From NCBI GenBank assembly GCA_003161255.1, contig PMOQ01000044.1, forward strand, positions 1 to 64,000: a DNA stretch of 64,000 bases. The letters run 5' to 3'. The notes under the pieces are model-generated. The model was not told the origin of the DNA and searched no databases. It was given only the letters and a program-made list of their open reading frames with translations. Position 1 is the stretch's first letter. Each line of letters begins with the position of its first letter. Shown here piece by piece: positions 1 through 64,000 of the stretch. The position numbers were made by a program, and so were the translations under genes. This DNA comes from Acidimicrobiaceae bacterium. Lineage in GTDB: Bacteria; Actinomycetota; Acidimicrobiia; Acidimicrobiales; RAAP-2.

Positions 1-108
1 TCGGTCTTTCAGTAATGCCGGAGCTCAGCAGGCAATCGACTTGACGATTCGGGGCGGACCGTGATCCCAGCTCGCCGCTGGAACGAGCATCCCTCCACAC
101 GGGAAACG

Positions 109-462
109 TCACTCGGTCGAATCAGTGTCAGCCTCGCCACCAGGTGTCACAGGTGCGTCGAGATCCCAGCCCTCGTTGTCTTCACGCCGAGAACGAGCAC
201 GACTAGAAGGCTCGCCCAGGCCATCGGGGTCGTCCATACCTCCTTCGAGGGTGACCAGAGCTTCAGGGTCGTCCAGCTCGGCCCCCGTCTCCTCGAGTTC
301 GCGTTCGTCCATCCGAAGCGCCCGACCGAGCGACGGGTCCCCCTCCACGTCTTCGATCAAACCCGGATCGATTCTGGAGTCCTCATCCAGCGCTTCATCG
401 CCCTGCTCGAACGCTTCGGTGCCCAATGGTTCGTCGGGTGACCAGTCATCATTCTGGCTCAT
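109..462 (-). CDS. hypothetical acidic protein (DUF5709-like composition)
   Basis: ORF 109..606 with probable internal start MSQNDDWSPDEPLG; strongly acidic, low complexity; family recognition tentative. Confidence 0.5.
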   Translation of the reverse strand: MSQNDDWSPDEPLGTEAFEQGDEALDEDSRIDPGLIEDVEGDPSLGRALRMDERELEETGAELDDPEALVTLEGGMDDPDGLGEPSSRARSRREDNEGWDLDAPVTPGGEADTDSTE

Positions 463-795
463 GGGTTCGCTCTCCGCTGCCAATTGGAGGTGTGGATCGA
501 TCGTAGGGTCTCTGGACCAGATTCTCCTCCCGGTCCCAACCTTCCGGGGTAGCAACCCGACAAATCCAATACGACCACCTCCCGGGTGACGCACGTGTTG
601 AGCCACCTATCGTGAGTTGTGACGCTCGTGTGGGAAACGGGTGTCTCCGGGTCGGGCAAGTTTTCGATTTGCGAGGTGCTGCCTGGGGCACCAATAGGCC
701 CGCAAGGGTTCGGCATCCTCTCGGACAGGACGAGCCAGCCTCCGACGAGGCAGCGCGGTACGCTCCCGCCTACTTCGACCGGAGGGGCTGGGACC

Positions 796-1584
796 ATGGA
801 CATCGTCGAGGAAGTCTGTGAGCGCGGTGTTGTCGAGCGACGGGTGGGGCTCAAGGTGGACGGCGGGGAGATCGTGCCGGGCATCGTCTGGCTGCCGGAG
901 GCCGCCACCGGGCCCCGACCGACGGTGATCCTCGGTCACGGAGGTGCGGTACACAAGCGCGCCCCTGAGGTACTTGGGCTCGCCCGGCGCCTCGTGCGGC
1001 ACCGGGGCTACGCGGTCGTCGCCCTTGACGCCCCCGAGCACGGCGACCGCATCACCGACAAGGAGGCGGCCCGAGCCATGCGACGCTCCCTCCAGGCCCG
1101 CATCGACCAGGGGCCCGGTGCGGGCCCGCCCGTGGTGATGGCCAACCAGGCGGCGGGATTCGCAGGCCGAATGGCCACCCACGTCGGTGAGCTGAGCGCC
1201 TTGGTGGACGACCTCATGTCGACCGGCTTCAGCGACGACCGGATGGGCTACTGGGGGATGTCCATGGGCACCGGCATCGGTCTGCGATTCGTGGCCTCCG
1301 AACCCCGGGTCAAGGCCGCCGTGCTCGGTCTGGCCGGCCTGGGCGCCGGTATGGGCGGGGCCGAGTTCGAGACGGCGGCCCGCTCTCTACGGGTCCCGAT
1401 CCTGTTCCTCCTCCAGTGGGACGACGAGTTGATCGCCGGCGATTCCGGCCTCGCTCTCTTCGACGCCATCGGCTCGTCCGACAAGACCCTTCACATCAAC
1501 CCGGGGGGTCACATCCAGGTGCCGGTGTTCGAGAACGATTCCGCCGAGTCGTTCTTCGTCCGGCATCTCGGTGCCGGCGGGTAG
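796..1584 (+). CDS. alpha/beta hydrolase (dienelactone hydrolase-like)
   Basis: ILGHGGAVHK, nucleophile-elbow-like GYWGMSMGTG, C-terminal NPGGHIQVP; start chosen at MDIVEEVCERG. Confidence 0.75.
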   Translation: MDIVEEVCERGVVERRVGLKVDGGEIVPGIVWLPEAATGPRPTVILGHGGAVHKRAPEVLGLARRLVRHRGYAVVALDAPEHGDRITDKEAARAMRRSLQARIDQGPGAGPPVVMANQAAGFAGRMATHVGELSALVDDLMSTGFSDDRMGYWGMSMGTGIGLRFVASEPRVKAAVLGLAGLGAGMGGAEFETAARSLRVPILFLLQWDDELIAGDSGLALFDAIGSSDKTLHINPGGHIQVPVFENDSAESFFVRHLGAGG

Positions 1585-1735
1585 CGCCCGCTAGCGACGC
1601 GAGCGCGAGAGTAGGTCCTCAACCAGTACAAGATTATCCGCTACCAGCGAGCAGAACGCTCACCGCGGGGGTGCGTTCGGGGCCATCCTCACCGTGGGTC
1701 AGTGCGCGAGCCCTCCAGGCCGGGCATCATGTGCG

Positions 1736-2602
1736 ATGGGTGAAACCCGGCTGATTGAGCTGGCCGGCGGTCGTGAGCTGGCCTGGACTGAGTACGGATC
1801 TCTCGACGGCGCGCCGGTGGTGGCGTTTCATGGATCACCCGGGACTCGCAACTTCTTCGCGCCTCTGGCCGAGATTGTCACTCGCAAAGGTGTGCGGCTA
1901 ATCGCCCCGGATCGGCCTGGCTACGGGCACAGCACATATCACCCAGGTCGAACCTACGAGACCTGGGCAGGTGACGTCGCTCAGTTGGCCGATCATCTTG
2001 GCATCGATCGGTTCGCGGTGGTTGGGCCGTCCAGCGGCGGACCGAACGCTGCGGGGTGCGCGAGGTTCTTGGGCGAGCGCGTTGTCGGCTGCGCGATTGT
2101 GAGCGGCCCCGCGCCGCCGGAAGCCGGGATCTCAAATGACCAGATGTCGCGCACAAGTCGGATTACGCAACGACTCGCTATGGCCGCGCCCGGGCTCATG
2201 GGCTTCGCCTACGAGGTGGGGTTGCGACAGGTTCAGCGCCGGCCGGACAAGTCGATGGCATGGGCGGTCCGCACCCTTCCCGCGTGTGACGCCGCGGTCA
2301 TCGAGCGCCCCGAGATCCACGCCGCTATGCGAGACGATCTCGCGCGTCCGGTTGCCTCGACGGCCGGTCGCGCGGCAGTGCAGGATCTCGCACTCGAGCT
2401 GACCCCGTGGGGATTTCGCCTCCAGGACCTCGCGCAACCGGTGCGTGTTTGGCACGGCGACCTGGATCAAAATGTCAGCGTCGAGAGCGGCGTCTATCTG
2501 GCCAGCGAAATACCGGGCGCCATCCTCCGTCGAGTTCCCAATGAGGGCCATTTGCTCATCTACGGCCACTTCGAAGAAATCCTCGAAAGCCTGACTGCGT
2601 AG
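1736..2602 (+). CDS. alpha/beta fold hydrolase
   Basis: VVAFHGSPGTRNFF, VVGPSSGGPNA, C-terminal VPNEGHLLIY. Confidence 0.85.
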   Translation: MGETRLIELAGGRELAWTEYGSLDGAPVVAFHGSPGTRNFFAPLAEIVTRKGVRLIAPDRPGYGHSTYHPGRTYETWAGDVAQLADHLGIDRFAVVGPSSGGPNAAGCARFLGERVVGCAIVSGPAPPEAGISNDQMSRTSRITQRLAMAAPGLMGFAYEVGLRQVQRRPDKSMAWAVRTLPACDAAVIERPEIHAAMRDDLARPVASTAGRAAVQDLALELTPWGFRLQDLAQPVRVWHGDLDQNVSVESGVYLASEIPGAILRRVPNEGHLLIYGHFEEILESLTA

Positions 2603-2905
2603 GGCGCCATGGCGAAAATCGGGGCTGGCGTTGACGCCCTGACGCCTTCGACCAACATTGGACCTTAGATCGATCTACTTGCGGCGGACGCTATTGGCTA
2701 CAACGTCATCGACAGGTTCGGGCGATTCGGGAGGCACTTCGACGCGATCCTGCGCACCTCATCCACCCGGTATCGGTCGCCGACAAGCCGGCACCCTCTA
2801 TGTAGACGCCATCGGAGCCAGTTTGTGTTCGGGGCACGGCGCCGCCCGTGGTCCTCAATGCTTAAGACGTGAACTATGCCGTGCTACGGCCCACCCAAAG
2901 TGACG

Positions 2906-3829
2906 TTAGTCCACTTGGGCAAAGGCGCTCCGTAGCCAGCGACCGATCTTGTCGAATGCCTCACTCGCCGCCGGGAACTCGAAGTTGACGAAGCCGTGAG
3001 GCTGTCCGGCGTAGCTCACCTCTTCGACGTCAACCCCGTCATCGCGCAGACGCCCGGCGTAAGCCCTTCCCTCGTCCCTGAGCATGTCGCACCCGCCCAG
3101 GACGACGAGCGCCGGGGGCAGGGCGGCAAGGCTCTTGGCGCTCAGCGGGACCGCATACTGGTCCGAGTCCAGGTCACGACCCTCGCTGTAAGCCTGCCAG
3201 AACTTCTCACCTGCGGCGAGGCTTATGACCAAGCCATCGAACTCCCGCTTGGATGGGAACACCTCCGTGCCTGCTACGGCCGGATAGATGAGCACCTGGC
3301 CGGCCAACATCAAGTCGCCTGCATCACGTGCCCGCAACGACACCGCGGCCGCCAGGTTGCCCCCTGCGCTCTCCCCGGCCAGCGCCACCAATCGAGGGGA
3401 CACGCCGAACCGGTCGGCGTTGGCAATCGCCCAGCGAGTCGCCGCCTCGCAGTCATCGAGCCCGGCTGGATAGGGATACTCGGGGGCGAGCCGGTACTCC
3501 ACAGAGATGACCACAGCTCCGGAAGCGTCCACCAGGGCGCGCGCCACGTTGTCCATGATCCCGATGCTGCCCATCACGAAGCCGCCTCCGTGAAAGTACA
3601 CGACGACGCCAGTCACGGGTCCTTCCGGGTGGTAGATCCGCACCGGTACGTCACCGACGAACTCATCACTGATGTGGGCGACCTGGATATCACGTTGCGA
3701 TGGCATCCCAACCGGGCCTCGGGCCAACTCGAGTATCTCCGGCGACAGGTCTTCGAGTGGAGTCGCTCCCATCGGATTGCCGGCCAACCATTGGGCGACC
3801 CACGGATCCAGTACTCCCTCTTCGGCCAT
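2906..3829 (-). CDS. alpha/beta hydrolase, hormone-sensitive-lipase-like esterase
   Basis: YFHGGGFVMGS oxyanion motif, LAGESAGGNLA nucleophile elbow, GQPHGFVNF. Confidence 0.9.
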   Translation of the reverse strand: MAEEGVLDPWVAQWLAGNPMGATPLEDLSPEILELARGPVGMPSQRDIQVAHISDEFVGDVPVRIYHPEGPVTGVVVYFHGGGFVMGSIGIMDNVARALVDASGAVVISVEYRLAPEYPYPAGLDDCEAATRWAIANADRFGVSPRLVALAGESAGGNLAAAVSLRARDAGDLMLAGQVLIYPAVAGTEVFPSKREFDGLVISLAAGEKFWQAYSEGRDLDSDQYAVPLSAKSLAALPPALVVLGGCDMLRDEGRAYAGRLRDDGVDVEEVSYAGQPHGFVNFEFPAASEAFDKIGRWLRSAFAQVD

Positions 3830-4088
3830 GGTTTTCCTCCGACTCCAGTGTCCAGCACATCAGGTGCGGGCCAGTCACGAACGACGTAGTGGCGCGAACC
3901 CTAGTAGGAGTCAGTGAGGAACCCATTTGCCGGCTCCTTGCCCGATACTGACCCGTCGAGATCCAGACCGATCACTCAGAAACGTACGCCGTCGGTCAAA
4001 ACAGTGAGTGATGCTCCCGGCGGCCCCGCTCGGTGGCTAATACCTTGATCAGCCGCCCTCTTGACCGCCTACCTGCTATACCCCACTT

Positions 4089-5066
4089 GTGCGGGTCCTC
4101 GTCACCGGAAGTTCAGGGCATTTGGGAGAGGCTCTAGTTCGCGCTCTCGCCTCTGATGGCTCTGAGGTCGTCGGCATCGACTTGCTCGCGTCTGATTCCA
4201 CCGGCGTTGTGGGGTCCATCACTGACCGTTCCCTGATCCGAAGTTGCATGCGCGATATGGAGGCGGTGATTCACACGGCTACCCTTCACAAGCCTCACAT
4301 CGAGACCCACAGCCACCAGCAGTTCGTCGACACAAATGTCACCGGGACGCTGACCCTGCTCGAGGGAGCAACCGCTGCGGGAGTCAGGCGTTTCGTCTTC
4401 ACCAGCACCACGAGCCTTTATGGCCGGGCCAATGTTCCGGCCTCCGGAAGACCGGCGGCATGGATCGATGAGGACGTCATCCCGATCCCGAAGAACATAT
4501 ACGGGGCCACGAAAAGAGCGGCCGAGGACCTGTGCGAGCTCTTCTACGTGGACAACGGCTTACCGTGCCTGATCCTGCGAACTTCTCGTTTCTTCCCGGA
4601 ACTCGACGACAACCCCGAACTGCGCGGTTCTTATGACGATGCAAATATCAAGCTCAACGAGCTCCTATACCGCCGAGTCGATCTGGAAGATGTCGTCAGC
4701 GCCCACCTTCTGGCTCTACGTTCAGCAGATTCCGTAGGGTTTGGCAGATACGTCGTCAGTGCCACGACACCATTTCGACAAGAGGATCGGGCCGAGCTGC
4801 GGACCGATGCGTCAACCGTGGTTCGGAGACTCTTTCCGGAGTGCGATGCGATCTATGGCCGCTTAGGCTGGAGGCTCTTTCCCAGCATCGAACGCGTCTA
4901 TGTGAACGACCGGGCGCGAGCCGAGCTCGGATGGATGCCCCGTTATGACTTCGGATCGGCGCTCGAGCGGCTCCGGATGAATGAGGATCCAAGGAGCCCA
5001 TTGGCTCTCTCGATCGGGGCAAAGGGCTACCACGCCACCGCGACCTACCCCTACACGCAGCGTTGA
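4089..5066 (+). CDS. NAD-dependent epimerase/dehydratase (extended SDR)
   Basis: VTGSSGHLGEALVRAL Rossmann motif, YGATKRAAE active-site motif; GTG start. Confidence 0.88.
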   Translation: MRVLVTGSSGHLGEALVRALASDGSEVVGIDLLASDSTGVVGSITDRSLIRSCMRDMEAVIHTATLHKPHIETHSHQQFVDTNVTGTLTLLEGATAAGVRRFVFTSTTSLYGRANVPASGRPAAWIDEDVIPIPKNIYGATKRAAEDLCELFYVDNGLPCLILRTSRFFPELDDNPELRGSYDDANIKLNELLYRRVDLEDVVSAHLLALRSADSVGFGRYVVSATTPFRQEDRAELRTDASTVVRRLFPECDAIYGRLGWRLFPSIERVYVNDRARAELGWMPRYDFGSALERLRMNEDPRSPLALSIGAKGYHATATYPYTQR

Positions 5067-5276
5067 TCGTCCAAAGCAGATCGGTCTGCCCGTTCGTCCC
5101 GGCGATGATGGGATGCCCAAACCCCAACCGAACTCATTCGCGCCCCGAACTGTCGTTGACACGCTGCGGCCGCGCAAGATCATTTGCCGGCACTTTGGAT
5201 GTGAGCGGGGTACAGGAACCTTGACCTGGTAAGGACGCACCCAGATCGACTATTTGCTCCATAACCAAGCGGGTCT

Positions 5277-6392
5277 TCAGCTGACGTACGCCGTCACCGC
5301 CCGCAGGTGGCGGACGGCTTGGCGGTACGAACCGACCAGGCTGTCCTCGCAGTATCCGAGGTCGCTCTCGATGCAAAATGCCCGGATGATGCTCTGGGCA
5401 CGGGCCAGATTGGGTCGGGGCATCGTCGGGAAGAGGTGGTGCTCGATCTGGTAGTTGAGACCGCCGAGCATGAGATTGGTAAACCGGCCGCCGGCGACGT
5501 TGCGGGCGGTGGTGACCTGGCGCCGGGCGAAGCTCATCTCCGCATCGCCTTCGATGATGGGCATGCCCTTGTGGTTGGGGGCGAAGCTGCAGCCCAAGTA
5601 CAGCGAGAAGACCCCTTGCTGGACAGCGACGAAGGCCAACGCCCTCAGGGGGGAGAGCACCCACAGCACCACGGTCAGATAGAGAGCAGCGTGTCCGGCC
5701 ATTAGCAGGCCTTCTACGGCCGCTCCTCGACCCCGGTGCCGAAGCAACTTCTGGATACCGGACACATGCAAGCCAGTACTTCGGAGAAGCATGAGGGGGA
5801 AGAAGAGCTCGGGCTGCCAGCGTGCCAGGACCCGCGTGAGGCCGCCGCGTAGCCCGGCGGCGCAAGTCGGGACCACGATGCCCTCGCCTATGTCGGGGTC
5901 AAGGCCCACCTGGTTGGGGTGTGCGTGGTGGGCGCTGTGCTTGGAAACCCACCAGCCGAAGCTCAATCCGATCAACGCGTTCCCGACGACCAGCCCGAGC
6001 AGCCAGTTGGCTCGCCGGGACCGAAAGATCTGCTGATGGCCGGCATCGTGGCCGACGAAGCCCAGCTGGGTGAACATCACGCCCAGGAACGCTGCGACAC
6101 CTAGCGTGGCCCACGCGTTTCCCACGATCACGAACGCCGCCCATCCGGCCATGAACGCGGCGACGGTCAGGACTATCTTCACGCTGTAGTAGCCGGGCCG
6201 GCGGCCGAGGAGCCCGGCGTCGCGGATCTGGAGGGCCAGTGCGCGGAAGTCGCCGGTCCCACTGGCAGTGGCCGTCCCCACGAGCTCTCCTTCTGGCATC
6301 CGTCCGAGAGTACCAACGGAGCCGGGGTCGACACATCCGTCGATAGTCCTCAAACGTCCGCAGGTGAGTGCGTCGGGCTGGGTCGTGCTCAA
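5277..6392 (-). CDS. membrane fatty acid desaturase
   Basis: Histidine boxes HDAGHQ, HSAHHAHPN, QIEHHLFP; hydrophobic segments. Confidence 0.92.
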   Translation of the reverse strand: MSTTQPDALTCGRLRTIDGCVDPGSVGTLGRMPEGELVGTATASGTGDFRALALQIRDAGLLGRRPGYYSVKIVLTVAAFMAGWAAFVIVGNAWATLGVAAFLGVMFTQLGFVGHDAGHQQIFRSRRANWLLGLVVGNALIGLSFGWWVSKHSAHHAHPNQVGLDPDIGEGIVVPTCAAGLRGGLTRVLARWQPELFFPLMLLRSTGLHVSGIQKLLRHRGRGAAVEGLLMAGHAALYLTVVLWVLSPLRALAFVAVQQGVFSLYLGCSFAPNHKGMPIIEGDAEMSFARRQVTTARNVAGGRFTNLMLGGLNYQIEHHLFPTMPRPNLARAQSIIRAFCIESDLGYCEDSLVGSYRQAVRHLRAVTAYVS

Positions 6393-7204
6393 GAGGATCG
6401 AGGTTGGCCTGTCTCTGGTCTCGCGCCCGTGTCGACGAAGTCTTGGGCGACGTCTCGGAGCTTGCGGTTTAGATGCTGTGACGCTCGACGCAAGACGTCA
6501 AAGGCTTGAGCGGCGGAGATTCGCTCGCGCTCCATCAAGATCCCCTGGGCCTGTCCGATCACTTCGCGACTGGCCAGGGCAACGTTGAGGTTGGCAGCCC
6601 GGAGCTCCTCATCCTCGTGGGAGTGGGCGGCGGCGACGGCGAGACCAGCCAAAGACGCCAGGATCACCCCTTTGGCTCGGTCGACGACACCAAACGCGGC
6701 CGGGTAGCGGGCATACAGATTGAGGGCTCCCAAGCTGCCGTTGGTGGTCAATGGAAGAGCCAAGACACTTCGTATCCCGGCTGCGCTCGCCTGAGGCCCG
6801 AAACGGGGCCAACGGGGGTCGTCGGCCACGTCGTCGGCATAGAAGATAAGCCGGTCGGCGACGGCGTCGAGGCAGGGTCCCTCGCCAGTCTCGTGCTGGA
6901 GAGCGTCGATCGTGTCCACGACCGGGTCGGTGTGCACCGGGGAAGTGACCACGTCCTTCTCGAGAAGAAAGAGTCCGGCAAAGTCACAGCCGTCGATGGT
7001 GGTCACGGCCAGCTCCACGACCTGAGCCAAGGTGTCGGTCACGCTGCCAGCGGCAAACAAAATCCGGGCCGTCTCGGAGAAGTCGGCGGCGAGCTCGGAG
7101 GTGGGGTCCGGGTCGACGAACCCGCCCTCGACCTCCTTCTCCTGGGCGGTCATGATCCACTCGCTTCTCATCGCCGAGGGTTCAAGCCCTTGGGGTTGGT
7201 CCAT
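6389..7204 (-). CDS. GAF and ANTAR domain-containing regulator
   Basis: GAF-like core plus C-terminal ANTAR pattern ALASREVIGQAQGILMERERISAAQAFDVLRRASQHLNRKLRDVA. Confidence 0.9.
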   Translation of the reverse strand: MDQPQGLEPSAMRSEWIMTAQEKEVEGGFVDPDPTSELAADFSETARILFAAGSVTDTLAQVVELAVTTIDGCDFAGLFLLEKDVVTSPVHTDPVVDTIDALQHETGEGPCLDAVADRLIFYADDVADDPRWPRFGPQASAAGIRSVLALPLTTNGSLGALNLYARYPAAFGVVDRAKGVILASLAGLAVAAAHSHEDEELRAANLNVALASREVIGQAQGILMERERISAAQAFDVLRRASQHLNRKLRDVAQDFVDTGARPETGQPRSS

Positions 7205-7263
7205 GCCTCACCGCTACGTGAGCCGTCTCCTTGGTTAGCCTCATTGACACAGGGAGCATGGTC

Positions 7264-7283
7264 AATCACCCGATCGGGTGATT
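7264..7283. promoter_or_regulatory. perfect 20-bp palindrome, candidate operator between divergent regulators
   Basis: AATCACCCGATCGGGTGATT is its own reverse complement. Confidence 0.7.
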
Positions 7284-7305
7284 TAAGGGTCCCTAGAATG
7301 CAGCC

Positions 7306-7956
7306 GTGGCAAAGCCGATCCTGCTCGCTCTCGTCAACGACTACGACATCGTCCTCGAAGGTCTGCGCGGCCTACTCAACGCCAGTGAGCCCGAGATCCG
7401 AGTCGTCGAAATTGACGTCCGGAAGGGACCGAGACGACGGGTCGACGTCACGCTACTCGACACCTACGGAGAGGATGAAGACCTCGGAGATCGCGTGCGC
7501 AATCTCGCTGCCAACCCACGTCACGGCACGATCGTTGTATTCAGCTTTTCAGACCAACCCACGGCTGTCCGTCGTGCAATGCGTGCCGGCGCACAAGGAT
7601 TTGTGTCCAAGGCTGTACCTGCGCAAGAGATCATTGACGGCATCGCCGCTGCCGCACGCGGTGAACGCGTCGTCTTGACCCGAACGTCCAAACGTTCTGC
7701 GATCGACGAAACACTGCGCTGGCCGGGACGCGACATCGGGCTTACTGAACGTGAAAGTGAGGTCTTATCCCTGCTCTCGACTGGGATGACGAACCGCGAA
7801 CTCGGCGACCGCCTGTACGTCAGTGAGAACACGATCAAGACTCAGCTACACCACCTATACGCCAAGCTCAACGTTCGCAACCGTACCCAAGCCGCGTCAC
7901 TCGCCGGTCAAGGCATCCTCGGAGGCCATCGCCGTCGATCCGAGTCCGTCTACTGA
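7306..7956 (+). CDS. LuxR-family (NarL-type) response regulator
   Basis: N-terminal receiver-like domain and C-terminal LTERESEVLSLLSTGMTNRELGDRLYVSENTIKTQLHHLYAKLNVRNRTQA HTH. Confidence 0.92.
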   Translation: MAKPILLALVNDYDIVLEGLRGLLNASEPEIRVVEIDVRKGPRRRVDVTLLDTYGEDEDLGDRVRNLAANPRHGTIVVFSFSDQPTAVRRAMRAGAQGFVSKAVPAQEIIDGIAAAARGERVVLTRTSKRSAIDETLRWPGRDIGLTERESEVLSLLSTGMTNRELGDRLYVSENTIKTQLHHLYAKLNVRNRTQAASLAGQGILGGHRRRSESVY

Positions 7957-8786
7957 TGCGCCCCGTTTCCTTGACCTGTACTGCACCCGGCCGCACTAAC
8001 TCCACCAATCCCACTCGCACCAGGGGCAGATAGACGCGCTTCAGACCGGCCGTCGGAAACCGAGCAGCGCTGCGTGTAGGGACACCAACTGTCGAAAGGT
8101 CCTGTGAGTCGGGACAGGAAATCAGGATGCTCAGCATCCCCTGGGAGGTCGCACCGTTAGGTACCGCCGGGTGCCGATTGGATGGCCGCTCTCTCTTAGA
8201 GAAATGGCTGACTCCGCACGGGCTCAGGAGAGATCATTGGAGGCCTCTCCGGGTTCCAGCACTTGCCGGGGGTGTCTGTGAGGTCCTTCCTCATCCTCGG
8301 CGGTTCTGCCGCTGGTTATGAGTACCGCATCGGTCGTTCCCCAACTCGGCTACGCAATCCCTCCTGGTGAGTGGGCATTTGACACCGTGCTCGACGTGCA
8401 GATGCGGCAACGACTATCGCCCGGACCATGCGAAGGTCAACGAGAGTTGCTGGCCGCAAGGAATCCTCCGCTTGCATAGATCAGAAGTTTGGCGGGGCGT
8501 CGATAAGCCTCCAACCTCCCTCGATGCCTTCGGGTCTAGTTCGATCGTGGTGGGCGGCTGACACCGCTTGCCCGGCGACCACCGAGAGGTGACAACGATC
8601 AAACGTCTCTTCTACGCTGGCAACATGGCCGAGCTGTTCGCCGCGTCAGTCAGCCACCGTCCGAGCTTGCTCAACGATCGAATCGATCCGGGCTACCCGC
8701 GGCTGGTCAGGACCTGCGAAGGTGCCGAGACGCTTTGCACCAAACGGGTCGGTGAGATTACCGAACGCTTTGAGGGAGGGAGACCT

Positions 8787-10853
8787 ATGAGCCATGTCGT
8801 AGGGAGTTCATCGCAGGACTCTTCAGTCGCAGCTCGCACCGGTTCGCCACTTCAATCGACGCGTGAGCCCGATCCTCTCTACACCGACCCCTACGTCGAT
8901 GTGGATCAATGGCGCGATGAACCCGAGCGTCATCGCTACGTGCACGGCGGGTTCACCGATACAGAGCTTCGATTCTCGATGTACTTCCCGCCCCTGGAGA
9001 GATACGAGGGGCGCTTCTACCACCCGGTCATGCACATTGCCGGCAATGAGAACGCCGCCAGCGGACGGCTGGCCGGGCTCGATGGCGACTCCATCGGCTT
9101 CGCCTTCGACAGCGGCGGCTATCTGGTGGAGTCGAATCTCGGCTCTACCAACATGGGCGGGCCCGGTGACATCGTCAACTTTCGGGCCAGCGCCGCCACC
9201 GCGGAGTTCTCCCGCGAGCTCGCCCGGCAGATGTACGGCGGAGGACGGCCGTACGGCTATGTCTATGGCGGGAGCGGCGGGGGCTTCAAGTCCACCGCGT
9301 GCGTGGAGAACGCGGACGCGTGGGACGGAGCCGTTCCCTTCATTCACGGCTCGCCGGTCTCGATTCCAAACGTGTTCACCGTACAGGCACACGCCTTGCG
9401 CATACTCGAAGGCAAGTTCGAGCAGATCATCGACGCCATCTCGCCCGGCGGAAGCGGTGACATGTACGCCGGCCTCAATGACGAGGAACGAGCCGCGCTG
9501 ATGGAAGTGACGAGGATGGGCTTTCCGCCTCGAGCGTGGTTCGCCCACGAGCGGTTGTCCGTCAACTACACGGGCGTGTTCGCCAGCCTCATCGGCTTCA
9601 TCATTGACGGCGATCCTGACTACGTGGAGGAGTTCTGGCGCGTGCCTGGCTACCTCGGGGCCAACCCTCCAGAGTCGCTCGAGAGCGCACGCGTCCGCCA
9701 CCAAGCGACCGTGACGAGAACCATCTCGACGGCCGAGGCGCGCGACATGGGCTTGCCCGTCGCCATCGCCGCCGGGACGAGAGCGGACGCCCTCGCGGCG
9801 ATCCAGCTCTCCAGCACTCCCGAACGTCGCTTGCAGGGCGCATTTGTGACGATGCGGACCGGCGCAGCCCAGGGACGGCGAGCCATGGTCACGGGTGTGG
9901 TGGGCGACATCATCCTCCTTGGCGGACTGTTCGCGAGCGAGGGCGTTGTGGACGCTGGCGACCAGATGGAGATCGACAACTCGATCTACCTCGCATCGCA
10001 GACGTATCACCGCCACCAGAATCCGCCGCCTGAGTACTACGCCTGGGACCAGTTCCGCAATCCCGATGGCACGCTTATGTACCCGGAGCGTCCGCAGTTG
10101 CCCAACGCCGCCGCCGTCGGATCGGACTACGCGTCGCAGAGCGGAACGTTCAGCTGCAAGATGATCGTGGTGGAGTGCCTTATGGACGAGGCCGCCTATC
10201 CATGGCAGGCCGACTGGTACCGCTCCAAAGTACGGGACGCGCTGGGGCAGCGATTCGATGATCAGTACCGGCTGTGGTTCGTCGACAACGCCATGCATGT
10301 GAGCCCGAGCAGCTATATGACTCCGAGCGAGGGCGGAGCGGCTGATGCTGGATATAGCTGGGTGGACGGCCACATCATCAGCTATTCGGGCATCTTGCAG
10401 CAGGCACTCCGCGATGTGGCGGCCTGGGCCGAACGGGATATCCCACCGCCAGAAAGCACGAGTTACGAAGTTCGCGACAGTCAGGTAGTGGTGCCCGCCT
10501 CAGCCTCGGCTCGTAAGGGCATCCAGCCCGTGGTGACGCTGACCGTCAACGGCGGCGATCGCGCTGATGTCCGCGTCGGGGAGGACGTGGAGTTCCACGC
10601 TGTCGCCGAGGCACCGCCCGGGACAGGCTTGATCGTTTCGGCTGAGTGGGACTTCGATGGGAAAGGTGCCTATCCGGAGCGTGGACAAGTCACGCCGCAG
10701 TCCGAGGTGACGCTGACTACGACGCACACCTTCAGCTCGGCGGGCACGTTCTTCCCTGTTGTGCGCGTGGCATCGCAGCGCGATGGCCACACCACGACGC
10801 GCTATGCGCTCGCCCGCAACCTGGCGCGGGTGCGCGTGGTGGTGACGGCCTGA
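8787..10853 (+). CDS. large alpha/beta-hydrolase-like protein with C-terminal PKD domain
   Basis: GxSGGG-type elbow YGGSGGGFKSTA; C-terminal AEWDFDGKGAYPE...TLTTTHTFSSAGTFFPVVRV resembles PKD. Confidence 0.75.
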   Translation: MSHVVGSSSQDSSVAARTGSPLQSTREPDPLYTDPYVDVDQWRDEPERHRYVHGGFTDTELRFSMYFPPLERYEGRFYHPVMHIAGNENAASGRLAGLDGDSIGFAFDSGGYLVESNLGSTNMGGPGDIVNFRASAATAEFSRELARQMYGGGRPYGYVYGGSGGGFKSTACVENADAWDGAVPFIHGSPVSIPNVFTVQAHALRILEGKFEQIIDAISPGGSGDMYAGLNDEERAALMEVTRMGFPPRAWFAHERLSVNYTGVFASLIGFIIDGDPDYVEEFWRVPGYLGANPPESLESARVRHQATVTRTISTAEARDMGLPVAIAAGTRADALAAIQLSSTPERRLQGAFVTMRTGAAQGRRAMVTGVVGDIILLGGLFASEGVVDAGDQMEIDNSIYLASQTYHRHQNPPPEYYAWDQFRNPDGTLMYPERPQLPNAAAVGSDYASQSGTFSCKMIVVECLMDEAAYPWQADWYRSKVRDALGQRFDDQYRLWFVDNAMHVSPSSYMTPSEGGAADAGYSWVDGHIISYSGILQQALRDVAAWAERDIPPPESTSYEVRDSQVVVPASASARKGIQPVVTLTVNGGDRADVRVGEDVEFHAVAEAPPGTGLIVSAEWDFDGKGAYPERGQVTPQSEVTLTTTHTFSSAGTFFPVVRVASQRDGHTTTRYALARNLARVRVVVTA

Positions 10854-10870
10854 CCTACGTTCGGCAGTGC

Positions 10871-10899
10871 TGGGAGCGCGGCATGCCGCAGCCCTCCCA
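10871..10899. terminator. stem-loop just downstream of the PKD hydrolase stop
   Basis: TGGGAG-c-GCGGCATGCCGC-agcc-CTCCCA; outer 6-bp arms around a perfect 12-bp palindrome; no U-tract. Confidence 0.35.
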
Positions 10900-11152
10900 G
10901 TCGCGCAGCTATGGCCTGATGCACGGATGGATTCAATGTGATCCTGGACCTGCGACTCAGGGCGACCAATCACGACCAGGGTCGTCTCGGTCTCGAACAA
11001 GCGCCATTCGTTGCGCTAAGACCTGAGTGCGCTGTGTGGCCGACGTTGTAACAGCCAAGTTCAGTGCCTGATACCGGATCAGCCAATGGAGTGCGGCCGA
11101 TGTGTTGCAAACCGCACGTCTATCTAGAGACACCGCAAGCTGTGTTTCCTGG

Positions 11153-11620
11153 CTACGACTCGGCGATCTTCTTCAGGTTGGCGAGCGTTGCTTCGATTCC
11201 GGACTCTGTGCTCGATTTTAAGTTGTTGAGGAACTCGTCACCGAGGGCGCTGAGTCGGTCAACCATACGGAGGATCGTCCAGGACTCCTCAACCTCGGTT
11301 CCTCGATCGACTGGCCGAAAACGGTAGCTCCACTCAACGACACCTTCCTCGCGTCCACCCGCCACCCAGCCGAACGCTCGACCAGGCTCAGCGATGAAGA
11401 CCTCACATCGCCGCTCCCAGGGATCGCGACCTTCAACCTCGTTGCGGCCGGTGAACCAGGCTCCCTCATGGGGTGTAGATCCCTCGTCCCACCACGCCGC
11501 CTTGCACACCGGGCTCAGCTCTCCGATGCGGGTCACGTCGGCGATGATCTCGTAGACGTGCGCCGGCGGTGCCTCGACAACGATCGTCCGAGACACCTGG
11601 AGATCTGACAGTTCGACCAT
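11153..11620 (-). CDS. SRPBCC (polyketide cyclase/START-like) family protein
   Basis: VSRTIVVEAPPAHVYEIIADVTRIGELSPVCKAAWW. Confidence 0.85.
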   Translation of the reverse strand: MVELSDLQVSRTIVVEAPPAHVYEIIADVTRIGELSPVCKAAWWDEGSTPHEGAWFTGRNEVEGRDPWERRCEVFIAEPGRAFGWVAGGREEGVVEWSYRFRPVDRGTEVEESWTILRMVDRLSALGDEFLNNLKSSTESGIEATLANLKKIAES

Positions 11621-11761
11621 CCAGCCACACCCTTTTGCCCTCGCGGCAGCCGAGATCCTATCGCCGCCGACAACCTCCAGCTCAAGTCCCGGTCCATCCC
11701 CCGATGACCCCTGACTCCGCAAACTTTCAGCCGACGGGAGCTCGTGAGTCGTGGTTCAACC

Positions 11762-13378
11762 CTAAGTTCGGGTCTGCGGCAGGGTGATAAACGAGAGCTG
11801 GCCCGGTTCGTGGTACACCGCCTGTTCTGCCGACCGCATACCGGTGCCGGTTGCGGCAGGCTCACCGGTGCCGAGGTTGCGGGCGTACACGGGGTGAGAA
11901 CCACTTGACACCTGGACGCGCAGATGGTGGCCGGCGCCGAAGCGATGCCCCACCGGCCACATCGGTACCGACACGCGGAACGTACCGTCAGCGGAGCGCT
12001 GGATCGAAGACGGGTCGAAGCGCGCCAATCCATCGCAGATGTTGAGCGAAGCGCCGTCGGGTGAGACGTCGCACAGCCGGACGAAGAAATCGGTGTGATC
12101 GAGGCTCGAGCTGACCCATAGCTCAGCCTCGACCGGGCCGATCACGAGAAGCGGGTCGGCCAGCCGATCGGAGGTGTACACGAGAACGTCGGGTCGTGCC
12201 TCGAGCTCCCGATTGTCGACCGAGCCGCCGGTGAGCATGCCAATGCCGCCCATCGAGGGGGTCGGATTGTTGGGGTCGTAGGCATAGGAGTCCGGCGCTG
12301 AGGGAGAACTCGGCACCTCGGCACCGAGACGCCCGCCGGGCTGCAGATACCAGGGCGTCGGGTCGGCGGAAGGCGGCCAATCCTCGAGGTCGCGCCAACC
12401 ACCCCCTTCTCCCTGGACCTCGATCGTCACCGGTCGCTCGGGAATCAGACCCTCCTCGCCCCGGAGATGAGTGTCGAACCAGGCCAGTGGAGCGTCGGTC
12501 ATCCCACCTTCCCCGCCGCCCCCGAGGTGCCCGCCAGCGCCGATGCGAAGCCAGACCGGGGCGCCCGAGCGGCGCAGGGCGGCATAGTCCTCGACCACCC
12601 GAGGCAATGGGTAGTCGTGCCAGCCGTCGACCAGCAGTGTCGGCACCGTCCAGTCGACCAACAGAGTGCTGTAGTCCACCGGCGCCCAGAACGGATCATC
12701 CAGGCTGGCGTGAGCGAGTTGGTCTTGATAGAGCTGGAGGTCGGTGCCGGTCAGGTGGCGAATCACGTCGCCAAGCGGGAGGTGATCAAACCCGGCTTTC
12801 AACGCGACCATCCGACGCTCGATTGCCTCAGGTGAGATGTCCGTGATCGTGTTAGCGCCGGGCGGCTTGTTGAACTGCGTCGCGCCGAGGTCCCAGGGGA
12901 TGATGACCTCCAGGGCCAGCGATCCCCCCGGGTACCACGAGAAGGCCCGGACCGATGCGGAGAGCCCGATCGCCATGGCTTTGAGATATGGCGGTCGCGT
13001 CGATGCCAGCGCCCATTGGGTGAAGCCCATGTAGCTGGCTCCAAAGGTTCCGAGACTCCCGTTGAACCACCCTTGCTCAGCGATCCAGTCAGCGGTGGCA
13101 CGCCCATCGGGGGCTTCCATGAAATAGCTGTGAGAGCCGCTCGAGCCGTCGGTGCCGCGGCATGCCTGGAGTACGAAGCGGTATCCCCGGGCCGCGAACT
13201 CCGACTCCGGCCGAACGCCGGCGGACACGCCCTGGCGGCCATAGGGGGTGCGTTCAAGGATCGTCGGAGCGTCGTCGATGCCAACAGGGTGATAGATGTC
13301 GGCCAGCAGCACGGCCCCGTCGGGCATCGTCACCTTCACGTCGCGCTGGATGTCCACCTGGTTGGTTCGCTCGCGCAT
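11762..13378 (-). CDS. CocE/NonD family hydrolase
   Basis: VKVTMPDGAVLLADIYHPV, ERTPYGRQG, nucleophile GASYMGFTQW, C-terminal jelly-roll-like region. Confidence 0.93.
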   Translation of the reverse strand: MRERTNQVDIQRDVKVTMPDGAVLLADIYHPVGIDDAPTILERTPYGRQGVSAGVRPESEFAARGYRFVLQACRGTDGSSGSHSYFMEAPDGRATADWIAEQGWFNGSLGTFGASYMGFTQWALASTRPPYLKAMAIGLSASVRAFSWYPGGSLALEVIIPWDLGATQFNKPPGANTITDISPEAIERRMVALKAGFDHLPLGDVIRHLTGTDLQLYQDQLAHASLDDPFWAPVDYSTLLVDWTVPTLLVDGWHDYPLPRVVEDYAALRRSGAPVWLRIGAGGHLGGGGEGGMTDAPLAWFDTHLRGEEGLIPERPVTIEVQGEGGGWRDLEDWPPSADPTPWYLQPGGRLGAEVPSSPSAPDSYAYDPNNPTPSMGGIGMLTGGSVDNRELEARPDVLVYTSDRLADPLLVIGPVEAELWVSSSLDHTDFFVRLCDVSPDGASLNICDGLARFDPSSIQRSADGTFRVSVPMWPVGHRFGAGHHLRVQVSSGSHPVYARNLGTGEPAATGTGMRSAEQAVYHEPGQLSFITLPQTRT

Positions 13379-13851
13379 GGTCCCAACCCCTTCTTGGCAC
13401 ATTGTGCCTGCCGACAGTTTCGCTTCCAGCTCGAAACTCGGCAAGAGCCCTGGAATCGTTCAGATGCGCTCACCAATTTTGAGCTTGGCTGATACGTGGC
13501 CGTTCATCAGCCCCGGCCGGCACAGGCCACGGCCATGGACAGGCGGTTACCGTGCTGGCTGTGCGCCTCGCCGGCTTCGCAGCTAACTACGCCGTCCACT
13601 CCAAACCCAGTGCCGTCCTCCCCAATCGCCGTCAACCTTTACCCGGCGATTCACTTCGACCACCTTCAAGTTAAGGCGACGCCGCTCCGGCCGACACGCG
13701 CTGTCCGGAAAAGCAGGTGCTTGGCTGTCTGTCGGTCCGACGTGGATGATTGAATGCCAGCCACGGTCTTAACCTGGCCGAAGCCCGGCTTCCGCGTCGC
13801 CTACGGGCCCCAAGCGTTCTGTACCCGGGAAAGCGTTAGTAGTTGTACAGG

Positions 13852-14583
13852 TCAATCCTTCTCCAAAACAGCGACATATGGGTCGCTCGACCGTGCTCCA
13901 AGAATCCGGCCTTGGTGCCAGCCCGTCCCCCGGAGAATCGTCCGCATCTCGTTGCGGGAAACAAAGAGCCAATCGAACGACGGGCTGGTAAAGCCGCCGT
14001 ACCGAAATCGGAGACGGGACTGTCCTGGCATGATGTCGCGTTGCCGGTTCCGGTGGTAGTAGTTCCGATCGAGCACCGGAGCACCGCCGCAGTACGGATT
14101 CGTGCTCTCGGCCAAGATGCGGGTGCCCGGAGTCGTCTTGTCGGCCCAATCCTTCAGCACCTTTCGGACCCGCTCAGGAGTGCCAAACATTCCAAAATTG
14201 TTTCCGAACAATACGATCGTGTCGAACGAGCGGATTCTCCGGGACAGAGTGTCGATCGACATGCACCATGTTTCCTTCACGCCACGCATCCGCGCTGTCT
14301 GGACCGCAAGCGGCGAAACATCTAGGCCAACAACATCAAACCCACGCTGTTGAAGATATAAGGCCACCCTCCCCGCACCACAACCGACGTCGATGACGCG
14401 ACCGCGGGCGTACCGGATGGACTGGCGCTGCGAGGAGGGCCAGTCCTTGAACTCGGCTAGATATCCCTCGTGACCTGCACCGGTCTCTGTGAAACCATCA
14501 TCACGTTCGATGATCTCTGGAACCGTTCCACCCTGCGCCCAATCCAGGAGTGCGCGGCCAAAGACGTCGGCTTCCTTTCTCAT
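13852..14583 (-). CDS. class I SAM-dependent methyltransferase
   Basis: VIDVGCGAGRVALYLQQRGFDVVGLDVSPLAV motif I. Confidence 0.9.
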   Translation of the reverse strand: MRKEADVFGRALLDWAQGGTVPEIIERDDGFTETGAGHEGYLAEFKDWPSSQRQSIRYARGRVIDVGCGAGRVALYLQQRGFDVVGLDVSPLAVQTARMRGVKETWCMSIDTLSRRIRSFDTIVLFGNNFGMFGTPERVRKVLKDWADKTTPGTRILAESTNPYCGGAPVLDRNYYHRNRQRDIMPGQSRLRFRYGGFTSPSFDWLFVSRNEMRTILRGTGWHQGRILGARSSDPYVAVLEKD

Positions 14584-14839
14584 AGGATCATGTTCGCACG
14601 GTCCTGGCGAATACATCCAAGGATGTGCTGGCAGCTCTGGAAGCCAACGACCCCAGTGCTGTAAACGAAGCAATGACAGGTCGTCTTCGATTGCTCGAAT
14701 CGCCGCCGGGGATTACTGCAGTTCTGCAGCCGTGGCCGCTCGTGCGACGACTCTGAGGTAGTAGACGACCGCAGACGCCTGGCCATCTCCCACTGGGGTC
14801 CGGCCCATGAGTCGATGGCTGGCAAACAATCAGCCTCCA

Positions 14840-16147
14840 TCACTTTCGGCCCAGAGTGTCCGCCATGGCCCGCAGCTCAGGGCGGAAGTCGGGATGTGCG
14901 ATGTCCGCCAGTGCTCTCGCCCGCTGGCGGACTGTGAGTCCGGTGAGTTCGGCAGCCCCGTACTCGGTGACGACCACCCCGGTGTGATGGCGAGGCGTGG
15001 AGACCACGGCTCCCTCGGGTAGAAGGGGAAGAATGCATGAGCGAACGATGCCGCCCACCGTCACGGTGGATTTGAGGCAGATCAAGGAGTGCGCGTCGGC
15101 GTGGAGGTCGGCGCCGGCCACGAAATCCTCATGGCCCCCGACGCCGGAGATCTGCCTGCCGTCGATGCTGTCCGCCACCACCTGTCCGTACAGATCGAGG
15201 CACATCGCGCCGTTGATCGAAACCAGCTTGTGGTTGCGTCCAATGACCGTAGGGTCGTTGACGACGTTGACCGGCAAGAACGCCACGTCGGCGTTGTCAT
15301 CGAGCCAGCGGTAGAGATCCGCCGTTCCGAGGGCGAACGTGGTCACTGAAACGCCGTCAAAGACACCCTTAACGGCGTTGGTCACCTTGCCCGCCTCGTG
15401 CAGGAGCATGAGACCGGTGGTGAACATCTCTGAATGCACGCCATAGTCACCTCCCGCGCCGTCGGCCAACAGGGTGGCCACCATGTTCGGCACTGCCCCG
15501 ATGCCCGTCTGCAAGGTGCTGCCATCGGTCACAAATCGCAGCGCGTGGGCGGCGATCGCCGCGTCTTGCTCTGTCGGCGCCGGTTCTTCCAGGGCGTAAG
15601 GCTCGCCGTCCGCCTCTACCAGCACATCGATCAACTCCACGGGAAGACTGTTGTCGAATCGAGGTGGGAGGCTGCGCGTGCGGGGCAGTCGCGGATTGAC
15701 CTCCACCAGAAGCACCCGGTCGGGGTCCGTGCCGGCCTTGATCAGCTCGTCCCGGGTCGCCCCTAGATGCAAAGACAGGTTGACACGGCCGTCCGCGTCC
15801 GGCGGCGCAGCTTGGGCGGTCATGATTCGCGGCGCGAATCGGGCGAGGATCGGGGCGAATTGGCGGAAACCGCCCGGAACGAGCTCGATCTGATGGCCCT
15901 CGGATAACAAGATGCGCTCGACCGGCCCAAAGAACCCGGAGTGGTACGAGACGCCCGTCTTGGTCAGGACGGTGTAGTACCCGAGCAGGAGTGCCCCGCC
16001 AAACACCAAATCCTCCCAATCGTCGCGCCCACCCAGTGCGGTCAGAAAAGCGTCCGGATTGCCCGGCCCGAGCCCAAAACCGATGGTGTCACGCGGTCGG
16101 ACGAGGGCGGCGGCCTCCTCCGGTGTGCATGTCACGGTCATCGGCAA
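14840..16147 (-). CDS. acetyl-CoA hydrolase/transferase (4-hydroxybutyrate CoA-transferase-like)
   Basis: LQTGIGAVPNMV, GVGGHEDFVAGA, TEYGAAELTGLTVRQRARALADIAHPDFR. Confidence 0.93.
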   Translation of the reverse strand: MPMTVTCTPEEAAALVRPRDTIGFGLGPGNPDAFLTALGGRDDWEDLVFGGALLLGYYTVLTKTGVSYHSGFFGPVERILLSEGHQIELVPGGFRQFAPILARFAPRIMTAQAAPPDADGRVNLSLHLGATRDELIKAGTDPDRVLLVEVNPRLPRTRSLPPRFDNSLPVELIDVLVEADGEPYALEEPAPTEQDAAIAAHALRFVTDGSTLQTGIGAVPNMVATLLADGAGGDYGVHSEMFTTGLMLLHEAGKVTNAVKGVFDGVSVTTFALGTADLYRWLDDNADVAFLPVNVVNDPTVIGRNHKLVSINGAMCLDLYGQVVADSIDGRQISGVGGHEDFVAGADLHADAHSLICLKSTVTVGGIVRSCILPLLPEGAVVSTPRHHTGVVVTEYGAAELTGLTVRQRARALADIAHPDFRPELRAMADTLGRK

Positions 16148-16622
16148 GATTTTGCCTGGTCCGGCCGGCGTGTGCTGCCGGTCGCCTCGGTGTGAACACC
16201 GATCCTCGCCGACGTTCAGTCGGATCGCTCAAGCACGCCGACCAACGCGGTCTCAGCGTGCTGACCCCTCGTCGGTTCACTCACCCAAATCTTTGGGTTC
16301 TGATGGAATGGCGGTTGGTGCGTTAGGGCATCCGGAATGTGCCCTCGTCGGTTGAATCCTGCACCCTGCCCTGTCTCGTGGGGCTGATGAACCTAACAGC
16401 CGCGCAGAGCGAATCAGCGCTTGGGATGCTCAGCAGGGAGCCTGACCTCTGCGAGTACGCACCCGGAACGCCGATATTTGCGGGTCCCTCAACGCCTTTG
16501 CAGGTGATTTGCTCGTCGTTATGGCGCGCCCTCAGCTGGCGTTCGGTGACAGGTGACCACTGTCGGCTTTTGCGCTGGGCGGAATGGGCGTCCGTCCATT
16601 CCATCAGCCTCAACGTGAAGTC

Positions 16623-17255
16623 CTAACGAGGGTCGGGTCTGTCGAGATTCCAATGGCGACCCACCTGGCCGTACCAGCCGTCATCACCTGCAGGGAGAAC
16701 GGTGTAGCGACTGATCGTGCGCTGTCCGCCCTGTTGATCACCGTAGAGAAGGTCGATGGTGAAGGGTTGCCGCTTGGTTAGCACTGTCATGAAATCGGGA
16801 CGTACCGGATCATCGGGATCTCGGACAGCCGCCTCCCAGTAGCCGTTGCCCCCAGCGGGGATGTAGAGGTCGATGGTAAGGCGACGGAATTCTTCGGCCT
16901 GGGCGTGAGGTCGGTCCTCAAACGCCTGGTCGGGCATCGGGTGCCACCCGTGGAGTAGGGCGATCCCTGTCCCAAGGTTTCGAAGTCCCATGGCGAGGTA
17001 GATGACCCCGCCCTCTTCCTCGAAGATGGCACGGCCGCCGCTGACTCGGGCGGTATGGCGGTCGTGCCATAAGACCTTGTGGACCGGATCGTCGGAGAGT
17101 GACGGCACGAGCAGCGGCCGCATAGCGGTGAGGAGCGATTCCTCGGCGATTCGGGCCGACCGGTTCGACGACCGCACCGCTGAAAACGTGGCCACGGCGA
17201 GCACAAGAGTGCCTCCGGCCGTCGCGAACGAGGCGATCGACGTCCAGTTGGCCAT
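16623..17255 (-). CDS. hypothetical protein with N-terminal transmembrane segment
   Basis: Start taken at MANWTSIASFATAGGTLVLAVATFSAV. Confidence 0.6.
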   Translation of the reverse strand: MANWTSIASFATAGGTLVLAVATFSAVRSSNRSARIAEESLLTAMRPLLVPSLSDDPVHKVLWHDRHTARVSGGRAIFEEEGGVIYLAMGLRNLGTGIALLHGWHPMPDQAFEDRPHAQAEEFRRLTIDLYIPAGGNGYWEAAVRDPDDPVRPDFMTVLTKRQPFTIDLLYGDQQGGQRTISRYTVLPAGDDGWYGQVGRHWNLDRPDPR

Positions 17256-17588
17256 GAGATCGCACCCTATCGACTGGCAGCTGGGGATGGCTCGACTACC
17301 GCACCTGCCGGCGAACTGGGCTATGCCGCCCATAGTCGTTCGGCCACATCCGATGAGCCAGTTATCAACCGCTCCACCCGCTTCCGCGAGTCCGACCGAG
17401 CCCGCGGGATACTCAACGCCATCTACTTCAATCTCCCTTCTGCCGGTGTGCATCGGGAGAGAAGGACAGCGCGACGCACCTGCTGCTGCATGAGGTCATC
17501 GTTCACGTCGCCGATATTGATGACCTCGATATTGGTCACCTCGCTCCCGGCTCCGCATCACGGTGACGCCCTCCCGTCCGCGAGGGCG

Positions 17589-18190
17589 TCAGCCACCAAC
17601 AACGAGGTGATAGCGGACTTCGGAGACCTCCGGCTCTGCCCATTCGAGGATCATGTTTGGCACCAGGCTCCACCCCCGGGTTCGTAGAAGTGCCGGGCCC
17701 GAGCGTTTGCCTCCAGCACCCATAGCCCGGCTTTGCGATACCCGTCACCCTCCAGCGCCGCCGAGGCGGCATCGTGTAGAGCTGAACCGGCGCCTCGGCC
17801 CCACCGGTCGGGAAGCACATACAGGCGGCGCAACTGTCCGAAGCCGACGAAGTCGGGGTCGGTTCGGAGAGCCACCGTGCCCACGGGTTTGCCGTGATCT
17901 TCGGCCAAAAACGCTTTGAAGCTTGGGTCCTGAAACGCTGCCTTCCATTCGTCCACCAAGGACTGCTTGGTCGGAGGAGGTGCATCGGGCGGGATGATCG
18001 CGGCGTAAGCGACGAGGACCGTTTTGAGATGGACCGAGGCAAGTGCACCGGCGTCGGCGACGGTTGCTCGCCTGATGCGAGGCCCCGACGAGGGGCTCTC
18101 CAGCCCGGAACCTGCGGCGCATTGTTCGAATCCTCGCGCGCTGATCGGCTCTGTCGTGGTCGAAGAGGGCCACATCGTGCGGCCGCACAT
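17589..18190 (-). pseudogene. GNAT N-acetyltransferase interrupted by a single-base frameshift
   Basis: IRRATVADAGALASVHL...RLYVLPDRWGRGAGSALHDAA...ARARHFYEPGG; restoring one base at the C-run 17673-17677 gives ..YEPGGWSLVPNMILEWAEPEVSEVRYHLVVGG*. Confidence 0.7.
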
Positions 18191-18362
18191 GGTCAGCCGC
18201 GGGCAGGGCTGTCAAGGTGGCCGCTGACCTCGGTCTTGCCGTCACGGTGCCCAAGGGGCTCGGACAAGCGGTCACCGGAACCTCTCGATGCAGGAATCCA
18301 GCAGTCGTCTGGGCCCGTCGCGCTCGCTCGTCCGGCAATCGAATCGTTAGTCTCTGAAGGAC

Positions 18363-18932
18363 ATGCTTTGTCTCGCCCAGGAACCAGACGCCGATGCCCT
18401 GCTCACGGACAACCCCCTCGCGCTCTTGATCGGCATGGTCCTTGACCAGCAGGTGCCCCTCGAATGGGCGTTTCGGGCCCCCGTCGAGTTGTCCCGGCGC
18501 CTGGGGACCCCTCTCGACGCCAACGCGCTCGCCGGAATGGACCCCGAGAAACTGACCGCCGTGTTCGCAGCCAAGCCGTCGCTGCACCGCTACCCGTCCT
18601 CGATGGCCAAGAGGGTGCAGGCGCTGACCGTCGAGGTTGCGGACAACTACGGCGGCGACGCCGCCAACGTCTGGACGGGCGCCGAAACCGGGAAGGAACT
18701 TCTCAATCGGGTGAAGGCACTCCCGGGATTCGGAGACCAGAAGGCCCGCATCTTCACCGCCCTGCTCGGGAAGCAGTTCGGCGTCCGCCCCGACGGCTGG
18801 GTCGAAGCCTCCGCACCCTACGGGGAGGCCGGCTCGTTCCGATCGGTTGCCGACATCACCGACGAGGCCAGCCTCATGAAGGTGCGCGAGTACAAGAAGT
18901 CGATGAAGGCGGCCGCCAAGTCGACCACGTGA
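18363..18932 (+). CDS. HhH-GPD-type base excision protein family
   Basis: NPLALLIGMVLDQQVPLEWAFRAPVEL and LPGFGDQKARIFTALLGKQ; resembles the TIGR03252 family from memory. Confidence 0.8.
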   Translation: MLCLAQEPDADALLTDNPLALLIGMVLDQQVPLEWAFRAPVELSRRLGTPLDANALAGMDPEKLTAVFAAKPSLHRYPSSMAKRVQALTVEVADNYGGDAANVWTGAETGKELLNRVKALPGFGDQKARIFTALLGKQFGVRPDGWVEASAPYGEAGSFRSVADITDEASLMKVREYKKSMKAAAKSTT

Positions 18933-19573
18933 CGACGACCCTTGATGGTCGCCGGCTCTACCTGTGCACCCCGGACCGTGCCGATCTCGCGGCGTTCGTC
19001 GAGTCGTGCATCCGCGGCGGCGTCGACGTGGTGCAGCTCAGGGACAAGGACCTCGACGCCCGGTCGGTCCTCGCGAGCGCAAAGGTCCTCCGCGAGGTCT
19101 GCGCGGACCACGGCGTACCGTTCATCGTGAACGACCGGCCCGATCTGGCCCTTGAGTCGGGGGCCGACGGCGTGCACCTCGGCCAGGACGACGCACCGCG
19201 CACCCTGGCGCGGCGGCTGCTCGGGCCCGAGGCGATCATCGGTCACTCGACGCATTCGGCCGAGGACCTGGAACGGGCGCTCGGCGAACCGGTCGACTAT
19301 CTCTCGGCCGGACCGATCGTCCCAACGCCCACCAAACCGGGCCGGGCCGGCACCGGCACCGAGTACCTGTCCCTCGCGGCGGCACGATCGCCGTGGCCGG
19401 TGTTCGTCACCGGCGGGGTCACACCCGAGACGGTGCCGGGACTCGTCGCAGCGGGGGGCCGGCACTTCGTCGTGGTGCGTTGGCTCACCGAGGCCCGCGA
19501 CCCCGAGGCGGCCGCGCGAGCGATATCGAGCGCGATCGACGAGGCGCTCGAGCGAGGCCCCGTTCAGGACTGA
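18929..19573 (+). CDS. thiE: thiamine phosphate synthase
   Basis: VVQLRDKD, GVHLGQDD, VDYLSAGPIVPTPTK; GTG start overlaps the upstream stop (GTGA). Confidence 0.9.
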   Translation: MTTTLDGRRLYLCTPDRADLAAFVESCIRGGVDVVQLRDKDLDARSVLASAKVLREVCADHGVPFIVNDRPDLALESGADGVHLGQDDAPRTLARRLLGPEAIIGHSTHSAEDLERALGEPVDYLSAGPIVPTPTKPGRAGTGTEYLSLAAARSPWPVFVTGGVTPETVPGLVAAGGRHFVVVRWLTEARDPEAAARAISSAIDEALERGPVQD

Positions 19574-20307
19574 CGTTCGAGCCAGCCGATCAGGGTTGCG
19601 GTCGCCCGGGGATCGGCCCGCAACCAGTGTCCCGCGCCGAGCACCACGCGCAGCTCGGCGCGGGGCCCACCGGCCTCGACCAGGCGGCCGGCCGCATCGG
19701 TCGGCACCGCGTCGTCGTCCGAGCCCTGCACGACCAGGAGCGGCCGACCGCCGAGGAGCGCCGCCGACGACGACGGCTCGAGCCCGCCCAGCTCGGCCGC
19801 CCAGGCGCGGGCATCGGGAGGGAAACCGGCCTCGATCAGCCCGGCGCTGCGGCATCGCTCGGCGAGTGCTTGCGGTTCGGCGGCCCAATCGGCGAGGTGG
19901 GCCGGCGGCGCGAAGCAGGCCACCCCCCGGACGCGTTCGTCGCGGGCAGCCAGCGCAAGCGCGATCGCCGCGCCGAACCCGAAACCGGCCGCTCGCAGCC
20001 CGATGCGCGAGCCCATCTCCTGGTCGACCAGCGCGGCGGCGTCCTCCAACCAGCCCGAGCCCGAGAAGCTGCCGGCGGACCCACCGAGGCCCCGGAACAT
20101 GCCCGCGACGACCCGCCATCCCGACTCCTGTGCGACCCGGTCGGCCAGCGCCTCGTAGGGAACGGCGACGTCGCCGCGCGCGCCCTCGATCGTCGGGAGC
20201 TCGGGGCACAGCAAAAGCAGCGGCGCCGAACCCTCCCGGGTCCCGCCGGCGGCGTAGCTCCGCAGCGTCCCGGAGGGGCCTGCGGCCTCGGACCACTCTC
20301 CGCTCAC
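19564..20307 (-). CDS. alpha/beta hydrolase (dienelactone hydrolase-like)
   Basis: LLCPELPTIEG, AAGFGFGAAIALALA, GAGHWLRADPRATATLIGWL. Confidence 0.75.
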   Translation of the reverse strand: MSGEWSEAAGPSGTLRSYAAGGTREGSAPLLLLCPELPTIEGARGDVAVPYEALADRVAQESGWRVVAGMFRGLGGSAGSFSGSGWLEDAAALVDQEMGSRIGLRAAGFGFGAAIALALAARDERVRGVACFAPPAHLADWAAEPQALAERCRSAGLIEAGFPPDARAWAAELGGLEPSSSAALLGGRPLLVVQGSDDDAVPTDAAGRLVEAGGPRAELRVVLGAGHWLRADPRATATLIGWLERQS

Positions 20308-20349
20308 GTCACCCCGGGGGCGACGGGAGCCGCACCTTCCTGGACCCGC

Positions 20350-21465
20350 TCAGATCCCGATGCGCTGGGCCAGCAGTTCGCGGTGGTACGCGGGGTCACC
20401 GAAGAGGAGCTCGGACGACTTGGCCCGCTTGAAGTACAGGTGCGCGTCGTGCTCCCAGGTGAACCCGATCCCGCCGTGGATCTGGATGTTCTCGGCAGCG
20501 GCGTGGAAGTACGCCTCCGAGCAGTAGGACTTGGCCAGGCTGGCCACGACCGGCAGCTCGTCGGAGTCCTCGGCCGCCGCCCAACCGGCGTAGTAGGCCG
20601 CCGACTTCGCCGACTCGACCTCCAAGAGCATGTCGGCGCACTTGTGCTTGATGGCCTGAAAGCTGCCGATCGGCCGACCGAACTGGATGCGGTTCTTCGC
20701 GTAGTCGACCGAGCTGTCGAGGCAGTGCTGGGCCCCGCCGACCTGCTCGGCGGCCAGCGCAACTGCGGCGAGGTCGAGCGTCTTGGTGAGGCTGTCGGCC
20801 GCACCACCGTCGGTTCCGATGAGCCGGGCCGGGGTGGACTCAAAGACCAGGCGGGCCTGCTTGCGGGTCTGGTCCATGGTCGGCAACGACGTCCGGGTGA
20901 GACCGGACGCGTCGCCCTCGACGGCGAAGAGGCTGAGTCCGGCCGAGGTCCGCGCCGCCACCAGGATCAGGTTGGCGATGTGCCCGTCGATCACGAAGGA
21001 CTTGTGGCCGTCGAGCGTCCATGCGCCGCCGGACCCGCTCGCCTGCAGTGCGACACCTTCGAAGTCCCAACGACCATTGTCCTCGGTGATGGCCAGGGTC
21101 CCGATGGTCTCGCCCGAGGCCAGGCCGGGCAGCAGGTCCTTCTTGGCCGAGTCGTCGCCGGAGGTCAACAACGCATTGGCGGCCAGGGCCACGGTTGCGA
21201 AGTAGGGCGCGCACAGGAGCGCCGAGCCCATCTCCTCGAGGATCACGATCAGCTCGACATAGGAGAAGCCCGACCCGCCGTACTCCTCGGGGATGGTGAT
21301 CGACTGGAGGCCGAGCTGATCGGCCATCTGGGACCAGACGGCCGGGTCGTACCCGTCCTCGGTCTCCATGAGGCGCCGGACCTCTGTCTCGGGCGACTTC
21401 TCCTGGAGGAACCGCCGCACGGCGGTCCTCAGCTCTTCTTGTTCCTCGCTGAAGGCAAAGTTCAT
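20350..21465 (-). CDS. acyl-CoA dehydrogenase
   Basis: MNFAFSEEQEELRTAVRRFL, YGGSGFSYVELIVILEEMG, QIHGGIGFTWEHDAHLYFKRAK. Confidence 0.95.
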   Translation of the reverse strand: MNFAFSEEQEELRTAVRRFLQEKSPETEVRRLMETEDGYDPAVWSQMADQLGLQSITIPEEYGGSGFSYVELIVILEEMGSALLCAPYFATVALAANALLTSGDDSAKKDLLPGLASGETIGTLAITEDNGRWDFEGVALQASGSGGAWTLDGHKSFVIDGHIANLILVAARTSAGLSLFAVEGDASGLTRTSLPTMDQTRKQARLVFESTPARLIGTDGGAADSLTKTLDLAAVALAAEQVGGAQHCLDSSVDYAKNRIQFGRPIGSFQAIKHKCADMLLEVESAKSAAYYAGWAAAEDSDELPVVASLAKSYCSEAYFHAAAENIQIHGGIGFTWEHDAHLYFKRAKSSELLFGDPAYHRELLAQRIGI

Positions 21466-21699
21466 AGCGGCCCCCTCTTCTCGTGGGCTCCGGGCATCGA
21501 TCGTGCGCCCGACCCCGCCAACAGGGCAAGCCCTGCCCCCGACGTCCGTCCAGCGCTGTCTACCAGAATTGGCCGCCGATCGACAACGGGATCGTTCCCA
21601 CCGAGGTGATCGCTCGGTCCGGAGCCGAAGTGGCGCCGGAAGAAGGGGGATTTCGGGTGGTCAGGCGTTTCCACCCCGCCCTCACTGTGGAATCCTGGG

Positions 21700-22320
21700 G
21701 TGGTGCCCGAACTCGTACAGATCTGGGAGGACACCGCCTGCGAGCTGCATCGCATGGTGGTCGGTCCGGTCGACAACAACGTCTACGTGCTCCGGTGCCG
21801 TTCGACGGGCGAGTCGATGCTGGTCGACGCGGCCAACGAGCACGAGGCCCTGCTCGAGGTGTGCCAACGACTCGGAGTCAACCAGGTCGTCGAGACCCAT
21901 GGCCACTGGGACCACATCCAGGCGGTGGGGGCAGTCCGCGACGCCGGGATCAGCGTGTCGGTGACCGCCGCCGACGCAGCCATGCTCCCCTCCTACGACC
22001 TGCTGCTCGACGACGACGCGATCCTCGAGGTCGGCAAGCTCCGGGTCCGCACGGTCGCCACCCCGGGCCACACCCCAGGATCGATCTGCTTTGCCGTCGA
22101 GGGGACGCCCCTCCTCTTGACCGGGGACACGCTCTTCCCGGGCGGGCCCGGGAACACCAAGTTCGACGGGGGCGATTTCCCGACGATCATCCGCTCCATC
22201 GAGGACCGGCTGTTCTCTCGCTACGGCGCCGACACCGTCGTCCTCCCGGGCCACGGCGATTCGACGACCATCGGGACCGAGTCCCCCAGCCTTCAAGATT
22301 GGGTCGACCGCGGCTGGTGA
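21700..22320 (+). CDS. MBL-fold metallo-hydrolase
   Basis: ETHGHWDHIQAVGAV, TPGHTPGSICFAV, GDTLFPGGPG, LPGHGDSTTIG. Confidence 0.92.
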   Translation: MVPELVQIWEDTACELHRMVVGPVDNNVYVLRCRSTGESMLVDAANEHEALLEVCQRLGVNQVVETHGHWDHIQAVGAVRDAGISVSVTAADAAMLPSYDLLLDDDAILEVGKLRVRTVATPGHTPGSICFAVEGTPLLLTGDTLFPGGPGNTKFDGGDFPTIIRSIEDRLFSRYGADTVVLPGHGDSTTIGTESPSLQDWVDRGW

Positions 22321-22417
22321 ACCCGCCGTGAGCTGGACCGATATGGCCCACGAAGGGCCGCGGCCAGCCGGAAGACCCTGGTTTCCAAAGTTGACCAAAG
22401 TAGTAGGCTTTTAGCCG

Positions 22418-23197
22418 ATGGCCGCTGATTCGACCCCCGAAACGAGCGACACCAACGTGCCCGTGCTGGCTGTGGACGACCTCCGGGTCAGCGCCGAGGA
22501 CTCCGAGATCCTCCGTGGCGTCACCTTCGAGATCGCCCAGGGGGAGGTGCACGCCCTGATGGGGCCGAACGGGGCCGGGAAGTCGACCCTGGCCAACGTG
22601 CTCCTCGGGCACCCCGGCTACCGGGTCACGGGCGGCGCCATCCGGCTCAACGGCGAGGACATCACCGCCTGGTCGACCGAGGTGCGGGGGAAGGCCGGGC
22701 TCTTCCTGGCCTTCCAGTATCCCGAGGCCCTGAGCGGCGTCTCGGTCACCCAGTTCCTGCGCCAGGCCATGTCCGCCCGCCGCGGCATCGACCTCTCGGT
22801 CCTCGAGGTGCGGTTCGCGATGACCGAGTGGATGGAGCGGCTCGGGATGGACCCGGCGTTCGGCGAGCGATACCTGAACGAGGGGTTCTCGGGCGGGGAG
22901 CGCAAGCGCAACGAGATCCTCCAGATGGCGCTGCTGGAGCCAGACATGGCCGTCCTCGACGAGACCGACTCGGGCCTCGACGTCGACGCGCTCGGGGTCG
23001 TCGGGCGTGGTGTGACCACCGTGCGAGAGCTGCATCCGGCGATGGCCGTGCTCGTCGTCACCCACTACCAACGGATCCTGCGCGACCTCGTCCCCGACCG
23101 TGTGCACCTCATGATCGACGGACGCATCGTCGAAAGCGGCGGTGGGGAACTGGCGGCCAAGATCGAGTCGGACGGCTACGACTCGTGGCGGGGTTGA
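22418..23197 (+). CDS. sufC: Fe-S cluster assembly ATPase SufC (copy 1)
   Basis: Walker A MGPNGAGKST, SGGERKRNEILQM signature, LDETDSGLDVDAL. Confidence 0.95.
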   Translation: MAADSTPETSDTNVPVLAVDDLRVSAEDSEILRGVTFEIAQGEVHALMGPNGAGKSTLANVLLGHPGYRVTGGAIRLNGEDITAWSTEVRGKAGLFLAFQYPEALSGVSVTQFLRQAMSARRGIDLSVLEVRFAMTEWMERLGMDPAFGERYLNEGFSGGERKRNEILQMALLEPDMAVLDETDSGLDVDALGVVGRGVTTVRELHPAMAVLVVTHYQRILRDLVPDRVHLMIDGRIVESGGGELAAKIESDGYDSWRG

Positions 23198-23198
23198 G

Positions 23199-24443
23199 AT
23201 GACGGTGCACGACCCGATCGACGTCGAGGTGATCCGCAAGGACTTCCCGCTGCTCACCCGCACCGTGCACGACCGCCCGATCGTCTACCTCGACTCGGCC
23301 TCCTCGTCCCTGCAGCCCCGCCAGGTGCTGGCGGCCATGGACCACTACTACGAGACGACGCACGCCAACGTGCACCGCGGCGTCTACGCGACGGCCGAGG
23401 GCGCGACCGAGCTCTACGAGGGTGCGCGACGAAAGGTCGGGCAGTTCATCGGTGCGCCGGACCCCAAACGCGAGATCGTGTTCACGAAGAACGCCACCGA
23501 GGCGCTCAACCTCGTCGCCAACAGCTGGGGACGGTCCAACCTCGCGAAGGGCGACGTCGTCGTGCTCACCGAGATGGAGCATCACGCGAACATGGTCCCG
23601 TGGCTGATGCTCGCGGAGTCCATCGGTCTCTCACTCCGCTACCTGCCCATTGACGGGCAAGGCCGGCTCGACCTCTCGGATCTCGACCGCATCGTCGACG
23701 GGGCCAAGGTGGTCGCGCTGAGCGCCATGTCCAACGTGCTCGGGACGATCAACCCGGTGCCGACGATCGCCGAAGCGGCCCATCGGGCCGGGGCGGTGGT
23801 GGTGGTCGACGGGGCCCAGTCGGTGCCGCACCTTCCGACGAACGTCACCGCCCTCGGCGCGGACTTCCTCGCGTTCTCCGCCCACAAGATGGAGGGGCCG
23901 ACGGGGATCGGGGTCCTGTGGGGCCGCGCCGAGCTGCTCGCGGCGATGCCGCCGTTCCTCGGTGGCGGCGGGATGATCCTCGACGTCTCCCTCGAGGGCT
24001 TCAGCCCGGCCGAGCCGCCGTGGCGCTTCGAGGCCGGGACGCCGCCCATCGCCGAGGCCGTGGGACTGGCCGCGGCGGTCGACTACCTGACCGGCGTCGG
24101 CATGGAGCACATCGTGGCCCACGAGCGGCTGATAACCACCTATGCGATCGAGGCACTGCACGAACGGTTGGGACCGGACTGCACGATCTTCGGGCCGCCG
24201 CCCGGAGGCGACCGGGGCGGGGTGCTCTCGCTCGCGTACCGGGACGTCCACGCCCACGACCTCGCCCAGGTGCTCGACCAGTTCGGCGTATGCGTCCGCC
24301 CGGGTCACCACTGTGCGAAGCCGCTCATGCGAAAGCTCGGCGTGACCGCCACCGCGCGGGCCTCGATCGGCCTGTACAACGATGAACGGGACATCGACAC
24401 CCTGATCGAAGGGCTCAACCACGTCGGTACAGTGTTTGGATGA
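23199..24443 (+). CDS. sufS: cysteine desulfurase SufS
   Basis: VYLDSASSSLQPRQVL, SAHKMEGPTGIGVLWGR, RPGHHCAKPLM. Confidence 0.95.
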   Translation: MTVHDPIDVEVIRKDFPLLTRTVHDRPIVYLDSASSSLQPRQVLAAMDHYYETTHANVHRGVYATAEGATELYEGARRKVGQFIGAPDPKREIVFTKNATEALNLVANSWGRSNLAKGDVVVLTEMEHHANMVPWLMLAESIGLSLRYLPIDGQGRLDLSDLDRIVDGAKVVALSAMSNVLGTINPVPTIAEAAHRAGAVVVVDGAQSVPHLPTNVTALGADFLAFSAHKMEGPTGIGVLWGRAELLAAMPPFLGGGGMILDVSLEGFSPAEPPWRFEAGTPPIAEAVGLAAAVDYLTGVGMEHIVAHERLITTYAIEALHERLGPDCTIFGPPPGGDRGGVLSLAYRDVHAHDLAQVLDQFGVCVRPGHHCAKPLMRKLGVTATARASIGLYNDERDIDTLIEGLNHVGTVFG

Positions 24444-24468
24444 CGTCTCGAGCGGACGAGCGGGTCTG

Positions 24469-24963
24469 ATGCCGGGCCTCGAAGACCTCTACCGAGAAAT
24501 CATCCTCGACCACTACCGGTCGCCACGGAACCGGGGCGAGCTCCCCGCGCCCCCGGCACACCGGGTCGAGGGCTTCAACCCCCTCTGTGGCGACGAGGTC
24601 GTGGTCAGCCTGGACGTGGCCAACGGCCAGCTCCGGGACATCAAGCTCGCCGGCTCGGGGTGCTCGATCAGCCAGTCCTCGGGCTCACTCATGTCGGCCG
24701 CCGTCAAGGGCAAGTCGCTCGACGAGGTCCGGGAGCTGATCCGGGTCTTCAAGACGATGATGTCGGTGCACGAGGCGTCGCTCGGCGACGACCGCACCAC
24801 TGGGGCCGAGGACGCGCCGGCGGAGCCCGAGCCGATCGACGTCTCGAAGATGGGCGAGCTGGCGGCGCTGCAGGGCGTCGTGAAGTTCCCGGTCCGGATC
24901 AAGTGCGCCACCTTGAGCTGGAACGCCTTGACCCAGGGCCTTGACGAGCTCGCCTCCGCCTGA
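24469..24963 (+). CDS. sufU: SUF system NifU-like scaffold SufU
   Basis: NPLCGDEVVVSL, GSGCSISQSSGSLM, RIKCATLSWNAL. Confidence 0.95.
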   Translation: MPGLEDLYREIILDHYRSPRNRGELPAPPAHRVEGFNPLCGDEVVVSLDVANGQLRDIKLAGSGCSISQSSGSLMSAAVKGKSLDEVRELIRVFKTMMSVHEASLGDDRTTGAEDAPAEPEPIDVSKMGELAALQGVVKFPVRIKCATLSWNALTQGLDELASA

Positions 24964-25141
24964 TCGAACCCTCGCCCGACCCGGGAGGAACGCAGCCTTC
25001 CGATACGCGAATTGACCGTCTGGATCAGCTTTACCAACCATCCGTCAGCCACGGGAAACGAGGCGGAAACGGCCGCCGCGGCGTTGCGCAACATGCGGCA
25101 GGACCGGGGCGGACTTGGCATTACCGGGTATACTAAGCGAC

Positions 25142-25378
25142 GTGGCCAAGGTAATGGTGTCGCTGCCGGACGACTTGCTCAAGGCGGTCGACATTGAAGC
25201 AGAACGTCGCGGAACGACGCGCAGCGGGCTGTTGCGCGAGTTGGCGGAAGAAACGCTGCGCCGTCGGACCGCCCAACGTGTGGAGCGAATGGCCCAGATC
25301 GACGATCTGGACGGACCGATCACCGGCCACGGCGGTGGGGTCACTGAACTGGTCAAGGCGAACCGGCCCGAACGTTGA
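25142..25378 (+). CDS. ribbon-helix-helix antitoxin (VapB-like)
   Basis: VAKVMVSLPDDLLKAVDIEAERRGTTRSGLLRELAEETLRRR; overlaps downstream PIN gene. Confidence 0.82.
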   Translation: MAKVMVSLPDDLLKAVDIEAERRGTTRSGLLRELAEETLRRRTAQRVERMAQIDDLDGPITGHGGGVTELVKANRPER

Positions 25379-25797
25379 GTCTCTGGTTCTTGGATTCCAG
25401 CGTCCTGCTGGCCTGCGAGGACCCCGACGACGAGAACCACGGCGATGCTCGCCGATTGCTCGGAGGCAGCGATCAACTCGCGACCTTGGATCTCGCCCTC
25501 TATGAGGTGACCAACGTGGCGATACGTGCTTGGCACGATCGCTCGGCAGCGCACCGGCTACGCGAGCGCGTGACAGCCGTGGCCGACGACGGAGGGCTCC
25601 TACGAGCTACCGCAGCGCTCATTTCCGACGCGGCAGCTGTTGCCGATGAGCATGGCATCTCGGTTTACGACGCCGCCTATGTCGTGGCCGCTCGTGTATC
25701 GGGTGGCGAACTTGTGAGCTGCGACATACGAGACCTGGTATCGCGCCGACTTGCCCGTCTACCTGGCGACGCGCTGGTCACCCGTCTTGGTTCCTGA
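25375..25797 (+). CDS. PIN-domain toxin (VapC-like)
   Basis: WFLDSSVLLACEDPD, DLALYEVTN, GISVYDAAYVVAARVSGGELVSCD. Confidence 0.88.
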   Translation: MSLWFLDSSVLLACEDPDDENHGDARRLLGGSDQLATLDLALYEVTNVAIRAWHDRSAAHRLRERVTAVADDGGLLRATAALISDAAAVADEHGISVYDAAYVVAARVSGGELVSCDIRDLVSRRLARLPGDALVTRLGS

Positions 25798-25957
25798 ACA
25801 GGATCCGGTTCGTATGGAATTTGTACGGTGTTGGTTCCAACAATACGAACCGCTCCCCGATCGTCGCCGACCCGATCATCGACGTCGGGTGAGGCAGTTT
25901 GGACTTCACAAGATCAAATCGGCCTGCCGACTACGGCCTTTACGATCTGAAGAATGT

Positions 25958-26215
25958 CCTCGCGACTCGACAAATCGTGGCTGGTTCTCCACAGTTTTTC
26001 AGGCGTTCGACGGGGATCGGTGCGTCGACATCTTCAGGCGCCCCGAGGGCACGTTCGGGTTCGAGGAGTTCCGCAAGGACCCGGAGGACATGGGCGCGTG
26101 GAAGTCGGTCAGCTACTTCTCGGCTAGGGAATACCCAAGTGAGGTAGAGGCCACCGACGCCGCCTGCCAAGCTGTGCCGTGGTTCGCTCCGCTTGTGGCC
26201 CGTCGATCACTGTAG
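25958..26215 (+). pseudogene. possible C-terminal remnant of an uncharacterised small protein
   Basis: Coherent protein-like segment GWFSTVFQAFDGDRCVDIFRRPEGTFGFEEFRKDPEDMGAWKSVSYFSAREYPSEVEATDAACQAVPWFAPLV; upstream part of ORF 25751..26215 is not protein-like. Confidence 0.35.
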
Positions 26216-26231
26216 CACGCCATGCTACAGT
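26209..26231. promoter_or_regulatory. inverted repeat over the vapBC2 promoter, candidate autoregulatory operator
   Basis: ACTGTAGCA-CGCCA-TGCTACAGT, perfect 9-bp arms, 6 bp before the antitoxin ATG. Confidence 0.7.
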
Positions 26232-26237
26232 ACCTCC

Positions 26238-26492
26238 ATGGCCCGAGACATCACCCAGCGGCAGCTTCGGAACGACAGCGGCGAGATCATGAGGGGATTA
26301 GACAAGGGCGAGAGCTTTGTCGTCACCCGAAACGGCGTACCCGTCGGAGAGTTGACCCCTCTGCGTCGACACCGATTCGTACGGGCGGAAGCCGCCCTCG
26401 CCATGTTCCGGGGTGCACCCAGCGTCGACCTTGCCCAGCTTCGCGACGACCTCGACCACGTGGCGTCCCAGGACCCCAGCCCACGTGCCTGA
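26238..26492 (+). CDS. type II antitoxin, Phd/YefM-like (VapB)
   Basis: MARDITQRQLRNDSGEIMRGLDKGESFVVTRNGVPVGELTPLRR. Confidence 0.9.
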   Translation: MARDITQRQLRNDSGEIMRGLDKGESFVVTRNGVPVGELTPLRRHRFVRAEAALAMFRGAPSVDLAQLRDDLDHVASQDPSPRA

Positions 26493-26898
26493 TCCCCAAC
26501 GCGCTCAGCGGGGGGTCATCGATACCTCCGTCGTTATCGACCTCGAACAACTCGAGGCAGGACAGCTTCCAATCGAGCTTGCCGTCAGCGCGATCACCCT
26601 GGCAGAGCTCGCCGCCGGTCCTCACGCCACCGGGGACGCGGATGAGCGGGCGCGCCGACAGGACCGACTACAGCGGGCCGAAGCGGCGTTCGATCCCCTT
26701 CCCTTCGACGGAGAAGCAGCCCGTGCCTACGGACGGATCTACGCCGCCGAGGTCGCGAGCGGACGCAAAGCGCGTGGGACTCGGGCTCTGGATCTCTTGA
26801 TTGCCGCCACCGCCTGTGCCGCGAACCTGCCGGTCTACACGCGCAACCCGGAAGACTTCCGAGGTCTGCAGGGGATCGTCGACGTCGTCACGGTTTGA
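26485..26898 (+). CDS. PIN-domain toxin (VapC-like)
   Basis: GVIDTSVVIDLEQLE, SAITLAELAAGPHAT, ARGTRALDLLIAATACAANLPVYTRNPEDF; GTG start overlaps antitoxin end. Confidence 0.92.
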   Translation: MPDPQRAQRGVIDTSVVIDLEQLEAGQLPIELAVSAITLAELAAGPHATGDADERARRQDRLQRAEAAFDPLPFDGEAARAYGRIYAAEVASGRKARGTRALDLLIAATACAANLPVYTRNPEDFRGLQGIVDVVTV

Positions 26899-26936
26899 GC
26901 AGCCAGGGAGCGGGAGGTTCTTACAACCACAATTTC

Positions 26937-26979
26937 TGGGCGCTCGCGGACTCGAACCTCTGCCTTCAGCCGTGTGAAA
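26937..26979 (-). other. tRNA 3'-half-like fragment (tRNA-Val(CAC)-like), candidate att-site relic
   Basis: Minus strand TTTCACACGGCTGAAGGCAGAGGTTCGAGTCCGCGAGCGCCCA: T-loop TTCGAGT and AGCGCCC+A acceptor-like end; no 5' half, T-stem imperfect. Confidence 0.4.
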
Positions 26980-27025
26980 TTCACTTGGTATTTTGGTGTC
27001 CAGAACGGTCCAAACCAATGGACGA

Positions 27026-27256
27026 TCAGCTCGCGAGACGTCGGCGCGGATGATCCTTGACCTCTACCTCCACCTCGCAGCCCAGAACGTAGAAGAGAGA
27101 GATGAGTTGCCGTAAGGACTTCGAGTAGTTCGTCGGGTCCAAGACACGATAGAGCTGAGCCGGAGAAGTCCCGAGCCAACGCGAGACCTCTCGCGCAGAG
27201 AGGCCCGAGGCTTCGTACCTCTTCCGAGCTTCTTGCGTAAGTCGATACAACGTCAC
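27026..27256 (-). CDS. small helix-turn-helix protein
   Basis: LTQEARKRYEASGLSAREVSRWLGTSPAQLYRVLDPTNYSKSLRQLISLFYVLGCEVEVEV; GTG start overlaps upstream stop. Confidence 0.65.
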   Translation of the reverse strand: MTLYRLTQEARKRYEASGLSAREVSRWLGTSPAQLYRVLDPTNYSKSLRQLISLFYVLGCEVEVEVKDHPRRRLAS

Positions 27257-27474
27257 CGAACATGTACGAGATTGGGAGCCAGGATTGTCAACGAAACGGT
27301 GCCAACGCCTGACACTCCTCCGGCTGCGTCGAAGACGACGAACTGACTCTTCGAGAACGCGAGTCGAACTAGAACACTTCTCGTTGACGCTCCGATCGAA
27401 CCGGGAAAGGTCGATACAGACTTAGTCCTTGGACTTGGCCGGTGGCCAGTGTTGACGATGTTGGTGGCCGTCAC
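27253..27474 (-). CDS. small hypothetical protein coupled to the HTH gene
   Basis: ORF ends in a GTGA overlap with the HTH ORF; C-terminal FVVFDAAGGVSGVGTVSLTIL. Confidence 0.4.
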   Translation of the reverse strand: MTATNIVNTGHRPSPRTKSVSTFPGSIGASTRSVLVRLAFSKSQFVVFDAAGGVSGVGTVSLTILAPNLVHVR

Positions 27475-27532
27475 TGCTTTCGCAGCGTTTCAATTGGCCC
27501 CGAGGGAGAAGAGAACCGGCGGCAGCCGTACG

Positions 27533-28183
27533 TCAGTGAAGAAGGCTGGCCACCACGTTGATGACAAGGGCAACAATGACCGCACCAAACAAGTACGAGA
27601 ACGCGGCGTGCGTTAGAGCAATCCGCCGTATTGCTTTGGAAGTCAGGTTTGTGTCAGACACCTGAAAAGTCATCCCAATGGTCAGCGACAGGTAGGCGAA
27701 ATCCAAATACGTGGGCGGGTCGCTCTCGTTGAAGTCGATACCACCTTGAGTCTTTGAATAGTAGGTGCGGGCGTACCGCAAGGTGAACACGGTGTGAACC
27801 ATGGCCCACGACAGCGCCACGCTCAGCACCCCGAGAGCGATCAGGTAGGCCTTGGCTCCGCCTGTCGCTTGCCCTGCTCTGACCAAAACCAGTGCGACTG
27901 CAGCCAGCAGCGCGACACCAGCGGAAAGGACAATGAGCTCGGACATCCGGATGCTTGGGTCTTGTTTCGCCGCGAGGGCTTTGGTCTCGGCGGCGCTCAT
28001 CTTCCAGACAGAGAGCCACACCCACAACAAGAGACAGCCAACCCCGCCATCCCAGCCCCAGAGAATCGCTGCCTGCCATGACGTGAATAGCGATGCGATG
28101 ACTCCGGCGACAACACCGATCGATGCCGTAACGGCAACGCGAAATCCCGAAGACGCAGCACGCGCACGTTCGCGGACAGACAT
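27533..28183 (-). CDS. DUF1345-like membrane protein
   Basis: Several hydrophobic segments; SWAMVHTVFTLRYARTYY and DFAYLSLTIGMTFQVSDTNLTSKAIRRIALTHAAFSYLFG. Confidence 0.88.
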   Translation of the reverse strand: MSVRERARAASSGFRVAVTASIGVVAGVIASLFTSWQAAILWGWDGGVGCLLLWVWLSVWKMSAAETKALAAKQDPSIRMSELIVLSAGVALLAAVALVLVRAGQATGGAKAYLIALGVLSVALSWAMVHTVFTLRYARTYYSKTQGGIDFNESDPPTYLDFAYLSLTIGMTFQVSDTNLTSKAIRRIALTHAAFSYLFGAVIVALVINVVASLLH

Positions 28184-28225
28184 ATCTAGTTTGACCAGCG
28201 AAGCGTACGTGACAGGGGCACGGAA

Positions 28226-29860
28226 TTAGATGTATGCCCGATTAGCGTTAGCGAGGTATCCAGCGGCCCGGGCGGCCAGGGCCATGATGGTGAGGGCGGG
28301 GTTGGCACTTCCTTGTGTCGGCAGGACACTGCCGTCGGTGATGAAGAGATTCGGGACGGCGAACGAGCGCAGATTTTCGTCGACGACCCCCGAACGTTCG
28401 TCGGCGGCCATTCGGCACCCACCCACTAGATGTGCAAAGCGATCAATCGTGATGATCTCTTCGGCCCCCGCTGCCCGGTGCATGTCGGTCATCACCTTGG
28501 TCGCCGCCTTCATCAACTCGTGGTCGTTGTCGCACATTGTGTAGGAGAAATCGGCCACCGGGAGTCCGTAACGATCGGTCTCAGAAGCCAGGATTACGCG
28601 GTTCTCGTATAGAGGGAGGAACTCACAGAGCGCCCCAAAGGTCGCCCAGTGGACGTAGTCGCGCATGTACTCGCGCAACACAACCCCCCAATGACCCTGA
28701 GCCGTTACATGCTCGGCAAACGTGATCGGGAGCGGGGAGACGCACTGCAGTGAAAAGCCGCGCTTGTAGTTCTTCGTCCGGTCGGTCTCGTAGAAGACCT
28801 CGCTTGAGGCCTCCGGCGGCGGGGCTTTGTACGCTCGGACCTCCTCTTCGTAGCGACCGGCCGTCTGTGGCGCTCCCTGCACCATCACGTAGCGGCCCAC
28901 CAGGTCGTAGTCGTTACACAATCCATCGGGAAAACGCTTGCATGCGGAGTTGAGCAACAGTCGCGGCGTCTCAATGGAGTACCCAGCGACGGCCACCGCC
29001 CGAGTCCGCTGGTGGTATTCGACGCCCGCGTGGAGGTAGGTCACCCCGTTGGTCCGGCCGTCGACGCCCACTGCGATCTTCGTCACCATCGAGTCAGCCC
29101 TGATCTCCGCACCGTGCGCGAGCGCATCGGGAACGTGCGTGATAAGGGGGGATGCTTTGGCGTTGACCTTGCAGCCTTGTAGGCAGAACCCACGGTAGAT
29201 GCAATGCGAACGATTTCCAAAGCGACCGTTGACGATGGCTACCGGACCGACCTTCACGTCGATCCGGAGCTTCTCGCAACCTTTGACAAAGACAAATCCA
29301 TTGCCGCTGATTGGATGGGGGGATTGGGGGTAGCCGTGGGGGTCACCCCACGGCCAATCCTGACCGGCCACTGGTAGCTCTTCCTCGATGTCCCGGTAGT
29401 AGTTCTTCAAATCCGCATAACCGATCGGCCAGTCGACCCCCACGCTGTCGAGGGAATAGGTATGGAAGTCCGAAGGATGGAAACGGGGCACGTAACCGGC
29501 GAAGTGAACCATCGAACCGCCAACCCCTCGGCCCGAGTTATTCGCACCTAGAGCGACTGGATTGCCACCGGAGATAACCCGGGGCTCGGTCCAGTAGAGA
29601 TCGTGAGAACCGGCCTCGTCACTCACCCAGTCACGATCGGGATCCCAGAATGGTCCGGCGTCGAAGGTCACTACCTTCCAACCGCGCCGAGCCAGCCGCT
29701 GGGTAAGGACCCCGCCGCCGGCACCGCACCCGATGACAACCAGGTCCACTTCTTCTTCGTTGCCGAATCGTCGCATTTCGGAACGGAGCCTGTGGTTCTC
29801 ACGGGTCCCATCGTTAGGAAGGAGCCATGCCGATTCGTTGCGACGGCGTACCTTGTTCAC
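28226..29860 (-). CDS. GMC-family oxidoreductase
   Basis: VIGCGAGGGVLTQRLARRGWKV FAD motif; NRGRGVGGSMVHFAG-type context; C-terminal LFITDGSVLPTQGSANPALTIMALAARAA. Confidence 0.92.
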   Translation of the reverse strand: MNKVRRRNESAWLLPNDGTRENHRLRSEMRRFGNEEEVDLVVIGCGAGGGVLTQRLARRGWKVVTFDAGPFWDPDRDWVSDEAGSHDLYWTEPRVISGGNPVALGANNSGRGVGGSMVHFAGYVPRFHPSDFHTYSLDSVGVDWPIGYADLKNYYRDIEEELPVAGQDWPWGDPHGYPQSPHPISGNGFVFVKGCEKLRIDVKVGPVAIVNGRFGNRSHCIYRGFCLQGCKVNAKASPLITHVPDALAHGAEIRADSMVTKIAVGVDGRTNGVTYLHAGVEYHQRTRAVAVAGYSIETPRLLLNSACKRFPDGLCNDYDLVGRYVMVQGAPQTAGRYEEEVRAYKAPPPEASSEVFYETDRTKNYKRGFSLQCVSPLPITFAEHVTAQGHWGVVLREYMRDYVHWATFGALCEFLPLYENRVILASETDRYGLPVADFSYTMCDNDHELMKAATKVMTDMHRAAGAEEIITIDRFAHLVGGCRMAADERSGVVDENLRSFAVPNLFITDGSVLPTQGSANPALTIMALAARAAGYLANANRAYI

Positions 29861-30618
29861 GCGCGGTCGTCGTCCTCGGGCGCTTCGGAACCCCGAGAGG
29901 CTGAGCGACCGACATCGTGGGTCGTTTCATCGGTGTCTCCCCCCGAGGACCCGCCGCCGAGGGTTTCGGTGTGCTGACGCCGGGCAGCCTCGCTTCGCTC
30001 TGCCCAGGAAACCGGGTCCTGCGCGTCGCGCTCGGCGACCTCCCAGTCCTCTCGACGGTCGAGACCAAGGTTCTTATAACCGCGGGGGTATGCGGGACCC
30101 CCGTAGCCGATCTCGTTGAAGGCCCAGGGATGTGAGTAGAAGGCACTGCACGCGTATCGGAGCCAGAGAGAAAACACTCTTAAGGGCGGCATGCCGTGCC
30201 AGTCCACTTTGAGCTTACGGACCTCTTCGATGATTTGCATTTGCGCAGTCGCCGTTATGTCCCAGAAGGGCTGCCCATACGTCGCGCGCGCATCGGCGTC
30301 GAGGCCGGCGACCGAGCGCCGCCAAGCCTCCCAATCCTCAGGCATGTCCTCGTATCGGTAGCCGTCGCCTTGGCGTTCATGGAGGCGTACGTCGATCATC
30401 TCGAGCACCGGGATCTTCGGGTCGTCATCCTGGCCGAGAAGGCGGTCGACAAGTGCTCGAGCCGTCGGTTCTTCCTCAGGGGAGAAGAAACCGACCGGTC
30501 GGACCGGGCCGAGACGGTTCAGCACGACTCCAGTGGTGACCGTGTCCCAGGTGTGCGCTTGAGCGAGGACGTCGAAGCCAGGGAAACGCTGTTCGGCCGA
30601 GCCGGGGGTGGTGCCCAT
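29857..30618 (-). CDS. gluconate 2-dehydrogenase subunit 3-like protein
   Basis: Position immediately upstream of the GMC gene (ATGA overlap) and ATARALVDRLLGQDDDPKIPVLEMIDVRL-type sequence. Confidence 0.7.
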   Translation of the reverse strand: MGTTPGSAEQRFPGFDVLAQAHTWDTVTTGVVLNRLGPVRPVGFFSPEEEPTARALVDRLLGQDDDPKIPVLEMIDVRLHERQGDGYRYEDMPEDWEAWRRSVAGLDADARATYGQPFWDITATAQMQIIEEVRKLKVDWHGMPPLRVFSLWLRYACSAFYSHPWAFNEIGYGGPAYPRGYKNLGLDRREDWEVAERDAQDPVSWAERSEAARRQHTETLGGGSSGGDTDETTHDVGRSASRGSEAPEDDDRA

Positions 30619-30622
30619 TGAC

Positions 30623-31102
30623 TCAGTCCTCTCGGCGCAGGACAGAAGCCAACAGTCCCATCCCTCCGATCATGCCGAAGAGCAGCGGAGCGAACGCTGG
30701 TGGGCCCATTTCGGCGTTGTAACGAGCCATCTTCCAGCCGCCGGGTCGTTGGGCGATCCCGCGCAAGTGAAGGTATTGGCCCTGCAGGCTGTTGGCCAGC
30801 ACCACGGCCGACACGATGGGCAACACGGTTTTGGCCGCCCGCCGCGAGAACACGCCGGCCAGGCCGGCGGCCGTGGCGACCGGCGTCAGGGCGACGGGCA
30901 ACCACATCATCTTGTTCCCGAAGCTGGCCCGATCGTGCTCCATCCAGATCTCCGCACCGGAGATAAGCGCCCCAATGGCGGTTAGTCCGGCCATGGCCCG
31001 TTCAAAGCGTCCGTGCCGGATGTTGCGGACGAGGCGGTCGATGCCGTGGAGTCCGGACACCGGAGCGGTCCCTAGCCCCCTTTTGACCGAGCGCGTCCTC
31101 AT
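30623..31102 (-). CDS. hypothetical membrane protein
   Basis: Hydrophobic segments; same-strand operonic position. Confidence 0.7.
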   Translation of the reverse strand: MRTRSVKRGLGTAPVSGLHGIDRLVRNIRHGRFERAMAGLTAIGALISGAEIWMEHDRASFGNKMMWLPVALTPVATAAGLAGVFSRRAAKTVLPIVSAVVLANSLQGQYLHLRGIAQRPGGWKMARYNAEMGPPAFAPLLFGMIGGMGLLASVLRRED

Positions 31103-32862
31103 GATTTGAACTCGGTGATCTTGTCCCGGAAGAGGGTGCTGGCGATGGTGGCCCGGCGCGGCTGGCCGGCCAGGAAGGCCTTCACGAAGCCCTTGGCTTG
31201 CTCATAGTTGACCTTGCCGGGCATGGGCGGCTCGTCGGGGTTCACGGTCACGTCCACCAAGGCCGGGCCCGGATGGGCAAAGGCGTCGGCGATGGCACCC
31301 TCAATCTCGGCGGCCTTGTCGACGCGGATCCCCTTTCCTCCGCAGGCCTCAGCCCACGGGGCGAAATCGAGCCGCTTCCCGAATCGGATACCGAACTCTG
31401 GGTAGCCGAGGACCAGCTGCTCCCACATGATCTGGCCCAGCTCGGCGTTGTTGTTGACGATCACCTTTATCGGCAACTCGTAGCGGCAGGCGGTGGCGAA
31501 CTCGGCCATCAACATGGCGAACCCGCCATCGCCGACGAAGGCGATGCACTGGCGACCGGGGTGGGCCCACTGGTTGGCGATGGTGTAGGGCAGTCCGGGG
31601 GCCATGGAGGCCAGGTTCCCGGAGAGGTAGAACTGTCGGTCGCCCCGGATGTCGAAGTGGCGGGCCGCCCACGTCGCGATGGTCCCCGAGTCCGACGTCA
31701 AGATGGCGTCGTCAGCGGCCAGCCGGTCGATGACCCGCATGAGGTACTGCGGCTGGATCGGATCCTCGGCGATCGACTCGATCGCCGCCATGCGCCCCCG
31801 CCACTTCTCCATGCCCTTCTGGGCTTCTTGGAGGAAGGCGCGGTCATCCTTACGCTGCAGCGATGGCAGGAGGGCTGTCAGCGATTCCTTCGAGTCGCCG
31901 ATCATGGGTACGTCGGTCGCCAGGCGGTTGCCGGCGCGGACCGGATCCGCTTCGATCTGGACGACCTTGCACTGGCCAACCTCGGGCAGGTACTTGGTGT
32001 AGGGGAAATTGGTGCCGACCATGAGGAGGGTGTCACAAGCCTCCATGGCTTCCATGGAAGGGGCAGTGCCGAGCAGCCCGGTCCCACCGATCGTGAGGGG
32101 ATGGTCGTCGGGTATGACTGCCTTGCCCGGCAGCGTCTTGATGATCGGGCTGGCGAGCGCTTCGGCTACAGCCAATACCTCGCTGCGGGCGTGAAGTGCA
32201 CCCGCGCCGACCAGCATCACCACCTTCTCTCCGGCATTGAGCACCTCGGCCGCGGCAGTCACGTCCTCGGGTCGGGGCACCCCTGGGGCGGGGAGAAAAA
32301 TGGCCGCGGTGGGCTTTATGACCGCCGGCGCCGGCGCCGAATAGGGATTGGCATCGGCGTCGGCCAGCTGGATGTCGGTGGGGATCGTGAGGTGGGATAC
32401 GGTCCGGCGGGCCAAGGCGTGGCGAACGGCCAGATCGACCAGGGTCGGGATCTGCACCGGGCCGTAGACCATCTGGTTGTACTCCGCCACATCCATGTAA
32501 AGCTTCTCGAGCGCCACTTCTTGCTGATAGCCGGTCCCGAGCATCTGGGTCTCCTGCATGCCGGTGATGGCCAGTACCGGCACATGGTCGAGCTTGGCGT
32601 CGTACAGACCGTTCAGTAAGTGAATGGCCCCGGGGCCGGAAGTGGCCAGGCACACCCCCAGCCGGCCGGTGGATTTGGCATAGCCGGTGGCCATAAAGGC
32701 TGCTGCTTCCTCGTGATGGACGAGGACGAAGTGGATCTTGTCCTGATTGCGCCGCAGCCCCTCGGTGATTCCATTGATTCCGTCGCCCGGTATGCCGAAG
32801 ACGGTGTCGACGCCCCAGTCAATCAGCCGCTCGACAAGCAGTTCTGCGGCAATCTTGGCCAT
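31099..32862 (-). CDS. thiamine pyrophosphate-dependent enzyme (pyruvate oxidase/acetolactate synthase-like)
   Basis: MAKIAAELLVERLIDWGVDTVFGIPGDGINGI, HHEEAAAFMATGYAK, C-terminal GDGGFAMLMAEFATACRYELPIKVIVNNNAELG. Confidence 0.93.
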   Translation of the reverse strand: MAKIAAELLVERLIDWGVDTVFGIPGDGINGITEGLRRNQDKIHFVLVHHEEAAAFMATGYAKSTGRLGVCLATSGPGAIHLLNGLYDAKLDHVPVLAITGMQETQMLGTGYQQEVALEKLYMDVAEYNQMVYGPVQIPTLVDLAVRHALARRTVSHLTIPTDIQLADADANPYSAPAPAVIKPTAAIFLPAPGVPRPEDVTAAAEVLNAGEKVVMLVGAGALHARSEVLAVAEALASPIIKTLPGKAVIPDDHPLTIGGTGLLGTAPSMEAMEACDTLLMVGTNFPYTKYLPEVGQCKVVQIEADPVRAGNRLATDVPMIGDSKESLTALLPSLQRKDDRAFLQEAQKGMEKWRGRMAAIESIAEDPIQPQYLMRVIDRLAADDAILTSDSGTIATWAARHFDIRGDRQFYLSGNLASMAPGLPYTIANQWAHPGRQCIAFVGDGGFAMLMAEFATACRYELPIKVIVNNNAELGQIMWEQLVLGYPEFGIRFGKRLDFAPWAEACGGKGIRVDKAAEIEGAIADAFAHPGPALVDVTVNPDEPPMPGKVNYEQAKGFVKAFLAGQPRRATIASTLFRDKITEFKS

Positions 32863-33091
32863 TGTCTCCTCCAGCTCAGGTGGATCGAAGGCCCTAGGAA
32901 CATCGGTATTGGTTGTTCGCCCGGGACCAGGGACATGTGAACGTCTCGGCGGTAACGTTACCGAATGCATACCCAATCGCGAGGAGTGAGCCGAGGGTGG
33001 AGTGGGAGCGACTCCACGAAGAGGCGGAGTCTTGCCTGGCTGCCGCTGATTTTCCAGCACCAGGCGCTGTGGGGTTGAGTTTGGAGAAGGG

Positions 33092-34918
33092 ATGTCTGCG
33101 CTCAGAAGCGTCCCCACACGATCCGACCGACGGCTCCGAAAAGCGTGCGAGTTGAGCGAGGCATGGAGTCCCAACGACCCACACGTCCTCCGGGACTACT
33201 CCTTCATCGCCGATGGCCGTCGGGGGGCGCTGATCGGGCCTGATGGCAACTACGCGTGGCTGTGCTTCCCGAGTTGGGACGATCCCGCTGTCTTCGCCGG
33301 ATTGCTTGGCTCAGGGGGCACATACGCCGTGTTGCCACAGGGCCGGTGGGTCTGGGGCGGGTACTACGATGACCGCTCCCTCATCTGGAACAGCCGTTGG
33401 GTAGGTGAAGACTGGATCGTCGAGTCGCGGGACGCTCTGGCTTATCCCGGCGAACCCGACCGCGCCGTCCTCCTGCGTCGTATCACCTCGATGGCGGGCC
33501 GGAGCCGGCTGACCATACTGCTCGAACCCGGTGGCGATTACGGTCGTCGGTTTCTGTCCGGATGGAAGTGCCCCGACGGAGTCTGGGAAGCGAAGGAGGC
33601 TGGTCTCACCGCACGATGGTTCGGCGCGCGCGACGCCATTCTGGAGCGTGGACCCTCGGGTCGATCCCGCCTCGCCCTTCATCTCGACCTCACGCAAGGT
33701 GACCACCGAGACCTGGTGCTGGAGCTGTCGAGCGATGGGGTGCCACTCCCGGCGAAACTTGACGCCGAGCGTTATTGGCAGAGCACCGAGGCGGCATGGC
33801 ATGAGGCCGTCCCCGCGTGCAGCGGGATTGTGGCCGCCCGAGATGTGCGCCGCTCGGTTGCAGTGCTGCGCGGCATGACCGGACCTGAGGGCGGCACGGT
33901 TGCCGCCGCCACCACCTCGCTCCCCGAGCGGGCCCAACAAGGACGGAACTACGACTATCGCTACGTCTGGGTTCGCGACACTTGTTACATCGGTCACGCA
34001 GGCGCCCGCCTTGTCGGAGGCGAGCAGATTCTCGATGACTCGGTGCGCTGGATCACCGCCCGCCTCCTTGCCGATGGGAATCGGCTGATGCCGGCATATA
34101 CCGTCCGGGGGGAGCCAATCCCTGACGAGTCAGCCCTGGACCTGCCCGGGTATCCAGGAGGAAACGACGTCGTGGGCAATGGCGTGCGTGAACAGTTTCA
34201 ACTCGACGGGTTCGGCGAGGCATTGCTCCTACTGGCCGCCGCTTCTTCGCAGGGACGTCTTGACACGCTGGGGTGGCGGGCCGCTGAGGCCGCTGCGAGT
34301 GCTATCGAGCAACGTTGGCGTGAGCCCGACTGCGGAGTGTGGGAGCTCGATTTGCACAACTGGACCCACAGTCGGCTCATCTGCGCCGCTGGCCTCCGCG
34401 CCATATGCGACGAAGCGGATGCCCCATCTGGATGGACCGCGCGTTTCCGCCCGCTCGGCGACAAGATCATCGCCGACACTGCCGCGGCCAGCCTGCACTC
34501 GACGGGTCGCTGGAAGCGTGCTCCGGACGATGACCGCGTCGATGCCTCTCTATTGTTGGCCGAGGTACGCGGCGCCGTGCCCGCCGAGGACCCGCGGAGC
34601 GTGGCCACCCGCCGAGCGGTCGTCGAAGAGCTCTCCCAAGACGACTGCATCTACCGATTCAAACATCAGGGCCGTAGTCTCGAAGAGGCCGAAGGTGCCT
34701 TCCTCGTATGCAACTTCTGGATGTCGCTCGCCTGCTTCGGCTCCGGGGACACCCTGGAGGGGATTCGCTGGTTCGAGCGTGCCCGGACCTCGGCGGGGAG
34801 TCCCGGCCTTCTTTCCGAGGAGCTCGACGTCCAACAGCGCCAGTTGCGCGGGAATCTCCCCCAGGCCTTTGTCCACGGACTTCTGGTGGAGACTGCGGCC
34901 GCCCAGGGACCGCGCTGA
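33092..34918 (+). CDS. glycoside hydrolase family 15-like protein
   Basis: DYSFIADGRRGALIGPDGNYAWLCFPSWDDPAVFAGLLG, RNYDYRYVWVRDT; start uncertain. Confidence 0.9.
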   Translation: MSALRSVPTRSDRRLRKACELSEAWSPNDPHVLRDYSFIADGRRGALIGPDGNYAWLCFPSWDDPAVFAGLLGSGGTYAVLPQGRWVWGGYYDDRSLIWNSRWVGEDWIVESRDALAYPGEPDRAVLLRRITSMAGRSRLTILLEPGGDYGRRFLSGWKCPDGVWEAKEAGLTARWFGARDAILERGPSGRSRLALHLDLTQGDHRDLVLELSSDGVPLPAKLDAERYWQSTEAAWHEAVPACSGIVAARDVRRSVAVLRGMTGPEGGTVAAATTSLPERAQQGRNYDYRYVWVRDTCYIGHAGARLVGGEQILDDSVRWITARLLADGNRLMPAYTVRGEPIPDESALDLPGYPGGNDVVGNGVREQFQLDGFGEALLLLAAASSQGRLDTLGWRAAEAAASAIEQRWREPDCGVWELDLHNWTHSRLICAAGLRAICDEADAPSGWTARFRPLGDKIIADTAAASLHSTGRWKRAPDDDRVDASLLLAEVRGAVPAEDPRSVATRRAVVEELSQDDCIYRFKHQGRSLEEAEGAFLVCNFWMSLACFGSGDTLEGIRWFERARTSAGSPGLLSEELDVQQRQLRGNLPQAFVHGLLVETAAAQGPR

Positions 34919-34919
34919 G

Positions 34920-36044
34920 ATGGCCATGCCGCCACCGCGCAGTTCGGAATGGAACGTCACGGGCATCGAGTGCCTGGTCTTCTCCGTCCCCACGGATCAG
35001 CCCGAGGCCGACGGCACCCTCGAATGGTCGGCCACAACCATGGTGGTCGTCCTCGTACGAGCCGGGGCGGTGACCGGCACCGGGTGGACCTACGCGGGGG
35101 CCGGAAGCAAGGCGGTCGTCGAGGATCAGCTCTCCGCAGTGGTGCTTGGTGCCGATCCGATGGACGTGCCTGGGATCACCGAGGCAGGGATCAGGGCGTG
35201 CAGGAACCTCGGGCGTCCCGGAGCTGTTAGCTCGGCGATCTCGGCCGTCGACATCGCGCTATGGGACCTCAAGGCGCGGCTCCTCCACCAGCCGCTCTCC
35301 GCCCTCTTCGGCCGATGCCGCGCCGATGTACCGATCTATGGCAGTGGCGGATTTACCACCTACGACGACCCCACGACCGCTTCACAGCTTGAGCTCTGGG
35401 TCGGCGATTGGGGGATACCCCGGGTCAAGATCAAGATCGGTGAGTCGTGGGGTACGAACCCCGAGCGCGATCTCGCTCGGGTAAAGCTCACCCGATCAGT
35501 GGTGGGTGATGCAGTGGAGATCTACGTCGACGCTAACGGCGGCTACACCCGCAAGCAGGCAGTGAGGATGGGACGCAGATTCGGCGACGAGTACGGCGTC
35601 GTTTGGTTCGAAGAACCCGTCTCCTCTGACGATCTGGCCGGTCTGCGCGAGGTGCGCGACCACCTCGACATGGACGTGGCGGCTGGGGAGTATGGGTATG
35701 ACGAGACCTACTTTGCCACCATGGTGGCGGCCGAGGCGGTGGATTGCCTGCAGGTGGACGTGACCCGGTGTGGGGGCTACACGTGCTGGCTGCGCGCCGC
35801 GGCGATCGCCGGCTCACGCGGTCTGCAGGTTTCGGCGCACTGTGCTCCGAACCTCCATGCCCACGTTGCCACCGCTGTGCCCAACCTGCGCCACGTCGAG
35901 TACTTCCACGACCACCACCGCATCGAGACGATGCTTTTCGACGGTGCCCTCGATCCCCGAGGAGGGGCGCTCATTGCTACCGACCACCCGGGCCACGGGC
36001 TGACGCTGCGGATGGACGCCGCGGAGGAGTACAGGGTGCGCTGA
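34920..36044 (+). CDS. mandelate racemase/muconate lactonizing enzyme-like (enolase superfamily)
   Basis: AVDIALWDLKARLLHQPLSALFG, VKIKIGESWG, VDANGGYTRKQA, WFEEPVSSDDL. Confidence 0.93.
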   Translation: MAMPPPRSSEWNVTGIECLVFSVPTDQPEADGTLEWSATTMVVVLVRAGAVTGTGWTYAGAGSKAVVEDQLSAVVLGADPMDVPGITEAGIRACRNLGRPGAVSSAISAVDIALWDLKARLLHQPLSALFGRCRADVPIYGSGGFTTYDDPTTASQLELWVGDWGIPRVKIKIGESWGTNPERDLARVKLTRSVVGDAVEIYVDANGGYTRKQAVRMGRRFGDEYGVVWFEEPVSSDDLAGLREVRDHLDMDVAAGEYGYDETYFATMVAAEAVDCLQVDVTRCGGYTCWLRAAAIAGSRGLQVSAHCAPNLHAHVATAVPNLRHVEYFHDHHRIETMLFDGALDPRGGALIATDHPGHGLTLRMDAAEEYRVR

Positions 36045-36142
36045 GTTGTCTACTGAATCGCTTGTGTAGACGGTCCCTTTGTCCGACATAAGCCGAACCA
36101 CCGATTCGGTCAACGACCTAACCGACGAAGGGAAAAAAGAGG

Positions 36143-37195
36143 ATGAGCAGGCAATCCCAAGTGGTTGTGATCACCGGGGCCAGCGCGGGCATCGGACGAG
36201 CTACAGCCGCCTTATTTGGAGCTCGTGGGGCCAAGGTAGGGATCATCGCCCGAGGAAAGCTGGGCCTCGACGGCGTCACCCGGGAAGTTCAGCAGGCAGG
36301 TGGGGAGGCATTCGCGGTTGAAGCCGACACGTCGGACTTCGACCAGGTGAACGCCGGAGCTACTCGGCTCGAAGAAGCACTCGGCCCGATCGATGTGTGG
36401 ATCAATGTTGCCTTCGCTTCGATATTCGCCCCCTTCAGCCAAATCGACCCGGACGAGTTCCGTCGGGTGACCGAAGTGAGCTATCTCGGCTTCGTCTACG
36501 GCACCCGAGTCGCGCTGGATAGGATGAAGCCGCGAGGCCATGGCACCATCGTGCAGGTTGGATCGGCGCTCAGCTACCGGGGCATTCCACTGCAGTCGGC
36601 GTACTGTGGCGCGAAGCATGCGATAAACGGTTTCACCGAGTCGGTGAGGACGGAATTGCTCCATGAAAAGAGCGACGTCCACATCACCATCGTGCAGATG
36701 CCGGCCGTGAACACCCCCCAATTCTCTTGGGTATTGAGCCGCCTCCCGAACCACCCACAGCCGGTGCCTCCGATCTATCAACCCGAGGTGGCCGCTCGCG
36801 GCGTCTTGTACGCTGCTGACCATCCCACCCGCAAGCAATACTGGGTGGGAGGGAGCACCGCGGCAACCATCATCGCTCAGAAGTTCGCAGCCCCCCTGCT
36901 GGATCGCTATCTCGCCCGAACTGGTTACAAGTCCCAGCAAACCGACAAACCAGTCGATCCAGGCCGGCCGAGCAATCTATGGCAGCCGGTCGATGGGCCG
37001 TCTGGACAAGATTTTGGTGCTCACGGCGTCTTTGACAACCAAGCCCATTCGAACAGTGCTCAGATGTGGGCATCGCAGCACATTCGGACCGCCGGTGCGA
37101 TTGCTCTCACCCTTGGGTCCGTAACGGCAAGGGCGCGGCGGAACCGACGCGGTCGGACGAAGGAACGCAGGGCCACAATCCGCGGCGCAAGATGA
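36143..37195 (+). CDS. SDR-family oxidoreductase
   Basis: VVITGASAGIGRATAALFGARGAKV; QSAYCGAKHAINGF. Confidence 0.93.
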   Translation: MSRQSQVVVITGASAGIGRATAALFGARGAKVGIIARGKLGLDGVTREVQQAGGEAFAVEADTSDFDQVNAGATRLEEALGPIDVWINVAFASIFAPFSQIDPDEFRRVTEVSYLGFVYGTRVALDRMKPRGHGTIVQVGSALSYRGIPLQSAYCGAKHAINGFTESVRTELLHEKSDVHITIVQMPAVNTPQFSWVLSRLPNHPQPVPPIYQPEVAARGVLYAADHPTRKQYWVGGSTAATIIAQKFAAPLLDRYLARTGYKSQQTDKPVDPGRPSNLWQPVDGPSGQDFGAHGVFDNQAHSNSAQMWASQHIRTAGAIALTLGSVTARARRNRRGRTKERRATIRGAR

Positions 37196-37724
37196 ATGGA
37201 TCGGCAGCACGCTGTGCCAGCGATCGCATCGACTTCATCTGCCCGATGAACCCCCGGCAGGCAAGAGCAGGCTGACCGTCGCCCTTAGCCTCGGTCTGTC
37301 CGTTCGGGACTCAAAACAACGCGCTGAGCTTCGAATGCTGGAACGGTGCCCCTCGATGCTCTGGGTAAAGATGTCGCCAACCTGCGAAGGCGGCTCGGAC
37401 GAGGATCCTATGGACGGCGCGACCCCCGACTCTGCCCCTCAAGGTCCCGTGGTTGACTGCTCCGGACTGTCGTCCGGGTCACTCAACTCGGGACTTTGAT
37501 CGTCTGCTGGACTCTCGTCAGCAAAACGCTCCTCAGCTTCTTGGTCTTCCTGTTCTTCTGACTTTTCGGGCCCGAAGGGATCACTCTGACGGACAGTCAC
37601 TGGCATCTCCCGCCCAGTGGCAAGACGTTAGGACACTGGCTCTTCGCTCGTCGTAGTTGTCATTCCGCTTGAGCCACATGGCGACAACCGATTTTCGAGC
37701 GCGTTGAAGACTGCTTGATTCGCG

Positions 37725-37898
37725 CTACTTCTTGAAAGCATCCTTGACGTTTTCGCCGGCCTGCTTGAGGTTGCCCTTCGTTTGGTCTGCCTTGCCTTTG
37801 GCCTGAAGCTTGTCATTGCCGCTGACCTTGCCAGCCGCCTCCTTGAACTTGCCCTTTGCTTGCTGGGCGGTGTTCTTTGCCTTGTCAGTCGTTGCCAT
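37725..37898 (-). CDS. CsbD-family stress protein
   Basis: MATTDKAKNTAQQAKGKFKEAAGKVSGNDKLQAKGKADQTKGNLKQAGENVKDAFKK. Confidence 0.92.
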   Translation of the reverse strand: MATTDKAKNTAQQAKGKFKEAAGKVSGNDKLQAKGKADQTKGNLKQAGENVKDAFKK

Positions 37899-37934
37899 GG
37901 TTTGGGTCCTTGTTTGATAGGTGAGAGGGGGGTT

Positions 37935-37995
37935 GGAGCTTGGAGTGACCCGAGATCCACGGTGTCCGTCAGACCCGAGGGTCACTCCAAGCTCC
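37935..37995. repeat. perfect 17-bp inverted repeat (27-nt spacer) upstream of csbD
   Basis: GGAGCTTGGAGTGACCC (37935-37951) / GGGTCACTCCAAGCTCC (37979-37995). Confidence 0.9.
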
Positions 37996-38056
37996 TTGTT
38001 CAGATTCGATATCAAGTTCTGTGTTCTCTGGGCGAGCCCAGTGCCGTGCTGGCCAA

Positions 38057-38527
38057 TCAGCGATCTACCGGTGGGGCGCTGACCTCCTGTGGCGTACCGT
38101 GCCCAAGTGGGTGCAGCAAGCTCCGCTTGGAGGCGTCGTTGTCCAGTTGGCCATTGGTGTCGGGTGAGCCATTGCTCACGACGTTCGCCGGCTGCGCGGG
38201 AGCGGCCGCTCGCTGTTTCACCAGGTTGTCGCGATCTTCCCTGGCGGCGTCCGTTTCGCGGCGCGACTGCTTGAGCCCTTGGCGCGCAGCGCTGCCACGT
38301 CGAGAGGTGTGGCGCGCCCCGGTCAGGAGCAGGCTTAAGCCGAATACGGCGACTGCCCCGACGATGATGCCATAGAGGAACAGCCTGCCGGTGGAGCCGT
38401 TGACGTGGTAGCCGAAGACGGCGAACCGATGGGTGAGCACGTGCGCGCTGCCATGGTTGGTCAGCACGCCGGCCACGCCGACAACTACCGCAGCGACCAG
38501 AATGATGAGACCGAGAATGATGAACAT
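38057..38527 (-). CDS. hypothetical membrane protein with basic, coiled C-terminus
   Basis: MFIILGLIILVAAVVVGVAGVL; second hydrophobic segment LFLYGIIVGAVAVFGLSLLLTG. Confidence 0.75.
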   Translation of the reverse strand: MFIILGLIILVAAVVVGVAGVLTNHGSAHVLTHRFAVFGYHVNGSTGRLFLYGIIVGAVAVFGLSLLLTGARHTSRRGSAARQGLKQSRRETDAAREDRDNLVKQRAAAPAQPANVVSNGSPDTNGQLDNDASKRSLLHPLGHGTPQEVSAPPVDR

Positions 38528-38694
38528 GAAACGCTCCTTGAATTGATGGAAGGAATTCAGCGATGAAGGTGGGGGTGAGAACGCCGCTCAGTCACGGTGG
38601 CGAGGACTGCCACCAGACAGACCCAAGCCCGGCTCAGAACACCTTGAAGTCTGCTCCGCTACCCAAACGCGTTCTTTGCGCTTAACCAGTCCCA

Positions 38695-38958
38695 TTAGTG
38701 CACTTCTTCGTGCACAGCTGCCGAACGGCCCTGCGCGTCGGTGACTTGTCGGTCGTAGGTGTGACGACGGCTGCCTGTCGAACGACGCGACGTCCCGAAG
38801 ACGATGGTCGAGATGACCAGGCCGATTGCTCCGACGATCATGAGAATGATCCCAACTGTCGATAGCCGGAACCCGTGACCTTGAGCGGTCACCGCCCAAT
38901 ACATGACAGCACCGGCTGCTATTGCGACGATGCTGAAGCCCATTCCTGTCAAACCCAT
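38695..38958 (-). CDS. small membrane protein (DUF6458-like)
   Basis: MGLTGMGFSIVAIAAGAVMYWAVTAQGHGFRLSTVGIILMIVGAIGLVIS. Confidence 0.8.
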   Translation of the reverse strand: MGLTGMGFSIVAIAAGAVMYWAVTAQGHGFRLSTVGIILMIVGAIGLVISTIVFGTSRRSTGSRRHTYDRQVTDAQGRSAAVHEEVH

Positions 38959-39052
38959 TCTGATGCCTCCGTCTCGTTGTCTAACAATCGATCAGCGCCG
39001 ATGTACTGGCCCGCTTCTCCTCGCACGCCATGCGCGGGACCGGGAACCGGTA

Positions 39053-39352
39053 TCAGGACGCCCTCCGTGCGTGAAGGGGGACGTGGCGCACTCTGGTCGG
39101 TAGGAGCTCAGCCGGTGCTTCCGTGTAGCTAGCTTTCGGACCCTGGTCGTGGCGCACCGCTTTGATCAAAACCGCCCCACGAACCGGAGCTCGGCGTATC
39201 ACCACGTCATCGGGCGAGGCCATCTGTCGCATCCCCACCTTCAAGATCTCAAACGAGCGATCCATCCGATTGCCGAGCTGCGCTCTGCGGGCCAACTCCC
39301 AAGTGGCGAGCACAGCCGCCAGGCCTCCACCAACCAACAGCACTAGATCCAT
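39053..39352 (-). CDS. hypothetical protein with N-terminal hydrophobic segment
   Basis: MDLVLLVGGGLAAVLATWELARRAQ; overlaps upstream same-strand ORF. Confidence 0.5.
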   Translation of the reverse strand: MDLVLLVGGGLAAVLATWELARRAQLGNRMDRSFEILKVGMRQMASPDDVVIRRAPVRGAVLIKAVRHDQGPKASYTEAPAELLPTRVRHVPLHARRAS

Positions 39353-39681
39353 GGCACTCCTTCATCCTTCATTCGATTCGCACAGAGGGCTCTCAGGGCG
39401 GGGGCCCCAACGCCCGACACGACCTTCGTGCCTACCCTCCACTTCATCCTCGATGTAGGGAACGGGATGGTTCCCCCCAGCTCGACGAAGCGCTCGTTCA
39501 GGGCATGGGCGATGACATCGTGGTCATGGGGGCTGGGCTCGAGGGCGCCGTAGAGAACGGCCTCCAGTTCGAAGGCGGTGCTCATACCCCCGAGCTCGAA
39601 GTAGCGCAGCCAGAGTTCCCCATGCGAGAGGTCGGCATCCTGGCGGGATCGATCGAGCACATCACTTGGCCCAGGAGTCAT
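39343..39681 (-). CDS. hypothetical protein in the ANTAR operon
   Basis: Overlaps both neighbours, ATGA with upstream gene; LSHGELWLRYFELGGMSTAFELEAVLYG. Confidence 0.7.
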   Translation of the reverse strand: MTPGPSDVLDRSRQDADLSHGELWLRYFELGGMSTAFELEAVLYGALEPSPHDHDVIAHALNERFVELGGTIPFPTSRMKWRVGTKVVSGVGAPALRALCANRMKDEGVPWI

Positions 39682-40793
39682 GGTGACCTCTCACGGCCCG
39701 GAGCGGGACCCGGCAAGTACTGCCGAACCGAGCCCACCACGTCCTCTGCCCGCTCGCGAAATGACCGGCCGAAGCGCTGCGAGAAGCGCGGCACGACGTC
39801 GAAGGCGTCGTTCTCTCCGATGTCGTGGCGCTCCATGATCACCCCTTGGGCCTCGGCGATGATCTCTCTGCTTCTCAGCGCCCCTTGGAGCCAGCCAGTC
39901 AGTTGGTCGTCGTTCATTTGCACCCCGGCGTCGCTCAGGATGTTCGATGCCTCGGTGGCGAACACCGAGGCGAGCTCCTGCTCCTTGGCCCCGAAGGCAG
40001 CCGCTGTACGCGAGTAGATGTTGAGGGCCCCCACCGGTTGGCCCTCGGCCCGGAGGGGGGAAGAGAGTATGGCGCTGATCCCCAACGCTCGGGCCCTCGG
40101 CGTGAACGCTGGCCAGCGCGTCTCTTCCTCGAGGGACTGGGCATGGAACCAGCGTCCCTCAATCGAGGCGTCGACACAGGGCCCTTCACCAGTCGCATAC
40201 TGATTGGCGTCCATGTCTGAGACGGTCTGGTCGCTGGCTGCGACCGTGCCGAGGCGGCCATGGCGTCGAAGCGTCACGCTGGCGCCGTCGGCGCCGTCGA
40301 CCATGGTTCGAGCCAGCGCCACCGCCAAGCGGAGAGCACCGTCTATTGCGCCGTCATTGGCGGGGACCGCTTTGACCCAGCTCAGGTGCTGCGCCACATC
40401 GGGGAGTCCCACTCTGAGCGATATCGCCGAATCGGGTGTCACCTGTTCGGATCCCAGGCGCTCCCGGCTCGGACCAGGAAGCTCCAAGCTGATCAATTCG
40501 GCCAGCCAACTGGCATCGAGGACCCGGGCAATCTCGCTCAATGAGGACCGAATGGTCAGCTGATCTCCCGAGGCGATGAGGCTGCTCGCAGCGCTGACGA
40601 TCACCGTCAGCCCGGCGGGATCGATGGAGTCCATGCCGGTCAGATCCAAAACGACCGACGGGTAGCCGCTGGCGGTCACCGCGTCGAAAAGGACGCCCAG
40701 CTGGGGTGCTGATGTGAGGTCGACCTCACCTCGGACGGCGAGCACGGCTTGGTCATCGGCGAAGCCGACGAAAACGACCCTCACCTCAGGCAC
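39678..40793 (-). CDS. STAS-GAF-ANTAR regulatory protein
   Basis: STAS-like VRGEVDLTSAPQL..VVLDLTGMDSIDPAGL; GAF; ANTAR REIIAEAQGVIMERHDIGENDAFDVVPRFSQRFGRSFRERAEDVV; GTG start at 40793 proposed. Confidence 0.85.
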   Translation of the reverse strand: MPEVRVVFVGFADDQAVLAVRGEVDLTSAPQLGVLFDAVTASGYPSVVLDLTGMDSIDPAGLTVIVSAASSLIASGDQLTIRSSLSEIARVLDASWLAELISLELPGPSRERLGSEQVTPDSAISLRVGLPDVAQHLSWVKAVPANDGAIDGALRLAVALARTMVDGADGASVTLRRHGRLGTVAASDQTVSDMDANQYATGEGPCVDASIEGRWFHAQSLEEETRWPAFTPRARALGISAILSSPLRAEGQPVGALNIYSRTAAAFGAKEQELASVFATEASNILSDAGVQMNDDQLTGWLQGALRSREIIAEAQGVIMERHDIGENDAFDVVPRFSQRFGRSFRERAEDVVGSVRQYLPGPAPGRERSP

Positions 40794-41041
40794 GACCGCG
40801 CGTCCGGGAGGGGTCGACGCTGCTGCGCCCTCTGGGCGGTCACGGAGTGGCCGATCGGCGTCCGAGGGCGTGCCCAGCAAGGAAACGGAGCGACTGTTCT
40901 TGTTCGACAGTGAGGAACTCGACACGAAGTCGTAGCCTCCGAGGCGCAACGGTCGGCACAGGCCGACCCTTCCCAAACCCTCACTGTCGAAGTGGCTCGA
41001 CCATACACCTCTTATCAACCTGCCGTGACGGCGCTTGACGG

Positions 41042-41256
41042 ATGACGTCGTCGCGAACGAGCCGAGAAAAGAGCAGGCAGCCATGCATTCCACTGACCAT
41101 CGGGGCCGCGCCCGACCCGGCCATCATCGCCGTGGACCCCACCACCGCGCTCGCCGCCGACTTCTCCGAGACGGCCCGGATCTTGTTCGCGGTCGGCAGT
41201 GCAAGCGACACCTTGCGCAAGGTTCGGAGTTGGCGGTGACCACGATCGACGGCTGA
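41042..41256 (+). pseudogene. truncated, frameshifted relic of a GAF-ANTAR gene
   Basis: IAVDPTTALAADFSETARILFAVGSASDTL in one frame, then ELAVTTIDG* in the next; intact paralog 6389-7204 has VDPDPTSELAADFSETARILFAAGSVTDTLAQVVELAVTTIDG. Confidence 0.8.
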
Positions 41257-41954
41257 CCGAAATCACCAACTGCGCGGGAGCTGGGAAGCGCGTATTGAGA
41301 GTGCGAAAGGGCAGGATCATTTCGCGCCGCGACGAGGCCGTAGAAGACCGGGGCCTTGCGGACTGAACGCGAGAACCCCCAGTGCTTGCCGAGCACGCCG
41401 GCTATGCCGACCGAGCCCGATCCGGCCAGCACGGGGAAATTTGGGCGCCCGTTCCAATTTGCAGAACCGTGGCGAACTCGGAATAGGACTGATGACTCTG
41501 GTACAGCTCAGCGTCTCGACGTTCAAACACCCGTGCTCGATCTTGGGCGGCTTCGAACTCTTCCTTGGTGCGCAGCACGCGCACCGTCTGAAACAATCGA
41601 GACGAGGGGACGGCAGGAGCCAAGTCGATCAGCTTTTCCCTACGACGGCGATGCGTGGCCAACTCCCACGGAAGTGACCCGCCTGGCTGTCGAAGCTGAG
41701 CTGAGCCAAAACTTAGCATCCGGTCGTTGCGGAGCGAGCCTCTGGGGGTTCGGACTCAATGCCGGTCAGCATGAACTCGGCGCTGTTGTCTGGGCGATCG
41801 ACGGCGACGTTACGGGTGGAACGCGGAGACCCACTGATGATCAACGTGGCTGCTCGCACGGGAAAAGCGGTGTAGGGTCGAGTTTACCTTCGACAGTGTG
41901 GGTTCGAAAGGTCGGCTTTGCCGGCCACTCAACCTCGGAGGTTGCGATTACGCC

Positions 41955-42110
41955 ATGATCATCCTCGGCATAGTCCTTCTCGTCATTGGGTTCATCGCCG
42001 CAATACCCGTCATTTGGTCGATCGGGGTCATCGTCCTCATCATTGGCCTGGTCTTCATGATCTTCGGAGCCCTGGGGCACGCCATCGGCGGCCGGCGTCA
42101 CGTCTTCTAA
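41955..42110 (+). CDS. small membrane protein (DUF6131-like)
   Basis: MIILGIVLLVIGFIAAIPVIWSIGVIVLIIGLVFMIFGALGHAIGGRRHVF. Confidence 0.85.
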   Translation: MIILGIVLLVIGFIAAIPVIWSIGVIVLIIGLVFMIFGALGHAIGGRRHVF

Positions 42111-42375
42111 CTTGTGCGCTGGTTGTTCCGGCGCCTAGGCCGGACGGTTTTGGACGTACGCACATCCATGGGGCGATAGGATTTTCGACTCGGTTTCTGC
42201 TGTCGCTCCGCTATCCCGACCGAACCGGGTGACGGATAGCTGTGCTGCCTCCAATGACCACAGGGGACCTGTAAATCCCTTCCTCACCCCAACCGTTTCC
42301 CCTTTGACGGTCCGCGGATTCGCTAATACGGCTGGACGAGGTCGACGTTCCCTGACTCTCCGGACCGGGCTAAAT

Positions 42376-42397
42376 CGGGCTCCCCAACCCGAGCCCG
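42376..42397. other. stem-loop, 7-bp perfect stem
   Basis: CGGGCTC-CCCAACCC-GAGCCCG; no obvious U-tract. Confidence 0.4.
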
Positions 42398-42452
42398 TCG
42401 GAGTTCGAGCAGGACCCCGGGGAAGAACCCGGCAAGGATTACTCGAACCTTG

Positions 42453-42510
42453 TGTGCCCTACGGGACTAACCCACGACCTCGGCCGTGTGAAAGCCGGGC
42501 CGCCTAAGCC
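42453..42510 (-). other. tRNA-like fragment (tRNA-Val(CAC)-like anticodon arm and degenerate T-arm)
   Basis: Minus strand CGGCT-TTCACAC-GGCCG forms a 5-bp stem (one G-U) with a 7-nt loop, followed by AGGTCGTGGGTTAGTCCC; acceptor stem not recoverable. Confidence 0.35.
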
Positions 42511-42535
42511 CCTTCCGATCCGGCTCGCCCACGCC

Positions 42536-43959
42536 TCAGCAGGGCGTCGGGTCGTATGCCGGGATCGTCGTGGTGGTGGTCGTCGTCGTCGTAGATCCGG
42601 GTGTCGTCGTCGTGGTGGTCGCACCGGGGCCACTCAGAACCGGGATGACGAGCGGGTCGCTGTTGACGTCGAGCGGTGGGGTCGACGGCGTGTTCGGCGT
42701 GGTCCCGAGGAATTGGGTGATCATCTCCTGGGCAGCCGGCTCCTGGACAATCTCGACGTCCCCGCCACCGTTCTGCGCGCCGAGCGTCGGCAGGGTGAGG
42801 GTCTGCAGCTTGGACGGCGAGAACGCGTGGTACTTGTTGGCCAGCTCGTAGATCAGACCAAGGCCGAGGTTCTTGTCGACGGTGATGTCGTTCACCACCG
42901 AGTCGAGGAACGACTTGAGGGTCAGCGGATTAAAGGTCGACTCCACCTTCGAGATGAGCGCCTCGATGATCTCGTCCTGGCGCTGGATCCGACCGATGTC
43001 TGAAGACGGGTCGTAGGTCCAGCCGCCCGCGGCCGGGTCGTCGTACTGGAAGAACCTCGAACGGGCGAGAGCGAGCGTCTGGTTCCCGTTGAGGGTCTGA
43101 CAGCCGGTCGTCGGGATGGCGAGCCCGGAGTTGTCGATCTCGCACCCTTGATCGCTGCAGTCCCGGACCGGGTAGGTGAAGTTCATGTTGATGCCGCCCA
43201 CCGATCCGACGGCGTTGATGAGCCCGATGAAGTCGATCACGACGAAGTGGTTGATCGGGATGCCGAAGGTGTTCTCGATCGTCTCGGTGAGCGAGTTGAT
43301 CCCCGAGGCCGGCGTGGTGCCGCCGTTGAAGGCCGTGTTGATCTTCTGGGGGCCGCTCAGCCCGGTGCTCTCGGGGATCCCCGACATCTCGACCCAGGTG
43401 TCGCGCGGGATCGAGAGCAGCTGGGCCGTTCCGGCCTGGGGGTTCACATGGAGGATCTTGATCGTGTCGCTTCGCTGGCCCCCGTTCGTGGCCTCCGTGC
43501 CGAAGGACTTGGCCGCCTGACCGGTGTTCCCGGCCCGGCTGTCCGAGCCGACGATCAGCACATTGAACGGGGCGACGGAGCTGGTCACGACGGCGCACGA
43601 GGTGCAGTCGACCTTGGCCACCTTGTTCCACTCGTAGCGGAGGTAGGCGTAGCCCGAACCGACCACGCCGACGAGCAGGATGATGACGATGCCGAGGACC
43701 GTCAGCACCCGTCGCTTGGTGCTCCAGCGAGGCCGACGGCGGCGGTGACTCGGGCCCGTGCGCTGAGGAGCCTCAGCAGGTGCGGTCGGCGGGCGCCCCT
43801 CGATGTGGTCGCCGAGTGCCTTCAGCCTTTCTTCGTTGGCCAGCTTGGCGGCCGCCGATGCCGCGTCGGCGCCCTCGCCGAGTTGGGCGAGACGGCGGAG
43901 CGGATCGTTGCCGCGACGGCCGCCTTTAGACGAGTCCGACGAACGACCACCAGCCATGG
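42536..43959 (-). CDS. LytR-CpsA-Psr (LCP) family cell-wall protein
   Basis: TM anchor VLGIVIILLVGVVGSGYAYL, NVLIVGSDSRAG, RSDTIKILHVNPQAGTAQLLSIPRDTWVEM; Thr-rich tail. Confidence 0.93.
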
Positions 43960-44077
43960 CGGCCCACGGTACCAACCGCTTCCGACGGGCCCACCCCGGG
44001 CCCCACCAGGTCGGCCGCTCTTTATCAACTTCTTAGAGCGACTCCGCCAGGACCTCGGGCCGCGGGAGCGGGCGTCA

Positions 44078-44815
44078 TCAGGCGCTGTAGGCGCCGTAGC
44101 CGGACGTGTCGAGCTCGTCGGCGAGCTCGGGCCCACCCTCGGCAACGATCCGGCCGCCCACCATCACATGCACGCGGTCGGCTCGCAGCTCTTGGAGCAG
44201 GCGGCGGAAGTGGGTCACGGCCAACACGCCGAGGCCCCACTCCGACGTCGCCAGCTCGATTCGACGCGCGACCGAGCGCAGCGCGTCGATGTCGAGGCCC
44301 GAGTCGATCTCGTCGAGCACCGCGAAACGGGGCCGGAGCACGCCCATCTGGAGGATCTCGTTGCGTTTGCGCTCGCCGCCCGACAGATCGACATTGAGGG
44401 CCCGGTCGAGGAAGCGCCGGTCGAACCCGATCGCGTCGGCCTCCGCATCGAGGGAGGTCGCGACCCGGTCGGCGTCTCCCGCGGTCTCCCGGAGGGCCTC
44501 GGTGAGCACGGCTGCGAGGCGCACACCCGGGACCTCGATGGGGTGCTGGAGGGCCAGGTACAGGCCGGCGCGGGCCCGGCGCCAGCTCGGCAACCCGGCC
44601 AGCTCGGTCCCGTCGATCGTGATACTGCCGGCGGTCACCGTCGGCCCCGGTCGGCCCATCAACGCGTGCGCGAGCGTGCTCTTGCCCGACCCGTTCGGGC
44701 CCATGACGACGTGGACTTCACCCGCCGCGACCTCGAGGTCGACGCCGTGGAGGATCTCGGCCCCGCCGGCCTCGGCGTGGAGGCCCGACACCTTGAGCGT
44801 CCCGGTGGCCGTCAC
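44078..44815 (-). CDS. sufC: Fe-S cluster assembly ATPase SufC (copy 2)
   Basis: MGPNGSGKSTLAHALMG, LSGGERKRNEILQMGVL, LDEIDSGLDIDAL; in the sufB-sufD operon. Confidence 0.95.
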   Translation of the reverse strand: MTATGTLKVSGLHAEAGGAEILHGVDLEVAAGEVHVVMGPNGSGKSTLAHALMGRPGPTVTAGSITIDGTELAGLPSWRRARAGLYLALQHPIEVPGVRLAAVLTEALRETAGDADRVATSLDAEADAIGFDRRFLDRALNVDLSGGERKRNEILQMGVLRPRFAVLDEIDSGLDIDALRSVARRIELATSEWGLGVLAVTHFRRLLQELRADRVHVMVGGRIVAEGGPELADELDTSGYGAYSA

Positions 44816-45129
44816 GGGAGCACCAGCACCACGTCGTCGCCCTCGACCTCGACCACGAACACCGGGACCGGGGTGGTGGCCGGGAACGACCGGGGCTCAC
44901 CCGTCACCAGATCGAACATGCTCCCGTGCTGCGGGCACTCGATCTCGCACTCGTCGGCCCACACCTCGCCCTCGCCCAAGGAGTAGTCCTCGTGGCTGCA
45001 CCGGTCGCCGATCGCATAGAAGTCGTCCTCGATCCGCACGAGGGCGATCCGGGTCCCGGCGACGTCGAACCGGCGGGCCTCGCCCGAGACGAGCTCGTCG
45101 CGCCGGCACAGGACCTGGCGCTCACCCAT
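44812..45129 (-). CDS. Rieske [2Fe-2S] ferredoxin-type protein in the suf operon
   Basis: DRCSHEDYSLGEGEV and CPQHGSMFDLVTGEP Rieske motifs. Confidence 0.93.
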   Translation of the reverse strand: MGERQVLCRRDELVSGEARRFDVAGTRIALVRIEDDFYAIGDRCSHEDYSLGEGEVWADECEIECPQHGSMFDLVTGEPRSFPATTPVPVFVVEVEGDDVVLVLP

Positions 45130-46423
45130 CGGACTCGCCCCCCCGCCCGAGCAGCCCGGCCAGCCGCTGCCCGATGCGACGGCGCAGCGGCCCGGCCGCG
45201 CTCGGCACCGGGGAGCGCTCGACGATGTCGTCGAAGAACCCGAGCACGATCAGCCGCTCGGCCCGGTCGGGCGAGATGCCGCGGGACTCGAGGTAGTAGC
45301 GCTGGTCCTCGTCGACCGGGCCGACGCTCGATGCGTGGCTGCACCGGACGTCGTTCTCCTCGATGTCGAGGTTGGGCACAGAGTCGGCGTGCGCGCTCGC
45401 GTCGAGGACCAGGTTGTGGTTCGTCTGCATGGCGTCCGAACGCGCCGCCCCGTTGCGGACCCGGATGAGGCCCGTGTAGATCGACCGGGATCGCTCGGCG
45501 ACGGCCCCCTTGCACAGGAGGTCGCTGGTCGTCTTGCCGGCCACGTGGTCCTGGAGCGTCCGCACATCGTGGATCTGATCGCCCGAACCGAGGTAGACGG
45601 TGGTGAGCTCGGTCGAGCTGCCCTGGCCGACCGCCGCCGCGTCGACCCGGCAGCGGTCGTAGGCACCGCCCAGCCCGGCGGTGAAGCTCTTCAGTGTGCC
45701 GTCCCGCCCGACCGTCGCCCCGAGCCTGGCCAGGTGCCAGGTGTCGTGGCTGAGGTCCTGGACCATCACATAGGAGAGACGGCCCCGATCGCCCACCACC
45801 ATCTCGCCCACGGGGACGACGAGGCCGGAACCGGCATCGGCCGGGCCGGCGATCACCTCGATGACCCTGGCCTCGGCGTCCTCGCCGACGCGCGTGAGAC
45901 TGCGCAGCAGGGTGGTCGGCGCGGGACCGTCGCCGGTGCCGCCGTCGCACCAGTGCACGATCACGACCGGTTCGTCGAGGGTGACCCTCGCCGGGATGTC
46001 GAGGGTGATCGCGTCTGGGATGAAGCTGTCGTTGAGGGCCACGAAGAAGTCGTCACGGCCGACCACCTCGCCGAACCCGCTCGGCTCGGTCTCGAGGCTC
46101 GAAGCCGGCGCGAACACCACCGTTTCGGGCAGGCCCCGCCGCTCGAGCAGCGCGATCCGGCCGTTGTGGATGATGGCCCGGGGCCCGGCGCCGAACTCGT
46201 CGGCGAGGGCGAGGGCGTCGTCGAGGGCCGCGCCGTGCCCGGGCGCTGCGACCGGACGGTGTGCGTCGAGGTCGAGCCGACCGATCGGCGAGTACCGCCA
46301 GACCTCCGCCTCGTCGGTCGGCTGGGAGATGCCGCCGAGTCGCTCGAATGCCGCTGCTCGTCGAGTCGAGAGCCATGCCGGCCCGCCGAGGGCCGCCGAC
46401 TCCTCAGCCGGAAAGGTTCGCAC
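45122..46423 (-). CDS. sufD: Fe-S cluster assembly protein SufD
   Basis: TSDLLCKGAVAERSRSIYTGLIRV, QTNHNLVLD, CSHASSVGPVDEDQRYYLESRGIS. Confidence 0.93.
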   Translation of the reverse strand: MRTFPAEESAALGGPAWLSTRRAAAFERLGGISQPTDEAEVWRYSPIGRLDLDAHRPVAAPGHGAALDDALALADEFGAGPRAIIHNGRIALLERRGLPETVVFAPASSLETEPSGFGEVVGRDDFFVALNDSFIPDAITLDIPARVTLDEPVVIVHWCDGGTGDGPAPTTLLRSLTRVGEDAEARVIEVIAGPADAGSGLVVPVGEMVVGDRGRLSYVMVQDLSHDTWHLARLGATVGRDGTLKSFTAGLGGAYDRCRVDAAAVGQGSSTELTTVYLGSGDQIHDVRTLQDHVAGKTTSDLLCKGAVAERSRSIYTGLIRVRNGAARSDAMQTNHNLVLDASAHADSVPNLDIEENDVRCSHASSVGPVDEDQRYYLESRGISPDRAERLIVLGFFDDIVERSPVPSAAGPLRRRIGQRLAGLLGRGGESDG

Positions 46424-46468
46424 GCTGCCCCTCGGTGCGGGTCCGTGTTGCCGAGTGCGGTGACCGGG

Positions 46469-46807
46469 TCAGCGCGGCTTGCGACGCCAACGCCGACGGG
46501 AGGCCTTGGCGTCGTTTCGCCGGGCCTCGGCCAGAGCATCCTCGGCGATGTCGTTCACAATGCTCTCGGCATTGGAGAGGACCGCCGTCATCTCCTCCAC
46601 CGGCACGTTGGGCTCGTCCTCGATCGCCGGCTCGACAAGCGACCCGTGGACCCAGCCGACGTCGGCCAGCCGACGCTCGTAGCGCGGGCAGTTGTCCGGG
46701 CATCGCCACGGTGCCTCGGGGGCGAGGTCGAGGACGCAGAAGCGCGCCACCTCGCCGGACGCATAGGTCCTGCTCTGGAAGTGCTTGCACTCCTCGCGCA
46801 TCGGCAC
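46469..46807 (-). CDS. small four-cysteine protein between sufB and sufD
   Basis: MPMREECKHFQSRTYASGEVARFCVLDLAPEAPWRCPDNCPRYERRL; Cys at 7, 24, 36, 40. Confidence 0.8.
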   Translation of the reverse strand: MPMREECKHFQSRTYASGEVARFCVLDLAPEAPWRCPDNCPRYERRLADVGWVHGSLVEPAIEDEPNVPVEEMTAVLSNAESIVNDIAEDALAEARRNDAKASRRRWRRKPR

Positions 46808-46849
46808 GACACCATCGTGCCACCCGAAGAGGGCTCCGGTGACACGGGC

Positions 46850-48253
46850 TCAGCCGACCGAGCCCTCCATCTGCAGCTCGATCAGCCGACTCCACTCCAC
46901 CGCGTACTCCATGGGGAGGGTCCGGGTTATGGGCTCGATGAACCCGTTCACGATCATGCCCATGGCCTGGGACTCGGAAAGACCCCGGCTCATCAGGTAA
47001 AAGAGCTGGTCATCGCCGATCTTGGCCACCGTGGCCTCGTGCCCGATGCTGGCGTCGCGCTCGCCGACCTCCATGTAGGGCTTGGTCTCGGAGATCGACT
47101 GCTCGTCGAGCAATAGGGCGTCGCAGCGGACGAAGGACTTGGCCCCCGTGGCGCCCTCGTTGACGTGCACGAGGCCCCGGTAGGTGGTCTGGCCCCCACC
47201 CTTCGAGATCGACTTCGACACGATGGTGGAGGTGGTCTCGGGTGCCGCGTGGATCATCTTGGCCCCGGCGTCCTGGTGCTGGCCGGGCCCGGCGTACGCG
47301 ACCGACAGGACCTCGCCGGACGCCTTCGGGCCCATCAGGTACACCGACGGGTACTTCATGGTGAGGCGCGAGCCGATGTTCCCGTCGATCCACTCGACGC
47401 GTGCCTCGGCCTCGGCCCGGGCCCGCTTGGTGACGAGGTTGTAGACGTTGTTCGACCAGTTCTGGATGGTCGTGTACGTGATCCGGCTGCCCTGGAGGGC
47501 CACCAGCTCGACAACCGCCGAGTGGAGCGAGTCGGTCGAGTACACGGGGGCCGAGCAGCCCTCGATGTAATGGACCTCGGATCCCTCGTCGGCGATGATC
47601 AGCGTCCGCTCGAACTGGCCCATGTTCTCGGTGTTGATCCGGAAGTAGGCCTGCAGCGGCATGTCCACCTTCACGCCCGGGGGGACGTAGATGAACGATC
47701 CGCCCGACCACACGGCCGAGTTGAGCGCGGCGAACTTGTTGTCGTTGGGCGGGATGATCGTCCCGAACCACTTGCGGACGATGTCGGGGTACTCGCGTAC
47801 CGCGGTGTCCATGTCGGAGAACAAGACGCCCTGGGCCTCGAGGTCGTCCCGGTTGCGGTGGAACACCACCTCGGACTCGTACTGGGCCGTGACCCCGGCC
47901 AGGTACTTGCGCTCGGCCTCGGGGATCCCGAGCTTCTCGTAGGTGTTCTTGATCTCGGGAGGCAGGTCGTTCCAGTCCTTGACCTGGTCCCCCATCGGCT
48001 TGACGTAGTAGTAGATGTCGTCGAAGTCGAGGCTGGGCATGTTGACCGCGAACCACGCCGCCATCGGCTTGCGCTCGAACCGAGCCAACGCCTTCAGCCG
48101 GAAGTCCCGCATCCAGTCGGGTTCCTTCTTGATGGCCGACATCTCGCGGACGATCTCCTCGTTCAGGCCCTTCTTGGGCTTGAACACATAGTCCGTCTCG
48201 GTGTCGCTCCAGCCGAGCTGGTAACGACCGAGATCGAGATCTGTCAGTGCCAT
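46850..48253 (-). CDS. sufB: Fe-S cluster assembly protein SufB
   Basis: HYIEGCSAPVYSTDSLHSAVVEL, TIQNWSNNVYNLVTKRA, SFVRCDALLLDEQS. Confidence 0.96.
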   Translation of the reverse strand: MALTDLDLGRYQLGWSDTETDYVFKPKKGLNEEIVREMSAIKKEPDWMRDFRLKALARFERKPMAAWFAVNMPSLDFDDIYYYVKPMGDQVKDWNDLPPEIKNTYEKLGIPEAERKYLAGVTAQYESEVVFHRNRDDLEAQGVLFSDMDTAVREYPDIVRKWFGTIIPPNDNKFAALNSAVWSGGSFIYVPPGVKVDMPLQAYFRINTENMGQFERTLIIADEGSEVHYIEGCSAPVYSTDSLHSAVVELVALQGSRITYTTIQNWSNNVYNLVTKRARAEAEARVEWIDGNIGSRLTMKYPSVYLMGPKASGEVLSVAYAGPGQHQDAGAKMIHAAPETTSTIVSKSISKGGGQTTYRGLVHVNEGATGAKSFVRCDALLLDEQSISETKPYMEVGERDASIGHEATVAKIGDDQLFYLMSRGLSESQAMGMIVNGFIEPITRTLPMEYAVEWSRLIELQMEGSVG

Positions 48254-48458
48254 TGGGACTCCGGTGCTTTCCTGGTGGGATCGGTGGTCCGGCCATGTGG
48301 CCCGACCAGGGCATTTCCCCTATCTCGATAGTAACAACTTCAGGCCACGATCGGAACGCCTCCCTGAGCTGGACCGACGCCTCTCCGCCCACCCCGGGCC
48401 CCGGATCCGACGGGCTAGTACCTTTCGGGCCGGATTCACGCGAGCGACAGGGGGGGCC

Positions 48459-49961
48459 ATGTCCGAGGTCCTGGTTGCGGTGACTGGCGGCACGCTCAAG
48501 GGCGGCCAGTCGGATGGCATCGTTTCGTTGAAGGGGGTGCCCTACGCCGCTCCCCCGATCGGACCGCTTCGCTGGGCGGCTCCCCGGCCAGTCGAGCGCT
48601 GGGACGGGGTCCGCGACGCGCTCGAGTACGGACCCTCGTGTCCCCAGCCGGCCGAGCGCCCGGAGGGCTGGGATGCCGAGACTGCCGAGAGCGAGGACTG
48701 CCTCGTCCTCAACGTCTGGACTCCGGGACTCGACGATGGGCGGCGGCCCGTCATGGTCTGGATCCACGGGGGCGGGTACACCACCGGCTCCGGATCGTGG
48801 CCGCTCTACAACGGTGCGGCGCTGGCCCGCCGCGGCGAGGTCGTCGTCGTGACCGTCAACCACCGGTTGGGCGTGCTCGGGTACCTCCACCTGGCCGGGC
48901 TGGGTGGCCCCGAGCTCGCGACGTCCGGAAACGCGGGGATGCTCGACCTCGTGGCCTCGCTCGAGTGGGTCCGGGACAACATCGAGTCGCTGGGCGGCGA
49001 CCCAGCCAACGTGACCATCTTCGGCGAGTCGGGCGGCGGGGCGAAGGTCAGCACGCTGCATGCGATGCCGTCGGCTCGCGCCCTGTTCCACCGCGCGGTG
49101 GTCCAGAGCGGGCCCGGCCTCTACGTGCAGACACCCGAACAGGCCAACGAAACGGCGAGCAACCTCCTCGGGGAACTCGGCATCGAGACCGGGCCGGCAT
49201 GCATCGACGACCTGAGGGCCCTCGCGGTCGGGCGGCTCCTCGAGGCACAACGCGGGCTGGCCGCCCGCCCGGCCGCCGGCGGTCGCCCGGCCGGCCCGAT
49301 GGGTGTGTTCGGTCCCGTGCTGGACGGTGCCGCAGTCGCCGCCCATCCGGCCGAGGCGTTTGCCGACGGGTCCGCCGACGATGTGCCGATGCTGATCGGG
49401 CGCAACAACGACGAGGGGACCCTCCTCATGGCCGGAGACCCGGTGCTCACCGACCCCGACGGCCTCGGCGAGGGCGACCTCGAAGCGAGACTGTCAACGT
49501 TCGGCGACCGGGCCGAGGCCCTGTTGGCCGGATACCGGGCCGCCTATCCCGACGCGACAGCGCTGGACCTGCTGATCGCGATCCGCTCCGACGCCTTCAT
49601 GGGGCTCGGGACGGTTCGCCTGGCCGAGAAGAAGCTGAAGGGAACGAAGGCGCCCGTCTACATGTACCGGTTCAACTGGGCCGCCGGGCCGCTGCGTTCG
49701 GGTCACGGGTTCGAGATCGCCTTCGTGTTCGACAATGTCCACGAGCCCGTGATGCACCGCAGCGCGAGCCGGGCCGAACTGGCCGACCGGATGAGCGAGG
49801 CCTGGATCGCCTTTGCGCGCGACGGCGACCCGAACCATGCCGGGCTGCCCGAGTGGCCGGCCTACTCGTTGGAGGATCGTTCGACGATGCTCTTCGACCG
49901 CGAGACATGCGGAGTCGAGACCGACCCCTTCGAGGTCGTCCACTCGCTCTGGCGGAACTGA
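48459..49961 (+). CDS. type-B carboxylesterase
   Basis: KGVPYAAPPIGPLRW, EDCLVLNVWTP, WIHGGGYTTGS, TIFGESGGGAKV. Confidence 0.95.
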   Translation: MSEVLVAVTGGTLKGGQSDGIVSLKGVPYAAPPIGPLRWAAPRPVERWDGVRDALEYGPSCPQPAERPEGWDAETAESEDCLVLNVWTPGLDDGRRPVMVWIHGGGYTTGSGSWPLYNGAALARRGEVVVVTVNHRLGVLGYLHLAGLGGPELATSGNAGMLDLVASLEWVRDNIESLGGDPANVTIFGESGGGAKVSTLHAMPSARALFHRAVVQSGPGLYVQTPEQANETASNLLGELGIETGPACIDDLRALAVGRLLEAQRGLAARPAAGGRPAGPMGVFGPVLDGAAVAAHPAEAFADGSADDVPMLIGRNNDEGTLLMAGDPVLTDPDGLGEGDLEARLSTFGDRAEALLAGYRAAYPDATALDLLIAIRSDAFMGLGTVRLAEKKLKGTKAPVYMYRFNWAAGPLRSGHGFEIAFVFDNVHEPVMHRSASRAELADRMSEAWIAFARDGDPNHAGLPEWPAYSLEDRSTMLFDRETCGVETDPFEVVHSLWRN

Positions 49962-49975
49962 ACGCCGCAGAACAC

Positions 49976-50878
49976 TTAGGTCGTCGGCGGGGTCGACGTC
50001 GTCGAGGTCGACGTCGGCGGGGTGACCCCCGCGAACGTGATGTTGAGCGGGGCCGGGATGGGGTTGGGGAACGTCACCGGCGTCTTGTCGATCTGGATCG
50101 TCACGCTCGACGGCGCACCCAGTTGGACCTTGCTCGTGCCGGTCAACACGATCTGCTTGGTCTGCCCTGGGTTCAGAACGGCGGCATAGGGGGTCTGGCC
50201 GGCCGAGTTGGTGACCTGGATGTAACACTGACCCGTGGTTGCCTTGAAGCTCACGGTGTAGGACGGGAACGGCAGGGTGTACGTGGCGTCGGTGCCGCTC
50301 GCCGAGCTGGGCGCGAACGTCGGCGGCACCGTCGTCGTGGTGGTGGTCGGCGCGACCTTGCCCTTGTGCACCTTGCCGATCGTGGTCGAGGTCGTGGTGT
50401 GGGGGTTGCGGGAGTGGGCACCCGCGATGGCGAGGCCGGTGACAAGGATGATGACGGCAACCGCCGCGGCGATCGGCGCGCCGAGTCTGCGGGGTCGGTG
50501 GCCCATCCGGGCGATCGAGGTGTCCCGGCTCCGGCGGCGGTAGGTGGGTGGTGGGGCCGGCCCAGCACCCGGCTCACGCCCGTGTTGGCCGGTCTCCTCC
50601 ACCGCGCGCCGACGCGACGGAGAGGAGGAGATCTCGATTCGCCCGTGCTCGCCGACAACGGGTTGCTGGTCGGCGTCGCCTTGGGGGCCGGTGCTGCCGA
50701 TCACCCGGACCGAGCCGCTCTGGCGGCGCCGGAGCTCTTCCAACCTCTCCAAGCGCTGCTGGTAGCCGGCCACCGAGTGCATCTCGTCGGACCCGCGGTG
50801 GCGCAGGGCCCAGACGGCGAGTCCGGCCAACACGGCCACGCCGACCAGCACCAACACGAACTCCATCCCCCCATTCAA
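49976..50878 (-). CDS. hypothetical membrane-anchored protein with Thr-rich linkers
   Basis: Two hydrophobic segments, TTTTTTVPP linker, Ser/Thr/Pro-rich C-terminus. Confidence 0.75.
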   Translation of the reverse strand: MNGGMEFVLVLVGVAVLAGLAVWALRHRGSDEMHSVAGYQQRLERLEELRRRQSGSVRVIGSTGPQGDADQQPVVGEHGRIEISSSPSRRRAVEETGQHGREPGAGPAPPPTYRRRSRDTSIARMGHRPRRLGAPIAAAVAVIILVTGLAIAGAHSRNPHTTTSTTIGKVHKGKVAPTTTTTTVPPTFAPSSASGTDATYTLPFPSYTVSFKATTGQCYIQVTNSAGQTPYAAVLNPGQTKQIVLTGTSKVQLGAPSSVTIQIDKTPVTFPNPIPAPLNITFAGVTPPTSTSTTSTPPTT

Positions 50879-50953
50879 CAGGAGAAACTGGGCGTGGGCC
50901 GTTCCGACGAACCCTCTAGCGGGGGTGCACCGTCACCGTCAGGGACTGGCTCG

Positions 50954-51499
50954 TCAGCGCGACATCGCGGGGATGCGGTCGGCCGGGATATCGGCCAGAC
51001 GCGGATTGTTGCGGTCCCGTTCAGAGATGACGGGCTCGCCGACGCCCCAGTCGACGTCCAGATCCGGGTCGTCCCACGCCACACCGAGCTCGTCGTCGGG
51101 GTTGTAGTAGCCGTCGACCATGTACCAAAGGACGATGTCGGTGATCGCCGCGAAGCCGTGGGCGACCCCCGGTGGGATGTACACGGCCCGGTGGGACGAA
51201 CCGGTCAGCTGCACCACCATCGTCGTGCCGTGCGTCGGGCTGCCGGTCCTCAGGTCGTGCAGCACGACCCGCACTGTCCCGGCGACCACGTACCAGTAGT
51301 CGGCCTGGTGGAGGTGGTAGTGGAACGCGACCACCGTGCCCGCGACCTTGTCGGACCGGTTGGCCTGGACCATGTCGGGCCGGCCGGGGAACCACTCCTT
51401 GCGCCATGTCTCGACGAACGTGCCCCTCGGGTCGCCGTGGACATCGTGGCCGACGAGCACCACGCCGTCGATCTCATTCGATTCGATGAGCTCGGGCAT
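50954..51499 (-). CDS. dTDP-4-dehydrorhamnose 3,5-epimerase-like protein
   Basis: HDVHGDPRGTFVETWRKEW, YIPPGVAHGFAAI, WGVGEPVISERDRNNP. Confidence 0.85.
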   Translation of the reverse strand: MPELIESNEIDGVVLVGHDVHGDPRGTFVETWRKEWFPGRPDMVQANRSDKVAGTVVAFHYHLHQADYWYVVAGTVRVVLHDLRTGSPTHGTTMVVQLTGSSHRAVYIPPGVAHGFAAITDIVLWYMVDGYYNPDDELGVAWDDPDLDVDWGVGEPVISERDRNNPRLADIPADRIPAMSR

Positions 51500-51545
51500 G
51501 GGGACCGAGGGTAGTGGTTGAGGGCCCGGTACCGAAGTGCCGGGC

Positions 51546-52400
51546 TCAGGACCGACCGAGCTCGACCGTCGCTCCCTCGCGAGCTGACGAGACCGCGAGG
51601 CCGTGCGGGGCCGCCAGTGCGGACGCCTTTGCCAGCATCTGGTCCAGCGCCTCGTCGTCGTGCGCCGGATCGTGATGGAACAGAACAAGCTCACGGACCC
51701 CACTGCGGACGGCCAGGTCCACCGCGAAGTCGACGGTCGAGTGACCCCAATGCGGCTTGTGGCTCATCTCGAATTCCGTGTATTGGGCGTCGTGTACGAG
51801 GAGGTCGGCATCACGGCACAGCTGGAGGACGGACTCATCGATCGCTCCGCCCGGGACCGGCTGTTGGTGATCGGGGAGGTACGCGAGGCTCTGGCCGTCG
51901 ACATCGATCCGGTACCCGAGGGTCGGCCCCGGGTGAGGGACCAGGCGCGCTTGAATCTTGGCGTCGCCGATCGCGAACTCGTCGCCGTCGCCGAGCTCTC
52001 GGAACCGCATGTCGGCGAGCAGGCTCTGCAGGGGGATGGGAAAGAACGGTGGCTGCACGAGGTCGCACAGCGCGTCGCCGATCGTGCCCGTCGACTGGCG
52101 CGGGCCGTAGACGTCCAACACGGAGTCCCGGTGGCGGAGGGGGCCGTAGAACGGGAGCCCGAAGATGTGGTCGAAGTGCAGATGGGTGAGGAGCGCCGTC
52201 GCTCGGACCGGTGGGCCACCGGCCGGATGGTCCGATGAGATGGCGACGCCGAGCTCGCGCAGGCCGGTGCCGAGATCGAGGACGATCAGCTCGCCCCCAT
52301 CGGTCCGCACGAGGACGCTCGCCGTGTTGCCGCCGTAGCGGCAGTAGCGCTCCCCCGAACATGGGCACGAGCCGCGAGCCCCGTAGAAGGTCACGTCCAC
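51546..52400 (-). CDS. MBL-fold metallo-hydrolase
   Basis: VTFYGARGSCPCSGERYCRYGGNTASVLVRT, LLTHLHFDHIFGLPFYGP, LFHHDPAHDDEAL. Confidence 0.9.
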   Translation of the reverse strand: MDVTFYGARGSCPCSGERYCRYGGNTASVLVRTDGGELIVLDLGTGLRELGVAISSDHPAGGPPVRATALLTHLHFDHIFGLPFYGPLRHRDSVLDVYGPRQSTGTIGDALCDLVQPPFFPIPLQSLLADMRFRELGDGDEFAIGDAKIQARLVPHPGPTLGYRIDVDGQSLAYLPDHQQPVPGGAIDESVLQLCRDADLLVHDAQYTEFEMSHKPHWGHSTVDFAVDLAVRSGVRELVLFHHDPAHDDEALDQMLAKASALAAPHGLAVSSAREGATVELGRS

Positions 52401-52490
52401 CCGAACACAGTATCGGGGTGGGCTCTCCGATGGCTGGAGAATCCCCTTGTCCATGTGCATGCACACGAGCTGAACTGGAAGAATCTGAGG

Positions 52491-52835
52491 GTGACAACGG
52501 AACACCGGCCCTGGGGCCACTTCGAGATCCTCTCCGATGCCGACTCCCACAAGGTGAAGCGGTTGACCGTCGACCCCGGACACCGACTCAGCTACCAGCG
52601 TCACGCCCACCGGTCGGAGCACTGGTTCGTCGTCGGCGGCCACGGCGTGGTCACGCTCGACGGCGTGGATCGAGCGGTCGATCCCGGGAGCGCCATCGAT
52701 GTGCCCCTCGGCACGGCGCATCGGATCGACAGCAAGGGTCCCGAGCCGCTCGTGCTCATCGAGGTCCAGCACGGGACCAGCTTCGGCGAGGACGACATCG
52801 AGCGCCTCGACGACGACTACGGCCGGACCGGCTGA
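52491..52835 (+). CDS. cupin, mannose-6-phosphate isomerase type II-like
   Basis: RPWGHFEIL, KRLTVDPGHRLSYQRHAHRSEHWFVVGG, GTAHRIDSKG. Confidence 0.9.
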   Translation: MTTEHRPWGHFEILSDADSHKVKRLTVDPGHRLSYQRHAHRSEHWFVVGGHGVVTLDGVDRAVDPGSAIDVPLGTAHRIDSKGPEPLVLIEVQHGTSFGEDDIERLDDDYGRTG

Positions 52836-52875
52836 CCCCACGACGGCCGCGACAGCCCGTCGAGTTCGGAGAACC

Positions 52876-53208
52876 ATGAAGTTCAATCACATCGGCATCC
52901 CGACCACCGAGAGCTTCGACGGCGAGATCCCACTCCCCCACCTGAAGGTGACCGTCAACGACCACCTGGACAACCCGTTCGGGATCCAGTGGCAGCGCTA
53001 CTGGGCCGACGCGCCGTACCCGGAGATCGTGAAGACCGTGCCGCACGTCGCCTTCGAGGTGAACGACCTGGACGAGGCGTCGCGCGGACACCGGGTCATC
53101 CTCGAACCCAATAGTCCGAGCCCGGGGGTCATGGTGGCGTTCATAGAGATGCGGGGCGCCCCGGTCGAACTCCTCGAGATCGACCACGAGCGGAGACCGG
53201 ACCTCTAG
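52876..53208 (+). CDS. VOC/glyoxalase-like protein
   Basis: MKFNHIGIPTTESFDGEI, VPHVAFEVNDLDEA, VELLEID. Confidence 0.75.
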   Translation: MKFNHIGIPTTESFDGEIPLPHLKVTVNDHLDNPFGIQWQRYWADAPYPEIVKTVPHVAFEVNDLDEASRGHRVILEPNSPSPGVMVAFIEMRGAPVELLEIDHERRPDL

Positions 53209-53217
53209 CCGGTCCCA

Positions 53218-54765
53218 TCAGTTGACGGCGCGGTCCCGGCCCTCCCAATAGGGCTCACGAAGCTTGTACTTCTGGAGTTTTCCGGTCGCGGTGCGGGCGA
53301 GGACCTCGCGGATCTCGATGGTCTTGGGTGCCTTGAAGTGCGCGATCCGAGCCCGGCAGTGCTCGATGAGGTCCTGCTCGCTCGCCGCCGCTCCCGGACG
53401 CAGGACCACCAAGGCCAGCACCTTCTCCCCCCACTTCTCGTCCGGAACCCCGATGACCGCCACCTCCGCCACCGCCTCGTGCTGGTAGAGGACGTCTTCG
53501 ACCTCGATCGACGACACGTTCTCTCCGCCCGTGATGATCACGTCCTTCTTACGGTCCGAGATGACCGTGTAGGCGCCGTCCAGATAGCCGCCGTCGCCGG
53601 TGTGGAACCACCCGCCCTCGAGGGCCTTGGCCGTCTCGTCGGGCTGCTTCCAGTAGCCCTCGAACACGTGGTTCGACCGGGCCAGGACCTCCCCGTCCTC
53701 GTTCACGTCCATCCGGACACCGATCGCGGGCACGCCGGCCCGGCTGAGCCGTTGCGCCCGCTCCTCGGTCTCCAGTCCGTCCCATTCGGCCGGGGCGCGG
53801 TTGAGCGTGAGGAGCGGTGAGGTCTCGGTCAACCCGTAGATCTGGATGAACTCCCAACCGAGCTCGCGCTCGACCCGCTCAATGGTCTTGGACGGTGGCG
53901 GTGCGCCCGCCACGACCACCCGGACGTGGTGGCCGGGCAGCGCCCGACCCTCGGCCCGCCGGGTCTCGGATGCGGCGAGAATGCTGGCCACGACGGCCGG
54001 GGCGGCACAGAGGAGTGACACGACCTCGTCCTCGATGCGCTGCAGGATCACCTCGCCGTCGATCTTGCGCTGCACGACATGGCCACCTCCGGCGCCGGTG
54101 ACCGCGTAGGGCATGCCCCACCCGTTGGCATGGAACATCGGGAGCGTGTGGAGGAGCACGTCTCGGTCCGACACGCCGATGTGCCAGCCGAAGGCGACCG
54201 CGTTGAGCCAGCAGTTCCGGTGGGTGAGCTGTACCCCCTTGGGCCGAGCCGTGGTGCCCGAGGTGTAGTTGATGGAGCAGGTCGCGTCCTCGTCCGGCGA
54301 CCATCCGTCCGGGTCGGACCGTCGTCCGACCTCGGGGTCGAACAGGGTCGCGTCCTCCACCCCGTCGAGGCGGATCCGGCGCACCCCCCCGATCGCGGAC
54401 GTTCCCTCCTCGACCTCGGGGTCATAGAGAACGACGCTGGCACCGGAGTGCTCGACGATGTAGCCGATCTCGTCGGCCGTGAGACGAAAGTTGATCGGAA
54501 CCAGCACCCGGCCGAACCCGCTGACCCCGAAATACGACGCCAGGAAGCGGACCGAGTTGGGGCTCACGATCGCAACCCGGTCACCGGTCGCCAAGCCCAT
54601 CTCGTCGAGACCGACGGCCAGCGCGCGGGCCCGGTCGTGCAGCTCGCCATAGGTGATGCGACCGAGCGACCCGGTCGCGTCGGGCTCGTCGACGATCGCG
54701 GTGCGGTCGCCGTAGACGTGGGCGGCGCGTTCCAGGAAGTCTCCGATCGTGAGCGGGATCCGCAT
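53218..54765 (-). CDS. acyl-CoA synthetase (class I AMP-dependent ligase)
   Basis: INYTSGTTARPKGVQLTHRN, IYGLTETSPLLTLN, HTGDGGYLDGAYTVISDRKKDVIITGGENVS. Confidence 0.95.
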   Translation of the reverse strand: MRIPLTIGDFLERAAHVYGDRTAIVDEPDATGSLGRITYGELHDRARALAVGLDEMGLATGDRVAIVSPNSVRFLASYFGVSGFGRVLVPINFRLTADEIGYIVEHSGASVVLYDPEVEEGTSAIGGVRRIRLDGVEDATLFDPEVGRRSDPDGWSPDEDATCSINYTSGTTARPKGVQLTHRNCWLNAVAFGWHIGVSDRDVLLHTLPMFHANGWGMPYAVTGAGGGHVVQRKIDGEVILQRIEDEVVSLLCAAPAVVASILAASETRRAEGRALPGHHVRVVVAGAPPPSKTIERVERELGWEFIQIYGLTETSPLLTLNRAPAEWDGLETEERAQRLSRAGVPAIGVRMDVNEDGEVLARSNHVFEGYWKQPDETAKALEGGWFHTGDGGYLDGAYTVISDRKKDVIITGGENVSSIEVEDVLYQHEAVAEVAVIGVPDEKWGEKVLALVVLRPGAAASEQDLIEHCRARIAHFKAPKTIEIREVLARTATGKLQKYKLREPYWEGRDRAVN

Positions 54766-54788
54766 CTGACCCTCCCCCTTGCAATCCG

Positions 54789-56402
54789 CTAGCTGAACGA
54801 GAACCCCTCGTAGCCACCGAGGGCCACGAGGTCGCAGTGCTGCCGGTAGGTCTGGACGCCCCCGATATAGGGCATGAACACACGCGGCTTGCCCTCGACG
54901 TTGGCCCCCACATACCAGGAGTTGGCCTTCGGGAACAGCGTGAAGTCGGCGAGCTGCGCCACCATCTCGACCCATCCGTCCTCGGCGGCGAGGTCGGCCG
55001 CCGCCTCTGTCTGGCCGTTCTCGCGCATCTTCTCCAGGCAGTCGACCACCCAGTCCACGTGCTGTTCGATGGAGACCACCATGTTGCTGAGCACCGACGG
55101 GCTTCCGGGGCCGGTGATGAGGAACATGTTCGGGAAGCCCGCGGCGACGAGGCCGAGGTACGCCCGGGGCCCGTTGCGCCACTTCTCCTTCAACTTCTGC
55201 CCGGCCACACCGGTGATGTCGATCTGCGTCAGCGCCCCTGTCATCGCGTCGAAGCCGGTCGCGAGCACCAGGGCGTCGATGTCGTACGTGTGGTCCGCAG
55301 TCACGATCGAGGTCGGCGTGATCCGCTGGATCGGGTTGGCCAGCAGGTCGACCAGGGTGACGTTGTCCCGGTTGTAGGTCTCGAAGTAGCCGATGTCCAC
55401 GCACAGGCGCTTGGTCCCGCACGGGTAGCCCTTGGGGCTCAGGATCTCGGCCGTCACCGGGTCTTTCACCGTCGCCCGGATCTTCTGGCGGATGAACTCG
55501 CTGACGGTGTCGTTGGCCGCCTGGTCGATGAGGATGTCGGCGAACGACCCGAGGAACCGGAGCCCCCCGTCGTCCCAGTGCTCCTGAAAGCGCTTCTCGC
55601 GCTCCTCCTCGGTGGCCTCGAGCGCGTTGCCCTCCACGGGCGAGGGCGGGAACCCGGCCTGGGACTGCCGGCACAGCTCGCGCCGCGCCGGGTAGTCGGC
55701 CTTCACCGCGGCGACGTAGTCCGGTTCGAGGGGTCGGTTCCATGCCGGGACCGCGAAGTTGGCGGTGCGCTGGAAGACAACCAGGCGGTCGGCCTGGCTG
55801 GCGATGTGGGGGATGGACTGGATGGCCGAGGAGCCCGTGCCGATCATCCCGACCCGCTGGCCCGAGAAGTCGACGGGCTCGTGTGGCCACCGACCGGTGT
55901 GGTAGGTCGGGCCGGCGAAGCTGTCGACGCCCTCGATCTCGGGCAGCTTGGTCGCCGAGAGGCACCCCGTCGCCATGACGCAGAAGCTGGCTGTCACCGA
56001 CTCGCCGGCCCCGGTGACGAGGGCCCAACGATGCAGGCTCTCGTCGAAGGTGGCCGACGCGATCCGCGTCTCGAACTGGATGTCGCGACGGAGGTCGAAT
56101 CGGTCGGCGACAAAGTTGAGGTACCCGAGGATCTCGGGCTGGGAGGCGTAGCGCTCGGACCAGGTCCACTCCTGCTCGAGCTCGGGAGAGAAGGAATAGG
56201 AGTAGTCGACGCTCTCGACATCGCAGCGGGCGCCCGGGTAGCGGTTCCAGTACCAGGTCCCGCCGACCCCGTCGCCAGCCTCGAAGACCCGCACCCGGTA
56301 GCCGAGACCTCGGAGGCGGTACAGCATGTAGAGCCCGGCGAACCCCGCCCCCACCACTGCGGCGTCGTAGGTCGGGACGTCAGTCGCCCGTTGGTCGCTC
56401 AT
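54789..56402 (-). CDS. flavin-containing monooxygenase, Baeyer-Villiger type
   Basis: GAGFAGLYMLYRL FAD motif; FAGPTYHTGRWP matches FxGxxxHxxxW[PD]; GTGSSAIQSIPHIA. Confidence 0.93.
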   Translation of the reverse strand: MSDQRATDVPTYDAAVVGAGFAGLYMLYRLRGLGYRVRVFEAGDGVGGTWYWNRYPGARCDVESVDYSYSFSPELEQEWTWSERYASQPEILGYLNFVADRFDLRRDIQFETRIASATFDESLHRWALVTGAGESVTASFCVMATGCLSATKLPEIEGVDSFAGPTYHTGRWPHEPVDFSGQRVGMIGTGSSAIQSIPHIASQADRLVVFQRTANFAVPAWNRPLEPDYVAAVKADYPARRELCRQSQAGFPPSPVEGNALEATEEEREKRFQEHWDDGGLRFLGSFADILIDQAANDTVSEFIRQKIRATVKDPVTAEILSPKGYPCGTKRLCVDIGYFETYNRDNVTLVDLLANPIQRITPTSIVTADHTYDIDALVLATGFDAMTGALTQIDITGVAGQKLKEKWRNGPRAYLGLVAAGFPNMFLITGPGSPSVLSNMVVSIEQHVDWVVDCLEKMRENGQTEAAADLAAEDGWVEMVAQLADFTLFPKANSWYVGANVEGKPRVFMPYIGGVQTYRQHCDLVALGGYEGFSFS

Positions 56403-56610
56403 TGTCGTTCCCCTGCCCAAGCCGGCTGTTTCACTTACACAAACCTATTGCCGCGACGCGCACTTAGCGAAGGGGTTTCCGCCGACCGCGACGTGGGCGT
56501 TCGGGCCAGCACCGGGTCGTGGTTTCCGAGAGCGACGAGAGATCACCTTCGTCGGACGATCCGGGCCGTGCCTCCATAGCGGGTCCGTCGACCCGTATCG
56601 AGGTCGCCGG

Positions 56611-57891
56611 TCAGGCGGCGGGGGTGAAGTCCAGATGAAGGCGCTGGAGACCGCGCAAGATGTACGTGGGCACGTAGTCGTAGCGCCGAGCACCGGCCGG
56701 ACCGTGTGACGTCTCCGAGATCTTGATGTCGACCAAGCGCCGGAGAAGATGCTCGATGCTGATGCAGGCCTCGGCGCGGGCGAGCGACCCGCCGGGGCAG
56801 GCGTGCGGCCCCCGTCCGAAGGCGAGATGTTCGCGGGCGTTGGGCCGGTCGATCTGGAACTCACCCGGATTGTCAAAGTGCCCTGGGTCGCGCCCGGCCG
56901 CGCCATTGAGAACCATCAGAATCGTCCCTGCAGGAACGTCGACACCGCCCACTGTCGCCGCTGTGCGCGACAGGCGAAAGTCGCCCTTGACCGGGCTCTC
57001 GATCCGCAGGCATTCCTCGACGAAGTTCGCAATCCTCTCGGGCTCCCTTCGGAGCCGGTCTTGGATGTCGGGACGCTCACCGAGCGTCAGCAGGGCGGTC
57101 CCGAGAAGCCGAACGGTGGTCTCCTGTCCGGCTGAGAACACATTGGCGGCGACGCGGACAACGTCTATGACCTCGGGTGTGGAGCCATCTGGGAAGGTGG
57201 CCGTGGCCAAGCCGGTGAGGACATCGTTGCGCGGCTCGCGCCTGCGATCCTCGACATAGGCGGATAGCCGGTCGTAGAGGAACTCCAACGGGCTGTGCCC
57301 GAGCGTGCCCGACCCGGTGCTGCCGAGACCCTGATCGCGCCGCTGGCCGCCCTGGAGCTCCTCGCGAAAGGTCTCATGGTCTGATTCGGGGATGCCCAGG
57401 AGGTCGGCGATCACGTACAGGGTGAACGGACCCGCGAAGTCCCCGATGAACTCGCACTCGCCTCTCCCGACGAATTCGTCGATCTGGTGGTCGGCCCATC
57501 GGTGCATGAACTCCTCGTTCTCGCGGAGTCGTTTGGGCGTAATCAGCCGCATCAGCAGGCCGCGATGTGCCCTGTGTTTGGGTGGGTCGAACGTGGTGAT
57601 CTGGTCGCTGAACGGCAGTTTGTCTCGGTACTGCTCGATGAGATCGCTCACGTCGTCGCCCTCGAGTGGGACGGGAAAACCGGGGAAGGGCCCGGTGACG
57701 GAGTTACACGACGAGAAGGTTGCCGTGTCGGTGTAGACCGAGACCGCCTCGTCGTAGCCGGTCACCATGACGACGCCGTGATTCGGCTCCCGATGCACCG
57801 GGCACTGCTCACGAAGGTGGTCGAAGTAGGGGTAAGGATCGCCGATGAGCTCGTTGCCCTTGAAGAAATCGATGCCTTCGAACTCGCCCAT
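56611..57891 (-). CDS. cytochrome P450
   Basis: Heme motif FGRGPHACPGGSLAR; I-helix-like SAGQETT. Confidence 0.95.
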   Translation of the reverse strand: MGEFEGIDFFKGNELIGDPYPYFDHLREQCPVHREPNHGVVMVTGYDEAVSVYTDTATFSSCNSVTGPFPGFPVPLEGDDVSDLIEQYRDKLPFSDQITTFDPPKHRAHRGLLMRLITPKRLRENEEFMHRWADHQIDEFVGRGECEFIGDFAGPFTLYVIADLLGIPESDHETFREELQGGQRRDQGLGSTGSGTLGHSPLEFLYDRLSAYVEDRRREPRNDVLTGLATATFPDGSTPEVIDVVRVAANVFSAGQETTVRLLGTALLTLGERPDIQDRLRREPERIANFVEECLRIESPVKGDFRLSRTAATVGGVDVPAGTILMVLNGAAGRDPGHFDNPGEFQIDRPNAREHLAFGRGPHACPGGSLARAEACISIEHLLRRLVDIKISETSHGPAGARRYDYVPTYILRGLQRLHLDFTPAA

Positions 57892-58142
57892 CGGGCTCTC
57901 CTCCTCGTCGCGATCCGCGGGCGTCAAGGCCGAGAATTGCGTTCTTCAAAATAGAGAATATGAGGGCTGTCAGGTCATGTCCAAGACCGGACACAGGGCC
58001 CCTCGAATTGGCAACCCGGGGGCGTCAGGGGGGGTTGCATACGCCCACGTGGCACCACGTCGAAGGGGTCGGCCCGTGCAACCCGCCGGGGAGAGAGCCA
58101 CTATCGAAACCTGTCTAACATGACCCTTTACACAGGGGGAGA

Positions 58143-58901
58143 ATGTCATTGCGGACCGTCGTCGTTGGCGCTTCGAGCGGGCTAGGGCGCTGTATTGGGA
58201 TTGGCCTCGCCAAGCGCGGTTCTCAGACTGCGCTGTTGGCCAGGCGAATCGAGAGGCTGCGAGACGCAGCAAAAGAAGCCGGTGCCGGAACGATCGCACT
58301 GGCGTGCGACGTCACAAGCACCGAGTCCTGTCAGTCGGCCATCGCGGAGGCGGCCTCGCAACTCGGCGGCATCGATGCCCTGGTGTACACGCCGGCCATC
58401 GGCCCGTTGAAGGCGCTCGTCGACACCGACGCCGAGACGTGGCGAAGGGTATTCGACACGAACGTGATCGGTGCCGCTCTGGTGACGACCGCGGCCATCC
58501 CTCATCTGACCGCGACCAACGGAGTCGCCGTCTACCTATCTTCGGTGAGCGCTTCGCTCACCCCCCCTTGGCCGGGGCTCGGCGCCTACGCAGTCAGTAA
58601 GGCCGCACTGGACAAGCTGGTGGAGGCGTGGCGCGCCGAACATCCAACCATCGCGTTCACTCGGGTCGTCGTCGGGGACTGTGCAGGAGGTGAGGGCGAC
58701 GGCATGACCGGCTTCGCGGCCGGATGGGACCCGGAGCTGGCTGGGCACTTCTATGCACAGTGGATGGCCCGGAAATATCTGGCCGACAGCCTGATCGAGG
58801 TCGAGGAGTTGGTGACGGTTGTCGACGCGGTGGTGCGACACGGGTCGAGCGTCAGCATTCCATCGGTCATCGTCGCGCCCCGCACCGTCCCGTCTTCGTG
58901 A
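58143..58901 (+). CDS. SDR-family oxidoreductase
   Basis: VVVGASSGLGRCIGIGLAKRG; GAYAVSKAALDKLV. Confidence 0.92.
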   Translation: MSLRTVVVGASSGLGRCIGIGLAKRGSQTALLARRIERLRDAAKEAGAGTIALACDVTSTESCQSAIAEAASQLGGIDALVYTPAIGPLKALVDTDAETWRRVFDTNVIGAALVTTAAIPHLTATNGVAVYLSSVSASLTPPWPGLGAYAVSKAALDKLVEAWRAEHPTIAFTRVVVGDCAGGEGDGMTGFAAGWDPELAGHFYAQWMARKYLADSLIEVEELVTVVDAVVRHGSSVSIPSVIVAPRTVPSS

Positions 58902-58955
58902 GCGTGTACAGCACACCTCGGCCAGCATGAGAGTTGGCGGTCTTCCGTCGAGGCC

Positions 58956-60242
58956 ATGAGGATCGAGAGTTACCCCTACCGAGGGCGGGCCCGGTGGGGC
59001 GAGGCCCTGCTGGCGGAGTCCGATCGGTGTCTGTTGGTGGATCGAGACGACGATCAATCGGTGCTGTGCTTTCCTCGGGATGACATCGACTTCACCCTTC
59101 TGGGCGAGGAATCACCGCCCCGATCGTGCCCCGAGGGAGAGGCGACCTTCTGGAGCACCGACGTTCCCCGAGGAGCCACCGACGCGTCGTACTCGGACAC
59201 CTGGCACTCGCAGGAAACGACCGATGGGGACGGACGCAACATCCTGAGGGCCTTCAAGGATCCGTCGGTCGATCTCCGTCAGTTGGTCGGATACGGCGCA
59301 TTCGATCCGGAGCGTGTGCGCGTCGAGGTCGTCGACGGTGCGGAGGGGGACCACCGAGGCACCACAATCAAGCGCTTCCCCACGTGGGGCGACGCCAAGC
59401 ACCTGATCGATGTGCTGGACGTGCGGAACGACGGCGACAGCAGCTTCACGAGCACCACCCGCAGTGCCCCGCGACGACCCGTTGTCGAGGGGAGTCAGAT
59501 GCTCGGACAGGCGATCGTCGCCGCCGGGCGCCACGCCCCGGATCGCCGTGTCGTTTCCACCCACATGGTCTTCCTGCGGCCCGCCGACAGTCGCCGCCCA
59601 CTCCGGTTCGAGCTCGCCGAGTTGAGTGCGGGACGGTCGTTCTCAACCCTTACCGTGCAGGTCCTTCAGGACGGTCGGTGGTGCGCAACCGGCACGCTGC
59701 TTCTCGGCGTCGTTGCCCCCGAGGTCATTCGTCACGCCGCGGAGCCACCGGGCGTGCCCGGCCCCTACGACAGCCCTCCCTACGACATGGGGGTGACCGG
59801 GCGCGAGGTCCGGATCGTCGAGGGTGCCTACACCAACGATTCGGGGGCCCCGGTCGGGCCACCCACCCTGGACGCCTGGGTGCGCTTCCGAGAAGTCCCG
59901 GACGACCCGGCGCTCCACGCGGGCCTGCTTGCGCAGTTCACCGGCCACATGTCGATCGCGGCCGCGCTCCGACCCCACCATGGGATCGGCCAGGATCAGG
60001 CGCACCGAACCCTCTCCACGGGGATCAACGCGATCAGCCTGTCGCTGCACCAAGAGGTGCACGCCGATCACTGGATGCTGTACCACCATCTGTCGACGTT
60101 CGCCGGGGACGGGATGACCCACTCGGAATGCCGGGTCCACGACGAAGGCGGCGAGCTCGTCGCTTCCTTTGCGGTGGACGCTATGGTGCGTCCCTTCCCG
60201 GAGAGCACCACGGGCAAGCCAGACGATCGAACCGCGCTATGA
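58956..60242 (+). CDS. DUF427 domain fused to acyl-CoA thioesterase domain
   Basis: N-terminal MRIESYPYRGRARWGEALLAESDRCLLV resembles DUF427; C-terminal HMVFLRPADSRRPLRFELAELSAGRSFSTLTVQVLQDG and LAQFTGHMSIAAAL...HQEVHADHWMLYHHLS thioesterase pattern. Confidence 0.85.
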   Translation: MRIESYPYRGRARWGEALLAESDRCLLVDRDDDQSVLCFPRDDIDFTLLGEESPPRSCPEGEATFWSTDVPRGATDASYSDTWHSQETTDGDGRNILRAFKDPSVDLRQLVGYGAFDPERVRVEVVDGAEGDHRGTTIKRFPTWGDAKHLIDVLDVRNDGDSSFTSTTRSAPRRPVVEGSQMLGQAIVAAGRHAPDRRVVSTHMVFLRPADSRRPLRFELAELSAGRSFSTLTVQVLQDGRWCATGTLLLGVVAPEVIRHAAEPPGVPGPYDSPPYDMGVTGREVRIVEGAYTNDSGAPVGPPTLDAWVRFREVPDDPALHAGLLAQFTGHMSIAAALRPHHGIGQDQAHRTLSTGINAISLSLHQEVHADHWMLYHHLSTFAGDGMTHSECRVHDEGGELVASFAVDAMVRPFPESTTGKPDDRTAL

Positions 60243-60919
60243 GCCTCACCACCGGCAAGGGACCCTTGAGTGCCCGCCCGGCGGGTCGTTTCACGGCCCC
60301 GATGCCGGATCACGTCGCCTACATCGAGCCGTTCCGCCGACGGGTGAGGGCGACCAAGGACGGGCACACCGTCATCGACAGCGAGCGGGTCCTCCTCGTG
60401 CACCGCCAAGGCCGGCCGCCGACCTACGCATTCCCCGGAGGCGACGTCGAAGGACCCCCGACCGAGCCCGAGCCCGACGCACCCGGATATGTGACGGTGC
60501 CGTGGGACGCCCTCGACTCATGGTTCGAGGAGGACGAGGAGGTGTTTGGGCACCCGCGCAACCCCTACCACCGGGTCGACAGCCTCCACTCGCGACGCCA
60601 GCTCCGCGTCGAGGCCGGCGGTAGCACGCTGGTCGACACCGACGAGACGATGGCGGTGTACGAGACGGCGCTCGACCCGAGGCTCTATGTCGATCCTCGA
60701 TTTGTGCAGATGGACCTGCTCACCATGAGCGCGTCGCACACCTACTGCCCTTACAAGGGAACTGCGAGCTACTGGACGGCTCACCTCGGTGACGAGGCAC
60801 TCGAAGACATCGCGTGGAGCTACGAGGACCCGCTTCCCGAATTTGCGCCGTTGCGCCACTTCCTGAGTTTCGATGAGACCCGGGTGGTGGTGCGCCACAA
60901 CCTGCCCGCCGCCGATTGA
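60239..60919 (+). CDS. DUF427 domain-containing protein (two repeats)
   Basis: DPRFVQMDLLTMSASHTYCPYKGTASYWTAHLGDEALEDIAWSYEDP; ATGA overlap with upstream gene. Confidence 0.88.
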   Translation: MSLTTGKGPLSARPAGRFTAPMPDHVAYIEPFRRRVRATKDGHTVIDSERVLLVHRQGRPPTYAFPGGDVEGPPTEPEPDAPGYVTVPWDALDSWFEEDEEVFGHPRNPYHRVDSLHSRRQLRVEAGGSTLVDTDETMAVYETALDPRLYVDPRFVQMDLLTMSASHTYCPYKGTASYWTAHLGDEALEDIAWSYEDPLPEFAPLRHFLSFDETRVVVRHNLPAAD

Positions 60920-61146
60920 GCTCGTAGGCGCCGCGTAGCCAGAGGGTGGGATGACCCCGGGCGGCAAGGACGCGCCGACCGTCGACGTCCCGGGAATGTC
61001 GGTGCCGCACTACGCCTCGGACGGGGTGGCTACGAAGCACGTCTTCACCGCCTTCATGATCCAGACGCAGGTCTTTTTCGGTGTCGTCGAAGCAGGGAGC
61101 TCACGGGGGGACCCGGATCCGACAGGGGCGCCTTGCCGACGATGTA

Positions 61147-61173
61147 AACGTTCAGTAACGTTTCCGAAACGTT
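61147..61173. promoter_or_regulatory. three AACGTT sites including inverted repeat AACGTTT-CCG-AAACGTT, candidate operator
   Basis: AACGTT at 61147, 61157 and 61168; 61157-61173 is a perfect inverted repeat with 3-nt spacer. Confidence 0.65.
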
Positions 61174-61184
61174 CGTTGGTCGGG

Positions 61185-62471
61185 ATGCGTCCCAGATCAC
61201 AAGGGGGTCGTGTGGTGGGATCACTGTTGCGTTTGCGCCCGGCTGGGGCTGCCGTCCTGTTCTTGGCGCTGGTGCTGGGGATGGTCACGCAGACCTCCTC
61301 GGCCGGCGCGGCCGGAGGCCTCACGGCGAGCGCTCCCGGGGTCACCCCAAAAACCATCACGGTGGGCGTGATCACCGAGGAGTCGGGCTCGGGCGCGTCG
61401 GGCGCGTACGGCATCCCGGCTGCGTTCAAGGCCCGTGTCGACCTCCAGAACGCCGAGGGCGGCGTCGACGGGCGGAAGATCGATGTCGTCGTCGAAGACG
61501 ACCAGTCGCAATCCAGTGACAATCAGACCGCGGCGGCGGCGGAAGTGGCCAAGGGCGTATTCGCCATCAACGACAACAGCGCGTCCGCCTACGGTGCCGC
61601 CACGTACCTCCAGACACAGGGCATCCCGGTCGTGGGCGGTGGGTACGACGCATTCGAGTGGACAACAGCGTCCTATACGAACATGTTCTCGACGGCATAT
61701 GGCGTGTTCAGCGGCAGCACGCAACCCCGCTACGTGGTCGATCCGACGCCGCTCAAGAAGGCTCATGCGACGAATTTCGCGGTGCTCGGATACTCGATCT
61801 CGCCGAGCTCTTCGGGGGCTGCGGCAAACGAGGCCGTCTCCTTGAAGCAGGCGGGCTTCAAGGTCGGCTATCTCGACACGTCGCTGCCGTTCGGGACGGT
61901 GAACGTCACCGCGACTGCACTGCAGATGAAGGCGGCCGGCGTCGACAGCATGGTGGCGGAGATCGACGGCAACACCGAGCTTGCCCTCATCACCGCAGGT
62001 GAACAGGCCGGGATCAAATGGAAGTACGTCGTCCTGGCCACCGGGTACGGGTCGCAATGGCTGACCAACCCTACGGCGGTGGCAGACAGTCAGAAGCTGT
62101 ACTTCGGGGTCCTTCAAACTCCGGTCGAGTTGCACACGCCGGCGACGATCCAGGAGCAAGCCGCCTTCAAGAAATATGCCGGCTTTACCGGGGTCCCCGA
62201 CTTTGGCTGGACCGAAGGATGGGAGTCTGCAGGCCTGATGATCGAGGGCCTCCAGGTCGCGGGGAAGAATCCGACCCGGCAATCGTTCATCACGAACCTC
62301 CGCAAGGTGACGAGCTGGAATGACAACGGGCTGCTCTCCGTGCCAATCAACTTTGAGCACACCACGACACCAGGAAAGAAGTTGTGTTCGTGGACTACTC
62401 AACTGATCGGGCACAACTTCGTTCCCACCTCGACTACGCCAGTGTGTACGAACCTGGTCCCTGGGACCTGA
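61185..62471 (+). CDS. ABC transporter substrate-binding protein (branched-chain amino acid/LivK-like)
   Basis: Signal-peptide-like N-terminus; TITVGVITEESGSGASGAYGIPAAFKARVDLQNAEGGVDGRKIDVVVEDDQS. Confidence 0.92.
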   Translation: MRPRSQGGRVVGSLLRLRPAGAAVLFLALVLGMVTQTSSAGAAGGLTASAPGVTPKTITVGVITEESGSGASGAYGIPAAFKARVDLQNAEGGVDGRKIDVVVEDDQSQSSDNQTAAAAEVAKGVFAINDNSASAYGAATYLQTQGIPVVGGGYDAFEWTTASYTNMFSTAYGVFSGSTQPRYVVDPTPLKKAHATNFAVLGYSISPSSSGAAANEAVSLKQAGFKVGYLDTSLPFGTVNVTATALQMKAAGVDSMVAEIDGNTELALITAGEQAGIKWKYVVLATGYGSQWLTNPTAVADSQKLYFGVLQTPVELHTPATIQEQAAFKKYAGFTGVPDFGWTEGWESAGLMIEGLQVAGKNPTRQSFITNLRKVTSWNDNGLLSVPINFEHTTTPGKKLCSWTTQLIGHNFVPTSTTPVCTNLVPGT

Positions 62472-62737
62472 TCACTGCACCCATTGGTTGTGTCGCCGGA
62501 TCGACCGCAAGCTCGCCAAGGTGGCGCCAGAGAATGCCGGGACTTCGAGGAATTTAGGAGGCACCGAAACCTAGGGACGTTCGCGTAATACCGGTGGGTC
62601 TGCTCCCTGTTCTGGTCAAGTCGTGGCTGAACACGGGAGTCAGCGCGCCGGGCTTTCGGTGAAGGTTTTTAGATCGCCCTAGCAGCGCTCGCTTTACGGC
62701 ACCGCGCATTGCGATCCGGCGGTGGCGAGGGGAACCC

Positions 62738-64000
62738 ATGCTTCAGTACGTCATCGCCGGTCTGGTCCTCGGAGGGATCTACGCCATCGCCGCCACGGGG
62801 CTGGTGGTGACCTTCCTGTCGGCCGGGATCTTGAACCTGAGCTTCGCTGCCATGGCCTACACGGTCGCCCGCTTCTACTACTACTTGAATACCCAGCTGA
62901 ACTGGGGCATCGCGCCTTCGGCGATCTTGTCCATCGTCGTGCTCGGCCCCGCCCTCGGGATCTTCTTCTATTTCCTCCTGTTTCGGCGGCTGCACCAGAC
63001 GTCGATGCTGGTCAAGATCCTGGTGACCCTCGGGCTGTCGGTTGCCCTGCCCTCCCTCGACACCGTCATCTTTGGCACTGAGGCGATCCAGGCGGCCCCC
63101 GGGCTGGCCCCTGAGCCGGTGCACGTCTATCACTTGGCGGGGGTCCCGGTCACCCTCGATCAGATCATCATCTACAGCTGTGTCGTCGCGGTGGTCGTAC
63201 TCGGTGTCGTCGTGCTGCGCTACACCGACGTGGGTCTGTGCGTCCGGGCCATGGTGGATTCCCCCGCCATGACGTCGATCTCGGGCACCAACCCCCAGCG
63301 CGTGTCCATGTGGGTGTGGGCGGTGAGCGTGGGGTTGGCCGGGTTGACCGGGGTCCTCTCGGCCCCGATCATCGGACTCGACGCAGGGGACTTCACGCTG
63401 CTGATGGTGGCCGCCCTCTCCGCTGTCATCGCGGCCAAGCTCCGGAGCCTGCCGGTCGCCTTCTTCGTGGGGCTGGGCATGGGCATCGCCGGAGCGCTGG
63501 TGCAGTATGCCCTTCCCCCTAACAGCTCGTTCACCGCGGCGGTGCTGCCCTCCATACCCTTCATTACCACCGCGCTCTTCCTCGTCTACTTCATGATCCG
63601 GGGCGGTGGCATCGACGAGTCAACCGGGATCGGCGGAACCCTCGACCGGGCCATCCGACCACACACGTCCAACCAGAGCGCCGTGGCGGGCGTTGTCGGC
63701 CGGCAGGCCTTGAGTTGGCGGGCCCCGGCCGTCGGGTTCGCGGCGGTCTGTCTGCTGCCCTTCATCGTGCACGGGTTCTGGCTGGGGTTGGTAGCCGAGG
63801 GCGTCTGCTACGCCATCATCTTCCTGTCGTACACGCTCGTTACCGGCGAGGGCGGGATGATCTGGCTCTGCCAGGCCACCTTGGCCGGGGTGGGGGGCTT
63901 CACCATGGCCATCCTGGCCGTCAACCACGGCTGGCCGGTGTTCCTGGCGGTGCTCATGGGAGGTCTGGTGGCCCTCCCCTTCGGCCTCATACTGGGCTTC
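62738..64000 (+). CDS. fused LivH-LivM-like branched-chain ABC permease (partial, runs off window)
   Basis: MLQYVIAGLVLGGIYAIAATGLVVTFLSAGILNLSFAAMAY (LivH), then LVAEGVCYAIIFLSYTLVTGEGGMIWLCQATLAGVGGFTMAIL (LivM) without a stop; absent from ORF track. Confidence 0.9.
   Translation, partial: MLQYVIAGLVLGGIYAIAATGLVVTFLSAGILNLSFAAMAYTVARFYYYLNTQLNWGIAPSAILSIVVLGPALGIFFYFLLFRRLHQTSMLVKILVTLGLSVALPSLDTVIFGTEAIQAAPGLAPEPVHVYHLAGVPVTLDQIIIYSCVVAVVVLGVVVLRYTDVGLCVRAMVDSPAMTSISGTNPQRVSMWVWAVSVGLAGLTGVLSAPIIGLDAGDFTLLMVAALSAVIAAKLRSLPVAFFVGLGMGIAGALVQYALPPNSSFTAAVLPSIPFITTALFLVYFMIRGGGIDESTGIGGTLDRAIRPHTSNQSAVAGVVGRQALSWRAPAVGFAAVCLLPFIVHGFWLGLVAEGVCYAIIFLSYTLVTGEGGMIWLCQATLAGVGGFTMAILAVNHGWPVFLAVLMGGLVALPFGLILGF

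Follow-up and report, generated by a model that had tools for sequence, protein, structure and literature searches.

The suf locus in the stretch of DNA analyzed here (64,000 nucleotides of an Acidimicrobiaceae genome; hereafter designated the window) raises the question of whether a small four-cysteine protein of an unnamed family, encoded between sufB and sufD, belongs to the Suf machinery. As the first-pass annotation had read from the sequence, the open reading frame (46469–46807, minus strand; 112 residues from a GTG start; hereafter designated X, as is its product) lies on the same strand as its neighbors, with sufB (46850–48253, minus; TIGR01980, 696 bits) directly upstream and sufD (45122–46423, minus; best models TIGR01981 and PRK10948; SUFBD_core, 216 bits) directly downstream, and with sufC (44078–44815, minus; TIGR01978, 256.6 bits) beyond sufD. 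The sufB stop codon is located 42 bp before X and the sufD start 45 bp beyond it, and no terminator-like site was seen when one was looked for over sufB and X. Between sufD and sufC, a gene for a Rieske-type ferredoxin (44812–45129, minus; PF00355) overlaps the ends of both and is kept in nearly all of the relatives' suf loci.

The coding status of X was assessed with an alignment of its homologs. A start codon (ATG, GTG or TTG) is present at the identical position in all 112 sequences taken, the changes relative to the relatives fall mostly at third codon positions, and dN is much smaller than dS, with values of 0.17 and 0.65, respectively, in the comparison with one relative (L004) and of 0.22 and 1.28 with another (L009). 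The GC contents by codon position (0.71/0.50/0.88) are also gene-like. These results indicate that X is a real gene rather than a chance open reading frame, and that purifying selection acts on it.

The cysteine spacing initially described for X, C-x16-C-x11-C-x3-C (Cys7, Cys24, Cys36 and Cys40), is correct, and the proposed check on its conservation revealed that all four cysteines are invariant in 110 of 110 aligned homologs; in a 104-row alignment, Arg13, Tyr15, Ala29, Pro30, Pro33, Pro37, Arg46, Asp49 and Gly55 are likewise invariant. The cysteines are confined to residues 1–46 (46670–46807, minus), for which hairpin strands are predicted at residues 10–14 and 20–24, while residues 47–112 with the stop codon (46469–46669, minus) comprise an acidic linker, a long predicted helix (residues 70–108) and a basic aromatic tail (RRRWRRKPR). 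The acidic middle and basic C-terminus reported earlier are thus present, with net charges of −11 for residues 47–96 and +8 for residues 97–112. Among the homologs, the tail has a median charge of +6, and Trp or Phe occurs in the last 15 residues of 106 of 110, the tail aromatic residues being absent from many copies at non-suf sites. The AlphaFold2 model of X (mean pLDDT, 80; pTM, 0.39), which is of modest confidence overall and of moderate confidence in the cysteine domain, contains the hairpin in the cysteine unit and the one long helix; the truncated domain alone was modeled poorly (pLDDT, 64).

A short paralog of about 60 residues is encoded elsewhere in the window's own genome, on contig C94 of about 38.2 kb (locus L113, 4197–4391, also given as 4179–4394), and in other genomes. 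When the full-length and short kinds were aligned jointly, only the four cysteines and Arg46 were invariant. Since the paralog carries the same four cysteines, the cysteine unit is a self-contained domain. The paralog in L113 is neighbored by nudix, NIL-domain, LarE-like PP-loop and chlorite-dismutase-family (HemQ-like) genes; several further genomes of the order have it near ammonium transporter and PII-like genes instead.

The homologs have no strongly hydrophobic, membrane-like segment (top 19-residue hydropathy, 1.69), so that a reducing cytosol is the expected environment. A protein with four invariant cysteines and no features of export or of the membrane probably contains a metal site, and the cysteine unit, judging from the invariance of these residues, most likely binds Zn or a [4Fe-4S] cluster. 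It is very unlikely that the cysteines serve as a thiol sensor, switched by redox or disulphide chemistry, instead of a metal site. The case for a metal is drawn from cysteine invariance, and C-x11-C-x3-C is not known as a canonical zinc-knuckle spacing, but all four residues are invariant even in the distant and stand-alone copies, which is more than a two-cysteine switch needs, and the reducing cytosol expected for X also speaks against such a switch.

X was rightly regarded as uncharacterized, and it had no match in family libraries or in PDB sequence and fold searches. Searches of Pfam and NCBIfam with X gave no match at E ≤ 1, and neither X nor any member of the alignment matched a Suf family in these libraries. 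The PHROGs search and the PDB sequence searches, both single and profile, yielded nothing usable for X, and the fold searches of PDB and BFVD with the X model yielded no match; very weak fold matches (E > 0.3) to WW domains, mitoribosomal proteins and chain J of mycobacterial RNA polymerase complexes were dismissed as noise. Like SufT, SufU, SufE and SufA, the known Suf proteins other than SufB, SufC and SufD, X is small and has its gene in a suf locus, but it differs from them in having no Pfam or NCBIfam match and in that its synteny with suf is restricted to one order. As in zinc-ribbon and rubredoxin-type mini-domains, the four cysteines in the X model are arranged around a β hairpin; however, the two CxxC knuckles are absent in 110 of 110 sequences (Cys at 7, 24, 36 and 40), the single close pair being C-x3-C, and no fold match was found. 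A small four-cysteine unit is also shared with the HiPIP-like accessory subunits of glycyl radical enzymes (BSS-β, MASS-β/γ and HPAD-γ), which bind [4Fe-4S] clusters, the motif of MASS-β being CX2CXnCXnC (PMC12358834). The spacing order in X differs from theirs, no PDB profile or fold match was obtained, and Foldseek gave no match at E ≤ 0.001 with a query model whose cysteine domain is only of moderate confidence. The resemblance is only a lead.

The gene order around X was compared among the best 80 of 529 relatives found in candidate stretches of the genome collection. These 80 loci are labeled Acidimicrobiaceae, Acidimicrobiales or unplaced actinobacterial MAGs, except for one MAG labeled Burkholderiales (L017), which is probably mislabeled because its locus is of the Acidimicrobiales type, with a SufB 88% identical to that of the window. 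In the Acidimicrobiales, X is preceded by a co-oriented sufB in 75 of the 80 loci, and for 58 of these 75 the gap measures −1 to 121 bp; this close spacing is common to many genera, though other genes separate X from sufD. In 52 of the 80 loci, X is immediately followed by a gene for an enoyl-CoA hydratase (crotonase) in convergent orientation. In most relatives, the crotonase gene (e.g., L008, 6409–7260) interrupts the suf genes at a point between X and sufD, and it is absent from the window.

The tight, co-oriented site behind sufB, found in many families of the order, together with the four invariant cysteines, would suit an Fe-S accessory factor dedicated to the Suf system of the Acidimicrobiales, namely, a carrier, a scaffold helper or a partner of SufB. 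So would the occurrence of X in one genome (G114; L238, 4942–6144) next to a SufB that is divergent (41% identity). We consider this role somewhat unlikely, because the linkage does not extend to the homologs of other orders, where sufB was found near X in none of the 40 loci fetched. In five genomes (G016, G452, G403, G413 and G425), X occupies a non-suf site and sufB and sufD abut directly, and in G482 sufB and sufD are about 100 bp apart without X between them. Even within the order of the window, X is unlinked from sufB in four genomes (G221, G295, G383 and G552), which also counts against an accessory role. In two of these, G295 and G383 (L257 and L258), the suf order is sufB-sufC-sufD, and SufB is about 47% identical to that of the window. 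The synteny proposed for X and suf therefore holds as a conserved, co-oriented position behind sufB in the Acidimicrobiales, but not in other orders, where X is unlinked.

In those other orders, X commonly follows a run of cysM-like, Sua5 (tsaC/sua5), Asp/Glu racemase (murI), MBL-fold, RNase PH (rph) and Ham1/RdgB (rdgB) genes and a gene for a 185-residue acidic protein. The last is encoded in L188 (7944–8501) and 17 other non-Acidimicrobiales loci, after rdgB-like genes and usually before X; it has no Pfam match, and a search of the window's own genome for it, run without a positive control, found nothing. This second kind of site is consistent with X being a passenger, in which case an ancestor would have received a block of X and the convergent crotonase gene in the space between sufB and sufD, and X would serve a role unrelated to Fe-S; the basic tail, combined with the rph-rdgB site, might suggest one linked to nucleic acids. 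X and the crotonase gene also occur together without sufB in L183 (G482) and L124 (G221), but these two loci could reflect a secondary loss of the sufB link, and it speaks against a passenger that X has stayed close to sufB in many genera even though other genes separate it from sufD. We regard this explanation as unlikely.

In a weakly resolved tree of 106 rows based on few columns, the suf-linked X proteins group together; the suf label in this tree also covers a few unlinked copies of the Acidimicrobiales, and the row L112 bears it in error, its genome (G016) being non-suf. The suf-linked group also includes seven nested second copies that come from other orders, and none of them is suf-linked, contrary to what would be expected of an Fe-S accessory factor. 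The neighbors of the non-suf second copies examined vary from copy to copy (AAA, TetR, GNAT and sulfotransferase). The nesting of these unlinked copies would fit a transfer of X without suf genes.

When 397 genomes of the phylum were searched three times, 32 of them were positive, all within Acidimicrobiia, so that in this sample of the phylum the family is restricted to the class. Among 198 Acidimicrobiia genomes, SufB is present in 185 and the X family in 99; thus, at least 86 of the 198 possess SufB without the family, which does not accompany the SufB of the class wherever it occurs and is, for this reason too, a poor fit to a dedicated Fe-S accessory factor. In being class-restricted and of unknown function, X is like the Acidimicrobiia-specific signature proteins, some of whose listed lengths are near that of X (PMC5962788, Table 2) and which may include the X family.

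Because X is unlinked from suf elsewhere, many genomes have SufB without X, its crotonase neighbor accompanies it also without sufB, and its second copies are unlinked, X probably does not count among the required components of SufBCD. Of the proposal by the first-pass annotation that X is an undescribed Suf component, an uncharacterized protein with four invariant cysteines, encoded behind sufB in one order, is retained, whereas membership in the Suf machinery is unsupported. It is quite unlikely that X represents a new order-specific Fe-S biogenesis factor, a [4Fe-4S] carrier or a SufB regulator, recruited behind sufB from a class-wide four-cysteine family with a different original job.

The reading that we prefer, with a probability of about 0.5, is that X is a small, lineage-restricted metal-site adaptor that is made together with sufB in one order. 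Residues 1–46 would form a self-contained four-thiolate site for Zn or [4Fe-4S], the metal being suggested by the invariant cysteines, and the acidic linker would tether this site to the long helix with its basic, aromatic C-terminus. The C-terminus would then probably dock on a partner, which could be a protein, a nucleic acid or a membrane surface. In the Acidimicrobiales, the short gaps and the lack of a terminator-like site suggest that X is probably co-transcribed with sufB, which would tie the production of X to the demand for Fe-S in this order.

The X family is a strongly conserved, unnamed four-cysteine family that occurs in much of a poorly cultured class and is missing from the libraries searched, and the case of X illustrates how the place of a gene in the operon of a single lineage can give a false hint of its function. 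Should X sense iron or bind an Fe-S cluster, the SUF system would have in it a lineage-specific addition, in organisms that include iron oxidizers; if X binds Zn, it would be one further small metal protein of unknown kind. Whichever the metal, the X family warrants a family entry.
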